NCBI GenBank assembly: GCA_013360395.1 | Contig: JABWBQ010000033.1 | Location: 1-45,773, forward strand | Reading direction: 5' to 3' | DNA length: 45,773 nucleotides | From: Flavobacteriales bacterium | GTDB taxonomy: Bacteria > Bacteroidota > Bacteroidia > Flavobacteriales_F > PHOS-HE28 | Part shown: in pieces, positions 1 to 45,773 of the stretch | Numbering within the stretch: the first letter of the stretch is position 1 | How the letters are laid out: each line of letters starts with the position of its first letter | Notes under the pieces: generated by a model | Told to the model about the DNA's origin: nothing | Seen by the model: only the letters and a program-made list of their open reading frames with translations | Databases searched by the model: none | Translations under genes and position numbers: made by a program

Positions 1-1
1 G

Positions 2-1135
2 GTCGGCGATGCGGACAGTGATGGTCTGTGTGATGCGGTCGATCCATGCCCGACGCTTGCCAACGTTGAGCCCGGGGATGCCTGCGACGACGGCGACGCG
101 TGCACCATCAACGATGTGGTCAATGGCGGTTGCGGCTGCGCGGGAACACCGGTGGGCGATGCGGACAGTGATGGTCTGTGTGATGCGGTCGACCCCTGCC
201 CGACGCTTGCCAACGTTGAGTCCGGGGATGCTTGCGACGACGGCGACGCGTGCACCATCAACGATGTGGTCAATGGCGGTTGCAGCTGCGCAGGAACACC
301 GGTGGGCGATGCGGACAGTGATGGTCTGTGTGATGCGGTCGATCCCTGCCCGACGCTTGCCAACGTTGAGCCCGGGGATGCCTGCGACGACGGCGACGCG
401 TGCACCATCAACGATGTGGTCAATGGTGCTTGCGGCTGCGCAGGAACACCGGTGGGCGATGCGGACAGTGATGGTCTGTGTGATGCGGTCGACCCCTGCC
501 CGACGCTTGCCAACGTTGAGCCTGGGGATGCCTGCGACGACGGTGACGCATGTACGATCAATGATGTGATCGATGGAGGTTGTAGCTGCGTGGGAGTTTC
601 GGTGGTCATACCAGGAACGCCTTCGGGCATCACAGGTCCATCGGCTGCAGGCACCGGCGGGGTCCACACGTTCACCGCGGCTCCCGTCACGGACGCCACC
701 GGATATATCTGGAGTACGCTGCCAGCCGATTGGAGCGGGTCGTCGACGAGCATCTCGATCGACTACACGGTGGGCACGGTCCCCGCACAAGTATGCGTAC
801 GCGCTGAGAACTTGGGTTGTCCGGGCGACAGCCTCTGCGTGTGGGTGGTTGACATCAACACCGGGCTGGCCGATGAAGACCATGGAGCGCCCTGGTTCAA
901 CATCCATCCGAATCCCTCGGATGGCACCTTCCTGGTCACACCGTCCGGACCGCTTACCGGTGACATTGACATCCGGGTCATCGATGCCTTGGGTCAATTG
1001 GTGTCGACTTCTCTTCTGGTGGTGGATGGCCAACCTCAGCGGATCGACCTTCAAGAGCAAGCCGAGGGCATCTACTTCCTCCGCGCGAACCGGGGGAAGG
1101 AGGTCAGGATGTATCAGCTGCTCATCCACCGCTGA
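2..1135 (+). CDS. T9SS-exported Cys-rich repeat surface protein (5' end outside window)
   Basis: The frame is open from the left edge, so the N-terminus and any signal peptide are missing. The visible part starts with four tandem 50-residue modules of GDADSDGLCDAVDPCPTL...CDDGDACTINDVV...GCGCAGTPV type. They are rich in Asp and paired Cys, which suggests a disulfide- or calcium-stabilised stalk. A PKD/Ig-like segment follows (roughly nt 605-850), then a C-terminal type A sorting domain (nt about 890-1132) with the usual N-P-S-DG...F...D..G..V pattern and a GIYFLR strand near the end. Such domains direct export through T9SS and attachment to the cell surface. The next gene begins 5 nt downstream, so the two are probably co-transcribed. 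Function beyond a surface or adhesin-like role is unknown. Differences between modules are mostly at third codon positions of this frame, which confirms it over the two other frames that are also open. Confidence 0.85.
   Translation, partial: VGDADSDGLCDAVDPCPTLANVEPGDACDDGDACTINDVVNGGCGCAGTPVGDADSDGLCDAVDPCPTLANVESGDACDDGDACTINDVVNGGCSCAGTPVGDADSDGLCDAVDPCPTLANVEPGDACDDGDACTINDVVNGACGCAGTPVGDADSDGLCDAVDPCPTLANVEPGDACDDGDACTINDVIDGGCSCVGVSVVIPGTPSGITGPSAAGTGGVHTFTAAPVTDATGYIWSTLPADWSGSSTSISIDYTVGTVPAQVCVRAENLGCPGDSLCVWVVDINTGLADEDHGAPWFNIHPNPSDGTFLVTPSGPLTGDIDIRVIDALGQLVSTSLLVVDGQPQRIDLQEQAEGIYFLRANRGKEVRMYQLLIHR
5..604 (+). repeat. Four tandem 150-bp in-frame repeats
   Basis: Units lie at 5-154, 155-304, 305-454 and 455-604, each exactly 150 bp (50 codons). 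Units 1-3 are nearly identical. Unit 4 diverges over its last third (GVSV instead of GTPV), as expected for the terminal unit. The array runs to the left edge, so the true copy number is unknown. The spacing and coding frame make this a protein repeat, not a CRISPR or satellite. Confidence 0.95.
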
Positions 1136-1140
1136 TCCCC

Positions 1141-3273
1141 ATGCACACCGGCCGTGGTCATCGCTCATGGCACCGCCGCTCGCGGCGGATCGGTCCGCCG
1201 CTGGTGGGTGTGGCCCTGCTGGCCCCGCTCGGCCTCTGCGCCCAGGGCATCGCCATCAACGAGACCGGTGCGCCGCCCAACCCCTTTGCGCTGCTCGATG
1301 TTCAGGGCAGTACAGCGGACAAGGGCGTGCTGCTGCCCCGGATGAGCAGCGCCCAACGCACCGCCATCGCGGGCCTGGCCGCGGCGGAAGAGGGGCTCAC
1401 CGTGTACGACACCACCACCAAGGGCTACTGGTATTGGGACGGGGCGCAATGGGTGCAAATGGCCGGCAGTGGCGCGGGGTGGTCCTTGACCGGGAATGCG
1501 GGAACGGTGCCGGGAACGCACTTTCTGGGCACTTTGGACAATGTGCCACTGGAGGTTCGCGTGAATGGTGAACGAAGTGCGTGGATCGGAACGGATCCTG
1601 CTCCAAGCACAGGGTCCAACACTTCTTGGGGTTATCAGACCCTCCAGGCCAATGTATCGGGTGTCGCCTGCACTGGGATAGGAATGCGCGCCTTGAGTTT
1701 GAACAGCACAGGCTCGTATAACACGGCTGTTGGGATGCGCGCGTTGGACCTGAACATTTCGGGGTCAGAGAATACTGCGCTCGGAGCTCAATCCCTGCTG
1801 TCCAATACCATCGGATCAGGCAATACCGCGATCGGTGCAACAAGCTTGTTCTGGAACATCCTTGGTGTTCAGAACACAGCTGTTGGTCAGAATTCGATGG
1901 CCAGCAACACGAGTGGGTCCGACAATACTGCGCTTGGGTCGAACGCCTTGTTCATCAATGTTACGGGGAATAGTAATGTCGCAATAGGTCGGGATGCATC
2001 ACTAGCAACATTGTCTGGGTCGGACAATACCGCGTGTGGTCGTTGGAGTATGCGATCGAATGTGGCTGGTTCAAGAGCCACCGCTATTGGATCACGGAGC
2101 ATGTTGTACGCGAACAGTTCGGCTATCGGATTCATCAATCACAATGTGGCAGTGGGATACGAAGCGCTCCGTGGCTCCTTGACTGCATCGGCAAATGTTG
2201 GTCAATGGAATACCGCTATTGGGTATCAGAGTATGTTGGAGTGTACATCAGGTGAAGCAAATACAGCGATAGGCGCTGCGAGCTTATCTAGTTGCACATC
2301 CGGTTCAATGAATGTAGCAGTTGGATATTTCGCATTGCTCGAGAGTAGCACTGGCTCTTCCAATACAGCTATAGGATATAGTTCTTTAGCTGTTAACACA
2401 GTTGGAGATCAGAACACCAGTGCCGGAGCGCAAGCACTTTTCCAGAATACGACAGGAAGTATGAATAGTGCATTTGGCGTATCTGCATTGGCGAACAATA
2501 GCATTGGAAATTCGAATACTGCATACGGTTGTGATGCTCTACGAGTGAATGATACTGGCGTTGGGAATGTTGGTGTTGGCCATAGGGCGAATCACTGGAA
2601 CTATAATGGTTCAAACAATACGATTATTGGTAGCTATGCTGGTGACGGAGTCGTCGCTCACTCAAAGAGTGGCTGTGTTTTTCTCGGTTACAGAGCGGGC
2701 TATTTCGAGCTGTCGAGCGACAAGCTGTATGTGGAGAACAGTGATTCAACGACCCCGCTGATCTACGGCGAGTTCGACACCGACATGGTGCGCGTGAACC
2801 ACAACCTGGGGGTGGGCTGCAGTGCCTTCGGCGGCGGCACCAAGGTGCTGGCCCTGGAGAACGGTACGCCTCCGGTGGCGCCCATCAACGGGGTGCTGCT
2901 CTACGCCGATGAGCCCAGCAGCGAACTGAAGGTGATGGACGAGGCCGGCAACGTCACCACCCTTTCCCCCCACCACTTCAGCCTCATGCGCCCGTCGGAG
3001 CCCATGGCCTGGTCATACTGGTCCGAGAACCGTGCGCTGGACCGGCGGATCAATGTGGACATGCTCCGCGTGGTGCGGGTGGTGGAGCGGATGAGCGGCG
3101 AGCGGATGGTGCTCGAGGCCACGGGGGATGGGGAACCGCTGCCGGCGCGTTCGTGCGAGGGAGAAGGGGAGCTGGAGGTGTTGCGCACGGAGTTGCGGGA
3201 GGCTCAGGAACAGATCAGACTTCTCCAAGAGCGGGTTGGGGCCTTGGAACCAGGAACACCGCAGGACCGATGA
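1141..3273 (+). CDS. Adhesin-like protein with 17-residue NTAxG repeats
   Basis: This 710-residue protein has a basic N-terminus and hydrophobic segment (about 19-34), consistent with export. Residues 36-105 form the segment common at the start of Bacteroidota surface proteins (IAINETGAPPN...LLDVQ...GVLLPRM...YYWDGAQW). Residues 160 to about 510 are about twenty repeats, mostly 17 residues long, with consensus N-T-A-[IVL]-G-x2-[SA]-L-x2-N-T-x-G-S-x. They resemble the repeats of YadA-type trimeric adhesin heads, although classic YadA repeats are shorter. The C-terminus (about 670-705) is a predicted coiled coil (LEVLRTELREAQEQIRLLQERV), which fits trimerisation. No T9SS sorting domain or YadA anchor is visible. 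It starts 5 nt after the upstream stop, and its stop overlaps the next start as ATGA. The repeat tract is AT-richer than both flanks. The adhesin role is inferred. Confidence 0.8.
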   Translation: MHTGRGHRSWHRRSRRIGPPLVGVALLAPLGLCAQGIAINETGAPPNPFALLDVQGSTADKGVLLPRMSSAQRTAIAGLAAAEEGLTVYDTTTKGYWYWDGAQWVQMAGSGAGWSLTGNAGTVPGTHFLGTLDNVPLEVRVNGERSAWIGTDPAPSTGSNTSWGYQTLQANVSGVACTGIGMRALSLNSTGSYNTAVGMRALDLNISGSENTALGAQSLLSNTIGSGNTAIGATSLFWNILGVQNTAVGQNSMASNTSGSDNTALGSNALFINVTGNSNVAIGRDASLATLSGSDNTACGRWSMRSNVAGSRATAIGSRSMLYANSSAIGFINHNVAVGYEALRGSLTASANVGQWNTAIGYQSMLECTSGEANTAIGAASLSSCTSGSMNVAVGYFALLESSTGSSNTAIGYSSLAVNTVGDQNTSAGAQALFQNTTGSMNSAFGVSALANNSIGNSNTAYGCDALRVNDTGVGNVGVGHRANHWNYNGSNNTIIGSYAGDGVVAHSKSGCVFLGYRAGYFELSSDKLYVENSDSTTPLIYGEFDTDMVRVNHNLGVGCSAFGGGTKVLALENGTPPVAPINGVLLYADEPSSELKVMDEAGNVTTLSPHHFSLMRPSEPMAWSYWSENRALDRRINVDMLRVVRVVERMSGERMVLEATGDGEPLPARSCEGEGELEVLRTELREAQEQIRLLQERVGALEPGTPQDR
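1618..2670 (+). repeat. About twenty 51-bp (17-codon) repeats
   Basis: Degenerate 51-bp units inside the adhesin-like gene. Most are exactly 17 codons; two near nt 2077-2208 are 22 codons. They are conserved as protein (NTAxG) but diverged as DNA, unlike the near-identical 150-bp units just upstream. Right-hand boundary is approximate. Confidence 0.8.
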
Positions 3274-3950
3274 GCACTAGACATCCATCTCGATCGACGC
3301 TTGCAGAGCGAGCAGGTTGGACCGGACCCCTGCTGCTGCTTTGGGCGGGTCTTCTTCTTGGGGCGACCGCGTGCACCAAGTTCGACCGGCTGGAGAAGGA
3401 AGGGTGTACGGAGCAGGGCTACGCCAACTACGATCCATACGCCGAGCTGCCGGACGGTAGTTGCTGTACCTTCAGGGACGCGGGTTCACGCATCTGGCGG
3501 GGTACCGTGGTCGATACGATCACGAACTATGGTTTCGAGATCCCGTATGTGGCTGCGAGGATCGTGGGCGAGCTGGAGGGTCCCTGCTTGACCGAGCGAG
3601 GGTCGTTCTGGTCCGTGCAGGATGACCACTGTGGTCAGGGGCCATGTGTCTTGGACCTGGGCGTGTATTCCAATGGCACGTCACGCACCGTTGACGCCTA
3701 CGGGATCGATGATCCGGTTGGGTGCTGCATCCCGTCGATCGTATTTCCTCCCAATGTGAACTACATCAACGTGACGTTCAAGCTGACCGCGTTCAATGGA
3801 AGCACGCCTGTGCAGGTCGTTGAACAAGACGCCCGTTTCGATAACAACGACAACTCCGCCTATTTCGGCGCCATACCCGTTGAAAGCCCGCAGATCGGGG
3901 TATTGGTGGACAGCCTGAACGTCAAGGTGCTCGACGTGGAAGTGCATTAG
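3270..3950 (+). CDS. Probable lipoprotein, unknown function
   Basis: The start is the ATG at 3270, which overlaps the upstream stop by 4 bp (ATGA); longer in-frame starts would lie deep inside the upstream gene. The 226-residue product has a hydrophobic stretch (about 19-34) ending in GATAC, so Cys35 is a plausible lipidation site. Immediately after comes a GC...NYDPYAELPDGSCC segment, a Cys motif frequent in Bacteroidota secreted proteins. The rest (about residues 60-226) is Cys-containing and beta-rich, with no family I recognise. Tight coupling to the adhesin-like gene upstream and the barrel-like gene 10 nt downstream suggests a shared envelope function. The lipobox is not perfect (Ala rather than Leu at -3). 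Confidence 0.7.
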   Translation: MSTRHPSRSTLAERAGWTGPLLLLWAGLLLGATACTKFDRLEKEGCTEQGYANYDPYAELPDGSCCTFRDAGSRIWRGTVVDTITNYGFEIPYVAARIVGELEGPCLTERGSFWSVQDDHCGQGPCVLDLGVYSNGTSRTVDAYGIDDPVGCCIPSIVFPPNVNYINVTFKLTAFNGSTPVQVVEQDARFDNNDNSAYFGAIPVESPQIGVLVDSLNVKVLDVEVH

Positions 3951-3960
3951 CAAGGTTCCA

Positions 3961-6264
3961 ATGGGTCTCCTCCGCTCAACTCAAACGTGTGCTCTGTGGT
4001 TCGCCTTGGTCGGAACCTGCGGTATCCCGGTGTGCCCTGCCCAGTATTTCGGGCTCTCTGTGGAAGGCGGAATGCGTGAGGTCCTTTTGGATCGGCCATT
4101 GAGCAAGGTGGAGGAACACTACACGGACCATGCCTTGTGGAAATTACCGGTCGGCATGTCGGGTCAGTATGGTCGTCTTGGGCTCCTGCTTGATGGCAGC
4201 CCGATCAGCCGAGTGGTTTCCTTCAATTGGTCGGGGGCGTTCTCATTCGAGCGGTTGGACGGCAAATTCCGCTTCGCCTCGAACGAACTGCCGTATTCAG
4301 CAGCGCAGGAAGACCGTGGCTTTCGCCGCTTGGATGTGATCCGGCTCGAAAGTGCTCTCGGGATGAAGGTGCGTTTGTTCAAAGGCCTGGTCGTCCGCCT
4401 GGGAGCACTGCTGAGCACGCCTGTTTACGGAGCACAGCGAACGATTTGGACCCGTGTGATCACAGACGAGAACGGTCTACGGCATGAGCATGATCTGGAC
4501 GAGAATACAGAGGCGTCCGATGACCTGTACTATGGTTCCTTTGGCGACGGAATCGTTCCTGCGGGGTATGCCGAACTAGCTTATGAGTTCAAGAGAGGAG
4601 TTGGCCTACAGATCAGGGGTACCTGTAGTGTGGAAAGATCGAGCAGCATAGGAGGTCGGTCAGGGTCTTTCAGCGTCGGCTGGTCGACCTACGCGGTCGG
4701 TGCCGGTTTCACCTTCCGATTGGTCCCATCGGACATGCCGCGTTCCAACTGGGGCGGGGTCAAACCCATGAGCACCGAGGAGGTGCGTGAACTGCGGAGG
4801 GCGCGGAAAGCGACCAACGCCCCGGTTCAGGACACCATGCAAATGGTCCAAACGCCATCAACTGCACCAGGTCCGCTGCCCCTCCAAGCCGGTGTGGATG
4901 CCCCGCTTCCCGTGACCCCGAAAGACACGGTGGTCGCCTTTGCGGATACGAGCCGGAGCGACCAAGCGAGCTCTGATGCCCCAAAGGCGTCCCCCTCACT
5001 TCCCGCAACTGCGGACCCTGTTCAGGAAGAGATGGCGCCGCAGGTGGTGCCGACCCCAAGGTCCGAGGCGCGTGCGGTGCAGGATGCGCAGTACGCAGGA
5101 TGTGCGGTGGCCTTGGAGCGGACGGATGGCAGTGTCACCCAGGTGCGATCGGAAGAGGTCGGTTCGGCGCCTCCAGCAAGTTCGACCGCCCTCCGTGTGC
5201 AGTGGGCAGGGCGCGCCGATGGGAAGCGCTGGCTTTGGTTGCGCCTGCTTCCGGCATCAGGTGCGCCCCCTCCGCTCGTGCGGGCCACCCTGGCCTGGGG
5301 CGATGGGCGGCGCATGGTGATCGCCTCCGACCTACGGCCTGCGGAGTCGGTAGTGCGCCCGGATGGCAGTGCGTGGCATGGCGTGCAACTGACCGACCAG
5401 GAATGGCGCACCATAGGTGAACAGATGCCGAACGAACTGGCGTTGATCACCAAGTCCGGCCCCTTGCAGGTGGTGTGGATGGCGGAAGAACGCAGGGCGC
5501 TTGGGGAACAGCGTGCCTGTCTGGACCAATGGTTCCTCGCAAATTCTTCCGCCGCGATACCGACGGCAGCACGCAGCCCCATCGGGTCAGGTACCATGCC
5601 ACCCGTGCAGGCGGAACACCCCGGGGATACCAAGCAACAGATGGACCTCTCGGGAGGTGCTGCAGAGACCAGTGTGGCGGCTCCGCCGCCTGGTCAACAC
5701 GTTCAACAGGGTTCTTTGTCGACCAATGCTGGCACAACGACCAGATCTCCGGACGAAGGAAGACTGGCCTACAAGGTGATCACGGAACGCCCGGAGGACT
5801 TCGCCGCGGTCAGCGTGTATACGGTGCTGCATGTGTTCAGCTCATCCACCGCACTGGACACCTTCAGGGTGGTGACCCGCCACGGACCCATGGGTGGGTT
5901 GAAACATGAGCTCTGGATCAGCACCCTGGCAGGAGCCACGTATCGGGAGGAGCTATACCCGGTCCCTTTGCAAGGTGCCTTGGATGCGGGCAGGATCGCC
6001 GGCGAGGAGATGGAGATGCTGCGTGTGCGCATGGCCCTGGCACCTGGTGCATTCCAGCCCAACCCGATCTCCGTGGACGATTGGCGCCTTTCTGGAGCCC
6101 GGGCGGGCCGCGACCTGCTCTATGATCTGTCCATCGCCGAGTTCGATTCCGTGTTCATGGAGAAACCAGCGATCGGTTTTCAGTTCCAGAGCGATGCGGA
6201 GACGCGGAGGGAGCTGGTGTACTCCAACACCCTGCGCCGCATCGTGAATGTCGCTCCCCAATGA
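3961..6264 (+). CDS. Outer-membrane beta-barrel-like protein with long C-terminal extension
   Basis: The 767-residue product has a signal peptide (cleavage plausibly after VCPA, about residue 27). Residues 28 to about 255 contain alternating hydrophobic/aromatic strands with glycines, as in small outer-membrane beta-barrels (for example VRLFKGLVVRLGALLS and STYAVGAGFTFRL). A Pro/Ala/Thr/Ser-rich linker spans about 256-380. A soluble segment (about 380-520), a second low-complexity linker, and a C-terminal region (about 600-767) with no recognised family follow. It lies 10 nt after the lipoprotein gene and 9 nt before the TonB-domain gene, so it is probably in one operon with them. The barrel assignment is inferred from composition, and no function is proposed. 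Confidence 0.6.
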   Translation: MGLLRSTQTCALWFALVGTCGIPVCPAQYFGLSVEGGMREVLLDRPLSKVEEHYTDHALWKLPVGMSGQYGRLGLLLDGSPISRVVSFNWSGAFSFERLDGKFRFASNELPYSAAQEDRGFRRLDVIRLESALGMKVRLFKGLVVRLGALLSTPVYGAQRTIWTRVITDENGLRHEHDLDENTEASDDLYYGSFGDGIVPAGYAELAYEFKRGVGLQIRGTCSVERSSSIGGRSGSFSVGWSTYAVGAGFTFRLVPSDMPRSNWGGVKPMSTEEVRELRRARKATNAPVQDTMQMVQTPSTAPGPLPLQAGVDAPLPVTPKDTVVAFADTSRSDQASSDAPKASPSLPATADPVQEEMAPQVVPTPRSEARAVQDAQYAGCAVALERTDGSVTQVRSEEVGSAPPASSTALRVQWAGRADGKRWLWLRLLPASGAPPPLVRATLAWGDGRRMVIASDLRPAESVVRPDGSAWHGVQLTDQEWRTIGEQMPNELALITKSGPLQVVWMAEERRALGEQRACLDQWFLANSSAAIPTAARSPIGSGTMPPVQAEHPGDTKQQMDLSGGAAETSVAAPPPGQHVQQGSLSTNAGTTTRSPDEGRLAYKVITERPEDFAAVSVYTVLHVFSSSTALDTFRVVTRHGPMGGLKHELWISTLAGATYREELYPVPLQGALDAGRIAGEEMEMLRVRMALAPGAFQPNPISVDDWRLSGARAGRDLLYDLSIAEFDSVFMEKPAIGFQFQSDAETRRELVYSNTLRRIVNVAPQ

Positions 6265-6273
6265 CCCATCCGT

Positions 6274-8490
6274 ATGTGGTCCTGGACAACACGCCTTACC
6301 GACCGGATCATCGCACTGATCGATGGCGGCGCCTTCTTTCGCCGGCCCTGGCGCACGGGGTATGCGGTGATCGCCGTGCTCCTTGCCGTCGCCGGGGTGC
6401 TGTGGGCCTTGGCGCTGGTCTCGATCGGACTGTACGGGCTGGTGCGGCTGTACGTTGAACAGCATTACGTGATCGCGGTGCAAGGCGTCCGCGCGGCGGT
6501 CCTGCTGGCGACGGCCATCCTGTTCATAGCCATGGTCCTTGCCCGTTTGTGGTGGATGCGCAAGGAGGACATCGAGCGGGATACGAAAGGCCACAAGGTC
6601 TATATCGTGGGACCGGTGGTGGCACATCTCGTCCGGATCATGGGCGAGTCGTCCGGCCTGCTCGTTGGCTTCTTCGGGCTCCTGGCCTATCCCGTGCTCA
6701 TGCCGGCACGGGACCTGCTCGAAGAAGTGCCACTGCTCCATGTCCTGAGCGGTCTGTTTTCCTTCGACTGGACCTGGCAGGTGATCACCGCGCCGATCGG
6801 CGGCTTCCTCATCATCCTCTTCAGCCGCTGGGTGGGCGATTCCATGGAGGTGCTGTTCGCCATCGCGAACAACACCAAGCATGTGGCCATCAGCGCTGGT
6901 CAGCAACCCGTGGATGCGACAGGTGCGGAGCGCCGCTTGTTCACATGGGAGGGGGCCTTGCTTGGCCTGCTGTTCTACCTGGTGCTCGCCCTGCCCGTGC
7001 ATGCCACCCTCATCACATTACCATGTATTGGACTCCTGGCCTTCTGTCATGTCAAGGGTCTGCGGATCGCAGCATTGGTCTGGGTCTGTCTATCTGCCAT
7101 CCTTTTACTCAGGTGTCTCATGCGCCTGTTCGTACTGGCGGATGAAGATGCGGTGGCCGAATACTACTTGGACGCTGAGCCCGTGCTTCTGATCTTCTTA
7201 TTCATGGCGGTCTGCATCGGCGTTGCCGTCACCCTATTGGAACGTTCCGGTCGGAGCGTCATCAACCTTTCAACACAACAGGTCTGGGTCATCGGTTCGT
7301 TCTGCGCATTGCTCTACGCCCTTCATCCCATGGTCGGTATGATGCGCGAGGCAGGGAGGCGACATGAACTGACCAGCCAGGAGCGGCAGCAGATGGAAGC
7401 GCTGTTCTTCACCTACCAAGGCCGGAAGTTCGGATTCAGGGAACACAGCGGCGTCGACACGGCCACGACCTTCACCGTACCTGCACCGCAGTACACCGCT
7501 GACCTTTATGGAACCATCCGGATCAAGCACGACCTTTATGTATCGGGCAGAAAGCTCACATCGGAGTTCACACTGGGTCATCGGGCGATCGCGTTGCCGG
7601 ATACCTTGGTCTATACAAGTGGGGGTGACCAATATGTGGTCAGCTACCTTACGGACAGCATCCTGTTCGATGTCGGGGGCAGGGGGCGCATGCGGAGGGC
7701 CGTGGCGATCGCGGTTGATGCCTACACCCGGTCGATCGTGTCCGCCCGGCAAGCACAGGCCGTTAGGCTGCGCCTGCTGCGCGACAGCTTGGAAGCTGAA
7801 GTGGACACCTTGACCGGGCGATACACGGGTATTGACTGTGGTACGGATCAATGTTTCGTCTGGTTCGACGTGCAGGAAGATACCGGGATCGTGAAGCGTT
7901 CCTTCCACTGTCCATCCGATATCATCGATGGCTATCCGATCAAGGCATTGCCCAAGGATGGGGATGTATGGCGGCTGATCGTTCGGAAGACGATATCCGT
8001 TGTTGATGGTGACCCAAGGGCGGGCCATATCACGCACATGGACCAGTTGGTCGGGCTACAACCGGTGATGCGATCAGGCCAACCGGCGATGGAGAACGCT
8101 GAGCGAGTGGTCACGCCGATCGAGGGTCGACCCAATGACCCAGGAGCGGTCAAGGTGGATCCCGGATACAAGATCTTCGGGTTGGACGAAGTTGATGTCG
8201 CTCCAGAGTTTCCGGGCGGACGGTCGGGCTTGAGGGCCTACCTGGCCAGCCGGCGATATCCGGAAGCGGAGAAGAAGGCTGGTCATGTTGCGAAAGTGCG
8301 GGTGCATTTTGTCGTTGGAAGTGATGGTGCACCAGCGAACATCAAGGTCCTCAACTCCGGCTACCCGGGGTTTGATGCGGAAGCTCAACGACTGATGCGA
8401 GCCATGCCGAAGTGGGTGCCCGGAAAGCGCCGAGGTAGCCCGGTAGCTGTCGCCATGACGGTAACGATCGACTTCCGGCTGAACGAGTGA
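6274..8490 (+). CDS. Multi-spanning membrane protein with C-terminal TonB domain
   Basis: The 738-residue product starts with about 350 residues containing roughly seven to eight hydrophobic helices (first about 30-58 and 68-93). A soluble, presumably periplasmic region spans about 360-630. Residues about 632-738 match the TonB C-terminal domain: FPGG...L..YL...YP, then V.FVV.SDG, then a G..GFDAEA....MPKWVPGK block. Standard TonB proteins have a single N-terminal helix; here the domain is fused to a large membrane module. TonB C-terminal domains contact TonB boxes of outer-membrane receptors. Whether this protein transduces energy, senses a signal, or uses the domain structurally cannot be seen. 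ATG 6274 fits the 9-nt spacing to the upstream gene. Confidence 0.75.
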   Translation: MWSWTTRLTDRIIALIDGGAFFRRPWRTGYAVIAVLLAVAGVLWALALVSIGLYGLVRLYVEQHYVIAVQGVRAAVLLATAILFIAMVLARLWWMRKEDIERDTKGHKVYIVGPVVAHLVRIMGESSGLLVGFFGLLAYPVLMPARDLLEEVPLLHVLSGLFSFDWTWQVITAPIGGFLIILFSRWVGDSMEVLFAIANNTKHVAISAGQQPVDATGAERRLFTWEGALLGLLFYLVLALPVHATLITLPCIGLLAFCHVKGLRIAALVWVCLSAILLLRCLMRLFVLADEDAVAEYYLDAEPVLLIFLFMAVCIGVAVTLLERSGRSVINLSTQQVWVIGSFCALLYALHPMVGMMREAGRRHELTSQERQQMEALFFTYQGRKFGFREHSGVDTATTFTVPAPQYTADLYGTIRIKHDLYVSGRKLTSEFTLGHRAIALPDTLVYTSGGDQYVVSYLTDSILFDVGGRGRMRRAVAIAVDAYTRSIVSARQAQAVRLRLLRDSLEAEVDTLTGRYTGIDCGTDQCFVWFDVQEDTGIVKRSFHCPSDIIDGYPIKALPKDGDVWRLIVRKTISVVDGDPRAGHITHMDQLVGLQPVMRSGQPAMENAERVVTPIEGRPNDPGAVKVDPGYKIFGLDEVDVAPEFPGGRSGLRAYLASRRYPEAEKKAGHVAKVRVHFVVGSDGAPANIKVLNSGYPGFDAEAQRLMRAMPKWVPGKRRGSPVAVAMTVTIDFRLNE

Positions 8491-8559
8491 CCAACCCGGC
8501 CTGCCCGTGGGCCCGTCCCCTCTGGCCAGCTCAATGCCTTGACACCGATGTAACGGGGC

Positions 8560-8925
8560 GGAGATGTTATGGTTGATGGAGGAGTGGTCGAATTGGCCAG
8601 CGACCATGAAGATGACTGTTCGGATGGTGTCGAAACGGGTGTAGCCCCTGGCCTTTCGCTTGGTGGCTTGGAAGAGCCCGTTGATCGTTTTGAGGGAGTC
8701 CTTGGAGAGGCGTGAACGGGTCCAGGCCACGATGCCATCGCTATGGCTGCGGACCGATGCAGCCTCCTTCTTCATGGGTTCCACCTTCGATCGCATCACA
8801 TAGGAACACCTGTGGTGCGGTATGGCCCGGACCACATTGGGCTGTTTACGGTCCATGATCGCCCGTAGCTGCTCCTTGTGAAGCCATGCACCAGCCGTGC
8901 GGTTGGTGGGCACCGGGGCGCTCAT
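8560..8925 (-). pseudogene. Remnant of an ISL3-family transposase (C-terminal part)
   Basis: The minus strand encodes a stretch resembling the C-terminal end of ISL3-family transposases: LHKEQLRAI, then RSKVEPMKKEA...HSDGIVAW..SRLS, then INGLFQATKRKARGY and a final IFMVAGQFD. Recognisable sequence covers roughly 8570-8885. The N-terminal two thirds of the enzyme are absent. The usual LLEGIN segment, which I recall as carrying the last acidic catalytic residue, reads SLKTIN here. The frame runs on past the expected stop. No terminal inverted repeats were recognised. This is an inactive relic. Confidence 0.7.
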
Positions 8926-9211
8926 CGAAAGCCGGACCGGACCGGCGGCCGGGGTTCTGCACGGCGCATCCCTTCCGGGGAATGCCTACAGGCTGCCTCG
9001 AAGAGCCTCGAACGGATGGCGTGCGCCGCTATCATTCGTCCGGACGAGGCGCGCCGAAGAGAGGCTACTGGATCGAAGTGTCCGATCGAGGAGCACCAAA
9101 GCAGGGGTGAATGAGCGCAAGCGATGACCGCTGTGCTCCTTGCTCATCCACGCCGTGCGCCGTCGCTGAAGTTATGGCTCAAGCGACCGGAACGAGGTTC
9201 TTCGAGGTGCT
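8926..9211. other. Non-coding stretch between transposase relic and DPP IV gene
   Basis: Short overlapping frames exist on both strands but none resembles a protein I recognise, and no promoter box or hairpin stood out. The 69 bp between 8491 and the relic are likewise featureless. It may be scar DNA left by the decayed insertion sequence. Confidence 0.4.
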
Positions 9212-11431
9212 CTACAGGTTCTCCAGCAGCCAGTTCGTCATCTGCTCGAACAGGAATAGCCGCGTGTTGCCCCCGTAGATCCCGTGGTTCTTGTCCGGGT
9301 AGGCGAACTGGTCGAAGGGCTTGTTCGCCTTGATCAGCGCCATCACCATCTCGGCGGCGTTCTGGAAGTGCACGTTGTCGTCGCCCATGCCGTGGATCAG
9401 CAGGTACTTGCCCTTCAGCTTCTCCACGTGGTTGATCGGGCTGTTGTCGTCGTAGCCGGCGGCGTTGGTCTGCGGCAGGCCCATGTACCGCTCGGTGTAG
9501 ATGCTGTCGTAGTAGCGCCAGTTGGTCACCGGCGCCACGGCGATGGCCGCCTTGAACACGTCGGCCCCCTTGGTGATGCACAGGCTGCTCATGTAGCCGC
9601 CGTAGCTCCAGCCCTGGATGCCGATGCGCGTGCCGTCCACGTACGGCTGCTGCGCCAGCCATTGCGCCGCCGCGATCTGGTCCTCCGTTTCGTACTTGCC
9701 CAGCTGGCCGTAGGTGATGTGGCGGAAGTCGCGGCCGCGGCGACCCGTGCCCCGCGGGTCCACGCAGGCCACCACGTAGCCCTGCTGCGCCAGCAGCTGA
9801 TGCCACAGCCCGCCGCGGCCCTCCCACTGGTCCAGCACCTCGTTGCTGTTGGGGCCGCTGTATTGGGTCATGAACACCGGGTACTTCTTGTCCGCGCTGA
9901 AGCCCGGCGGCTTGATCATCCACCCGTTCAGCGTGACGCCGCCGGCCGTGGTGAACTGGAAGAACTCGCGCGGCTGCAGCGCGTACGGCGCCATCCGCTC
10001 GCGCAGGGCCGCGTTGTCCTTCAGGGTCTTCACCAGCTTGCCCTCGCCGTCCAGCAGGGTGATCACCGGCGGCTCGCTGGCCGTGCTGCGCGTGTTGATG
10101 AAGTAGCGGAAGCCCTCGCTCCACTCCGCGTCGTTGAAGCCGCCCGGCGGGCTCAGGGGCACCAGCCCCTTGCCGCTCAGCCCCACGGCGTACACCTCCT
10201 GCTCGCGCGGGCTCCGCTTGCTCGCGGTGAAGAGCACCCGCTTGCGCGCCGCGTCCACGCCCTGCACGGCCAGCACGTCCCACTCGCCCTGGGTCAGCGC
10301 ACGCTGCACCTTGCCGTCCATGCTGCACCACTGGATGTGGTTCCACCCGTCCTTCTCGCTCGTGAGGATGAAGCCGCTGCCGTCCTCCAGGAAGTGCAGG
10401 TCGTCCGTCACCTCCACGTAGGTGCGGCTCGTCTCGCGGTAGATCTCCTTGGTGATCACGCCGATCTGCGGCGGGGGCGGATACGCCATCCACGCCGTGA
10501 AGAGCACCTTGGTCTGCTGCAGCCGGTCCATCAGCATGTACCACAGCACATCGTCCTTCGTGGTCCACCCGAAGCGGGGGATGTAGGTCTCGGTGAAGGT
10601 CTCGCCCAGGCCCACCGCCCGGGTGACGCCGTTGCGTGTGTCGTACACGTACAGGGACACCGTGCTGTTCTGCTCCCCGGCCTTGGGGTACTTGAAGCGG
10701 TATTCCCGCGGATAGAGGCGGTTCTCGTAGTACGTCAGGTCGAACTCCGGCACGGCCGTCTCATCCGTGCGCAGGAAGAGCAGCTGCGTGCCGGCCGGGC
10801 TCCATTCGTAGCCCTGCACCAGCGCGAACTCCTCCTCGTACACCCAGTCCGTGGCGCCGTTGATCACGCGGTTCAGCGCGCCATCGCTCGTCACGCGCGT
10901 CTCGGTCAGGGTGCCCAGGTCCACCACGTACAGGTCGTTGTCGCGCACGAAGGCGGCCTTGCTGCCATCGGGGCTGATGGTGGCCAGCCGCTGCTTGCCC
11001 TTGGCCGGGTCGCTCAACGGGCGCAGCGTGCGCGTGGCACGGTCCAGGATGTGGTGCTCGGCGAAGTAACTGTAGCGGTACAGCGGCTCCGTGCCGGTGC
11101 GCAGCATCACCTTCTTCTCATCGGCGCTGAAGCTGTAGCCGTCCACGTCGATGGGCGCCGCGGCCCCGGCGGGCACCAGGTCCTTCCCCTCCACCAGCAC
11201 GGCCACCTCCTGCCCGGTGCGGTAGGCGTACTGCACGATGGCCGGCGCGCCGTTGCGCTCCTCCAGCGCCGTGTAGTGCTCGCCATCGCGCATGCCCTCC
11301 AGGCCGCCCACGAACTCGGTGCTGAAGGTGGGGGAGGCCCAGATCTCGCGGTTGGTGAGCGGCTTCTGCGCGATCGCGGAAAGTGCGAGGGCGGTGAGCA
11401 ACAGGGCGGCGGGGAGGCGGTGGTGCAACAT
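9212..11431 (-). CDS. Dipeptidyl-peptidase IV-type serine peptidase (S9B)
   Basis: The 739-residue product starts at ATG 11431, placing a signal peptide (LPAALLLTALALSAIAQ) at the N-terminus; longer frames only add non-hydrophobic residues. The N-terminal beta-propeller (about 30-490) includes the DWVYEEEF segment (about 195-202), whose glutamates bind the substrate N-terminus in DPP IV. The C-terminal alpha/beta-hydrolase carries nucleophile Ser609 in GWSYGG, the acid in GDDNVHF (about 684-685) and His716 in DKNHGIYG. The order Ser-Asp-His and the length match S9B. Such enzymes release X-Pro dipeptides in the periplasm or at the cell surface. A TATCTTG box lies 19 nt upstream of the ATG. The neighbour at 11533 is divergent. 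Confidence 0.95.
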   Translation of the reverse strand: MLHHRLPAALLLTALALSAIAQKPLTNREIWASPTFSTEFVGGLEGMRDGEHYTALEERNGAPAIVQYAYRTGQEVAVLVEGKDLVPAGAAAPIDVDGYSFSADEKKVMLRTGTEPLYRYSYFAEHHILDRATRTLRPLSDPAKGKQRLATISPDGSKAAFVRDNDLYVVDLGTLTETRVTSDGALNRVINGATDWVYEEEFALVQGYEWSPAGTQLLFLRTDETAVPEFDLTYYENRLYPREYRFKYPKAGEQNSTVSLYVYDTRNGVTRAVGLGETFTETYIPRFGWTTKDDVLWYMLMDRLQQTKVLFTAWMAYPPPPQIGVITKEIYRETSRTYVEVTDDLHFLEDGSGFILTSEKDGWNHIQWCSMDGKVQRALTQGEWDVLAVQGVDAARKRVLFTASKRSPREQEVYAVGLSGKGLVPLSPPGGFNDAEWSEGFRYFINTRSTASEPPVITLLDGEGKLVKTLKDNAALRERMAPYALQPREFFQFTTAGGVTLNGWMIKPPGFSADKKYPVFMTQYSGPNSNEVLDQWEGRGGLWHQLLAQQGYVVACVDPRGTGRRGRDFRHITYGQLGKYETEDQIAAAQWLAQQPYVDGTRIGIQGWSYGGYMSSLCITKGADVFKAAIAVAPVTNWRYYDSIYTERYMGLPQTNAAGYDDNSPINHVEKLKGKYLLIHGMGDDNVHFQNAAEMVMALIKANKPFDQFAYPDKNHGIYGGNTRLFLFEQMTNWLLENL

Positions 11432-11450
11432 GGCGGTCAACAAGGGCGGG

Positions 11451-11457
11451 CAAGATA
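11451..11457 (-). promoter_or_regulatory. -7-like box of the DPP IV gene
   Basis: TATCTTG on the minus strand, 19 nt before the ATG at 11431. It resembles the Bacteroidota -7 element TAnnTTTG with one base missing; the same heptamer precedes the TonB-dependent receptor gene at 42859. Confidence 0.4.
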
Positions 11458-11517
11458 CTTCGCCCGCTCCGCGCGTCCGTGGCAGCATCAACCGTCGGTC
11501 ACCGCAGGACGCCGCGC

Positions 11518-11525
11518 TACTTTCG
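11518..11525 (+). promoter_or_regulatory. -7-like box TACTTTCG
   Basis: Seven of eight positions-like match to TAnnTTTG (C for the third T), only 7 nt before the GTG at 11533. The same octamer occurs at 19639-19646 before the M42 peptidase gene. Its position supports the GTG start. Confidence 0.5.
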
Positions 11526-11532
11526 CAGCACC

Positions 11533-12108
11533 GTGCACACCCTCGAACCCTTCTGGAACTGGCGCCACCGCTACATCAGTGAGGAGGATGAGCGTTCGCC
11601 CTTCTTCGGCCGCGAGCACAGCGAGTTCGAGTTCACCCACGCGGTCTACGACCACGCCATCCATCCGCAGTGGGACGAGTTCGGCTCGGCCACCCTGTAC
11701 CTCAAGGTGCTGTTCGCCGACTACGACGCGGGCTGGGCCGTGCTGGAGCTCATCGGCGAATGGAACGACCTGCTGGGCAACGACGTCATGTTCCTCAAGC
11801 GCGACATCGTGGAGCCCTTGATGGACCAGGGCATCGGGCGCTTCATCCTCATCGGCGAGAACGTGCTCAACTTCCACGCCAGCGACGAGAGCTACTACGA
11901 GGAGTGGTTCGAGGAGGTGAGCGACCGCGACGGCTGGATCGCGCTGCTCAACTTCAGGGAGCACGTGCGCGACGACCTGAAGGCGGCCAACATCGACCAG
12001 TACTTCCTGCTCGGCGGCACGCTGGACCAGGTGGACTGGCGCACCTTCGAGCCCGAGGACCTCTACGAGAAGGTCAGCGCTTTCGTGCAACGCCGCATCG
12101 GGGCCTAG
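11533..12108 (+). CDS. Conserved hypothetical protein (~190 aa)
   Basis: I chose GTG 11533 (product begins HTLEPFWNWRHRYISEEDE) because a TACTTTCG box sits just upstream and the upstream residues look like translated promoter; an in-frame ATG at 11479 would add 18 residues. The 191-residue product is acidic and aromatic-rich, with RSPFFGREHSEFEF, IHPQWDEFGS, YLKVLFADY and LIGEWND segments. Similar soluble proteins of about this size are, as I recall, widespread in Bacteroidota without an assigned role. There is no signal peptide or membrane segment, so it is probably cytoplasmic. It converges with the esterase gene 24 nt downstream. Confidence 0.8.
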   Translation: MHTLEPFWNWRHRYISEEDERSPFFGREHSEFEFTHAVYDHAIHPQWDEFGSATLYLKVLFADYDAGWAVLELIGEWNDLLGNDVMFLKRDIVEPLMDQGIGRFILIGENVLNFHASDESYYEEWFEEVSDRDGWIALLNFREHVRDDLKAANIDQYFLLGGTLDQVDWRTFEPEDLYEKVSAFVQRRIGA

Positions 12109-12132
12109 CGAGCGACCGCAGCGCCGGCCCGC

Positions 12133-13278
12133 TCATCCCACGGTGAAGGGGATGCGCAGCTCGGGCCTGTTCCCGTCACGCACCAGCAGCACGTACTGCC
12201 CTGCGCGCAGGCCGGGCAGCGGCAGCACGGACGCCCCGGAGGAACGCTCCTGCAGCAGCACGCGGCCGGTGAGGTCGAGCACGGTGAGCAGGGCGCCGGC
12301 GGCCGGCGGATGGCGGAAGGTGAGCGCATCGCGCGCCGGCACCGGGTGCACCAGCAGCACCGCCGGATCCTCCGCTTCCGGAACGCTGGTGGCGCAAGCC
12401 GCCCCGGGCAACTGCCGCACCGCGCAGAAGCCCACGATGCTCATCGCCGTGTTGAAGCCCGGGTCGTTCGGCCAGGCATGGCCCACCCCCTGGATCCGGA
12501 TCAGGTTCACCGGCTCGCCCACGCTGCCGTCGCAGAACACCAGCTGGTCCACCGTCGGCGAGATGGGGTAGGGGAGGTAGGCGTCCTCGCCGCAGGTGGC
12601 GCTGCCGAAGGAGCTCAGGGGCCAGTTCCAGGTGTTGGGGTCGTGGTCCGCGTCCGGGTACTCCACCACCGGATCGGGATCGCCGTGCACATGGAACAGC
12701 GGCACCGGCACGAAGCCGGCCCCGAAGGCGGTCATCAGGTAGCTGTTGTCGCCCCACAGGCTGCCGGCCACCGGCGCAAAGGCCGCGATGCGGTCCGCCA
12801 GGTGCAGCGCCAGCTGGTACACCATGAAGCCGCCGTTGGAATGGCCGGTGACGTACACGCGCGTGGCGTCGATGGCGTGCGCGTCGCAGAACCAATCGAT
12901 GAGCTCACTGATGAACTGCACATCGTCGGTGGCGTTGAGGTCGCCCACGCCGCCATGGCCCGGCTGGTCATCGGCGTACACGTTCCACTGCAGGTCGCCG
13001 CCGATGGTGGTGCTGTTCGGATACACCACCGTCAGGTCGTACGCATCGGCCGCCGCGTCCAGTCCGCTCGTGGCGCGCAGACCCGCCCCCGTGCCGCCAG
13101 TGCCGTGCAGCGCGATCAGCAGCGGCCGACCCGGCGCCACCGAGGCGCCCGGCGCGTGGTACACGAAGCTGCGGGTGAGGCCCTGTGACACCAGGGTGCC
13201 GTTGCCATCGAAGGCCAGGGCCGTGCAGGGTGTGAGAGCGGCGAGGAACAGCGCGACATGGAGCGAAAGAGCACGCAT
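12133..13278 (-). CDS. Secreted PHB-depolymerase-family esterase with T9SS sorting domain
   Basis: The 381-residue product has a signal peptide (MRALSLHVALFLAALTPCTALA). The catalytic domain (about 25-295) is of the Esterase_PHB/LpqC type: oxyanion segment LIALHGTGG (54-62), nucleophile Ser147 in GHSNGG, acid probably Asp202 in HGDPDPVV, and His267 in GVGHAWP. Family members cleave polyhydroxybutyrate, feruloyl or acetyl esters; the substrate cannot be told here. Residues about 305-381 form a T9SS type A sorting domain (VHPVPARDAL...LDLTGRVL...LRAGQYVLLV), so the enzyme is probably exported and surface-bound or released. It is the last gene of a minus-strand group after mnmD and the NUDIX gene, with a 35-nt gap. 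Confidence 0.9.
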   Translation of the reverse strand: MRALSLHVALFLAALTPCTALAFDGNGTLVSQGLTRSFVYHAPGASVAPGRPLLIALHGTGGTGAGLRATSGLDAAADAYDLTVVYPNSTTIGGDLQWNVYADDQPGHGGVGDLNATDDVQFISELIDWFCDAHAIDATRVYVTGHSNGGFMVYQLALHLADRIAAFAPVAGSLWGDNSYLMTAFGAGFVPVPLFHVHGDPDPVVEYPDADHDPNTWNWPLSSFGSATCGEDAYLPYPISPTVDQLVFCDGSVGEPVNLIRIQGVGHAWPNDPGFNTAMSIVGFCAVRQLPGAACATSVPEAEDPAVLLVHPVPARDALTFRHPPAAGALLTVLDLTGRVLLQERSSGASVLPLPGLRAGQYVLLVRDGNRPELRIPFTVG

Positions 13279-13313
13279 GGTACTGGTGGGCGATGGGACG
13301 GCCCGAGGTGAAG

Positions 13314-13781
13314 CTACACGGTCCGGTCGGCTCCGCCGCGCAGCGTGATGAGCAGTTGGTCCAGCACCACCCGGTCGATCGGCAGGCTCATGTCCCCGGC
13401 CTGCGCACCGGCCAGCGGCAGCCAGCGGAACACCTCCTGGTCGGCCCCCTCGCCGATGCCCGCGAACGGCTCGGTCACCACCCGCAGCGCGCCCGGATCG
13501 GCGATGCGGAAGCGGTAGTACACGCTCACCACCTGCATCGGCGTGCTGTGGAAGGCGCTCTGCTGGAAGAAGTCGGTGGTGTAGTAGTGCTCCACGTCGA
13601 AGGCCTCCACGCCCAGCTCTTCGCGCACCTCGCGCACCAGGCAGTCCTTCAGGCCCTCGCCGTACTCCAGCCCGCCGCCGGGGAACTTCGTGATGCGCTG
13701 CCCGCGGATCAGTTCGTCGGCCACGAGCACATGCCCATCGTGCACCAGCAAGCCGTAAACGCGGAGGGTGAAGTGCTGCAT
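13314..13781 (-). CDS. NUDIX hydrolase
   Basis: The 155-residue product has a complete NUDIX box at residues 36-58 (GGLEYGEGLKDCLVREVREELGV), matching GX5EX7REUXEEXGU, with Mg-binding glutamates at 51, 54 and 55. These enzymes hydrolyse nucleoside diphosphates linked to another moiety; sequence alone does not give the substrate. No signal peptide, hence cytoplasmic. It starts 3 nt after the mnmD stop, so translation is probably coupled. Confidence 0.92.
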   Translation of the reverse strand: MQHFTLRVYGLLVHDGHVLVADELIRGQRITKFPGGGLEYGEGLKDCLVREVREELGVEAFDVEHYYTTDFFQQSAFHSTPMQVVSVYYRFRIADPGALRVVTEPFAGIGEGADQEVFRWLPLAGAQAGDMSLPIDRVVLDQLLITLRGGADRTV

Positions 13782-13784
13782 GGT

Positions 13785-14474
13785 TCAGTTCGGCTTGCGG
13801 CCACGCAGCATCTCCCGCTTGCCCGGCGGGCCGGTGAGCTTCTCCACCCGGAAACCGACGGCCTCCAGGGTGCGGCGCACCTCGCCCTTGGCGCTGTACG
13901 TCACCAGCACGCCCCCGGGGCGCAGCGCCCGGAAGAGCCGCGCGAACACATCCGCCGTCCACAGCCCGGGCTGCTTGCTCGGCGCGAACGCGTCGAAGTA
14001 CACCACGTCATAAGCTTCGGTGTCGGTGAGCGCTTCCACGCCGGCCTGCCGCCAGGTGAAGCGGAAGCCCCCGAGCCCTTCGGTAAGGGCGCCGGGCGCA
14101 GCGGTCATCGCGTCGAGCCACGCGTCGGTGAGGGTGGGCACGCCGCATTGCGCGCAGTGGTCCACCGCCTGAAGCAGCGGCCGCGGCAGCGGATGCGGCT
14201 CCAGAGCCGTGTAGCGCACGCGGCATTTGCCCTCCACCACCTGCAGCCAGGTGAGCAGCATGTTGAGGCCCGTGCCCAGGCCCACCTCCAGCACGTCCAC
14301 GTCAGCCTTGTCCACCGCGCGCAGCCCGTTCACGATGAACACATGCCACGATTCCTGCAGCGCGCCGTGCAGGCTGTGGTAGGGCTCGTCCATGGATGGG
14401 TCGCGCAGCGTGTTGGAACCGTCGGCCGTGCGCACCAGCTGCAAGTGGGACCGGTCATGGAGCGGGGCGTTCAC
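13785..14474 (-). CDS. mnmD: tRNA mnm5s2U methyltransferase (MnmD, stand-alone MnmC N-terminal domain)
   Basis: The 229-residue product matches the methyltransferase half of MnmC: TADGSNTL (17-24), YHSLHGALQESWHVFI (32-47), SAM-binding EVGLGTGLN (63-71) and YFDAFAPSKQPGLW (159-172). MnmD methylates the wobble uridine of certain tRNAs (nm5s2U to mnm5s2U). The oxidoreductase half of MnmC is absent, as in other stand-alone MnmD proteins. I place the start at GTG 14474, because the family N-terminus precedes the only nearby ATG (inside PSMDEPYH); a second GTG about 40 nt downstream is possible. Only 17 bp separate this start from the divergent BNR gene. Confidence 0.88.
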   Translation of the reverse strand: MNAPLHDRSHLQLVRTADGSNTLRDPSMDEPYHSLHGALQESWHVFIVNGLRAVDKADVDVLEVGLGTGLNMLLTWLQVVEGKCRVRYTALEPHPLPRPLLQAVDHCAQCGVPTLTDAWLDAMTAAPGALTEGLGGFRFTWRQAGVEALTDTEAYDVVYFDAFAPSKQPGLWTADVFARLFRALRPGGVLVTYSAKGEVRRTLEAVGFRVEKLTGPPGKREMLRGRKPN

Positions 14475-14491
14475 GCGGTAAATTTGGGCAC
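14475..14491. promoter_or_regulatory. 17-bp divergent start region with TAAATTTG box
   Basis: TAAATTTG at 14479-14486 is a perfect match to TAnnTTTG for the plus-strand gene, ending 5 nt before its ATG at 14492. Read on the minus strand the same bases give CAAATTTA, a 6/8 match ending 4 nt before the mnmD GTG at 14474. The transcription start of each gene should therefore coincide with its start codon, and each -33 region lies inside the other gene. Confidence 0.6.
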
Positions 14492-17400
14492 ATGCGCACG
14501 ATCCCGCTCGCCCCCCTCGTCCTCGCCGCTCTGCTGCCCTTGCTGTCCGTCGGTCAGGACTGGGTGCGGATGTACCATGACCCGGCCGTGCCGCTGGACG
14601 AGGTGGAGCGGGCCCACGCCGACCACTTCGCCGGTCGCGCACAGGAGCGCGGCAAAGGCCGCAACGTCTTCGCCCGCGAGGCCTGGTTCTGGTCGCAGCG
14701 GCTGTACCCCGAAGGGGTGCGGCCCGATCCCGGCGCCTATGCCCGTGCCTGGCGGCAACTGAAGAGCATGCCGGTGGCGGCCACACCCAAGAGCGCGAGC
14801 TGGCAACCGATCGGACCCGCCGCCTGGGATTCCTGGAGCTACAACCCCGGCAACGGACGCGTGCACACCGCCGCCGTGTCGCCGCTCGACGCGAACACCA
14901 TCTACGTCGGCACGCCCTCCGGCGGCCTGTGGCGCACCACCGACGGCGGCGTCAACTGGAACGCGCTGGGCCAGGACCTGCCCACGCTCGGCATCACCGG
15001 CATCGCGCTGCACCCCACGGACGCCAACACCCTGTACATCGCCACGGGCGACGGCTATTCGCGCGACACCTATGCCTTGGGCGTGCTGAAGAGCACCGAT
15101 GGGGGCGCCACCTGGAACGCCACCGGGCTCGACTGGGATGTGCATCAGGTGCGCACCACGCGCCGGCTGGTGATGCACCCCACCGACCCGGACGTGCTGT
15201 TCTGCGCGGCCAACAGCGGCCTCTACCGCACCACCGACGCCGGTGCCAGCTGGCAGCGCGTGGCCCTGGGCAGCTTCTTCGATGTGGCCTTCAAGCCCGG
15301 CGACCCCGGCGTGGTGCATGCCACCAGCGACCAGTACCACCGCAGCACCGACGGCGGGGCCACCTTCACCACGATCACCAGCGGCCTGCCCGCGGCGGGC
15401 CTCGTGGTGCGCATGGCCCTGGCGGTCACCCCGGCCGACCCACAACTGGTGTACCTGCTGGCCGGACGCGAGGATGACGGCGGCTTCCGCGGCTTGTACC
15501 GCAGCACCGACGGCGGCACCACCTTCACCACGCGCAGCAACACGCCCAACATCATGGGCTACTCGGAGACCGGCAACGACAGCGGCGGGCAGGCCTGGTA
15601 CGACCTGGCCCTCGCGGCCGACCCGGTGAACGCGGGCACGATCTACGCCGGCGGCATCAACGTGTGGAAGAGCGCCAACGGCGGCACCACGTGGACGAAC
15701 ATGAGCCACTGGACCTGGCCCAGCGCCGTGGGCTATACCCACGCCGACATCCATCACCTGCAGATCGCCAACGGCCAGCTCTACTGCGGCAGTGACGGCG
15801 GCTTCTTCCGCAGCCCCAACGGCGGTGCCGATTGGTTCGACCTCAGCGCGGGCCTGTCGGTGTCACAGGTCTACCGCATCGGTGTGTCCGGCATCCAGCC
15901 CGAGCTGGTCATGGCCGGGCTGCAGGACAACGGCAGCATGCAGTGGGAGAGCGGGGCCTGGATCCATGTGCAGGGCGGCGATGGCATGGAAGGGCTGGTG
16001 GACAAGGACGATCCGCAGGTGCGCTTCTGCAGCGCGCAGTACGGATCGATCTACCGCTCGTTCGATGGTGGCCAGACCTTCGGAAGCGTGAGCTTCACGA
16101 TCCCCGAGGAAGGCGCCTGGGTGACGCCCTACATCCAGGACCCCAGCGTGCCCGGCCGCCTCTACGCCGGGTACAACAACCTCTGGCGCAGCAACGACCT
16201 GGGCGATACGTGGACCAACATCAGCAACATCACCACCGGACGGAAGGTGCGCGCCATCGCGGTGGCCCCCACCGATCCGGACGTCATCTACTTCAGCAAC
16301 GACGGCGCCCTGCGCCGGAGCACCGATGGCGGGACCACCTGGGACATCCTCACCGGTCTGCCCGCCCAGGCGCTTACCGCCATCGCCATCGACCCCACCG
16401 ACGCCGATCGCGTGGCGGTGACCTGCTCCGGCTTCCGCGAAGGGGTGAAGGTGTTCCGCAGTGTGGACGGTGGCGACACGTGGACCGACCACAGCGGCAA
16501 CCTGCCCAACGTGCCGGTGAACACCGTGGTGCTCACCGGCATCAACGACGGCCTGTACGTGGGCACCGACCTGGGCGTCTTCTATCGCGACGCCACCCTC
16601 GGCAACTGGCAACCCTTCGCTCAGGGCCTGCCCGCCGTGGTGGTGATGGAACTGGAGCTGGACGGCACCGGCCAGTGGTTGTACGCGGCCACCTATGGCC
16701 GTGGGGTATGGCGCACACCGGTGTACAGCCCCAGTGGCGATCCCCCGGTCGCAGGCTTCCGCACGGAGAGCGAGGTGGTCTGCGGCGGCGGTGCGGTCAC
16801 CTTCCACGACCTGGCGCTGGAGGCCGCACCGGGGTGGAGCTGGCAGTTCCCCGGCGGCAACCCGGGCACCAGCACCGATGCCTCGCCCGCGGTGACCTAT
16901 CCCGCGAGCGGCTCCTACACCGTGAGCCTCACGGTGAGCAACGCCTTCGGCAGCGATACGGAGACGCGCTCGGTGGACGTGCAGGTGCGGCCTGAGGAGA
17001 TCGAGGTGGCGCTGGTGTTCGACCAGTATGCGGGCGAGAGCGCCTGGAGCATCGTGGATGACAACGGTCTCGTGGTGGCCACCGGAGGCCCGTACAACGG
17101 CCAGTTGAACACCGCCACGCTCACGGCCTTCGCCTGCCTCGACACCGGCTGCTACACCTTCATCATGCACGACGCGTACGGCGACGGCATGTGCTGCAAC
17201 GCGGGCAACGGCAGCTACACGGTGACGGGCGCGTTCACGGGCTTCATCGCCGATGGCGCGAGCTTCGGCGTGGAGGAGAGCACGCCCTTCTGCGTGGACG
17301 CCTCGGTGGGCCTGCCCGCGCGATCGGCCCCGGCGCTGCGGTTGCGCAGCGATGGCGATGGGGTGTACACACTGCTCGGCGCTCCCGCGGGCGAGCGCTG

Positions 17401-17554
17401 GTGGGTGCTGGACGGGCTGGGGCGTGTGGTGCGCGACGGCCTGCTGGCACCGGCCGGTGGCGAACTGCGCGTGGACCTGCGTGACGCCGCGGCGGGCACC
17501 TACACCCTGCGCGGCGCCGGTGGTGCGGGCGTGAAGCTCGTGCGCGGCTACTGA
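14492..17554 (+). CDS. Large T9SS cargo protein with BNR/Asp-box propeller and PKD domain
   Basis: The 1,020-residue product has a signal peptide (RTIPLAPLVLAALLPLLSVGQ), which fixes the start at 14492. Residues about 105-745 are a repeat region of sortilin/VPS10-like BNR type, with many Asp-box motifs such as STDGGATW, TTDGGVNW, SPNGGADW and SVDGGDTW between segments like HPTDANTLYI. A PKD domain follows at about 752-830 (FRTESEVVC...WQFPGGNPGTS...TVSLTV). Then comes a Cys-containing domain (about 835-945; HDAYGDGMCC) and a short type A sorting domain (about 950-1020) ending GVKLVRGY. BNR propellers occur in sialidases, but no sialidase catalytic set was recognised, so carbohydrate or protein binding is the safer reading. 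The 3' end overlaps the convergent OmpA gene by 7 bp. Confidence 0.85.
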   Translation: MRTIPLAPLVLAALLPLLSVGQDWVRMYHDPAVPLDEVERAHADHFAGRAQERGKGRNVFAREAWFWSQRLYPEGVRPDPGAYARAWRQLKSMPVAATPKSASWQPIGPAAWDSWSYNPGNGRVHTAAVSPLDANTIYVGTPSGGLWRTTDGGVNWNALGQDLPTLGITGIALHPTDANTLYIATGDGYSRDTYALGVLKSTDGGATWNATGLDWDVHQVRTTRRLVMHPTDPDVLFCAANSGLYRTTDAGASWQRVALGSFFDVAFKPGDPGVVHATSDQYHRSTDGGATFTTITSGLPAAGLVVRMALAVTPADPQLVYLLAGREDDGGFRGLYRSTDGGTTFTTRSNTPNIMGYSETGNDSGGQAWYDLALAADPVNAGTIYAGGINVWKSANGGTTWTNMSHWTWPSAVGYTHADIHHLQIANGQLYCGSDGGFFRSPNGGADWFDLSAGLSVSQVYRIGVSGIQPELVMAGLQDNGSMQWESGAWIHVQGGDGMEGLVDKDDPQVRFCSAQYGSIYRSFDGGQTFGSVSFTIPEEGAWVTPYIQDPSVPGRLYAGYNNLWRSNDLGDTWTNISNITTGRKVRAIAVAPTDPDVIYFSNDGALRRSTDGGTTWDILTGLPAQALTAIAIDPTDADRVAVTCSGFREGVKVFRSVDGGDTWTDHSGNLPNVPVNTVVLTGINDGLYVGTDLGVFYRDATLGNWQPFAQGLPAVVVMELELDGTGQWLYAATYGRGVWRTPVYSPSGDPPVAGFRTESEVVCGGGAVTFHDLALEAAPGWSWQFPGGNPGTSTDASPAVTYPASGSYTVSLTVSNAFGSDTETRSVDVQVRPEEIEVALVFDQYAGESAWSIVDDNGLVVATGGPYNGQLNTATLTAFACLDTGCYTFIMHDAYGDGMCCNAGNGSYTVTGAFTGFIADGASFGVEESTPFCVDASVGLPARSAPALRLRSDGDGVYTLLGAPAGERWWVLDGLGRVVRDGLLAPAGGELRVDLRDAAAGTYTLRGAGGAGVKLVRGY

Positions 17555-19566
17555 CCCAGGATGCGGATCTCCGTGCGGCGGTTGCGCGCCTTGTTGGCGG
17601 CACTGTCGTTCGGGGCCACCGGCTGCGTGGGGCCATAGCCCTTCACTTCCAATCGATCGGCGGCGACCCCCTTGGCCGTGAGGTGGTCCACCACGGCCTG
17701 GGCCCGGGCCTGGGAGAGCTTCAGGTTGTGCTCGGCGCTGCCGTCGCTGTCCGTGTGGCCGCCCACCTCCAGGCGCAGCCCCGGATTGTCGATCATCAGT
17801 TTCGTCAGCTGCGCCAGCTCCGCGTGCGAGCCCGCCTGCAGATCGGCCTTGTCGCGGTCGAAGAAGAGGTTGCGCATCACCTCCACGCCACCCACCTCCA
17901 GCGGCTTCATGCCCACCTCCAGGGCCAGCTCCACCGTGCCTTCCTCGCCCACCTCGATGTGCTGGCTGTGGAAGAGGTAGCCGTTGGCGCGCACGTGCAG
18001 GGCGTACGCGCGGCCCGCCGGCACTGTGGCCATGAATTCGCCCGTCTCGCGGTCGCTCTGGAACCGCGCCACCAGGCTGGCATCCGCCAGGTCCAGCAGG
18101 TCGATGTCGGCCTCCAGGCCCTTGAGCGCCCGCAGGTCCTTCACCCATCCCTTCACCAGCACGGTGGCCATGGTGGGGGCCGGTGCGGCGTCCACGGCGG
18201 CGGCGGCGGTGGCCGTCTCCTGCGTGGCGGGGTCGGGCAGGAACTCCACCTCGTAGATGTCGTCCTCCCCCAGGCCGCCCGGGCGCAGGGAACTGAAGTA
18301 GCTCGTGCTGCCGCTGGCGTTCATCACGAAGAAGAGGTCATCGTCCGCACCGTTCACCGGCCAGCCGAGGTTCACCGGCTTCGACCATTGGCCGGCTTCC
18401 AGCGTGCTGCGGAAGATGTCGTAACCGCCCATGCTGTTGTGGCCCTTGCTGCTGAAGTAGATCGTGCGCCCGTCGGGATGCACGAAGATGCCGTCCTCAT
18501 CGAAGCGCGTGTTGATCGTGGGCCCCAGGTTCTCGGCCGGCCCCCAGTCCTGTCGGCCGGCGTCCCACTTGCTGCGGTAGATGTCCTGCCCGCCGAGGCC
18601 CTCCTCGGGGCGGTCGCTCACGAAGTAGAGCCACTGTCGGTCGAAGCTGTACCACGCACTGCTCTCGTGGTAGCGCGTGTTCACGTTCGGACCCAGGGGG
18701 CGCGGGTCGCTCCACGCCTTTCCCGTCCGCTTGGTCTCGAACAGGTCGCCCGTGCCTTTCACATCGCGGTAGATCAGCATGGTGCGGCCGTCGTTGAAGA
18801 GGCCCACGGAGGCGTCGTTGATGGCCGTGTTCACCGGCTCGGGCAGCGGCGCCGGGTCGCTCCAGCCCCGATCGCCGCGCGTGCTCACGTACACGTCCTC
18901 GAAATACTCGTTGGTGGCCTTGTTCACCTTGCCTCCGGTGGTGTTGGCGCGGCGCGAGGTGTAGAAGAGCGTGCCCCCATCGGCCGTCAGCAGCACGCCG
19001 TAGTCGCTCTCCGGACTGTTGATCCGCGGACCCAGGTTGGCCACTCGCACATGCGTGGGGGCAGCGCCGAGCGCCTTGCCGTTGCGGCATTCGGCCAGGT
19101 GCTTGTCGGTCTGGTTGTAGGCCGGCTCCGGGTCGGGGTTGCGTGCCGTGCGCAGCTTGTGATCCTCGTATTCCGCGATGGCCTCGTCCCAGCGACCGTT
19201 GAGCTGCAGGGCGTAGCCGCACAGAAAGTGCACGCGCGGCATGGCCGGGTCCAGCGCCGCCGCCCGCAGGAACCAATCGACCGACTCGTGCCGTTGCTCC
19301 CCGTTCAAGTGGCAGAGGCCGATGCGCACGTTCAGCTCGGCGTTGTCCGGGTTCACGGCGTGGGCCTGCAGGTACAAGGGCAGCGCCTGCGCATAGGCCG
19401 CACCGCCGGTTTCGGCCAGCTTGTCCGCCTGCTGCATCGCCCGCAGGGCGTTGTCCAGCGCCTCCTTGTCCGCGATGTGGTCACGGTCGAAGGGGATGTT
19501 GCCCTGCGCCCGCACCATGACGGTGAAGAGCGTCAGCAGCAGGAGAAGGGGAGCACGCATGCACAT
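17548..19566 (-). CDS. OmpA-family protein of TPR / beta-propeller / CRD / OmpA architecture (PorE-like)
   Basis: The 672-residue product has a signal peptide (two in-frame ATGs, 19566 and 19560; either works). Residues about 35-135 are TPR-like helices, about 180-440 PD40/WD40-like propeller blades (DGGTLFYTS, DGRTIYFSS, STSYFSSLRPGG), about 465-550 a carboxypeptidase-regulatory-like fold, and 563-672 an OmpA domain. The OmpA domain carries the peptidoglycan-binding pattern HTDSDG...N..LS.ARA..V...L...GV...RL...GYG...P and closing NRRTEI. This is the layout described for PorE, which tethers the T9SS machinery to peptidoglycan. Bacteroidota also carry many paralogues of this type, so the T9SS role is possible rather than shown. 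Confidence 0.85.
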   Translation of the reverse strand: MCMRAPLLLLLTLFTVMVRAQGNIPFDRDHIADKEALDNALRAMQQADKLAETGGAAYAQALPLYLQAHAVNPDNAELNVRIGLCHLNGEQRHESVDWFLRAAALDPAMPRVHFLCGYALQLNGRWDEAIAEYEDHKLRTARNPDPEPAYNQTDKHLAECRNGKALGAAPTHVRVANLGPRINSPESDYGVLLTADGGTLFYTSRRANTTGGKVNKATNEYFEDVYVSTRGDRGWSDPAPLPEPVNTAINDASVGLFNDGRTMLIYRDVKGTGDLFETKRTGKAWSDPRPLGPNVNTRYHESSAWYSFDRQWLYFVSDRPEEGLGGQDIYRSKWDAGRQDWGPAENLGPTINTRFDEDGIFVHPDGRTIYFSSKGHNSMGGYDIFRSTLEAGQWSKPVNLGWPVNGADDDLFFVMNASGSTSYFSSLRPGGLGEDDIYEVEFLPDPATQETATAAAAVDAAPAPTMATVLVKGWVKDLRALKGLEADIDLLDLADASLVARFQSDRETGEFMATVPAGRAYALHVRANGYLFHSQHIEVGEEGTVELALEVGMKPLEVGGVEVMRNLFFDRDKADLQAGSHAELAQLTKLMIDNPGLRLEVGGHTDSDGSAEHNLKLSQARAQAVVDHLTAKGVAADRLEVKGYGPTQPVAPNDSAANKARNRRTEIRILGQ

Positions 19567-19638
19567 GGCCGATGGTTTTCGCCGAAGCGCTGTTCATACG
19601 AAGGTCGGACAGGAATGTTCATCCGACCGGCGTGCGGC

Positions 19639-19646
19639 TACTTTCG
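19639..19646 (+). promoter_or_regulatory. -7-like box TACTTTCG before the M42 peptidase gene
   Basis: Matches TAnnTTTG except C at the seventh position. It lies 33 nt before ATG 19680, in the 113-bp divergent region shared with the OmpA gene. A weaker GACCTTCG on the minus strand (19599-19606) may serve the OmpA gene. Confidence 0.45.
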
Positions 19647-19679
19647 CCCCGCCGCGCCAGTTGCGGCCTTTCACCACCC

Positions 19680-20801
19680 ATGGCCAAGCGGACCACACGC
19701 CCCTCCCGTCCCTCCCGACCCGCCAGCATCCTCGGGCCCGCGTCGATGGAGTTCCTGGAGTCCTACCTCAACAACGCCAGCCCCACGGGCTTCGAGAGCA
19801 GCGGCCAGCGCCTCTGGCTCGACTATCTCCGCCCCTATGTGGACGACCACTTCACCGATGCCTATGGCACCGCCGTCGGCGTGGTGAACCCCGAAGCGAA
19901 GTTCAAGGTGGTGATCGAGGCCCATGCCGACGAGATCAGCTGGTTCGTGCACTACATCACCAAGGAGGGCTTCATCTACGTGAAGCGCAACGGCGGGAGC
20001 GACCACCTGATCGCGCCCAGCAAGCGGGTGAACATCCACACCGAGAAGGGCATCGTGAAGGCCGTGTTCGGCTGGCCCGCCATCCATGTGCGCAACGGCA
20101 AGAACGACCCCGTGCCCGCGTTGGACAACATCTTCCTCGACTGCGGCTGCAGCAGCAAGGAGGAGGTGGAGAAGCTGGGCGTGCACGTGGGCTGCGTGAT
20201 CACCTACGAGGACGAGTTCATGGTGCTGAACGGGCGCCACTTCGTGGGCCGCGCGCTCGACAACCGCATCGGCGGCTTCATGATCGCCGAAGTGGCCCGC
20301 CTGCTGCACGCCGAGCGCAAGCGCCTGCCCTTCGGGCTCTACATCACCAACAGCGTGCAGGAGGAGGTGGGCCTGCGCGGTGCCGAGATGATCGTGGAGC
20401 GCATCCGCCCGAACGTGGCCATCGTGACCGACGTGACGCACGACACCCAGACGCCGCTGATGAACAAGGTGCAGAACGGCGACATCGCCTGCGGGCAGGG
20501 ACCCGTGCTGAGCTACGCACCGGCCGTGCACAACAACCTGCTGAAGCTGATCGTGGACACCGCCACGCGCAGCAGGATCCCCTTCCAGCGCCTGGCCGCC
20601 AGCCGCGCCACAGGCACGGACACCGACGCCTTCGCGTACGGCGCCGCCGGGGTGCCCAGCGCGCTCATCAGCCTGCCCCTGCGTTACATGCACACCACCG
20701 TGGAAAGCGTGCACCGCAACGACGTGGAGGCCGTGATCAAGCTGATCCACGCCAGCCTGCGCGCGCTGCGCAACGACCACGACCTGCGTTACATCCGCTG
20801 A
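19680..20801 (+). CDS. M42-family metallo-aminopeptidase (glutamyl aminopeptidase/cellulase-M type)
   Basis: The 373-residue product carries the di-metal ligands of clan MH/M42 in order: His82 in EAHADEIS, bridging Asp194 in ALDNRIGG, the catalytic/ligand glutamates 228-229 in VQEEVGLRGA, Asp251 in VTDVTHD and His338 in YMHTTVES. M42 enzymes form large tetrahedral dodecamers in the cytoplasm and trim N-terminal residues from peptides. The first 22 residues are Arg/Pro-rich and unlike the family start; ATG 19746 (MEFLESYLNN) is an alternative. It fits with the two S9 peptidases in the window as peptide catabolism. An 8-nt gap joins it to the next gene. Confidence 0.93.
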   Translation: MAKRTTRPSRPSRPASILGPASMEFLESYLNNASPTGFESSGQRLWLDYLRPYVDDHFTDAYGTAVGVVNPEAKFKVVIEAHADEISWFVHYITKEGFIYVKRNGGSDHLIAPSKRVNIHTEKGIVKAVFGWPAIHVRNGKNDPVPALDNIFLDCGCSSKEEVEKLGVHVGCVITYEDEFMVLNGRHFVGRALDNRIGGFMIAEVARLLHAERKRLPFGLYITNSVQEEVGLRGAEMIVERIRPNVAIVTDVTHDTQTPLMNKVQNGDIACGQGPVLSYAPAVHNNLLKLIVDTATRSRIPFQRLAASRATGTDTDAFAYGAAGVPSALISLPLRYMHTTVESVHRNDVEAVIKLIHASLRALRNDHDLRYIR

Positions 20802-20809
20802 CCGCACCG

Positions 20810-21454
20810 ATGAGGCCCTCGCTGGACGAGAACACGCGTTCGGCGCTGCACTTCACCCTGCTGGGCCTGGGCCTGGTGGGCGGTGCCCGGCTGGCCTACT
20901 GGTGGATCGGGCGGCTGCTGCTCGACGGGCATCCGGGTGCGGCCTTCCTGCTGCCGTGGCGGGCGGGATATCTGCTGGCCGACCCGTATTCGCTGGTCGA
21001 TGCTGCGCCGGCCCTGCCCCTGCGGCTGGCCGCGGCAGTGGGCTATGCGTTGCTCGCCGGCGTGCTGGCCGCCGTGCTGGCGCGAGCGTTCCGCATCCCG
21101 ATGTGGGTGGCCACCGGTCGTGTTCCGGGCGTGGCCATTCTGTTGCTTGCACTGTTCTCCGCCCTCGCCCTGCCGCCGCATACCGCCACGCCCGATCCAT
21201 CCTCCGGCACATGGCACTTATGCACCCGCATCGCCCTGCCCGGTGGCATCGCCGTGCCCGGCACCGCCTCCTGCACCATCCTGGAGCGGGACACGGTGCG
21301 CGGGGTGTACGCTCCGGACGTGATCCGGCTCACTCTTGACGGGCTTCCCATGGCGGAGGCCCCCAACACCGGTGTGGCGGGTGTGGACAGCTCACGCGCG
21401 GTGTTGGCGGCTGCCGTGCTCAACGACCGGATGGGACTGATCGGCCCGCCCTAG
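20810..21454 (+). CDS. Small integral membrane protein, unknown function
   Basis: The 214-residue product starts at ATG 20810, 8 nt after the peptidase stop. It has about three hydrophobic helices (roughly 12-37, 72-90 and 104-121), then a soluble C-terminal part (about 122-214) with two Cys (LCTRIALPGG and ASCTILERD). I do not recognise a family. It is probably co-transcribed with the M42 gene. Confidence 0.65.
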   Translation: MRPSLDENTRSALHFTLLGLGLVGGARLAYWWIGRLLLDGHPGAAFLLPWRAGYLLADPYSLVDAAPALPLRLAAAVGYALLAGVLAAVLARAFRIPMWVATGRVPGVAILLLALFSALALPPHTATPDPSSGTWHLCTRIALPGGIAVPGTASCTILERDTVRGVYAPDVIRLTLDGLPMAEAPNTGVAGVDSSRAVLAAAVLNDRMGLIGPP

Positions 21455-21467
21455 GGGACGCGCGGCC

Positions 21468-21474
21468 TATTTTG
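21468..21474 (+). promoter_or_regulatory. -7-like box TATTTTG before the GNAT gene
   Basis: TATTTTG resembles TAnnTTTG with a single spacer base. It ends 5 nt before ATG 21480, so a transcript starting here would have almost no leader. Confidence 0.45.
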
Positions 21475-21479
21475 CACGC

Positions 21480-21914
21480 ATGCGCATCGATCGGATCCAT
21501 GCCCGTGCCACCTGGCCGCTGCGCCAGTTGGTGCTGAGGCCGGGCCTGCCGTTGGAGGCCTGTGCGTTCCCGCACGATGAGGAGGCGGACAGCTTCCACC
21601 TGGGCGCTTGGGCCGATGATGCGCTCGTGGGCATCGCCTCGGTGCATGCCGAACCCTGTGCTCAACTTCCCGCGAGAAGGCCGTTCCGCCTGCGCGGCAT
21701 GGCCGTGCATCCCGATCGGCGCGGGCTGGGTGTCGGTGCATTGCTCGTGGTCGAAGCGCTGAACGCGGTGCGCACCGCCGACGGGGACCTGCTCTGGTGC
21801 AATGCGCGGACCAGCGCCAGCGGGTTCTACACCCGGCTCGGTTTCGCCGTGGTCGGGGAGGCCTTCGAGCTGCCCGGCATCGGTCCGCACCACCTGATGC
21901 ACCGCGCACCATGA
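21480..21914 (+). CDS. GNAT-family N-acetyltransferase
   Basis: The 144-residue product has the GNAT core: a beta strand with DALVGIASV (47-55), motif A RGMAVHPDRRGLGVGALL (72-89) containing the acetyl-CoA pyrophosphate loop, and C-terminal SGFYTRLGFAVVGEAFE (113-129). It transfers an acyl group from acyl-CoA to an unknown amine. No signal peptide, hence cytoplasmic. Its stop overlaps the next start as ATGA at 21911-21914, so translation of the two genes is probably coupled. Confidence 0.9.
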   Translation: MRIDRIHARATWPLRQLVLRPGLPLEACAFPHDEEADSFHLGAWADDALVGIASVHAEPCAQLPARRPFRLRGMAVHPDRRGLGVGALLVVEALNAVRTADGDLLWCNARTSASGFYTRLGFAVVGEAFELPGIGPHHLMHRAP

Positions 21915-23320
21915 AGCGGCTGCCCACCGACGCCCTGGTGATCGCCGCGCTGGTGGCGCTGGCCCTCGTGGTGCGCAGCCTCTTCGTGGGCCTGGTGGGG
22001 CTGACGCACGACGAGCCCTTCACCGTGTACTGGGCGCACCGTCCGCTGGCCGAGCTGTTCGCGCAGCTGCGGCACGAGAACAACCCGCCGCTCCACTTCC
22101 TGCTGGTGAAAGCCTTCCTGCCCTTGGCGGACGGCGATGTGGCCTGGTTGCGCATGCCCAGTGTGGTGGCCTCGGGCCTCACCGCCTGGCCGCTCTTCCT
22201 CATCGGTCGTGCCCTCGGCGGACGGCTCACGGGTTTCGCCGCCGTGCTCCTCTTCATCTGCAGCAGCTACCAGCAGGGCTTCGCCCATGAGGTGCGCGCC
22301 TATCCGCTCTTCCAGTTGCTGGCCGTGACAGGCGTGTGGCAGCTGGTGCGTGTGGCACAGGTCGCTCCGGTACGTCCAAGCGGCGCCCTGCCCCTGCTGG
22401 CCCTGCTCAATGTGGCCATGGTGTACACCCATTTCTTCGGCTGGTTGATGCTGGGCGTGCAGGCCGTGCTGGTCCTGTTCGTTCCCGACCTGCGGTCGGC
22501 ACGGCGCACCATGGCCCTGGCCGCAGGTGTGGCCGTGCTGGCCTACATCCCCTATGCCACGGTGCTGATCGATCGCTTCAGCCGGTCGGTGGGGCAGGGC
22601 ACCTGGCTCACCGTGCCGCCGCCGGAGGAGCTCTACAACATGCTGTGGCGCTGGAGCAACGCGCCGGTGCTGGTGCTGCTCTTTCTGGCGGCCATCATCG
22701 CGGCCTCCGCGCGGCGCGAAGGGCGCGGGGCGCTGTGGACCCTGGGCCTGTTGTGGGCGCTGCTCCCGCTGCTGGGCCTGTTCGTGCTGAGCCAGCGCGT
22801 GCCGGTGTTCCTGGACCGTTATCTGCTGTTCGCGGCGCCGGGCTGGTGCCTGTTGGTGGCCCATGCCCTGCTGCACGCTGTCCCCTGGCGGCAGGTGGGC
22901 TGGGCGCTGGCGGCTGTTGGCGTCGGTGGCATGGCCCTCGGTTTCGAGCCCGGCCGTGGACCCGACGGCCGGCCCGAACGCGTGGTGGCCGTGGCGCAGG
23001 CCATGGGCAAGGGCCGCGCGCCCGTGCTGCTGATCCCCGGCTGGTACGCCCACACCTATGCCTGGCAGGTGGACCCCTCGCTCTTCGCCCACACCGGCAC
23101 CTGGTCCGATGCCCTCGCCGCCCGAGGCATCCACCCGGTCGACGATCCGATGCACCCGCCCGCCGTGTCCACCCTGGCCGATACCCTCGTGCTGGTGGAC
23201 GCAGGCGCCCGACTGGTGGACCCGGAGCAGCAGCTGGAGCACCGACTGTCCGACCGCCTCGGGGAGCCCGATGCCGTGGAGGCCGACCGGGGCGTGCGTG
23301 TCCTTCGCTACCGGCGCTGA
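21911..23320 (+). CDS. GT39-like membrane glycosyltransferase
   Basis: The 469-residue product has about ten hydrophobic helices. The first extracytoplasmic loop carries the GT-C acidic pair in LTHDEPFTVYW (about 32-42), followed by HENNPPLHFLLVKAFLPL (about 57-74), a pattern typical of dolichyl-phosphate mannosyltransferase/ArnT-like (PMT_2, GT39) proteins. These use a polyprenyl-phosphate sugar to modify protein or lipid on the periplasmic side. A short hydrophilic C-terminal domain follows. Acceptor and donor are unknown; surface glycans or glycoproteins are plausible. It overlaps the GNAT gene by 4 bp. Confidence 0.85.
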   Translation: MKRLPTDALVIAALVALALVVRSLFVGLVGLTHDEPFTVYWAHRPLAELFAQLRHENNPPLHFLLVKAFLPLADGDVAWLRMPSVVASGLTAWPLFLIGRALGGRLTGFAAVLLFICSSYQQGFAHEVRAYPLFQLLAVTGVWQLVRVAQVAPVRPSGALPLLALLNVAMVYTHFFGWLMLGVQAVLVLFVPDLRSARRTMALAAGVAVLAYIPYATVLIDRFSRSVGQGTWLTVPPPEELYNMLWRWSNAPVLVLLFLAAIIAASARREGRGALWTLGLLWALLPLLGLFVLSQRVPVFLDRYLLFAAPGWCLLVAHALLHAVPWRQVGWALAAVGVGGMALGFEPGRGPDGRPERVVAVAQAMGKGRAPVLLIPGWYAHTYAWQVDPSLFAHTGTWSDALAARGIHPVDDPMHPPAVSTLADTLVLVDAGARLVDPEQQLEHRLSDRLGEPDAVEADRGVRVLRYRR

Positions 23321-23403
23321 CCGCCGTTCATCCGGCCGGTCAACGGTCCATCCCTGTGGGCAACGTTCCATGGATCGTGCAGCGGGGGAGGGGCCCTGAC
23401 GGA

Positions 23404-23411
23404 GACCTTTG
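23404..23411 (+). promoter_or_regulatory. -7-like box GACCTTTG
   Basis: Differs from TAnnTTTG only at the first base, 19 nt before ATG 23431 of the S9C peptidase gene, within a 110-bp intergenic region otherwise without clear features. Confidence 0.45.
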
Positions 23412-23430
23412 CTCCCCACCCAAACCCCCG

Positions 23431-25377
23431 ATGATGCGCAACCTCTTTCCCGCCGGCCTGCTGCTGGGCACGCTGCTGGCCGCCTGTGGCGATGGCCAGC
23501 CACCCGCCGGCCGCACCGCGGCCGTGCAACCGCCACCCGTGATCGACATGAAGCTCTTCTTCAAGAACCCCGAGAAGGCCGGCTTCCAGATCAGCCCCGA
23601 TGGCAGCCACTTCAGCTACCGGGCGCCGTGGAAGAACCGCATGAACCTCTTCGTGCAGCGCATCGGCGACAGCGTGGCCACGCAGGTGACCCACGACACG
23701 GTGCGCGACATCGGCGGCTACTTCTGGAAGGGCGATCGCCTGGTCTACAGCCGCGACATCAATGGCGACGAGAACTTCATCGTGTTCAGCGCCAGCATCG
23801 ACGGCACCGACGCCAAGGCCTTGACCCCCGAGAAGGGCGTGCGGGCCGGCACCCTCGATCGCCTGCACAATGTGCCCGGCATGGAGACCAAGGTGATGCT
23901 GCAGATGAACCAGCGCAACCCGCAGGTCTTCGACCCCTACCTGTGCGACATCGCCACCGGCGAGATCAAGCCTTTGTACGACAACAGCAAGGAGAACTTC
24001 GAGGGCTGGATCACCGACCACAACGGGGTGATCCGCATGGCCACCAAGACCGATGGCACCGACCAGGTGGTGTACTACCGCGCGACGGACAAGGAGCCCT
24101 TCACCGAGTACATGCGCACCGGCTTCAAGGACAGCTGGAACCCGCTCTTCTTCACCTTCGACAACGCCAACCTGTACGTGAGCCACAACCTCAACGGTCG
24201 CGACAAGACCGCCGTGGTGGAGTGGGACCTGGCCAACAAGAAGGAGACGCGCCTGATCCACGAGGAGAAGGACTACGACGTGTCCAGCCTGAACTACAGC
24301 GACAAGCGGAAGGTGCTGACCATGGTGACCTGGACCGGGTGGAAGGAGGAGCGCCGCATCCTCGATCCGCAGACCCAGGCGCTGTATGACAAGCTGGCCC
24401 CCAAGTTCGAGGGCTATGACCACTGGATCTATGGCGAGAACGATGACGAGACCAAGTTCATGGTGTGGGCCGGCAGCGATCGCCAGCCGGGCCGCTACTA
24501 CTTCTATGACGCCGCGGCGGACAAGCTGGAGCTGATGGCCGAGCAGCGCCCCTGGATCGATGAGGACCAGATGGCCGAGATGAAGCCCATCAGTTACACC
24601 ACCCGCGACGGCCTCACCGTGCACGGCTACCTCACCCTGCCGGTGGGGCGCGAGGCGAAGGGCCTGCCCGTGGTGATCAACCCGCACGGCGGCCCCTGGG
24701 CCCGCGATGAGTGGGGCTTCAACCCCGAGGTGCAGATGCTGGCCAACCGCGGCTACGCCGTGCTGCAGATGAACTTCCGGGGAAGCACCGGCTATGGCCG
24801 CGCCTTCTGGGAGAAGAGCTTCAAGCAGTGGGGCAAGACCATGCAGAACGACATCACCGACGGGGTGGAGTGGCTGAAGGACCAGGGCATCGCCGACAGC
24901 ACCCGCATCGCCATTTACGGCGGCAGCTACGGCGGTTACGCCACCCTGGCAGGTATCACCTACACCCCCGAGCTCTACGCCTGTGCGGTGGACTATGTGG
25001 GGGTGAGCAACATGTTCACCTTCATGAACACCGTGCCGCCGTACTGGGAGCCCTTCAAGAAGATGATGTACGAGATGGTGGGCGATCCCAAGGCGGACAG
25101 CCTGCTGTTGCGGGAGGCGAGCCCGGTCTTCTTCGTGGACCGCATCAAATGCCCCCTCTTCATCGCCCAAGGCGCCACGGACCCGCGCGTGAACAAGGCC
25201 GAGAGCGACCAGGTGGTGGAGGCCTTGAAGGCCCGCGGTGTGGAGGTGCAGTACATGGTGAAGGACAACGAGGGCCATGGCTTCCGCAACGAGGAGAACC
25301 GCTTCGAGTTCTACGACGCCATGGAGAAGTTCCTCGAGCAGCACATCGGCACCAGGCCCACGCCCGTGAAGGGGTAA
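23431..25377 (+). CDS. S9C-type prolyl-oligopeptidase-family lipoprotein peptidase
   Basis: The 648-residue product begins with a lipoprotein signal: hydrophobic residues 5-18 and LLAAC, with lipidation expected on Cys19. The N-terminal half (about 45-370) is a beta-propeller ([24 protein letters not shown]). The C-terminal alpha/beta-hydrolase (about 385-640) has [11 protein letters not shown], nucleophile Ser499 in YGGSYGGYA, Asp584 in [12 protein letters not shown] and His616 in NEGHGF. Family members are acylaminoacyl- or dipeptidyl-peptidases; this one is membrane-anchored, presumably in the periplasm or outer membrane. Two adjacent ATGs (23431 and 23434) are equivalent. A strong terminator follows. 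Confidence 0.92.
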
Positions 25378-25396
25378 GGCGACAGCGCGGAACGCA

Positions 25397-25441
25397 CCGC
25401 CCCGGCCGCACCAGTTCGCTGGAGGCCGGGGCGGTTTTTTT
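25397..25441 (+). terminator. Intrinsic terminator after the S9C peptidase gene
   Basis: An 11-bp perfect stem CCGCCCCGGCC/GGCCGGGGCGG (25397-25407 with 25424-25434), an inner CCAG-TTCG-CTGG hairpin, and a run of seven T. It begins 19 nt after the stop codon and is the clearest rho-independent terminator in the window. Confidence 0.93.
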
Positions 25442-25475
25442 CGCCCCCGGGCGTCGCGTTACCCCCAGGTCGCGT

Positions 25476-25494
25476 CATGCCTCACGGAGGCATG
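25476..25494. other. Small perfect hairpin upstream of the CotH gene
   Basis: CATGCCTC-ACG-GAGGCATG, an 8-bp perfect stem with a 3-nt loop, upstream of the likely -7 region (TAACTTG at 25561-25567). No T run follows. It could be an operator or a chance palindrome. Confidence 0.35.
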
Positions 25495-25587
25495 CGGCAG
25501 CCGTCCCTGAATGCCCCGAACCTTGTGCCGCTCAGGATGTTCCACCCGGTAACGTTCGCTTAACTTGGTCGTCCCTGACCGAACCCC

Positions 25588-28350
25588 ATGGCCCTGAAGC
25601 CGTCCCATCGCATCCTCCTGCTCCTGCTCCTGTGCGCGATCCCCTTCGGAGGCCACGCTCAGGTGGTGCTCAACGAGGTGAGCGCCAGCAATCTGTCCAC
25701 CTTCGCTGACAACAACGGCGAGTTCGAGGACTGGGTGGAGCTGTACAACACCACCGCCGCACCGGTGGACATCAGCGGCTGGCACCTCAGCGACAACCCG
25801 AACAACCCCACCAAGTGGGCCTTCCCGGTGGGGGCGCAGGTGCCGGCGAACGGCCGGCTGATGGTGTTCTGTTCGAGCCGCGACATGTTCACGCTGCCGC
25901 TGATCTTCCACACCAACTTCAAGCTCAGCCAGGGCCAGAACGAGTGGATCCTGCTGGCCGATGCGGGCGGCAACGTGCTGGACGACTTCCAGCTCTCGGA
26001 CCGTACCAAGGAGAACCACAGCCGCGGCCGTACGACCGATGGCGCCGCCACCTGGTCGCTCTTCCAGACCCCCACGCCCAACGCGGCCAACGTCGGCGCC
26101 TCTGCGGACTACGAGCCGAAGCCCCAGTTCAGCCTGCCCGCCGGTGTGTATGCCGGTGCACAGAGCGTGGCCTTGAGCTCTCCCTCCGGGGCCACCATCC
26201 GCTACACCTTGGACGGCACCACGCCCACGGCCACCAGCACGCCCTATGCGGCCCCGCTGAACATCGCCGCCACCACCGTGGTGCGCGCCGCGTGCTTCAG
26301 CGCCACGCCCGGGGTCCCGCCCAGTTTCATCGAGACCAACACCTACTTCATCGGCGTCACCCACACGGTGGCCATCCTGAGCGTTGCGGGGGATGAGGTG
26401 GACGACCTGCTGCTGGGCAACGGCGGCCTGGAACCCGTCTCCTCCCTGGAGTACTTCGGCCCCAACGGGGTGCTGCGCGATGAAGCCGTGGGCACCTGCG
26501 ACGAGCACGGACAGGACAGTTGGGCCTACGACCAACGCGGCTTCGACTGGGTGACGCGCGACCAGTACGGCTACAACGACGCCATCCACTACCCGATCTT
26601 CCGCACCAAGGACCGCGATGAATACCAGCGCCTCATCATCAAGGCGGCCGCCGGGGACAACTACGAGTTCGGTCCCGGTCAGCCTGCGCACATCCGCGAT
26701 GCGTATGTGCAGGCCCTCAGCCAGGTGGGCAACCTGCGCGTGGACGAACGCAGCTACGAACCCTGCGTGGTCTACATCAACGGCCAGTACTGGGGTGTGT
26801 ATGACCTTCGTGAGAAGGTCGACGACTCGGATTTCACCCGGTACTACTACGACCAGGGCGAGTACGACATCCAGTTCATCAAGACCTGGGGCGGCACCTG
26901 GAGCGAATACGGCGGAGCCCAGGCCCAGGCCGACTGGGATGCCCTGCGCACCTTCATCGCCACCAACAACATGGGCGACCCCACGGCCTTCGCCTACGTG
27001 GACAGTGTGTTCAACTGGAAGAGCCTGGTGGACTACTTCTGTCTGAACAGCTATACGGTGTGTGCGGACTGGCTCAATTGGAACACGGGCTGGTGGCGGG
27101 GGATGAACCCCAACGGTGACCACAAGAAGTGGGGCTACATCCTGTGGGACATGGACGCCACCTTCGGGCACTACACCAACTTCACCGGCATCCCCGACCA
27201 AAGCCCCAACGCCGATCCCTGCACGGTGGAGGACCTGCCCGACCCCGGTGGCCAGGGCCACACCGAGATCATCGAGAAGCTGATCCAGGAGAACCCCATG
27301 GTGCACGACTACTACGTGAACCGCTACATCGACCTGGGCAACACCGTCTTCAGCTGCAACAACATGGTGCCCTTCCTGGACAGCCTGGTGGGCCTGATCG
27401 CCCCCGAGATGCCCGGGCAGGTGGCCCGCTGGGGCGGAAGCGTGGCCGACTGGCAGGCCAACGTGCAGGTGATGCGTGACTTCATCGAGACCCGTTGCGT
27501 CACCATCCAGGACGGACTGATCGACTGCTACGAGCTGTCCGGGCCCTTCGACGTCACCTTCGACGTGAACCCGCCCCTGAGCGGCACCGTGCGCGTCAAC
27601 TCCCAGGTGCTGCCCTCGTATCCCTTCACCGGCACCTATTACGGCGGCATCACCACCACCCTGGCGCCCATCCCCGAGCCCGGCTGGGTGTTCAGCCACT
27701 GGACCATCCAGAACGACACCATCTGGCCCAGCCTCACGGACAGCTTGGTGACGCTCACCATCGACACCACGGACCACATCGTGGCGCACTTCATCCCGCC
27801 CATCAAACACCAAGTGCTGCTGGACGTGGACCCGGACCACAGCGGCCGCATCGTGTTCGACGGCGTGGTGTACGATGTCCTCCCCACCGTGGTGCAGGTG
27901 CCCGAGGGCGTGGCCCTGCCCATCAAGGTGCTGCCGGCCCAATACCACGACTTCAGGTACTGGAGCATCCGGAACAACGAGCTCAGTCCGGCGGACAGCA
28001 GCCTGCAGGAGCTCAGCATCACCTTCTTCGGTCCGGACACGGTGATCGCGCACTTGGAGCCCCAGGAATACGCCTACTGGATCCCCAACTCCTTCACGCC
28101 CAACAACGACGGCATCAACGATGTCTGGCAGCCTTGGGGCAACGTGATCGACCTGGAGTCCTTTGAGCTGAAGATCTACGACCGCTGGGGGCAGTTGCTG
28201 TTCCAGAGCGAGGACCCCAACCAGCCCTGGGATGGCTCCAACGGCGCAGGGCCCGTGGGCGCCGGCGTGTACGCCTACCGGGCCTACGTGATCGAAGGCG
28301 TCACCAAGGAGCGCCACGAGCTGTTCGGGCATGTGACCGTGGTGCGCTGA
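25588..28350 (+). CDS. CotH-kinase-family protein with lamin-tail domain and T9SS type B sorting domain
   Basis: The 920-residue product has a signal peptide (1-24). Residues 25-150 are a lamin-tail domain (VVLNEVSASN...DWVELYNT...GWHLSDN). About 178-250 resemble the chitobiase C-terminal/Fn3-like fold (ATIRYTLDGTTPT). About 260-640 form a CotH-like kinase region: RLIIKAAAGDN (348-358), YINGQYWGVYDLREK (396-410), WKSLVDYFCLNSY (477-489) and GYILWDMDATFG (516-527), which includes the acidic DMD motif. Two beta repeats follow (about 655-825). The C-terminus (832-920) is a type B sorting domain (PNSFTPNNDGINDVW...IYDRWGQLLF...WDGSNGAGPVGAGVYAY). CotH proteins phosphorylate secreted proteins in spore formers; the role in Bacteroidota is unclear. 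Confidence 0.9.
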   Translation: MALKPSHRILLLLLLCAIPFGGHAQVVLNEVSASNLSTFADNNGEFEDWVELYNTTAAPVDISGWHLSDNPNNPTKWAFPVGAQVPANGRLMVFCSSRDMFTLPLIFHTNFKLSQGQNEWILLADAGGNVLDDFQLSDRTKENHSRGRTTDGAATWSLFQTPTPNAANVGASADYEPKPQFSLPAGVYAGAQSVALSSPSGATIRYTLDGTTPTATSTPYAAPLNIAATTVVRAACFSATPGVPPSFIETNTYFIGVTHTVAILSVAGDEVDDLLLGNGGLEPVSSLEYFGPNGVLRDEAVGTCDEHGQDSWAYDQRGFDWVTRDQYGYNDAIHYPIFRTKDRDEYQRLIIKAAAGDNYEFGPGQPAHIRDAYVQALSQVGNLRVDERSYEPCVVYINGQYWGVYDLREKVDDSDFTRYYYDQGEYDIQFIKTWGGTWSEYGGAQAQADWDALRTFIATNNMGDPTAFAYVDSVFNWKSLVDYFCLNSYTVCADWLNWNTGWWRGMNPNGDHKKWGYILWDMDATFGHYTNFTGIPDQSPNADPCTVEDLPDPGGQGHTEIIEKLIQENPMVHDYYVNRYIDLGNTVFSCNNMVPFLDSLVGLIAPEMPGQVARWGGSVADWQANVQVMRDFIETRCVTIQDGLIDCYELSGPFDVTFDVNPPLSGTVRVNSQVLPSYPFTGTYYGGITTTLAPIPEPGWVFSHWTIQNDTIWPSLTDSLVTLTIDTTDHIVAHFIPPIKHQVLLDVDPDHSGRIVFDGVVYDVLPTVVQVPEGVALPIKVLPAQYHDFRYWSIRNNELSPADSSLQELSITFFGPDTVIAHLEPQEYAYWIPNSFTPNNDGINDVWQPWGNVIDLESFELKIYDRWGQLLFQSEDPNQPWDGSNGAGPVGAGVYAYRAYVIEGVTKERHELFGHVTVVR

Positions 28351-28475
28351 GGCGGCCCCGGCGCGTTGAAGGCAACGGTCGCGACAGGCCGGGTGCCGGG
28401 TGCATTGCGCCGATCACCGGTATTGCATGAATGCGGATATCGTGCAACTTCGTGGTGCACGAACCTTCCAGCCCC

Positions 28476-30884
28476 ATGTGTACAAGAACGACCCTTCTCG
28501 CGGCCGCCATCGCGGCTGCGGCCGCGGCCCCGGCTCAAGTGGCCCGCCTGCAGGTGGTGCACAACAGCGCGGACACGACCGTGGCCACGGTGGATGTGTA
28601 CATGAACGACAGCCTGCTGATCGACGGCCTTGGCTTCCGCACGGCCTGGGGTTACCAGGACGTGCCCGCCGGCATGGACCTGCGCTTCGCCATCGCTCCG
28701 GACAGCAGCACCAGTGTGGCTGACACCATCCCCGGCCTGACCACCACGATCAACCTGCTGGACAGCGGCACCTATCTGCTGGCGGCCCAGGGCATCCGCA
28801 GCGCCATGGGCTACAACCCCGCGCCGCCCTTCATGTGGGTGCTGACCGCGGGTATGGAGGTGGACACCCTGGGCCAGTTGGGGTTCACCCTGCACCATGG
28901 TGCCACCGATGCGCCGGGCCTTGACGTGTACGAACGCGGCGTGCTGAACGCCGGCATCATCAACGGCCAGGGCTATGGCCAGGCCAGCGTGCCGATGTCC
29001 TTGCCGGCCGCCGACCTGGTGCTGGAGCTGCATGCTGCGGGCGACCCCGATGCCTGGATGTCGTACAGCTTGGCCGCCCAGAACCTGGCGGGCCAGGGTG
29101 TGGCGGTGTTCGCCAGCGGCTTCACGGACCCCGCGCAGAACAGCGGCGGCCCGGCCTTCGGCCTGTGGATGGCCCTGCCCACCGGCGGCCCCCTGGTGGC
29201 GCTGCAGCCCTTCCAGGCCCCCACCGCTCGGCTGCAGGCGATCCACGCCAGTGCCGACACCGCCCTGGACGTGGTGGACCTCTACCTGAACGACGAACTG
29301 CTGGCCGATGACCTGGCCTTCCGCCATGCCACGGCCTTTGCGGATGTGCCCGCCGGGGTGGCCCTGCGCCTGGCCCTCGCTCCGGCCACCAGCACCGGCG
29401 TGGCCGACACCATCCCCGGCTTGAGCACGCTCCTGCAACTCGACTCGGCGGGCACCTACGTCCTGGCAGCACACGGCATCGCCAGCGGGAACGGGTTCAA
29501 CCCCGCGCCACCCTTCTCCTTCGGCAGTTTCGACCCGGCCCGTGAGGCCGCCCTCTCCGCCGGGCACACCGACGTGCTGTGGATGAACGCCTGCACGGAC
29601 CTGCCGGTGCTGGACCTGATGGAGGTGGGGGCCTTGGATTCCCTCTTGATGGACGACCTGACCTACCCCGGCTTTGCGGGCTATCTGGAATTGCCTGCGG
29701 ACAGCTTCACCGTGCAGGTGCGGACCGCGGACAACAGTGCGGTGGTGGGCGCCTACCAGCTGATCCCGGCCGCCTTGGACGTGGTGGACAGCGCCATCAC
29801 GGTGGTGGCCTGCGGATTCCGCGACCCGGCGCAGAACAGCAACGGCCCGGCCTTCGGCCTGTGGGCGGCGCTGCCCGCGGGCGGCCCGCTGCTGGAGCTG
29901 CCTGCCGCGCCGGTGCCCATGGCACGCGTGCAGATCATCCACAACAGCGCCGATGCCGCCCTGGCCACGGTGGACCTCTGGAAGAACGACATCATGTTGG
30001 CCGACGACCTGCCCTTCCGACAGGCCACGCCCTTCCTGGACCTGCAGGCCGGCGTGGACATCGATCTGGGCGTGGCACCGGCCGGCAGCACCAGCGCGGC
30101 CGATGCCTTCCACCACACCGTGATGACCTTCGCCGGGGGCAGCACCCATGTGCTGATGGCCGCCGGTATCGAAAGCTCCTCGGGCTACGATCCCGCCGTT
30201 CCCTTCGGCCTGCATCACCACGCCAACGCCCGCGAAACGGCCACCTCCGGCGCGTCCAACACGGACATCCTGGTGGCCCATGGCGGCACCGACGTGCCCA
30301 CGGTGAACATCAATGAGGTGCTGGCCTTCGGCGGTGTGACCCTGGTGACGGGCCTTTCTTACGGCGAGTTCACGGGCTACCTCGAGCCACCCACCGCCGG
30401 CTATGCCTTCGATGTGGTCGCGGCCGGTGACCTCCTGGGCAGCTTCCAGGCCCCGCTGGCGACCATGGGCTGGCAGGGCGAGGCGATCACCGTGGTGGTG
30501 AGCGGCTTCCGCGATCCGGCGCAGAACAGCAACGGCCCGGCCTTCGGGCTGTGGGTCGCCGATGCCGACGGTGGGCCGCTGGTGGAGCTTCCCGTTTACA
30601 CCGGCGTGGAGGAGCAGGCCGGGCCGCTCGCCGGCACCGTGCTCTGGCCCAACCCCGCCGCCGACCGCCTCAACATCCGCATCCCCGACCTGGGTCCACG
30701 CAGCCTGCAGTTGGCGTTGTTGGACGCATCGGGCCGTGCCGTGCGTTCCTGGTCCGGCGCAGGACCGGCGCGCCAAGCCGACCAGCTGACGCTGGACCTG
30801 GCGGGGCTGGCCCCGGGCACGTACGTGATCCGCCTGCGGAGCGACCACTACAGCGTGGCCCTGCCGGTGGGCGTGGCGCGCTGA
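28476..30884 (+). CDS. T9SS cargo with three DUF4397 repeats
   Basis: I place the start at ATG 28476 (product begins CTRTTLLAAAIAAAAAAPAQ after Met), which gives a proper signal peptide; the upstream in-frame ATG 28431 lies before a likely promoter box (CAACTTCG, 28445-28452). The 802-residue product has three tandem units of about 240 residues. Each begins with a DUF4397 segment (ARLQVVHNSAD, ARLQAIHASAD, ARVQIIHNSAD) and ends with a conserved block (GF.DPAQNS.GPAFGLW). The C-terminus (about 725-802) is a type A sorting domain (VLWPNPAADRLNIR...LDASGRAV...LAPGTYVIRL). DUF4397 proteins are surface proteins of unknown role. A long perfect hairpin follows the stop. Confidence 0.87.
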   Translation: MCTRTTLLAAAIAAAAAAPAQVARLQVVHNSADTTVATVDVYMNDSLLIDGLGFRTAWGYQDVPAGMDLRFAIAPDSSTSVADTIPGLTTTINLLDSGTYLLAAQGIRSAMGYNPAPPFMWVLTAGMEVDTLGQLGFTLHHGATDAPGLDVYERGVLNAGIINGQGYGQASVPMSLPAADLVLELHAAGDPDAWMSYSLAAQNLAGQGVAVFASGFTDPAQNSGGPAFGLWMALPTGGPLVALQPFQAPTARLQAIHASADTALDVVDLYLNDELLADDLAFRHATAFADVPAGVALRLALAPATSTGVADTIPGLSTLLQLDSAGTYVLAAHGIASGNGFNPAPPFSFGSFDPAREAALSAGHTDVLWMNACTDLPVLDLMEVGALDSLLMDDLTYPGFAGYLELPADSFTVQVRTADNSAVVGAYQLIPAALDVVDSAITVVACGFRDPAQNSNGPAFGLWAALPAGGPLLELPAAPVPMARVQIIHNSADAALATVDLWKNDIMLADDLPFRQATPFLDLQAGVDIDLGVAPAGSTSAADAFHHTVMTFAGGSTHVLMAAGIESSSGYDPAVPFGLHHHANARETATSGASNTDILVAHGGTDVPTVNINEVLAFGGVTLVTGLSYGEFTGYLEPPTAGYAFDVVAAGDLLGSFQAPLATMGWQGEAITVVVSGFRDPAQNSNGPAFGLWVADADGGPLVELPVYTGVEEQAGPLAGTVLWPNPAADRLNIRIPDLGPRSLQLALLDASGRAVRSWSGAGPARQADQLTLDLAGLAPGTYVIRLRSDHYSVALPVGVAR
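28875..30580 (+). repeat. Three copies of a conserved block within the DUF4397 gene
   Basis: Blocks encoding DPAQNS-GPAFGLW recur near 29129, 29827 and 30517, about 700 bp apart, with much conserved DNA (gcgcagaacagc then ggcccggccttcgg). They mark the ends of three tandem units of one ancestral module. Boundaries are approximate. Confidence 0.7.
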
Positions 30885-30890
30885 GCGGAA

Positions 30891-30936
30891 GGCGGCGCCC
30901 GGGCGACCTTCACCACGGGGTCGCCCGGGCGCCGCC
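30891..30936. terminator. 18-bp perfect stem-loop after the DUF4397 gene
   Basis: GGCGGCGCCCGGGCGACC (30891-30908) pairs perfectly with 30919-30936 across a 10-nt loop. It begins 6 nt after the stop codon. No T run follows, so it may act as an mRNA 3'-end stabiliser or a GC-only terminator. The next promoter box is 28 nt further on. Confidence 0.55.
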
Positions 30937-30964
30937 GCCATTCCGTGCGATGCGGCCTGCGGAC

Positions 30965-30972
30965 CAACTTTG
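30965..30972 (+). promoter_or_regulatory. -7-like box CAACTTTG
   Basis: Differs from TAnnTTTG only at the first base and ends 4 nt before ATG 30977, so the transcript should be leaderless or nearly so. Confidence 0.5.
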
Positions 30973-30976
30973 CAGG

Positions 30977-31663
30977 ATGAGCGCCCTGCGCCCATGCCCT
31001 TGGAGCGCCCTGCTGGCGATCGCCCTGCTGGCCTGCGGACCGGCATCGCCCACGGCCCCGACCCCGGCACACAGGAAGCCGGGCGGGGTCCGTGCTTCGG
31101 TGGCCTTCGTGGACGGCACCAAGCATGGGGAGGCCCGCGTCGTGGACGCGAAAGGCCGCGTACGCAAGACCGGCCGTTACGATCACGACCGCAAGACCGG
31201 GACCTGGACCGCCTTTGATGCCGATGGCGACACGCTGGAGGTGGTGCACTACAGCAACGGCCTGCTCGATGGCGAAAGCCGCATGTACGCCCCGGATGGC
31301 GTTCTGCTCAAGCGGATCACGTACCGCAGTGGGCGGATGCACGGGACCTACGAGGACCATTTCGCGGACGGGGCCCTCCACGAGCGGGCGGAGTACCGCG
31401 ATGGCCTGCGCCACGGTCCCTACCTGCGGTTCACCCGGAAGGACACGCTGGACAACGGGCCGCGCCTGGAAGGGCAGTACAGCAAGGGTTCGCGCACGGG
31501 CATCTGGCGGCGCTACTACGGCAACGGCGTACAGAGCGAGGAGGGACCGATCGTGGACGACCGGTTCGATGGGCGCTGGACTTACTGGGACCGTCGCGGA
31601 CGACCGCGGCTGGAGCGCGACTTCGTGCGGGGTGCGCTCGTGTACGAAGGCCCTCCGCGTTAA
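30977..31663 (+). CDS. MORN/YwqK-like repeat lipoprotein
   Basis: The 228-residue product has a lipoprotein signal (SALLAIALLAC, lipidation at the Cys about residue 20). The rest is a run of MORN-like/YwqK-type repeats of about 22-24 residues: RKTGTWTAFDADG, NGLLDGESRMYAPDG, SGRMHGTYEDHFADG, DGLRHGPYLRF, KGSRTGIWRRYYGNG, DDRFDGRWTYWDRRG. Such repeats are found in Bacteroidota proteins annotated as YwqK-family antitoxin-like, but no toxin partner is visible, so that name should not be taken as function. The ATG follows a CAACTTTG box by 4 nt. The stop codon shares the TTAA palindrome with the convergent oxidase gene. Confidence 0.85.
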   Translation: MSALRPCPWSALLAIALLACGPASPTAPTPAHRKPGGVRASVAFVDGTKHGEARVVDAKGRVRKTGRYDHDRKTGTWTAFDADGDTLEVVHYSNGLLDGESRMYAPDGVLLKRITYRSGRMHGTYEDHFADGALHERAEYRDGLRHGPYLRFTRKDTLDNGPRLEGQYSKGSRTGIWRRYYGNGVQSEEGPIVDDRFDGRWTYWDRRGRPRLERDFVRGALVYEGPPR

Positions 31664-33048
31664 GGCAGCACCTTGCCGGGGTTCAGGATGCCCTTGGGGT
31701 CGAACAGGCGTTTGAGGCCGCGCATCAGTTCGAGCTGGGCGGGGTTGAAGACGAGGTCCATGTACGGCCGCTGAACCAGCCCGATGCCGTGTTCGCCGCT
31801 GAGGGTGCCGCCCAGGGACACGGTGAGCGCGAAGATCTCGCGGATGGCCTTGGGCAGCTCCTCCTTCCAAAAAGCCTCGTCCAGGTCGCCCCGGATGATG
31901 TTGACGTGGAGGTTGCCGTCGCCGGCATGGCCGTAGCACACGCTGGAGAACCCGTACCGTGCGCCGATCGCCTTGACGCCGGCGAGCAGGCGCGGCAACG
32001 CGAAGCGCGGCACCACGGTGTCCTCCTCCTTGTACACGCTGTGCGCCTTCACGCTCACCGGCACGCTGCGGCGCAGGTGCCAGAGCGCCGCCTTCTCCGA
32101 GGCGCTCTCCGCGAAGAGCACCTCGCCGGCACCGTGCGCTTCCATCACCCCCAGGATGGTCTCGCAGTCGCGCATCAGCGCATCGCCGTGGTCGCCGTCC
32201 ACCTCGATCAGCAGGTAGGCCCCCGGGTCGGTGGACAGCTGGGCGGGGAGGCCGTCGGTGTGCTTCATGGTCCAGACGATGGCGTCGCGCTCCATGAACT
32301 CCAGGGCGCTGGGGGTCACCCCGGCGCGGAAGGTGGCGCTCACCGCCGTGCAGGCATCCTCGGCGCTGGCGAAGGGCACCAGCATCAGGCGGTTCTCGCG
32401 GGGCAGGGGAACCAGGCGGAGCACCGCGCGGGTGATCACCGCCAGCGTGCCCTCGCTGCCCACGATCAGGCGGGTGAGGTCGTAGCCGGTGGCGTTCTTC
32501 AAGGTGTTGGCGCCGGTCCACAGCACCGTGCCGTCGGGCAGCACCACCTCCAGGTTGAGCACGAAGTCGCGGGTGACGCCGTACTTCACGGCGCGCGGAC
32601 CGCCGGCGTTCTCGGCCAGGTTGCCGCCGATGGTGCAACTGCCGCGGCTGCTCGGATCGGGCGGATAGTACAGCCCCCTGGCCGCCACCGCCTCCTGCAG
32701 CACCTGGGTGATCACGCCCGGCTCCACCGTCACCTGCAGGTTGCCTTCGTCGATCTCCACGATGCGGTCCATCCGGTCCAGGGCCAGACCCACGCCGCCA
32801 TGCACGCACAGCGCGCCTCCGCTGAGGCCCGTACGCCCGCCGATCGGCGTCACCGGCACCTCCAACGCGTGGCAGAGGCGCAGCACCGCCGCCACTTCCG
32901 CCGTGGTCCTCGGCCGTACCACCACCTCCGGCGGGTGGCTCAGGTCCTCGGTCTCATCGTGCCCGTACGCCCGCCGCAGTTCCTCGTCCACATGGACGGC
33001 ATCGGCGGGGAGCGCGGCGCGAAGGGCGGTGAGCAGGTCGGGGTGCAT
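31660..33048 (-). CDS. FAD-linked oxidase (GlcD / D-lactate dehydrogenase-like)
   Basis: The 462-residue product starts at ATG 33048; a longer frame adds 20 residues that look like promoter. The FAD-binding type 4 domain (about 38-215) shows PPEVVVRPRTTAEVAAVLRLC, PIGGRTGLSGGAL, the PDPSSRGSCTIGGNLAENAGG segment and VGSEGTL. The C-terminal FAD-oxidase domain (about 225-460) contains CYGHAGDGNLHVNI and SGEHGIG. This is the GlcD/DLD family oxidising 2-hydroxy acids such as glycolate or D-lactate. GlcE/GlcF partners are not adjacent, which favours a single-subunit D-lactate dehydrogenase-type enzyme. An AACTTTCG box lies 15 nt upstream on the minus strand (33064-33071). Confidence 0.9.
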   Translation of the reverse strand: MHPDLLTALRAALPADAVHVDEELRRAYGHDETEDLSHPPEVVVRPRTTAEVAAVLRLCHALEVPVTPIGGRTGLSGGALCVHGGVGLALDRMDRIVEIDEGNLQVTVEPGVITQVLQEAVAARGLYYPPDPSSRGSCTIGGNLAENAGGPRAVKYGVTRDFVLNLEVVLPDGTVLWTGANTLKNATGYDLTRLIVGSEGTLAVITRAVLRLVPLPRENRLMLVPFASAEDACTAVSATFRAGVTPSALEFMERDAIVWTMKHTDGLPAQLSTDPGAYLLIEVDGDHGDALMRDCETILGVMEAHGAGEVLFAESASEKAALWHLRRSVPVSVKAHSVYKEEDTVVPRFALPRLLAGVKAIGARYGFSSVCYGHAGDGNLHVNIIRGDLDEAFWKEELPKAIREIFALTVSLGGTLSGEHGIGLVQRPYMDLVFNPAQLELMRGLKRLFDPKGILNPGKVLP

Positions 33049-33132
33049 GGCCGTGGGAGGAGCCGAAAGTTCAGTTAACTTTCCGAGGCCACCATACGAA
33101 GGTCCCACCGTCTTTCCTCAAAGCCCCGACCC

Positions 33133-34765
33133 ATGCGCAGTGTCGTACTCCTGTTCGCCGGCATGCTCACTGTTCCGGCGATCGCCCAGAACATCGGCAT
33201 CAACGCCAGCGGAGCGGCCCCCGATGCGAGCGCGGTGCTCGACCTGGACGTCGCCGCCCACCCGGCGGCGGACAAGAAGGGCCTGTTGATCCCACGGATG
33301 GCCTTGACGGCCACGAACGTCGCCGCGCCGGTGGTGGCCCCCGCCACCTCCCTGCTGGTGTACAACACGGCCACGGCCGGTGCGCCGCCCAACAACGTCA
33401 CCCCGGGCTTTTATTACTGGAACGGCACCACGTGGGTGCGCTTCGGCATGAGCGGCGACGGGCACCAACCCGGCCGTGAACTTCATCGGCACCACCGACA
33501 ACCAGGACCTTGTGGTGCGCACCAACAACACCGAACGCATGCGGGTGATGGGCGCCACCGGACGGGTGGGGGTCAATACGACCGCACCCACCACCTTTTT
33601 GGACGTGTCCAGCCCGGGATTGCTCCAGGACGCCGTCTACGGCCACAGCCCCAACGTAGGGGGTGTTCTGGGCCGCGAGGTGAACTTCAGCTTCGGCGTG
33701 CCGCTGCAGACCATCAACGGTGCCGGGGTTTACGCCAACAACCCGACCGCGGGCTACACCTCCATCTATGCACAGAGCACGGGCGCGGCCACCGTGGCGG
33801 CCAACGTGAACTTTTCCGATGTCTGGATGGCCCAGTACAATTACACGCAGAACGGCAGCGCCGTGTACAACCCCGCAGGTACGTACAGCCAGCTGAACGT
33901 GACCAACGCCGCCCTGACCGGGAACCACCGGTCCATCTGGGCATACAGCGGCCGCGGCACCACTGCGGGCAACCCCGGCTTTACGGAGGGTTCCACCGCA
34001 TTCGCCGTGGCGCAGAACCAGGATTGCGACGGGGTGGTGGGCATCAGCGCCACGAACTCCACCATCGAGAACGCCGGCGGTTACTTCGAGAGCGACACGT
34101 ATGCCGGTGGCCTGCTCAACTACGCGTGGGTGGGGGCCAGGCTGGCCGGGGTAGGTTACAAGATCACCGGTGCGGGCGCGGTGGCCGAGATCATCCCCAC
34201 CCCGGACCACGGCCGCATCACGCTCGTGTGCCCCGAGTCGCCGGAGTACTGGTATCAGGACTACGGGACCGTTGCGTTGGTGAACGGCTTCGCGCATGTG
34301 GAACTGGACCCGATCCTGCAGGACATCATCGTGGTGGATGCCGCCAACCCCATGCGCGTGTACTGCACCCCGGTGGACATGCCCTACTTCAATGGCGTGA
34401 CCGTGATGAACAAGACGGCCACCGGTTTCGACATCCGGGAGCTCAACGGCGGCACGCATTCGGGGGCCATCGATTACCAGGTGATCGTGAAGCCGAAGAC
34501 CAACTTCGGCATGGGCCGCTTCGCACAGGCCCCGCCACCGCACGGCGTGAAGCCGTGGCAACAGCCCGAACAGGCCCTTGCCGCCAACCGCCCCGATCCG
34601 GCCAAGGTGTTCAACTGGCCGTCGGAGTTCGAGGTGTACCCCTACGATCCGGACAAGACCACCCCCATCGGTTCGCGGGTGCGTATCGGGCCGAACGCGG
34701 GCAAGTGGAAACTGGCCGAAGGCGTTTACTCGGACCACATCCCGGCCAAGTTGCCCGGGAAGTGA
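33133..34765 (+). pseudogene. Frameshifted Bacteroidota surface/tail-fibre-like protein
   Basis: The first frame (33133 to about 33460) encodes a signal peptide (RSVVLLFAGMLTVPAIAQ) and the same N-terminal domain as the gene at 1141 (IGINASGAAPDASAVLD...GLLIPRM...YYWNGTTWVRFGMSGDG). From 33461 the homologous sequence continues in another frame (GTNPAVNFIGTTDNQDLVVRTNN...) to the stop at 34763-34765. The paralogue at 1141 has about eight residues (GWSLTGNA) at the junction that are missing here, so a deletion of roughly 23 nt would explain the shift. The C-terminal domain (GRITLVCPESPEYWYQDYG...NKTATGFDI) is a module I recall from Bacteroidota surface proteins. An assembly error is possible. 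If the deletion is real the product is truncated or out of frame. Confidence 0.75.
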
Positions 34766-34860
34766 GGATGCACCGCGCACCGGGCCTGGAGCCCTGCGTT
34801 CGGGAAGGGATGCTCAGCGGTCGTTCGCGCGGATAGGTCCGGCGGGATGGGGAGTGCCGT

Positions 34861-35745
34861 TCAGGGCCGGGCCACCATCGGGTAGCATGCGATCACCGGT
34901 GTGCCGCCCCTGCCTTCGCTGCTGAGCACCAGCTCGCCGTCGGGCAGGAAGGTGATGCCTTCGGGCTTGGGCAGAAGGTCCTCGTCCAGGATCGCCAGGT
35001 CGAGCAGCCGGCCATCCCGGTCCACCACGGTCAAAGTGCGGTCCACCGCGCTGAGCAGGTAGTAGTGCCCGCTGCGCGGATGCGCGGCCACCGAGGAGAA
35101 CCGCAGCTTGAGGGCAGGCACCTCGCGCCCTTTGTCGGTGGTGCGTTGCGGCACCTTGATGCCCAGGGCCTCGGCCTGCCGCAACAGTGTGCCCACCGAG
35201 AGCTTCAGCACGGGGCGGCAACGGCGCTGCGGATCCCCGGGGTCGAACGCGAACAACGTGCGTACATCGCGCACTTCGGGTCCGCCCTTGGTGATGTCCT
35301 TGGGCGCCACGAGCACCATGCCGGTGCGGTCGTCGAAACCGAGCCCCTCGATGTTGTGGTGGGGCAGGTCCAGCCGGAAGCTGTCCACGCTCGTCCACCG
35401 GCCCTGCAGCAGGCGCAGGTGGTGGATGAGCCCGTCGCTGCGCAGGGCGTAGTAGCGGTCCTGGACACGCGTCAGCCCTTCCATGTCGCCGGGGCCGGCG
35501 AAGGTCTCGCTGCGCAGCACCCGCCCCTCGCGCAGGCCGATGAAGTACAAGGTGGCCGCCTCGTCCTGTACGCACGCCACGGTGCCCTGATCCACATCGG
35601 TGAGGGCGCTCACCTCCACCAGGGGTTCCGGCAGGGCGATCACCTGGGCGGGATGCCGCAGCGCGTAGGGCATGGCACCCGCGCGGTGCTGGCCCATGGC
35701 GAGGCCGGCCAGGAGCATCGCGGGCAGCAGGAGGGCCGGGCGCAT
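34861..35745 (-). CDS. SdiA-regulated-domain (YjiK-like) secreted beta-propeller protein
   Basis: The 294-residue product begins at ATG 35745 with a signal peptide (RPALLLPAMLLAGLAMGQ). The body resembles the SdiA-regulated/YjiK family: LPEPLVEVSALT, VACVQDEAATLYFI, GDMEGLTRV, YYALRSDGLIHHL, HNIEGLGFDDRTGMVLVAPKD, and KPEGITFLPDGELVLSSEG at the end. These are propeller proteins of unknown biochemical role; some neighbours in the fold are phytase-like. A GATCTTTG box ends only 3 nt before the ATG. It diverges from the MFS gene and converges with the frameshifted gene across about 95 bp without visible features. Confidence 0.78.
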   Translation of the reverse strand: MRPALLLPAMLLAGLAMGQHRAGAMPYALRHPAQVIALPEPLVEVSALTDVDQGTVACVQDEAATLYFIGLREGRVLRSETFAGPGDMEGLTRVQDRYYALRSDGLIHHLRLLQGRWTSVDSFRLDLPHHNIEGLGFDDRTGMVLVAPKDITKGGPEVRDVRTLFAFDPGDPQRRCRPVLKLSVGTLLRQAEALGIKVPQRTTDKGREVPALKLRFSSVAAHPRSGHYYLLSAVDRTLTVVDRDGRLLDLAILDEDLLPKPEGITFLPDGELVLSSEGRGGTPVIACYPMVARP

Positions 35746-35748
35746 GCC

Positions 35749-35756
35749 CAAAGATC
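35749..35756 (-). promoter_or_regulatory. -7-like box GATCTTTG
   Basis: Minus-strand GATCTTTG, one mismatch from TAnnTTTG, ends 3 nt before ATG 35745. A transcript from it would start at or next to the A of the start codon. Confidence 0.5.
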
Positions 35757-35812
35757 GCTCCCGGCGGTCGGTTTGCACCGCGCCCGGCATTGCGCTTCCT
35801 TCGCCCCCGCAC

Positions 35813-37114
35813 ATGAAACACATCTTCCCGGGCCGTTCGTTGCTGCTGGTGGTGGTGGCCGCCCTGGGCTACTTCGTGGACATCTACGACCTGGTGCTCT
35901 TCAACGTGGTGAAACGGGAGAGCCTGGAGCACATCCTGGGCGCCGGGGACCCGCGCATCCGCGATGTGGGCATCGACCTGTTCAACTGGCAGATGCTGGG
36001 CATGCTGGTGGGCGGGGTGCTCTGGGGCGTGTGGGGCGACCGCAAGGGGCGCATCACCGTGCTTTTCGGCAGCATCCTGCTGTACAGCGTCGCCAACGTG
36101 GCCAACGCCTTCACCTTCGACCTGACGTGGTATGCCGTGGTGCGGTTCATCGCCGGGGTGGGGCTGGCCGGCGAGCTGGGTGCGGGCATCACGCTGATCA
36201 CCGAGACCATGCCGCGGGACAAGCGCGGGTACGGCACCCTCATCGTGGTGACCTTCGGCGCGCTGGGTGCCGTCTTCGCGGCCGAAGTGGCCGATCAGGG
36301 CGCGTGGTTCGGGCGGCTGTGGACCAGCGTGACCGGCCGGGCGCTGATGAACTGGCAGGTCACCTACCTGGTGGGCGGGCTGATGGGCCTGGTGCTGCTG
36401 GTGTTGCGTGTGGGCGCCCTGGAGAGCGGGCTGTTCCAAGGGATGCGCCACCGCACGGTGCGCCGCGGCGACCTGCGCATGCTCTTCAACGACCGCGACC
36501 GCTTCCTGCGGTACCTCGGCTGCATCCTGATCGGCGTGCCCGTGTGGTACGTCGTCGGGGTGCTGGTGAACCTCAGCCAGGATGTCTTCGTGCCCGGGCT
36601 GGACATCGACACGAGCGCGCTGGACGCCGAAGGGCTCAAGCACATCAACGGCCAGGCCATCAAGTACGCCTACATCGGTCTGAGCGTGGGCGACCTGCTG
36701 AGCGGGTTGCTGAGCCAGCTGCTGCGCAGCCGGCGCAAGGTGATCCTGCTGTACCTGGCCGCCAACCTGGTGCTCACACTGGTGTTCCTGTACGGCATGC
36801 GCGGGGCCACCATCGAGGCCTACTACTGGATGTGCCTCGCGCTGGGGACCGCCACGGGCTACTGGGTGATCTTCGTCACCGTGGCCGGCGAGCAGTTCGG
36901 CACCAACATCCGCAGCACGGTGGCCACCACCACGCCCAACTTCGTGCGCGGCGCCGTGATGCCCGTCACCAACGCCTTCAAGTTCCTGGCCGCGCCCCTG
37001 GGAAGCATCACCAGCGCGCTGGTGGTGGGCCTGGTATGCATCGGCGTCGCCTTCTGGGCCACGTTCCGCGTGCAGGAGACCTTCGATGCGGACATGGACT
37101 TCGTGGAGGAGTGA
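35813..37114 (+). CDS. Major facilitator superfamily transporter
   Basis: The 433-residue product has about twelve hydrophobic helices and the MFS loop 2-3 signature GVWGDRKGRITV, with a later repeat-like segment in the second half. Substrate cannot be deduced; the layout resembles metabolite:H+ symporter or sugar-porter-like MFS proteins. The start at ATG 35813 gives an N-terminus directly before the first helix. A weak TTCCTTCG box (35796-35803) with a TTTG 23 nt before it may be the promoter. It ends 3 bp before the convergent murQ stop. Confidence 0.85.
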   Translation: MKHIFPGRSLLLVVVAALGYFVDIYDLVLFNVVKRESLEHILGAGDPRIRDVGIDLFNWQMLGMLVGGVLWGVWGDRKGRITVLFGSILLYSVANVANAFTFDLTWYAVVRFIAGVGLAGELGAGITLITETMPRDKRGYGTLIVVTFGALGAVFAAEVADQGAWFGRLWTSVTGRALMNWQVTYLVGGLMGLVLLVLRVGALESGLFQGMRHRTVRRGDLRMLFNDRDRFLRYLGCILIGVPVWYVVGVLVNLSQDVFVPGLDIDTSALDAEGLKHINGQAIKYAYIGLSVGDLLSGLLSQLLRSRRKVILLYLAANLVLTLVFLYGMRGATIEAYYWMCLALGTATGYWVIFVTVAGEQFGTNIRSTVATTTPNFVRGAVMPVTNAFKFLAAPLGSITSALVVGLVCIGVAFWATFRVQETFDADMDFVEE

Positions 37115-37117
37115 GCC

Positions 37118-37924
37118 TCAGCGACGCCCCGCCTCGATGGCCCGGCGCACGCTGCCGTGCCGTTTCAACAGGGTGTTGGCCTCCTCGTAGTCCACGCCCA
37201 ATCCGTCCATCACCATGCGCGTGCCGCGGTCGATGAGCTTCACATTGCTCAACTGCATGTCCACCATGCGGTTGCCCTTCACGCGCCCCAGGCCGATCAT
37301 CACCGCGGTGCTGACCATGTTCAACACGAGCTTCTGGGCGGTGCCGCTCTTCATGCGCGTGCTGCCGGTGACGAACTCGGGCCCCACCACCACCACGATG
37401 GGGTGGTCGCTCACGGCGGTGACCGGTGCGCCCGGGTTGCAGGTGATGCAGGCCGTGAGGATGCCGTGCCGCCGGCATTCCTCCAGGGCGCCCACCACGT
37501 AGGGTGTGCCTCCGCTGGCGGCGATGCCCACCACCGTGTCGTCGGGGCCCACGGCATGTTCGGCGAGGTCCTTCCAGCCCTGTTCCCGATCGTCCTCGGC
37601 GAACTCCACGGCCTTGCGGATCGCACCGTCGCCACCGGCGATCAGGCCCACCACCAGGCCGTGGGGCACCCCGAAGGTGGGCGGGCATTCGCTCGCGTCC
37701 ACGATGCCCAGGCGGCCGCTGGTGCCCGCACCCAGGTAGAAGAGGCGCCCGCCCCGCCGCATGCGCACCACGATGGCATCCACCAGGGCGCCGATCGCGG
37801 GCAGCACCCGGCCCACGGCCTCGGGCACCCGCCGGTCCTCGGTGTTGATGTGGCCCAGCAGCTCGGCCGTGCTCATGTGCTCCAGGCCGTCGTAGTGCGA
37901 GGGGCTTTCGGTGATCCGCTCCAT
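37118..37924 (-). CDS. murQ: N-acetylmuramic acid 6-phosphate etherase
   Basis: The 268-residue product has the MurQ SIS domain: FYLGAGTSGRLGIVDASECPPTFG (about 62-85, with the catalytic-type Glu79), GGDGAIRKAVEFAEDD (97-112, including the second acidic residue region) and the family signature GPEFVTGSTRMKSGTAQKLVLNM (181-203). MurQ converts MurNAc-6-P to GlcNAc-6-P and D-lactate in cell-wall recycling. ATG 37924 follows a CACCTTTG box (37933-37940, minus strand) by 8 nt. The D-lactate it releases could be oxidised by the GlcD-like enzyme at 31660, though they are separate transcripts. No MurNAc kinase is in the window. Confidence 0.95.
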   Translation of the reverse strand: MERITESPSHYDGLEHMSTAELLGHINTEDRRVPEAVGRVLPAIGALVDAIVVRMRRGGRLFYLGAGTSGRLGIVDASECPPTFGVPHGLVVGLIAGGDGAIRKAVEFAEDDREQGWKDLAEHAVGPDDTVVGIAASGGTPYVVGALEECRRHGILTACITCNPGAPVTAVSDHPIVVVVGPEFVTGSTRMKSGTAQKLVLNMVSTAVMIGLGRVKGNRMVDMQLSNVKLIDRGTRMVMDGLGVDYEEANTLLKRHGSVRRAIEAGRR

Positions 37925-37932
37925 GGTCGGCA

Positions 37933-37940
37933 CAAAGGTG
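37933..37940 (-). promoter_or_regulatory. -7-like box CACCTTTG before murQ
   Basis: One mismatch from TAnnTTTG, ending 8 nt before the murQ ATG at 37924. Confidence 0.5.
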
Positions 37941-37968
37941 CGCCTTGCACCGGTACGTACACAACGCA

Positions 37969-37994
37969 GCGGGCCGCCCCGAAGGACGGCCCGC
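37969..37994 (-). terminator. Hairpin with C(UUCG)G tetraloop after the esterase-like gene
   Basis: On the minus strand, GCGGGCCGTCC-TTCG-GGGCGGCCCGC forms an 11-bp stem (one G-U pair) capped by an exceptionally stable UUCG tetraloop, 21 nt after the stop at 38015. There is no T run, so it is a probable rather than certain terminator. Confidence 0.55.
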
Positions 37995-38014
37995 CACCCG
38001 GTTGCAGGGTCCGG

Positions 38015-39796
38015 TCAGTTGAACGCGATCCGGCGCACGGCGCGTCCGTCGGCGAACTCCAGCGTGAGGAAGTAGGCACCGCCGCCGAGCTCACCGCGCT
38101 CCAGCACGATCAGGTCGGCGTTGACGGTGCTTTGCCGCACCAGCCGTCCATCGGGCGTGTGCAGCGTGTAGCCCAGCACCCGTCCGGCCGGGCTGCTGAT
38201 GCGCACGGCGTCGTTGGCGGGGTTGGGGGCGATCACCAGGGCGGCGGCGGCGGCGGGCTCGGCGATGCCCACGGGCTGGCCCACACAGGTGCAGTTCGCG
38301 GTCCAGGTGTCGTTGATGGTGTTGGCATCACCGTCGTCGCAGGGCTGGCCCGGCATGTCGGGGCCATCGATCACGCCCAGGCAATCCGGCGTGCCCAGCG
38401 CGCAGGGGCCCAGTTGCAGGGCGCAGACGATGCGGGGGTTCATGTAGCCCATCACCGTGTCCAGGTAGGCACGGCCCTTGTTCCCGCTCATGTCGGGGTT
38501 GCTGGCCATGCTGGCCTGGTGGGTGGTGATGTTGAGCCCGGGGATCACGTCCAGGGCGTCGGGGCTGTTGGGGTCCCACCACTGCCAGGGGCTGGCCTCA
38601 TCCTTGGCGGGAGGTGGCCAGCGCGGGCGCACCACCGGGAAGAGGCCCTCGGCCCCGGAGGAGATGGTGACCCCGTCGAGGGTCTGCCCGTAAAGCGAGC
38701 GGGCACGTGCCGTGAAGGGGTCGTTGCTCAGGTTGGCGAAGCTGGCCTGGTTGCCCAGGTCGTTGGCCCAGGGAATGAAGAAGTTGCTGCCCGGCACGTC
38801 CACGACGGGACCGTTGGTGGTGGGCACGATGACGATGCCGTAGGTGAAGGGCGCGTAAGGGTCGAACACCGTGTGGAACGCCACCATGGGCACATCGCCC
38901 TGCTCCAACCAGGTGGTGTCCGCCAGCGCACCGCCCATGTTCACGCAGAAGTGCGTCGCATGGTCGAAGCCGTTGGGGCGGTACAGGGTGAGCTGGCCGT
39001 TCAGGCCGTCCAGGTTGCCCACCTTGTTGGTGTCCACATAGCTCGAATCGGGCGGGAACGGACCGTTGGGGTCGAATTTGTTCACGAAAAGCTCGGAGGG
39101 TTTGTCCAGCGTGCTGTGCGCCAGCGCGATGTACCCGCCGGTGCCCTCACCCAGCACCACGATCTTCTCCGGATCGATGCCGTAGGTGTTGGCCCCGGCC
39201 GCCTCGGCCTTGTGGGTGCGCACGCACTGGCGCACGTCATGAATGGCGCGGTAGATGGCGTTGAGCAGCTGGCCCCGGCGTTCCTCCTCGGTGGGGGCCA
39301 GCGGGTTCCAGCCCAGGCGGTAGCTCATGCTCACGGCCACATAGCCGCGGCGGGCCATGCGCTTGCACACCTCCACGGCGCAGCTGTCGGTGCGCGTGCC
39401 CGTGGGGCTGCCGTTGCCGGGATAGCCCGGGGGCAGCGCGTTACCCGTGTGGATGTACAGCACCATCGGCCGCTGGGCCACCGTGTCCACCCCCTGGTCG
39501 GGTTCGTAAATGTCCATGCGCAGCGTGGTGACCTTCATCGCCGTGCTTCCATCGAAGGGGTCGAAGAAGGGCGTCGGGATGGGCTGCTGGGTGCTCACCA
39601 GGGTCTGCAGCTGCATCACCTCCGCAGGCACGTTGGGGCTCGCCAGGTTGCTGGTCAGGAAATCGATGTTGGTGCCGAACGGCACGTTGGGCGTGATCAC
39701 CACCTGCGCGTCGGTGAACACTTCGTCGATGTAACGTTGCTGCGCTGCGGCCACCACGGGCAGGCCGAGCAGGAGCAAGGGTAGGGCTCGTTTCAT
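38015..39796 (-). CDS. Alpha/beta-hydrolase-like T9SS cargo lacking the usual nucleophile Ser
   Basis: The 593-residue product has a signal peptide (1-19). Residues about 85-460 look like a carboxylesterase-type alpha/beta-hydrolase: YEPDQGVDTVAQRPMVLYIHTGNALPPG, RRGYVAVSMSYRLGWN, and the elbow KIVVLGEGTGGYIALAH. The elbow reads G-E-G-T-G-G, so the expected catalytic Ser of G-x-S-x-G is Gly218. Residues about 470-510 hold one Cys-rich module (CLGVIDGPDMPGQPCDDGDANTINDT...CTCVG), the same type as the 50-residue modules of the protein at 2-1135. A type A sorting domain ends the protein (about 520-593; APNPANDAV...TPDGRLV...GGGAYFLTL). It may bind a ligand rather than hydrolyse one. TAACTTCG (39823-39830) lies 26 nt upstream. 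Confidence 0.82.
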   Translation of the reverse strand: MKRALPLLLLGLPVVAAAQQRYIDEVFTDAQVVITPNVPFGTNIDFLTSNLASPNVPAEVMQLQTLVSTQQPIPTPFFDPFDGSTAMKVTTLRMDIYEPDQGVDTVAQRPMVLYIHTGNALPPGYPGNGSPTGTRTDSCAVEVCKRMARRGYVAVSMSYRLGWNPLAPTEEERRGQLLNAIYRAIHDVRQCVRTHKAEAAGANTYGIDPEKIVVLGEGTGGYIALAHSTLDKPSELFVNKFDPNGPFPPDSSYVDTNKVGNLDGLNGQLTLYRPNGFDHATHFCVNMGGALADTTWLEQGDVPMVAFHTVFDPYAPFTYGIVIVPTTNGPVVDVPGSNFFIPWANDLGNQASFANLSNDPFTARARSLYGQTLDGVTISSGAEGLFPVVRPRWPPPAKDEASPWQWWDPNSPDALDVIPGLNITTHQASMASNPDMSGNKGRAYLDTVMGYMNPRIVCALQLGPCALGTPDCLGVIDGPDMPGQPCDDGDANTINDTWTANCTCVGQPVGIAEPAAAAALVIAPNPANDAVRISSPAGRVLGYTLHTPDGRLVRQSTVNADLIVLERGELGGGAYFLTLEFADGRAVRRIAFN

Positions 39797-39811
39797 GGGC
39801 GTCCTTGTTTT

Positions 39812-39830
39812 GGAACTGGTTCCGAAGTTA
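39812..39830 (-). promoter_or_regulatory. -7-like box TAACTTCG abutting a GGAAC-TG-GTTCC palindrome
   Basis: Minus-strand TAACTTCG (39823-39830) is one mismatch from TAnnTTTG. The palindrome GGAAC(tg)GTTCC (39812-39823) lies just downstream, over the expected transcription start, where an operator could act. Confidence 0.45.
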
Positions 39831-39898
39831 GGGAGTAAGCCGCAATGCGCCGACCTCCGGATGAAAATGACCGGGCGTGATGGCGCCGATCCCGGGCC

Positions 39899-42859
39899 CT
39901 ACCGCCGGTCCAGCTCGTAGATCAGCTGCAGATAACCCAGCCGGCCCACCGCCGGGCCGCCGTACACCAGGTACACGTTGTTGTTCCACATGCGGTCCAG
40001 CCGCTCCGCATCCGGGACCCTGTCGTCCAACAACGGCACGATGCCGAACAGGTTGCTGCAACCCAGCTTCACGGTGAGGCCCGGTTTGGGGAACTTCACG
40101 TTCACCTGCACGTCCACCATGTCGTAGCTCGGGATCCGGCCGGTGAACTGGGGCGAGCCCTCGAAGATGAACCCTTCGACATACTTGTAGTTGATGCCGA
40201 AGCCCAGGTCGCGCCGCTCGGTCCAGGGGATCCGCAGGTCGTGACCGGTGAGCCCCACGTTGAACTTGTTGCGCGGCGTGTTGAAGGCGGGGATGATGGG
40301 ATCGTCCTCCCCGGTGATCAAGCGGTTGTAGCTGTAGTTCACGCTGTAGGTCATGCGCTTGCGGTAGTAGTTCAACCCCGCATTGGCGCCCACGGTGCGC
40401 ACGGTGCTGGTGCTGTTGGCCGCCACGCGGTACACCTGCAGCTCGATGGGGAAGCCGGTGGTCTGGTCGAAGCGGCCGTCGATGCCGATCAGGTAGCCGA
40501 TGAAGTCCGTGTACCAGCTCGTGTAACCGCTCAGGTCGAGGTAGAACTTCTCCTTCAGCGTGCCCCGGTAGCCGGTCTCCAAGGTGATCACCTTCTCGGG
40601 GCGCACCCGGTCCACGTTGAAGTAGCGCAGCCGGCCCAGCCCGGAGAGCAGGGATGACGAGGCGCGGTAGTCGTTGAAGCTCTCGATGGTGACCAGGCTG
40701 TCGCGGCCGGCCTCGAATTGGCCTTCGATGTTGCCCAGCAGGATGGCCCGGCCCACATTGTAGTACAGGTACTGGTCGGCCAGCGTGGGGTTGCGCACAC
40801 CGCGGCCCACGCTCACGCGCAGCACGTGCGCGGGGTCGGGGGTGTACACCGCGCTGAGGGCCGGCGAGACCTGCGGCTCGAAGTTCTGGTTCTTGTCCAC
40901 CCGCACCGTCAGGGCCAGCCGCAACCGCTCCTGCGCCAGCCTCTTCTCGATGCCGGCGTACCCGCCCACCTCCCAGTTGGTGATCACCACGTCCGCCGTG
41001 TCCTTGAATATGGTGCCCGCACTGTTGGGTCGGTACAACCGCCCGTTGCCGCCCACGGTGATCTCGGCGAACCGCGGCTTGAACCGGTATTCGCCCATGG
41101 CATGGTACAGCGCCGACCGGTCGTAGAAGAGCGTGCCCCCCTCGGTGAACCGCCGCGACCGGATGTCGGCGAGCTTCTCCTCGAATCGGTCGGTGCCCAC
41201 CAGGTACGCCGGGTCCAGGGCATTGTCGTTCGTGTGGTCGATGCTGTCCGCCACCATCTGATGGTAGCCGTGGAACAGGGCCTGGTGGTCCGCGACGAAC
41301 TGCGCCAGGTACGCATCGTACTCCTCGGCCGTGGCGGCCACGCCCTGGTTGAAGGCCTCGATGTCCGTGAGGTATTCCGGCACGGTGGCGTTCATCAGCG
41401 GTTTGATCCAGGTCTCCCACAACGTGAAGTAGCGGATGTTCCACTCCGGGGTGGGACCGCTGGCCTCCTGAAGACGCAGGCCCGTGGTGTAGATGTCGTA
41501 GGTGGTCCCGGCATCCTCGTGCGTCACGTAGGTGCGGAAATGCCACCGCCCTTCCTGGCGGAGCTCCAGGCGGTGCTGGAAGAACTGCACCCCCTCCAGG
41601 CGGTAGCGGTTGTCGCCCTGGTACACTGTACTGCCGGTGCTGTAGTTGGTGGCCAGTTGCACCTCCACGCTGTCGGTGAGCCGGTAGTGCAGGCTCAGGC
41701 CCGCCTTCAGGTTGTGGGTGTCGTAGTCCACAAGGTCCTCTTCGCGATAGCCCGGACGCAGAAAGAGCCCCAGCCCGGGGTATTGTTTGCGGGCGAACAG
41801 GGTGTTGCTGAAGTCGTTGTTCACCGTCACCCATTCGTCGCCGTAACTGTTCACCGCGTCATAGCGTCCCGGGTTGTCCATGCCGGTGGGGCTGTTGCTC
41901 GTGGGCTCCAGGTTCGTGGCGTACCAGTCCTCGGCACGCATGGCGAAGAGGTTCAGCTTGTAGGCGAACCGCTCGCGGCCTGCCTTGTTCTTGAACACCT
42001 GCGCCCACCGGATGCTGCCCTCCAGCAGGTCGCGTTCCCCGGCCTTGGCGCTCACGCTCAGGCCGGGGAAGGCCCACGGGCTCTTGGTGGTCATCTGGAT
42101 CACGCCGTTGAAGGCGCCCGGTCCATAGAAGGCGCTGCTGGCCCCCGCGATCACGTCCACCTTCATCACGTCCAGGTCGGAGGCCCCCAGGAAGTTGCCC
42201 AGGCTGAAGTTGAGCCCCGGGCTCTGGTTGTCCACCCCGTCGATCAGCTGCAGGCTGCGCACCGGGCTGGTGCTGTTGAAGCCGCGCGTGTTGATCACCT
42301 TGAAGCCGAAGCTCGCCGCGGTCATGTCCACGCCCTTCAAGGTGCCGAGGCTCTCGTAGAAGTCACCGCTGGGCGCCTCGCGGATGGCGATGATGTCCAT
42401 GCTCTCCACGGTGAGCGGCGCCTGCTTCTGCTTCTCGCTGATCCGGCTGCCCACCACCTCGGCCTCCTGCAGCAGCACCTGGTCCGCGCTCAGCTTGAAC
42501 CGGAGCTCCTGGTCGGTACTGCGCACCTCCACTTCCAGGTCGGTGTAGCCCACATAACTGATCAGCAGCACGAACGGGGGCGGTTCGTTCACCGGCAGCT
42601 CGAAGCGTCCCTCCACGTCGGTCTGGGTCACGGCCTTGGTGCCTTTCAACGCCACGGTGGCGCCGATGAGGGTTTCGCCGCTGGCGGCATCGCTCACCAC
42701 CCCGCGCAGCCTGTACTGCTGGGCCGTGCCCAGGAGCGGGAGCAGCAGGGCGATGGCCAGGAGCGGATGGAAGGCGCGCCTGCAGGCGGCGCCGAGGACC
42801 AGCAGCGGCAACGACGGCTGTTCCGTCGGCCGCACGGTGCGGTGGGGGATGAAGCGCAT
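39899..42859 (-). CDS. TonB-dependent outer-membrane receptor with carboxypeptidase-regulatory domain
   Basis: The 986-residue product has an unusually long N-terminus before the signal hydrophobic core (HPLLAIALLLPLLGTAQ, about 31-47); a GTG at residue 21 is an alternative start. Residues 49-130 are a CarboxypepD_reg-like domain (LRGVVSDAASGETLIGATVALKGT...TDVEGRFEL). The plug spans about 140-260 (ESLGTLKGVDM, NTRGFNSTSPVRSLQLIDGVDNQ, VDVIAGASSAFYGPGAFNGVIQMTTK). The barrel follows to the C-terminus, which ends in an aromatic strand (LGYLQLIYELDRR). No SusD partner is adjacent, so it is not a typical polysaccharide-utilisation pair; siderophore, vitamin or peptide uptake are possible. TATCTTG (42874-42880) is 14 nt upstream. 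Confidence 0.93.
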   Translation of the reverse strand: MRFIPHRTVRPTEQPSLPLLVLGAACRRAFHPLLAIALLLPLLGTAQQYRLRGVVSDAASGETLIGATVALKGTKAVTQTDVEGRFELPVNEPPPFVLLISYVGYTDLEVEVRSTDQELRFKLSADQVLLQEAEVVGSRISEKQKQAPLTVESMDIIAIREAPSGDFYESLGTLKGVDMTAASFGFKVINTRGFNSTSPVRSLQLIDGVDNQSPGLNFSLGNFLGASDLDVMKVDVIAGASSAFYGPGAFNGVIQMTTKSPWAFPGLSVSAKAGERDLLEGSIRWAQVFKNKAGRERFAYKLNLFAMRAEDWYATNLEPTSNSPTGMDNPGRYDAVNSYGDEWVTVNNDFSNTLFARKQYPGLGLFLRPGYREEDLVDYDTHNLKAGLSLHYRLTDSVEVQLATNYSTGSTVYQGDNRYRLEGVQFFQHRLELRQEGRWHFRTYVTHEDAGTTYDIYTTGLRLQEASGPTPEWNIRYFTLWETWIKPLMNATVPEYLTDIEAFNQGVAATAEEYDAYLAQFVADHQALFHGYHQMVADSIDHTNDNALDPAYLVGTDRFEEKLADIRSRRFTEGGTLFYDRSALYHAMGEYRFKPRFAEITVGGNGRLYRPNSAGTIFKDTADVVITNWEVGGYAGIEKRLAQERLRLALTVRVDKNQNFEPQVSPALSAVYTPDPAHVLRVSVGRGVRNPTLADQYLYYNVGRAILLGNIEGQFEAGRDSLVTIESFNDYRASSSLLSGLGRLRYFNVDRVRPEKVITLETGYRGTLKEKFYLDLSGYTSWYTDFIGYLIGIDGRFDQTTGFPIELQVYRVAANSTSTVRTVGANAGLNYYRKRMTYSVNYSYNRLITGEDDPIIPAFNTPRNKFNVGLTGHDLRIPWTERRDLGFGINYKYVEGFIFEGSPQFTGRIPSYDMVDVQVNVKFPKPGLTVKLGCSNLFGIVPLLDDRVPDAERLDRMWNNNVYLVYGGPAVGRLGYLQLIYELDRR

Positions 42860-42873
42860 CGGTGGGGTGCGCA

Positions 42874-42905
42874 CAAGATAGGGGGATGGTCCTTTCGCAC
42901 TTTTG
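42874..42905. promoter_or_regulatory. Divergent promoter region of the TonB receptor and lipase genes
   Basis: Within the 67-bp gap, minus-strand TATCTTG (42874-42880) lies 14 nt before the receptor ATG. Plus-strand CACTTTTG (42898-42905), one mismatch from TAnnTTTG, lies 21 nt before the lipase ATG at 42927. Confidence 0.45.
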
Positions 42906-42926
42906 TGCCCGTCCATCATCGTACCC

Positions 42927-44027
42927 ATGCGCCCGCTCGTCCTGCCAACCCTTGCCTTCCTGCTCACCACCGTGTGCGCCGCGCAGTTGCGGCCGGGTTT
43001 CGACCAGGCCGAATACCTCGAGCTGCTCCGCGTGTACGCCACCCAGGGCGACACGGTGGTGGGTGACAACCGACTGCCGCCCCCCGAGCGCTTCACCCTG
43101 ACGTGGCGCAGCCCCGTGGTGGGCCTGGACAACCGGTGGGACCTGTACACCGATGGCCGGGGCACGGCGGCCGTGGTGGTGCGTGGCACCACCGGCGCAC
43201 TCACCAGCTGGATGGAGAACTTCTACGCCGTGCTGGTGCCCGCCCAAGGCAGCCTGGACCTGGACGGCGATGGTCCCTTCCGCTATGTGCTGAGCGACGA
43301 TCCGCGTGCGTGCGTCCACCTGGGCTGGCTCATCGGCCTGGGCCATCTGCAGCGCAGCATCCTACCGAAGCTCGATTCGCTCCACGCCGCGGGCACACGC
43401 CAGGTGCTGATCACCGGGCACAGCCAGGGCGGGGCCATCGCCTACCTGCTCACGGCCCATCTGTGGCACCTGCGCGATACCGGGCGCCTGCCCGGGGACC
43501 TTCAGTTCAAGACCTACTGCAGCGCCGCGCCCAAGCCGGGCAACCTGCCCTTCGCTTACGGCTACGAGGCCACCTGCGGCCAGGGCTGGGCGGTGAACGT
43601 GGTGAACAGCGCCGATTGGGTGCCCGAGGTGCCCATGACCGTGCAGACCGTGGACGACTTCAGCCCGGTGAACCCGTTCAAGGATGCCCGCAAGGCCATC
43701 CGCAAGCTGCCCTTCCCGCAGGACATCGCCCTGGGGCGCATGTACGGCAAGCTGGACCGCTCCACCCGCCGGGCCCGGCGTCGCCTGCACCGCGTGCTGG
43801 GCCGCACCCTGGGCAAGCTGGCCGCCCGCGCGATGCCCGGCTACACCGCCCCCACGATGCCCGAGGGGGCCCACTTCGTGCGCACCGGGCCCACCGTGGT
43901 GCTGCGGCCCGATGCGGCCTACCGTGCGCAGCGACCGGACGACCCCAAGCGCGTGTTCATGCACCACATGCTCGGCCCGTACTACGACCTGGCCTTGCGC
44001 CTGGCCCCGGCGACGGATGTGCCCTGA
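42927..44027 (+). CDS. Secreted class 3 (fungal-type) lipase family protein
   Basis: The 366-residue product has a signal peptide (RPLVLPTLAFLLTTVCAAQ). The Lipase_3 core includes AAVVVRGTTGALTSWMENF (81-99), nucleophile Ser166 in ITGHSQGGAIAYLL, acid Asp230 in VNSADWVPEVP and His346 or His347 in FMHHMLGPYYD. The Ser-Asp-His order and spacing fit a triacylglycerol lipase/acylhydrolase. An Arg/Lys-rich insertion (about 275-302; STRRARRRLHRVLGRTLGK) between acid and His is unusual and may contact membranes or nucleic acid. No T9SS sorting domain is visible, so periplasmic or outer-membrane location is expected. ATG 42927 gives the signal peptide; upstream in-frame codons lie beyond the promoter box. 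Confidence 0.88.
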   Translation: MRPLVLPTLAFLLTTVCAAQLRPGFDQAEYLELLRVYATQGDTVVGDNRLPPPERFTLTWRSPVVGLDNRWDLYTDGRGTAAVVVRGTTGALTSWMENFYAVLVPAQGSLDLDGDGPFRYVLSDDPRACVHLGWLIGLGHLQRSILPKLDSLHAAGTRQVLITGHSQGGAIAYLLTAHLWHLRDTGRLPGDLQFKTYCSAAPKPGNLPFAYGYEATCGQGWAVNVVNSADWVPEVPMTVQTVDDFSPVNPFKDARKAIRKLPFPQDIALGRMYGKLDRSTRRARRRLHRVLGRTLGKLAARAMPGYTAPTMPEGAHFVRTGPTVVLRPDAAYRAQRPDDPKRVFMHHMLGPYYDLALRLAPATDVP

Positions 44028-44060
44028 CCGGCCCGCGGCCCTCCGACCCGTTCGCATCAG

Positions 44061-44067
44061 TAGCTTG
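44061..44067 (+). promoter_or_regulatory. -7-like box TAGCTTG
   Basis: A degenerate TAnnTTTG-type heptamer ending 5 nt before ATG 44073, within a 45-bp gap after the lipase gene. Confidence 0.35.
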
Positions 44068-44072
44068 CACCC

Positions 44073-45503
44073 ATGGCCATCTCCATCACCTTCCACGGCG
44101 CCGCGGGCACGGTGACCGGCAGCAAGCACCTGGTCGAGGTCCGGCATCGCGACGGCGATGTGCGCCGGGTGCTGTTGGATTGCGGCATGTTCCAAGGCGA
44201 GGCGGTGGACCGGGGCAAGGTCGACCCCAACCGCCATTTCGGCTTCGACCCCGCCGCGGTGGATGCCGTGGTGCTGAGCCATGCCCACATCGACCACAGC
44301 GGCCTGCTGCCGCGCCTGGTGGCCGAGGGCTTCCGCGGGGCCATTCACGCCACGGCAGCCACGCGCGACCTGTGCGCCATCATGCTCGAGGACAGTGCGA
44401 ACATCCAGGAGGCCGACCACGCCTACGACCTCAAACGGGCCAAGCGCCAGGGCCGCGCCCTCGACGAACCGGGGCCGCTGTACACCGTGGACGAGGTGCG
44501 CCCTGCGATGGAGCGCTTCGAGGCCTACGACCTGAACAAACCCTTCCCCGTGGTGCCCGGCGTCACCTGCACCCTCACCGATGCGGGCCACATCCTGGGC
44601 AGCGCGGCCGTGCACCTCACCATCGACGACGGGGAGCGTGTGCTGCACCTGACCTTCAGCGGCGATGTGGGCCGGTACGTGGACCGCCTGCTGCCGGAAC
44701 CCGCCCCCTTCCCGCAGGCCGACGTCATTGTGTGCGAGAGCACCTACGGCGACCGTGACCACCCGGGGGTCGCGCAGGCCGAGGAGGAACTGCTGCACCA
44801 TGTCCGGGAGGCCTGCGTGGTGCGCAAGGGCAAGCTGCTGATCCCGGCGTTCAGCATCGGCAAGACGCAGGAGATCCTGTACACGCTCAACAGCCTCAGC
44901 AACCAGGGCCTGCTGCCGCGCATCCCCGTGTTCGTGGACAGCCCGTTGGCCATCAGTGCCACGGAGATCGTACGCCGCCACAGCCGCGCATTCCGGCCGG
45001 CCGTGCGTGCCGAGCTGGACCGCGATGCCGACCTGTTCAGCTTCCCGGGCGTGGAGTTCGTGCGCAACCCCGAGCGCAGCAAGCAGCTCAACAGCCGGCA
45101 GGAACCCTGCATCGTCATCGCGGCCAGCGGCATGATGGAGGCCGGCCGCATCCGCCACCACCTGCGCCACGGCCTGCCCAACGCGCGCAACACGGTGCTG
45201 GCGGTGGGCTTCTGCGCGCCGGGCACCCTGGGCCACGAGATCCTCGAGGGCCGCGAGGTGGTCCACATCTTCGGGGAACCGGTGCCGGTGAAGGCCGCCG
45301 TGCACCGCATGGGTTTCTACAGCGCCCACGCCGACCGCGGCGAACTGCTGCGCTTCCTGGGCTGCCAGGACCCGGCCCGGGTGCGGAAGCTGTTCCTGGT
45401 GCACGGCATCAAGTCCTCGCTGGAAGGTCTGCGCGACCAATGCGCCGCCGCCGGCCATCGCGACATCGCGATCCCGCACAAGGGGCAGACCTTCACGCTC
45501 TGA
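44073..45503 (+). CDS. Metallo-beta-lactamase fold / beta-CASP RNA-processing exonuclease-like protein
   Basis: The 476-residue product has the metal-binding motif SHAHIDHSG (69-77), His173 in TDAGHILGSA and Asp198 in FSGDVG. A beta-CASP domain (about 210-370) follows with CESTYGDRDH, PAFSIGKTQEILY, VFVDSPLA and ASGMMEAGRIRHHL. The RMMBL part (about 375-460) carries His419 in FYSAHADRGEL and FLVHG. This is the CPSF73/YsH1-like bacterial family, whose members cleave RNA. It lacks a signal peptide and is cytoplasmic. Length and motif order match the family. The left repeat of the MITE-like element begins 7 nt after the stop. Confidence 0.93.
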   Translation: MAISITFHGAAGTVTGSKHLVEVRHRDGDVRRVLLDCGMFQGEAVDRGKVDPNRHFGFDPAAVDAVVLSHAHIDHSGLLPRLVAEGFRGAIHATAATRDLCAIMLEDSANIQEADHAYDLKRAKRQGRALDEPGPLYTVDEVRPAMERFEAYDLNKPFPVVPGVTCTLTDAGHILGSAAVHLTIDDGERVLHLTFSGDVGRYVDRLLPEPAPFPQADVIVCESTYGDRDHPGVAQAEEELLHHVREACVVRKGKLLIPAFSIGKTQEILYTLNSLSNQGLLPRIPVFVDSPLAISATEIVRRHSRAFRPAVRAELDRDADLFSFPGVEFVRNPERSKQLNSRQEPCIVIAASGMMEAGRIRHHLRHGLPNARNTVLAVGFCAPGTLGHEILEGREVVHIFGEPVPVKAAVHRMGFYSAHADRGELLRFLGCQDPARVRKLFLVHGIKSSLEGLRDQCAAAGHRDIAIPHKGQTFTL

Positions 45504-45510
45504 TCCCTGG

Positions 45511-45683
45511 GAAGCCATCTTACTGAGCCGGTGATGAAGATCCGGCCGAGCTCAGCGATCTGGACCACTGGGGTGATAGCGTGAAAGGGTGCGAGGCATT
45601 TCACCTTCTCGCGCTTTTCACCCTTTCACCTTTTCACCATTGGATCGACCGGTTCTTTCATGCCGTCTCAGTAGAAGCCATCT
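45511..45683. mobile_element. 153-bp MITE-like element with 10-bp target duplication
   Basis: The perfect 10-bp direct repeat GAAGCCATCT occurs at 45511-45520 and 45674-45683. Directly inside are imperfect inverted repeats: the left end (45521-45549) reads TACTGAG-CGG--ATGAA...CCGG-CGA, and the reverse complement of the right end (about 45645-45673) reads the same pattern. The 153 bp between the direct repeats have no coding capacity. Terminal inverted repeats plus an abutting target duplication are the signature of a non-autonomous transposable element. The parent transposase is not in the window; it does not match the ISL3 relic by any sign I can see. Confidence 0.7.
45581..45629. repeat. 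Inner stem-loop and TTTCACC-rich tract
   Basis: GTGAAAGGGTG (45581-45591) and CACCCTTTCAC (45619-45629) are perfect inverted repeats, and GCGAG/CTCGC (45591-45595 with 45608-45612) extends the pairing inside. Copies of TTTCACC recur at about 45599-45637. The structure sits in the middle of the MITE-like element. Confidence 0.7.
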
Positions 45684-45773
45684 CAAAATAGTTTTTGGCA
45701 GCGAGCCGGAGGAGTTTTCCGGGCAGCCGAGGCGCGAAACCCGCGCATAGCTGGACGCTCTGTAAGGGTTGAG
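45684..45773. other. Right-edge sequence, not assigned
   Basis: CAAAATAGTTTTTGGCAGCG and following bases to the window edge. Minus-strand frames are open into the edge, one ending at a TGA in TATTTTGAG. This could be the 3' end of a gene or insertion sequence that continues outside, but nothing is recognisable. Confidence 0.3.

Follow-up and report, generated by a model that had tools for sequence, protein, structure and literature searches.

Where two divergent genes are separated by only a few base pairs, the question arises of how both can be transcribed, and whether a single promoter core is read in the two directions. Such an arrangement is found in the window analysed here, a stretch of 45,773 nucleotides that makes up an entire contig (C7) of the 3.68-Mb genome of an uncultured Flavobacteriales bacterium (G000). 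On the minus strand (13785..14474), mnmD starts with GTG and encodes a 229-aa product that scores 188 bits against the NF033855 MnmC2 model (cut-off 136) and also passes Pfam PF05430; with the curated NCBIfam score exceeded, this product fits an MnmD/MnmC2-type tRNA methyltransferase. A NUDIX protein gene (13314..13781, minus strand; Pfam) lies 3 bp downstream of mnmD and, judging from this short distance, is probably co-transcribed with it. The opposite gene (14492..17554, plus strand), referred to here as BNR, encodes a BNR/sortilin-like, PKD-containing protein of 1020 aa that passes the Sortilin-Vps10, BNR and PKD models of Pfam. An N-terminal signal peptide is apparent by eye in the translation, and its description as a secreted protein rests on this feature because a type IX secretion tail, which was also looked for, was not recovered. 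The two start codons, GTG at 14474 (minus strand) and ATG at 14492 (plus strand), enclose the 17-bp sequence GCGGTAAATTTGGGCAC. The initial annotation had named both genes and described a promoter core at a distance of 5 nt from the ATG and 4 nt from the GTG; the names, the coordinates, the 17-bp gap and both spacings hold on the sequence. Elsewhere in the contig, the GC content of positions 1-9000 is 59-62%, compared with 65-70% in the remainder, and codon bias is less clear there; this segment is possibly acquired DNA.

In the BNR direction, the octamer TAAATTTG (14479..14486, plus strand) is separated from the ATG at 14492 by 5 nt, a placement expected for leaderless transcription. Promoters of the Bacteroidota sigma-ABfr type consist of a -33 TTTG and a -7 TAnnTTTG element (PMC6847099, PMC7366714). 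TAAATTTG is an exact match to the latter and the sole one in the window, where TANNTTTG likewise occurs once, below the chance expectation of 2.6. The 4-5 nt spacing of F. johnsoniae would place the transcription start at the ATG itself. Unlike the full sigma-ABfr promoter, the locus has no -33 TTTG element between 14441 and 14478 in the BNR direction and none visible on either strand; F. johnsoniae likewise has this element only in weak form or lacks it (PMC6847099). In the weight-matrix profile of the genome itself, TAAATTTG scores 11.1.

The placement of this element can be compared with that of similar elements across the genome. In Flavobacterium johnsoniae, the -7 element is reported to lie 4-5 nt from the transcription start (PMC6847099). 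A 1.14-Mb sample of the genome (L009-L028, L059-L078, L206-L225 and the window) was used, comprising 576 upstream regions of genes called by a simple codon-usage script, with approximate start codons. In this sample, TAnnTTYG is sharply concentrated at spacings 4-7, where leaderless genes would be expected from the F. johnsoniae distance, with 48 sites at these four positions versus approximately 1.3 per position further upstream, one site at spacing 3 and none at spacings 0-2. Over the whole genome, TANNTTTG-N5-ATG is present 21 times versus once for the reversed pattern, and TANNTTYG-N5-ATG gives 54 matches versus 6 for its control, while spacing 12 gives just 13 versus 5. Given this accumulation of TAnnTT(T/C)G sites close to start codons in the 1.14-Mb sample, the assignment of BNR, at spacing 5, to a real leaderless-type class as a typical member is well supported by sequence patterns, and the perfect -7 element initially proposed for the plus-strand gene is borne out.

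Variants of the element were counted by mismatch at spacings 4-8, an approach that replaced an iterated weight matrix, which was dropped because it fixed the first base as T and scored CAnnTTTG too low. The first base proved loose (C, 19 observed versus 1.1 expected; G, 15 versus 1.3), A at the last position showed no enrichment before genes (1 observed versus 0.5 expected), and the genome's own consensus reads TAcCTT(T/C)G, variable in its first base, or [TCG]AnnTTYG in relaxed form. Of 172 promoter-like sites, only 2 carry AA at the nn positions, the dinucleotide that renders the core palindromic. As a separate observation, the relaxed form is found 4-8 nt before the start of approximately 83 of the 576 sampled genes (~14%; ~6 expected), and leaderless placement appears to be more frequent in this genome than in Bacteroides and F. 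psychrophilum, for which leaderless or short-leader mRNAs are reported at 3.7% and 5.5%, respectively. The first base is often C or G at leaderless spacing in this genome, whereas T is near-invariant in reports on F. johnsoniae. A clear excess of TANNTTYG-N5-ATG is also seen in G082 (260 versus 134 control) and G086 (112 versus 30), which represent other families of the same class; most remaining families of that class lack it.

Read backwards, the same 8 bp become CAAATTTA (14479..14486, minus strand), a probable weak -7 element of mnmD located 4 nt before the GTG. The AAATTT core is common to both directions, giving the shared near-symmetric core that characterizes prokaryotic bidirectional promoters. 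In the mnmD direction, neither TAnnTTTG nor the relaxed [TCG]AnnTT[TC]G is matched; from the relaxed form, the final G (to A) is the single departure, since the genome readily accepts C as the first base. Because sites ending in A show no enrichment, the mnmD element misses the local consensus by one base; under this consensus, a fully two-way octamer would be CAAATTTG, one base from that of the window. The T that the window carries at the first octamer position is the base that would favour BNR. In the profile of the genome, which is over-strict on the first base, CAAATTTA scores poorly (-5.7). In G008 and G005, mnmD starts at an ATG one codon further on, at spacing 7 and still in the leaderless class. 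The near match initially claimed for mnmD is a weak one, owing to the missing final G; mnmD probably starts from the TAAATTTG octamer read backwards.

Conservation among close relatives, a comparison that the initial annotation had suggested for the gap, is consistent with such dual use. The 26-bp block GCGGTAAATTTGGGCACATGCGCACG (14475..14500) is identical in five genomes in which the two genes adjoin (G000, G025, G033, G008 and G005). The G025 locus is near-identical, with an mnmD that is 100% identical, and the block remains unchanged down to 62% protein identity in G005, where the flanks are 35-44% identical. Eleven bases of the block are not required by the BNR -7 element or its ATG, the rare AA inside the -7 element is kept in all five genomes, and CAAATTTA is the only mnmD promoter candidate common to them over ~330 bp. 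The mnmD tree places a further relative, G026, within this clade as a derived branch; in G026, a gene on the mnmD strand (L110, G026:C50:20994-23060; a ~630-codon open frame, ~2 kb) has been inserted between mnmD and BNR. Each gene there has a separate element at the usual distance: BNR keeps its own in place (TAGCTTTG-GGCACC-ATG), and mnmD is preceded by CACCTTTG, with a spacing of 7 nt to its ATG. In this one case, AA changes to GC and the AA/GCGG features are gone.

These comparisons bear on the possibility that the promoter works one way only, with TAAATTTG serving BNR, the palindrome being incidental, and mnmD being transcribed either from a promoter within the 5' part of BNR or through an alternative sigma factor. 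mnmD could indeed use another promoter because about half of the genes have no recognisable -7 element, and its own strand lacks the final G. Moreover, TACATCCG sits 88 bp upstream of CAAATTTA in G000, G025, G033 and G008, and flavobacteria are known to have other forms of the -7 element (SM5 TAnnTTGY, PMC9723704). However, TACATCCG lies within the BNR coding sequence and is missing at that place in G005, the mnmD-side bases GCGG and AA are conserved only where mnmD adjoins, and clear promoters for both genes are present in the same gap in three other lineages. A one-way promoter is therefore considered a doubtful, though serious, explanation.

Elsewhere in the genus, the mnmD-BNR gap of G019, G015 and G010/G058/G063 contains TAnnTTYG abutting CRAAnnTA, that is, two facing -7 elements, one per gene. 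In G019, the arrangement is a perfect 16-bp palindrome whose halves equal the genome's consensus -7 octamer TACCTTCG. Just eight such sites exist in 45 genomes of the genus. Because five of these eight fall in the mnmD-BNR gap and are spread over three distinct branches of the mnmD tree, the pattern supports overlapping divergent promoters as a feature of this gene pair that is either ancestral or has arisen repeatedly; its tightest version, as read from sequence, is that of the window's clade. When -7 elements of mnmD were counted automatically in relatives, 16/32 had one, a figure used only loosely because some starts were misassigned (e.g., G019). The pattern TANNTTNGCNAANNTA has no match in the window's own genome, so abutting -7 elements are no general device there. 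Ordinary divergent pairs in G000 have outward-facing elements, and because the gaps of the tightest pairs in which both elements are leaderless measure 34 and 37 bp, the 17-bp gap leaves room for superimposed elements only. The initially proposed shared promoter core accordingly finds support in overlapping divergent promoters across the genus, with use of the 8-mer by mnmD being probable only. It may be proposed, tentatively, that two leaderless genes came to depend on one superimposed -7 element that evolved from an ancestral abutting pair, with T or C at the first base setting the directional balance. The other three abutting head-to-head sites, L202 (G011), L203 (G005:C170) and L205 (G029), lie beside other genes. 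Two divergent pairs with 11 bp between start codons (L014:2983-2995 and L078:3770-3782) display a -7 element in one direction only, overlapping the start codon of the other gene.

The 17-bp gap is likely to be a bidirectional promoter in compact form, built on the sigma-A element of Bacteroidota (TAnnTTTG). Housekeeping RNA polymerase would recognise TAAATTTG and start BNR at the ATG or one base before (14491/14492), yielding a leaderless message. Presented as CAAATTTA on the other strand, the AAATTT core would allow polymerase to bind the other way less efficiently, starting mnmD at about its GTG (14474/14473), and output would probably be biased toward BNR. The core would hold one polymerase at a time, with both genes expressed independently at ordinary activity.

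The initial annotation had gone further, suggesting that two polymerases could not bind simultaneously and that the two genes may be mutually exclusive in expression. The first point agrees with the steric exclusion known at such promoters (PMC12825309). A regulatory switch, in which polymerases compete for overlapping -7 elements that cannot be occupied at once, would also find a parallel in E. coli, where transcription one way, when strongly activated, can repress the opposite direction (PMC12825309). Nevertheless, basal transcription was too low for competition at all five E. coli bidirectional promoters tested (PMC12825309), no activator site is seen at the mnmD-BNR gap, the adjacency is split by the insertion in G026, and 19 of the 33 mnmD genomes examined have no adjacent BNR relative within the flanks examined. 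Such a switch is thus very unlikely, since the lack of basal competition in E. coli and the absence of adjacency in many relatives leave mutually exclusive expression unsupported. It is also very unlikely that the conserved block serves as an operator for a transcription factor instead of a polymerase site: its conservation reaches beyond the -7 element and its G019 counterpart is fully palindromic, but palindromy in the window ends at AAATTT, the G019 halves are themselves consensus -7 octamers, and the element varies in sequence between lineages while staying -7-like.

The bidirectional promoter favoured here belongs to a type already known in bacteria. In E. coli, prokaryotic bidirectional promoters have a near-symmetric core that is read both ways, with starts most commonly 18 bp apart (PMC12825309, PMC10268837), and divergent starts 7-25 bp apart on opposite strands define the category. 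The mnmD/BNR gap resembles those described by Warman, Grainger et al. in its pseudo-symmetric core between divergent genes and in its starts, predicted from motif spacing to lie 17-19 bp apart on opposite strands. It differs from the E. coli examples in using TAnnTTTG instead of TATAAT and in having start codons at the predicted start sites; moreover, while the sequence shows the site, the class to which it belongs in the genome, how it is conserved and the head-to-head variants of relatives, its two-way use, bias and start sites are predicted. It is probably a tight Bacteroidota example, and a literature search of limited reach found no description of bidirectional promoters in this phylum. 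The finding does not establish a coupling of tRNA modification to secretion. If confirmed, it would extend bidirectional promoters to the divergent promoter code of Bacteroidota and would provide a natural series of abutting, superimposed and separated elements at one locus on which the evolution of two-way promoters could be tested. It also points to a bacterial genus with unusually frequent leaderless-type genes.
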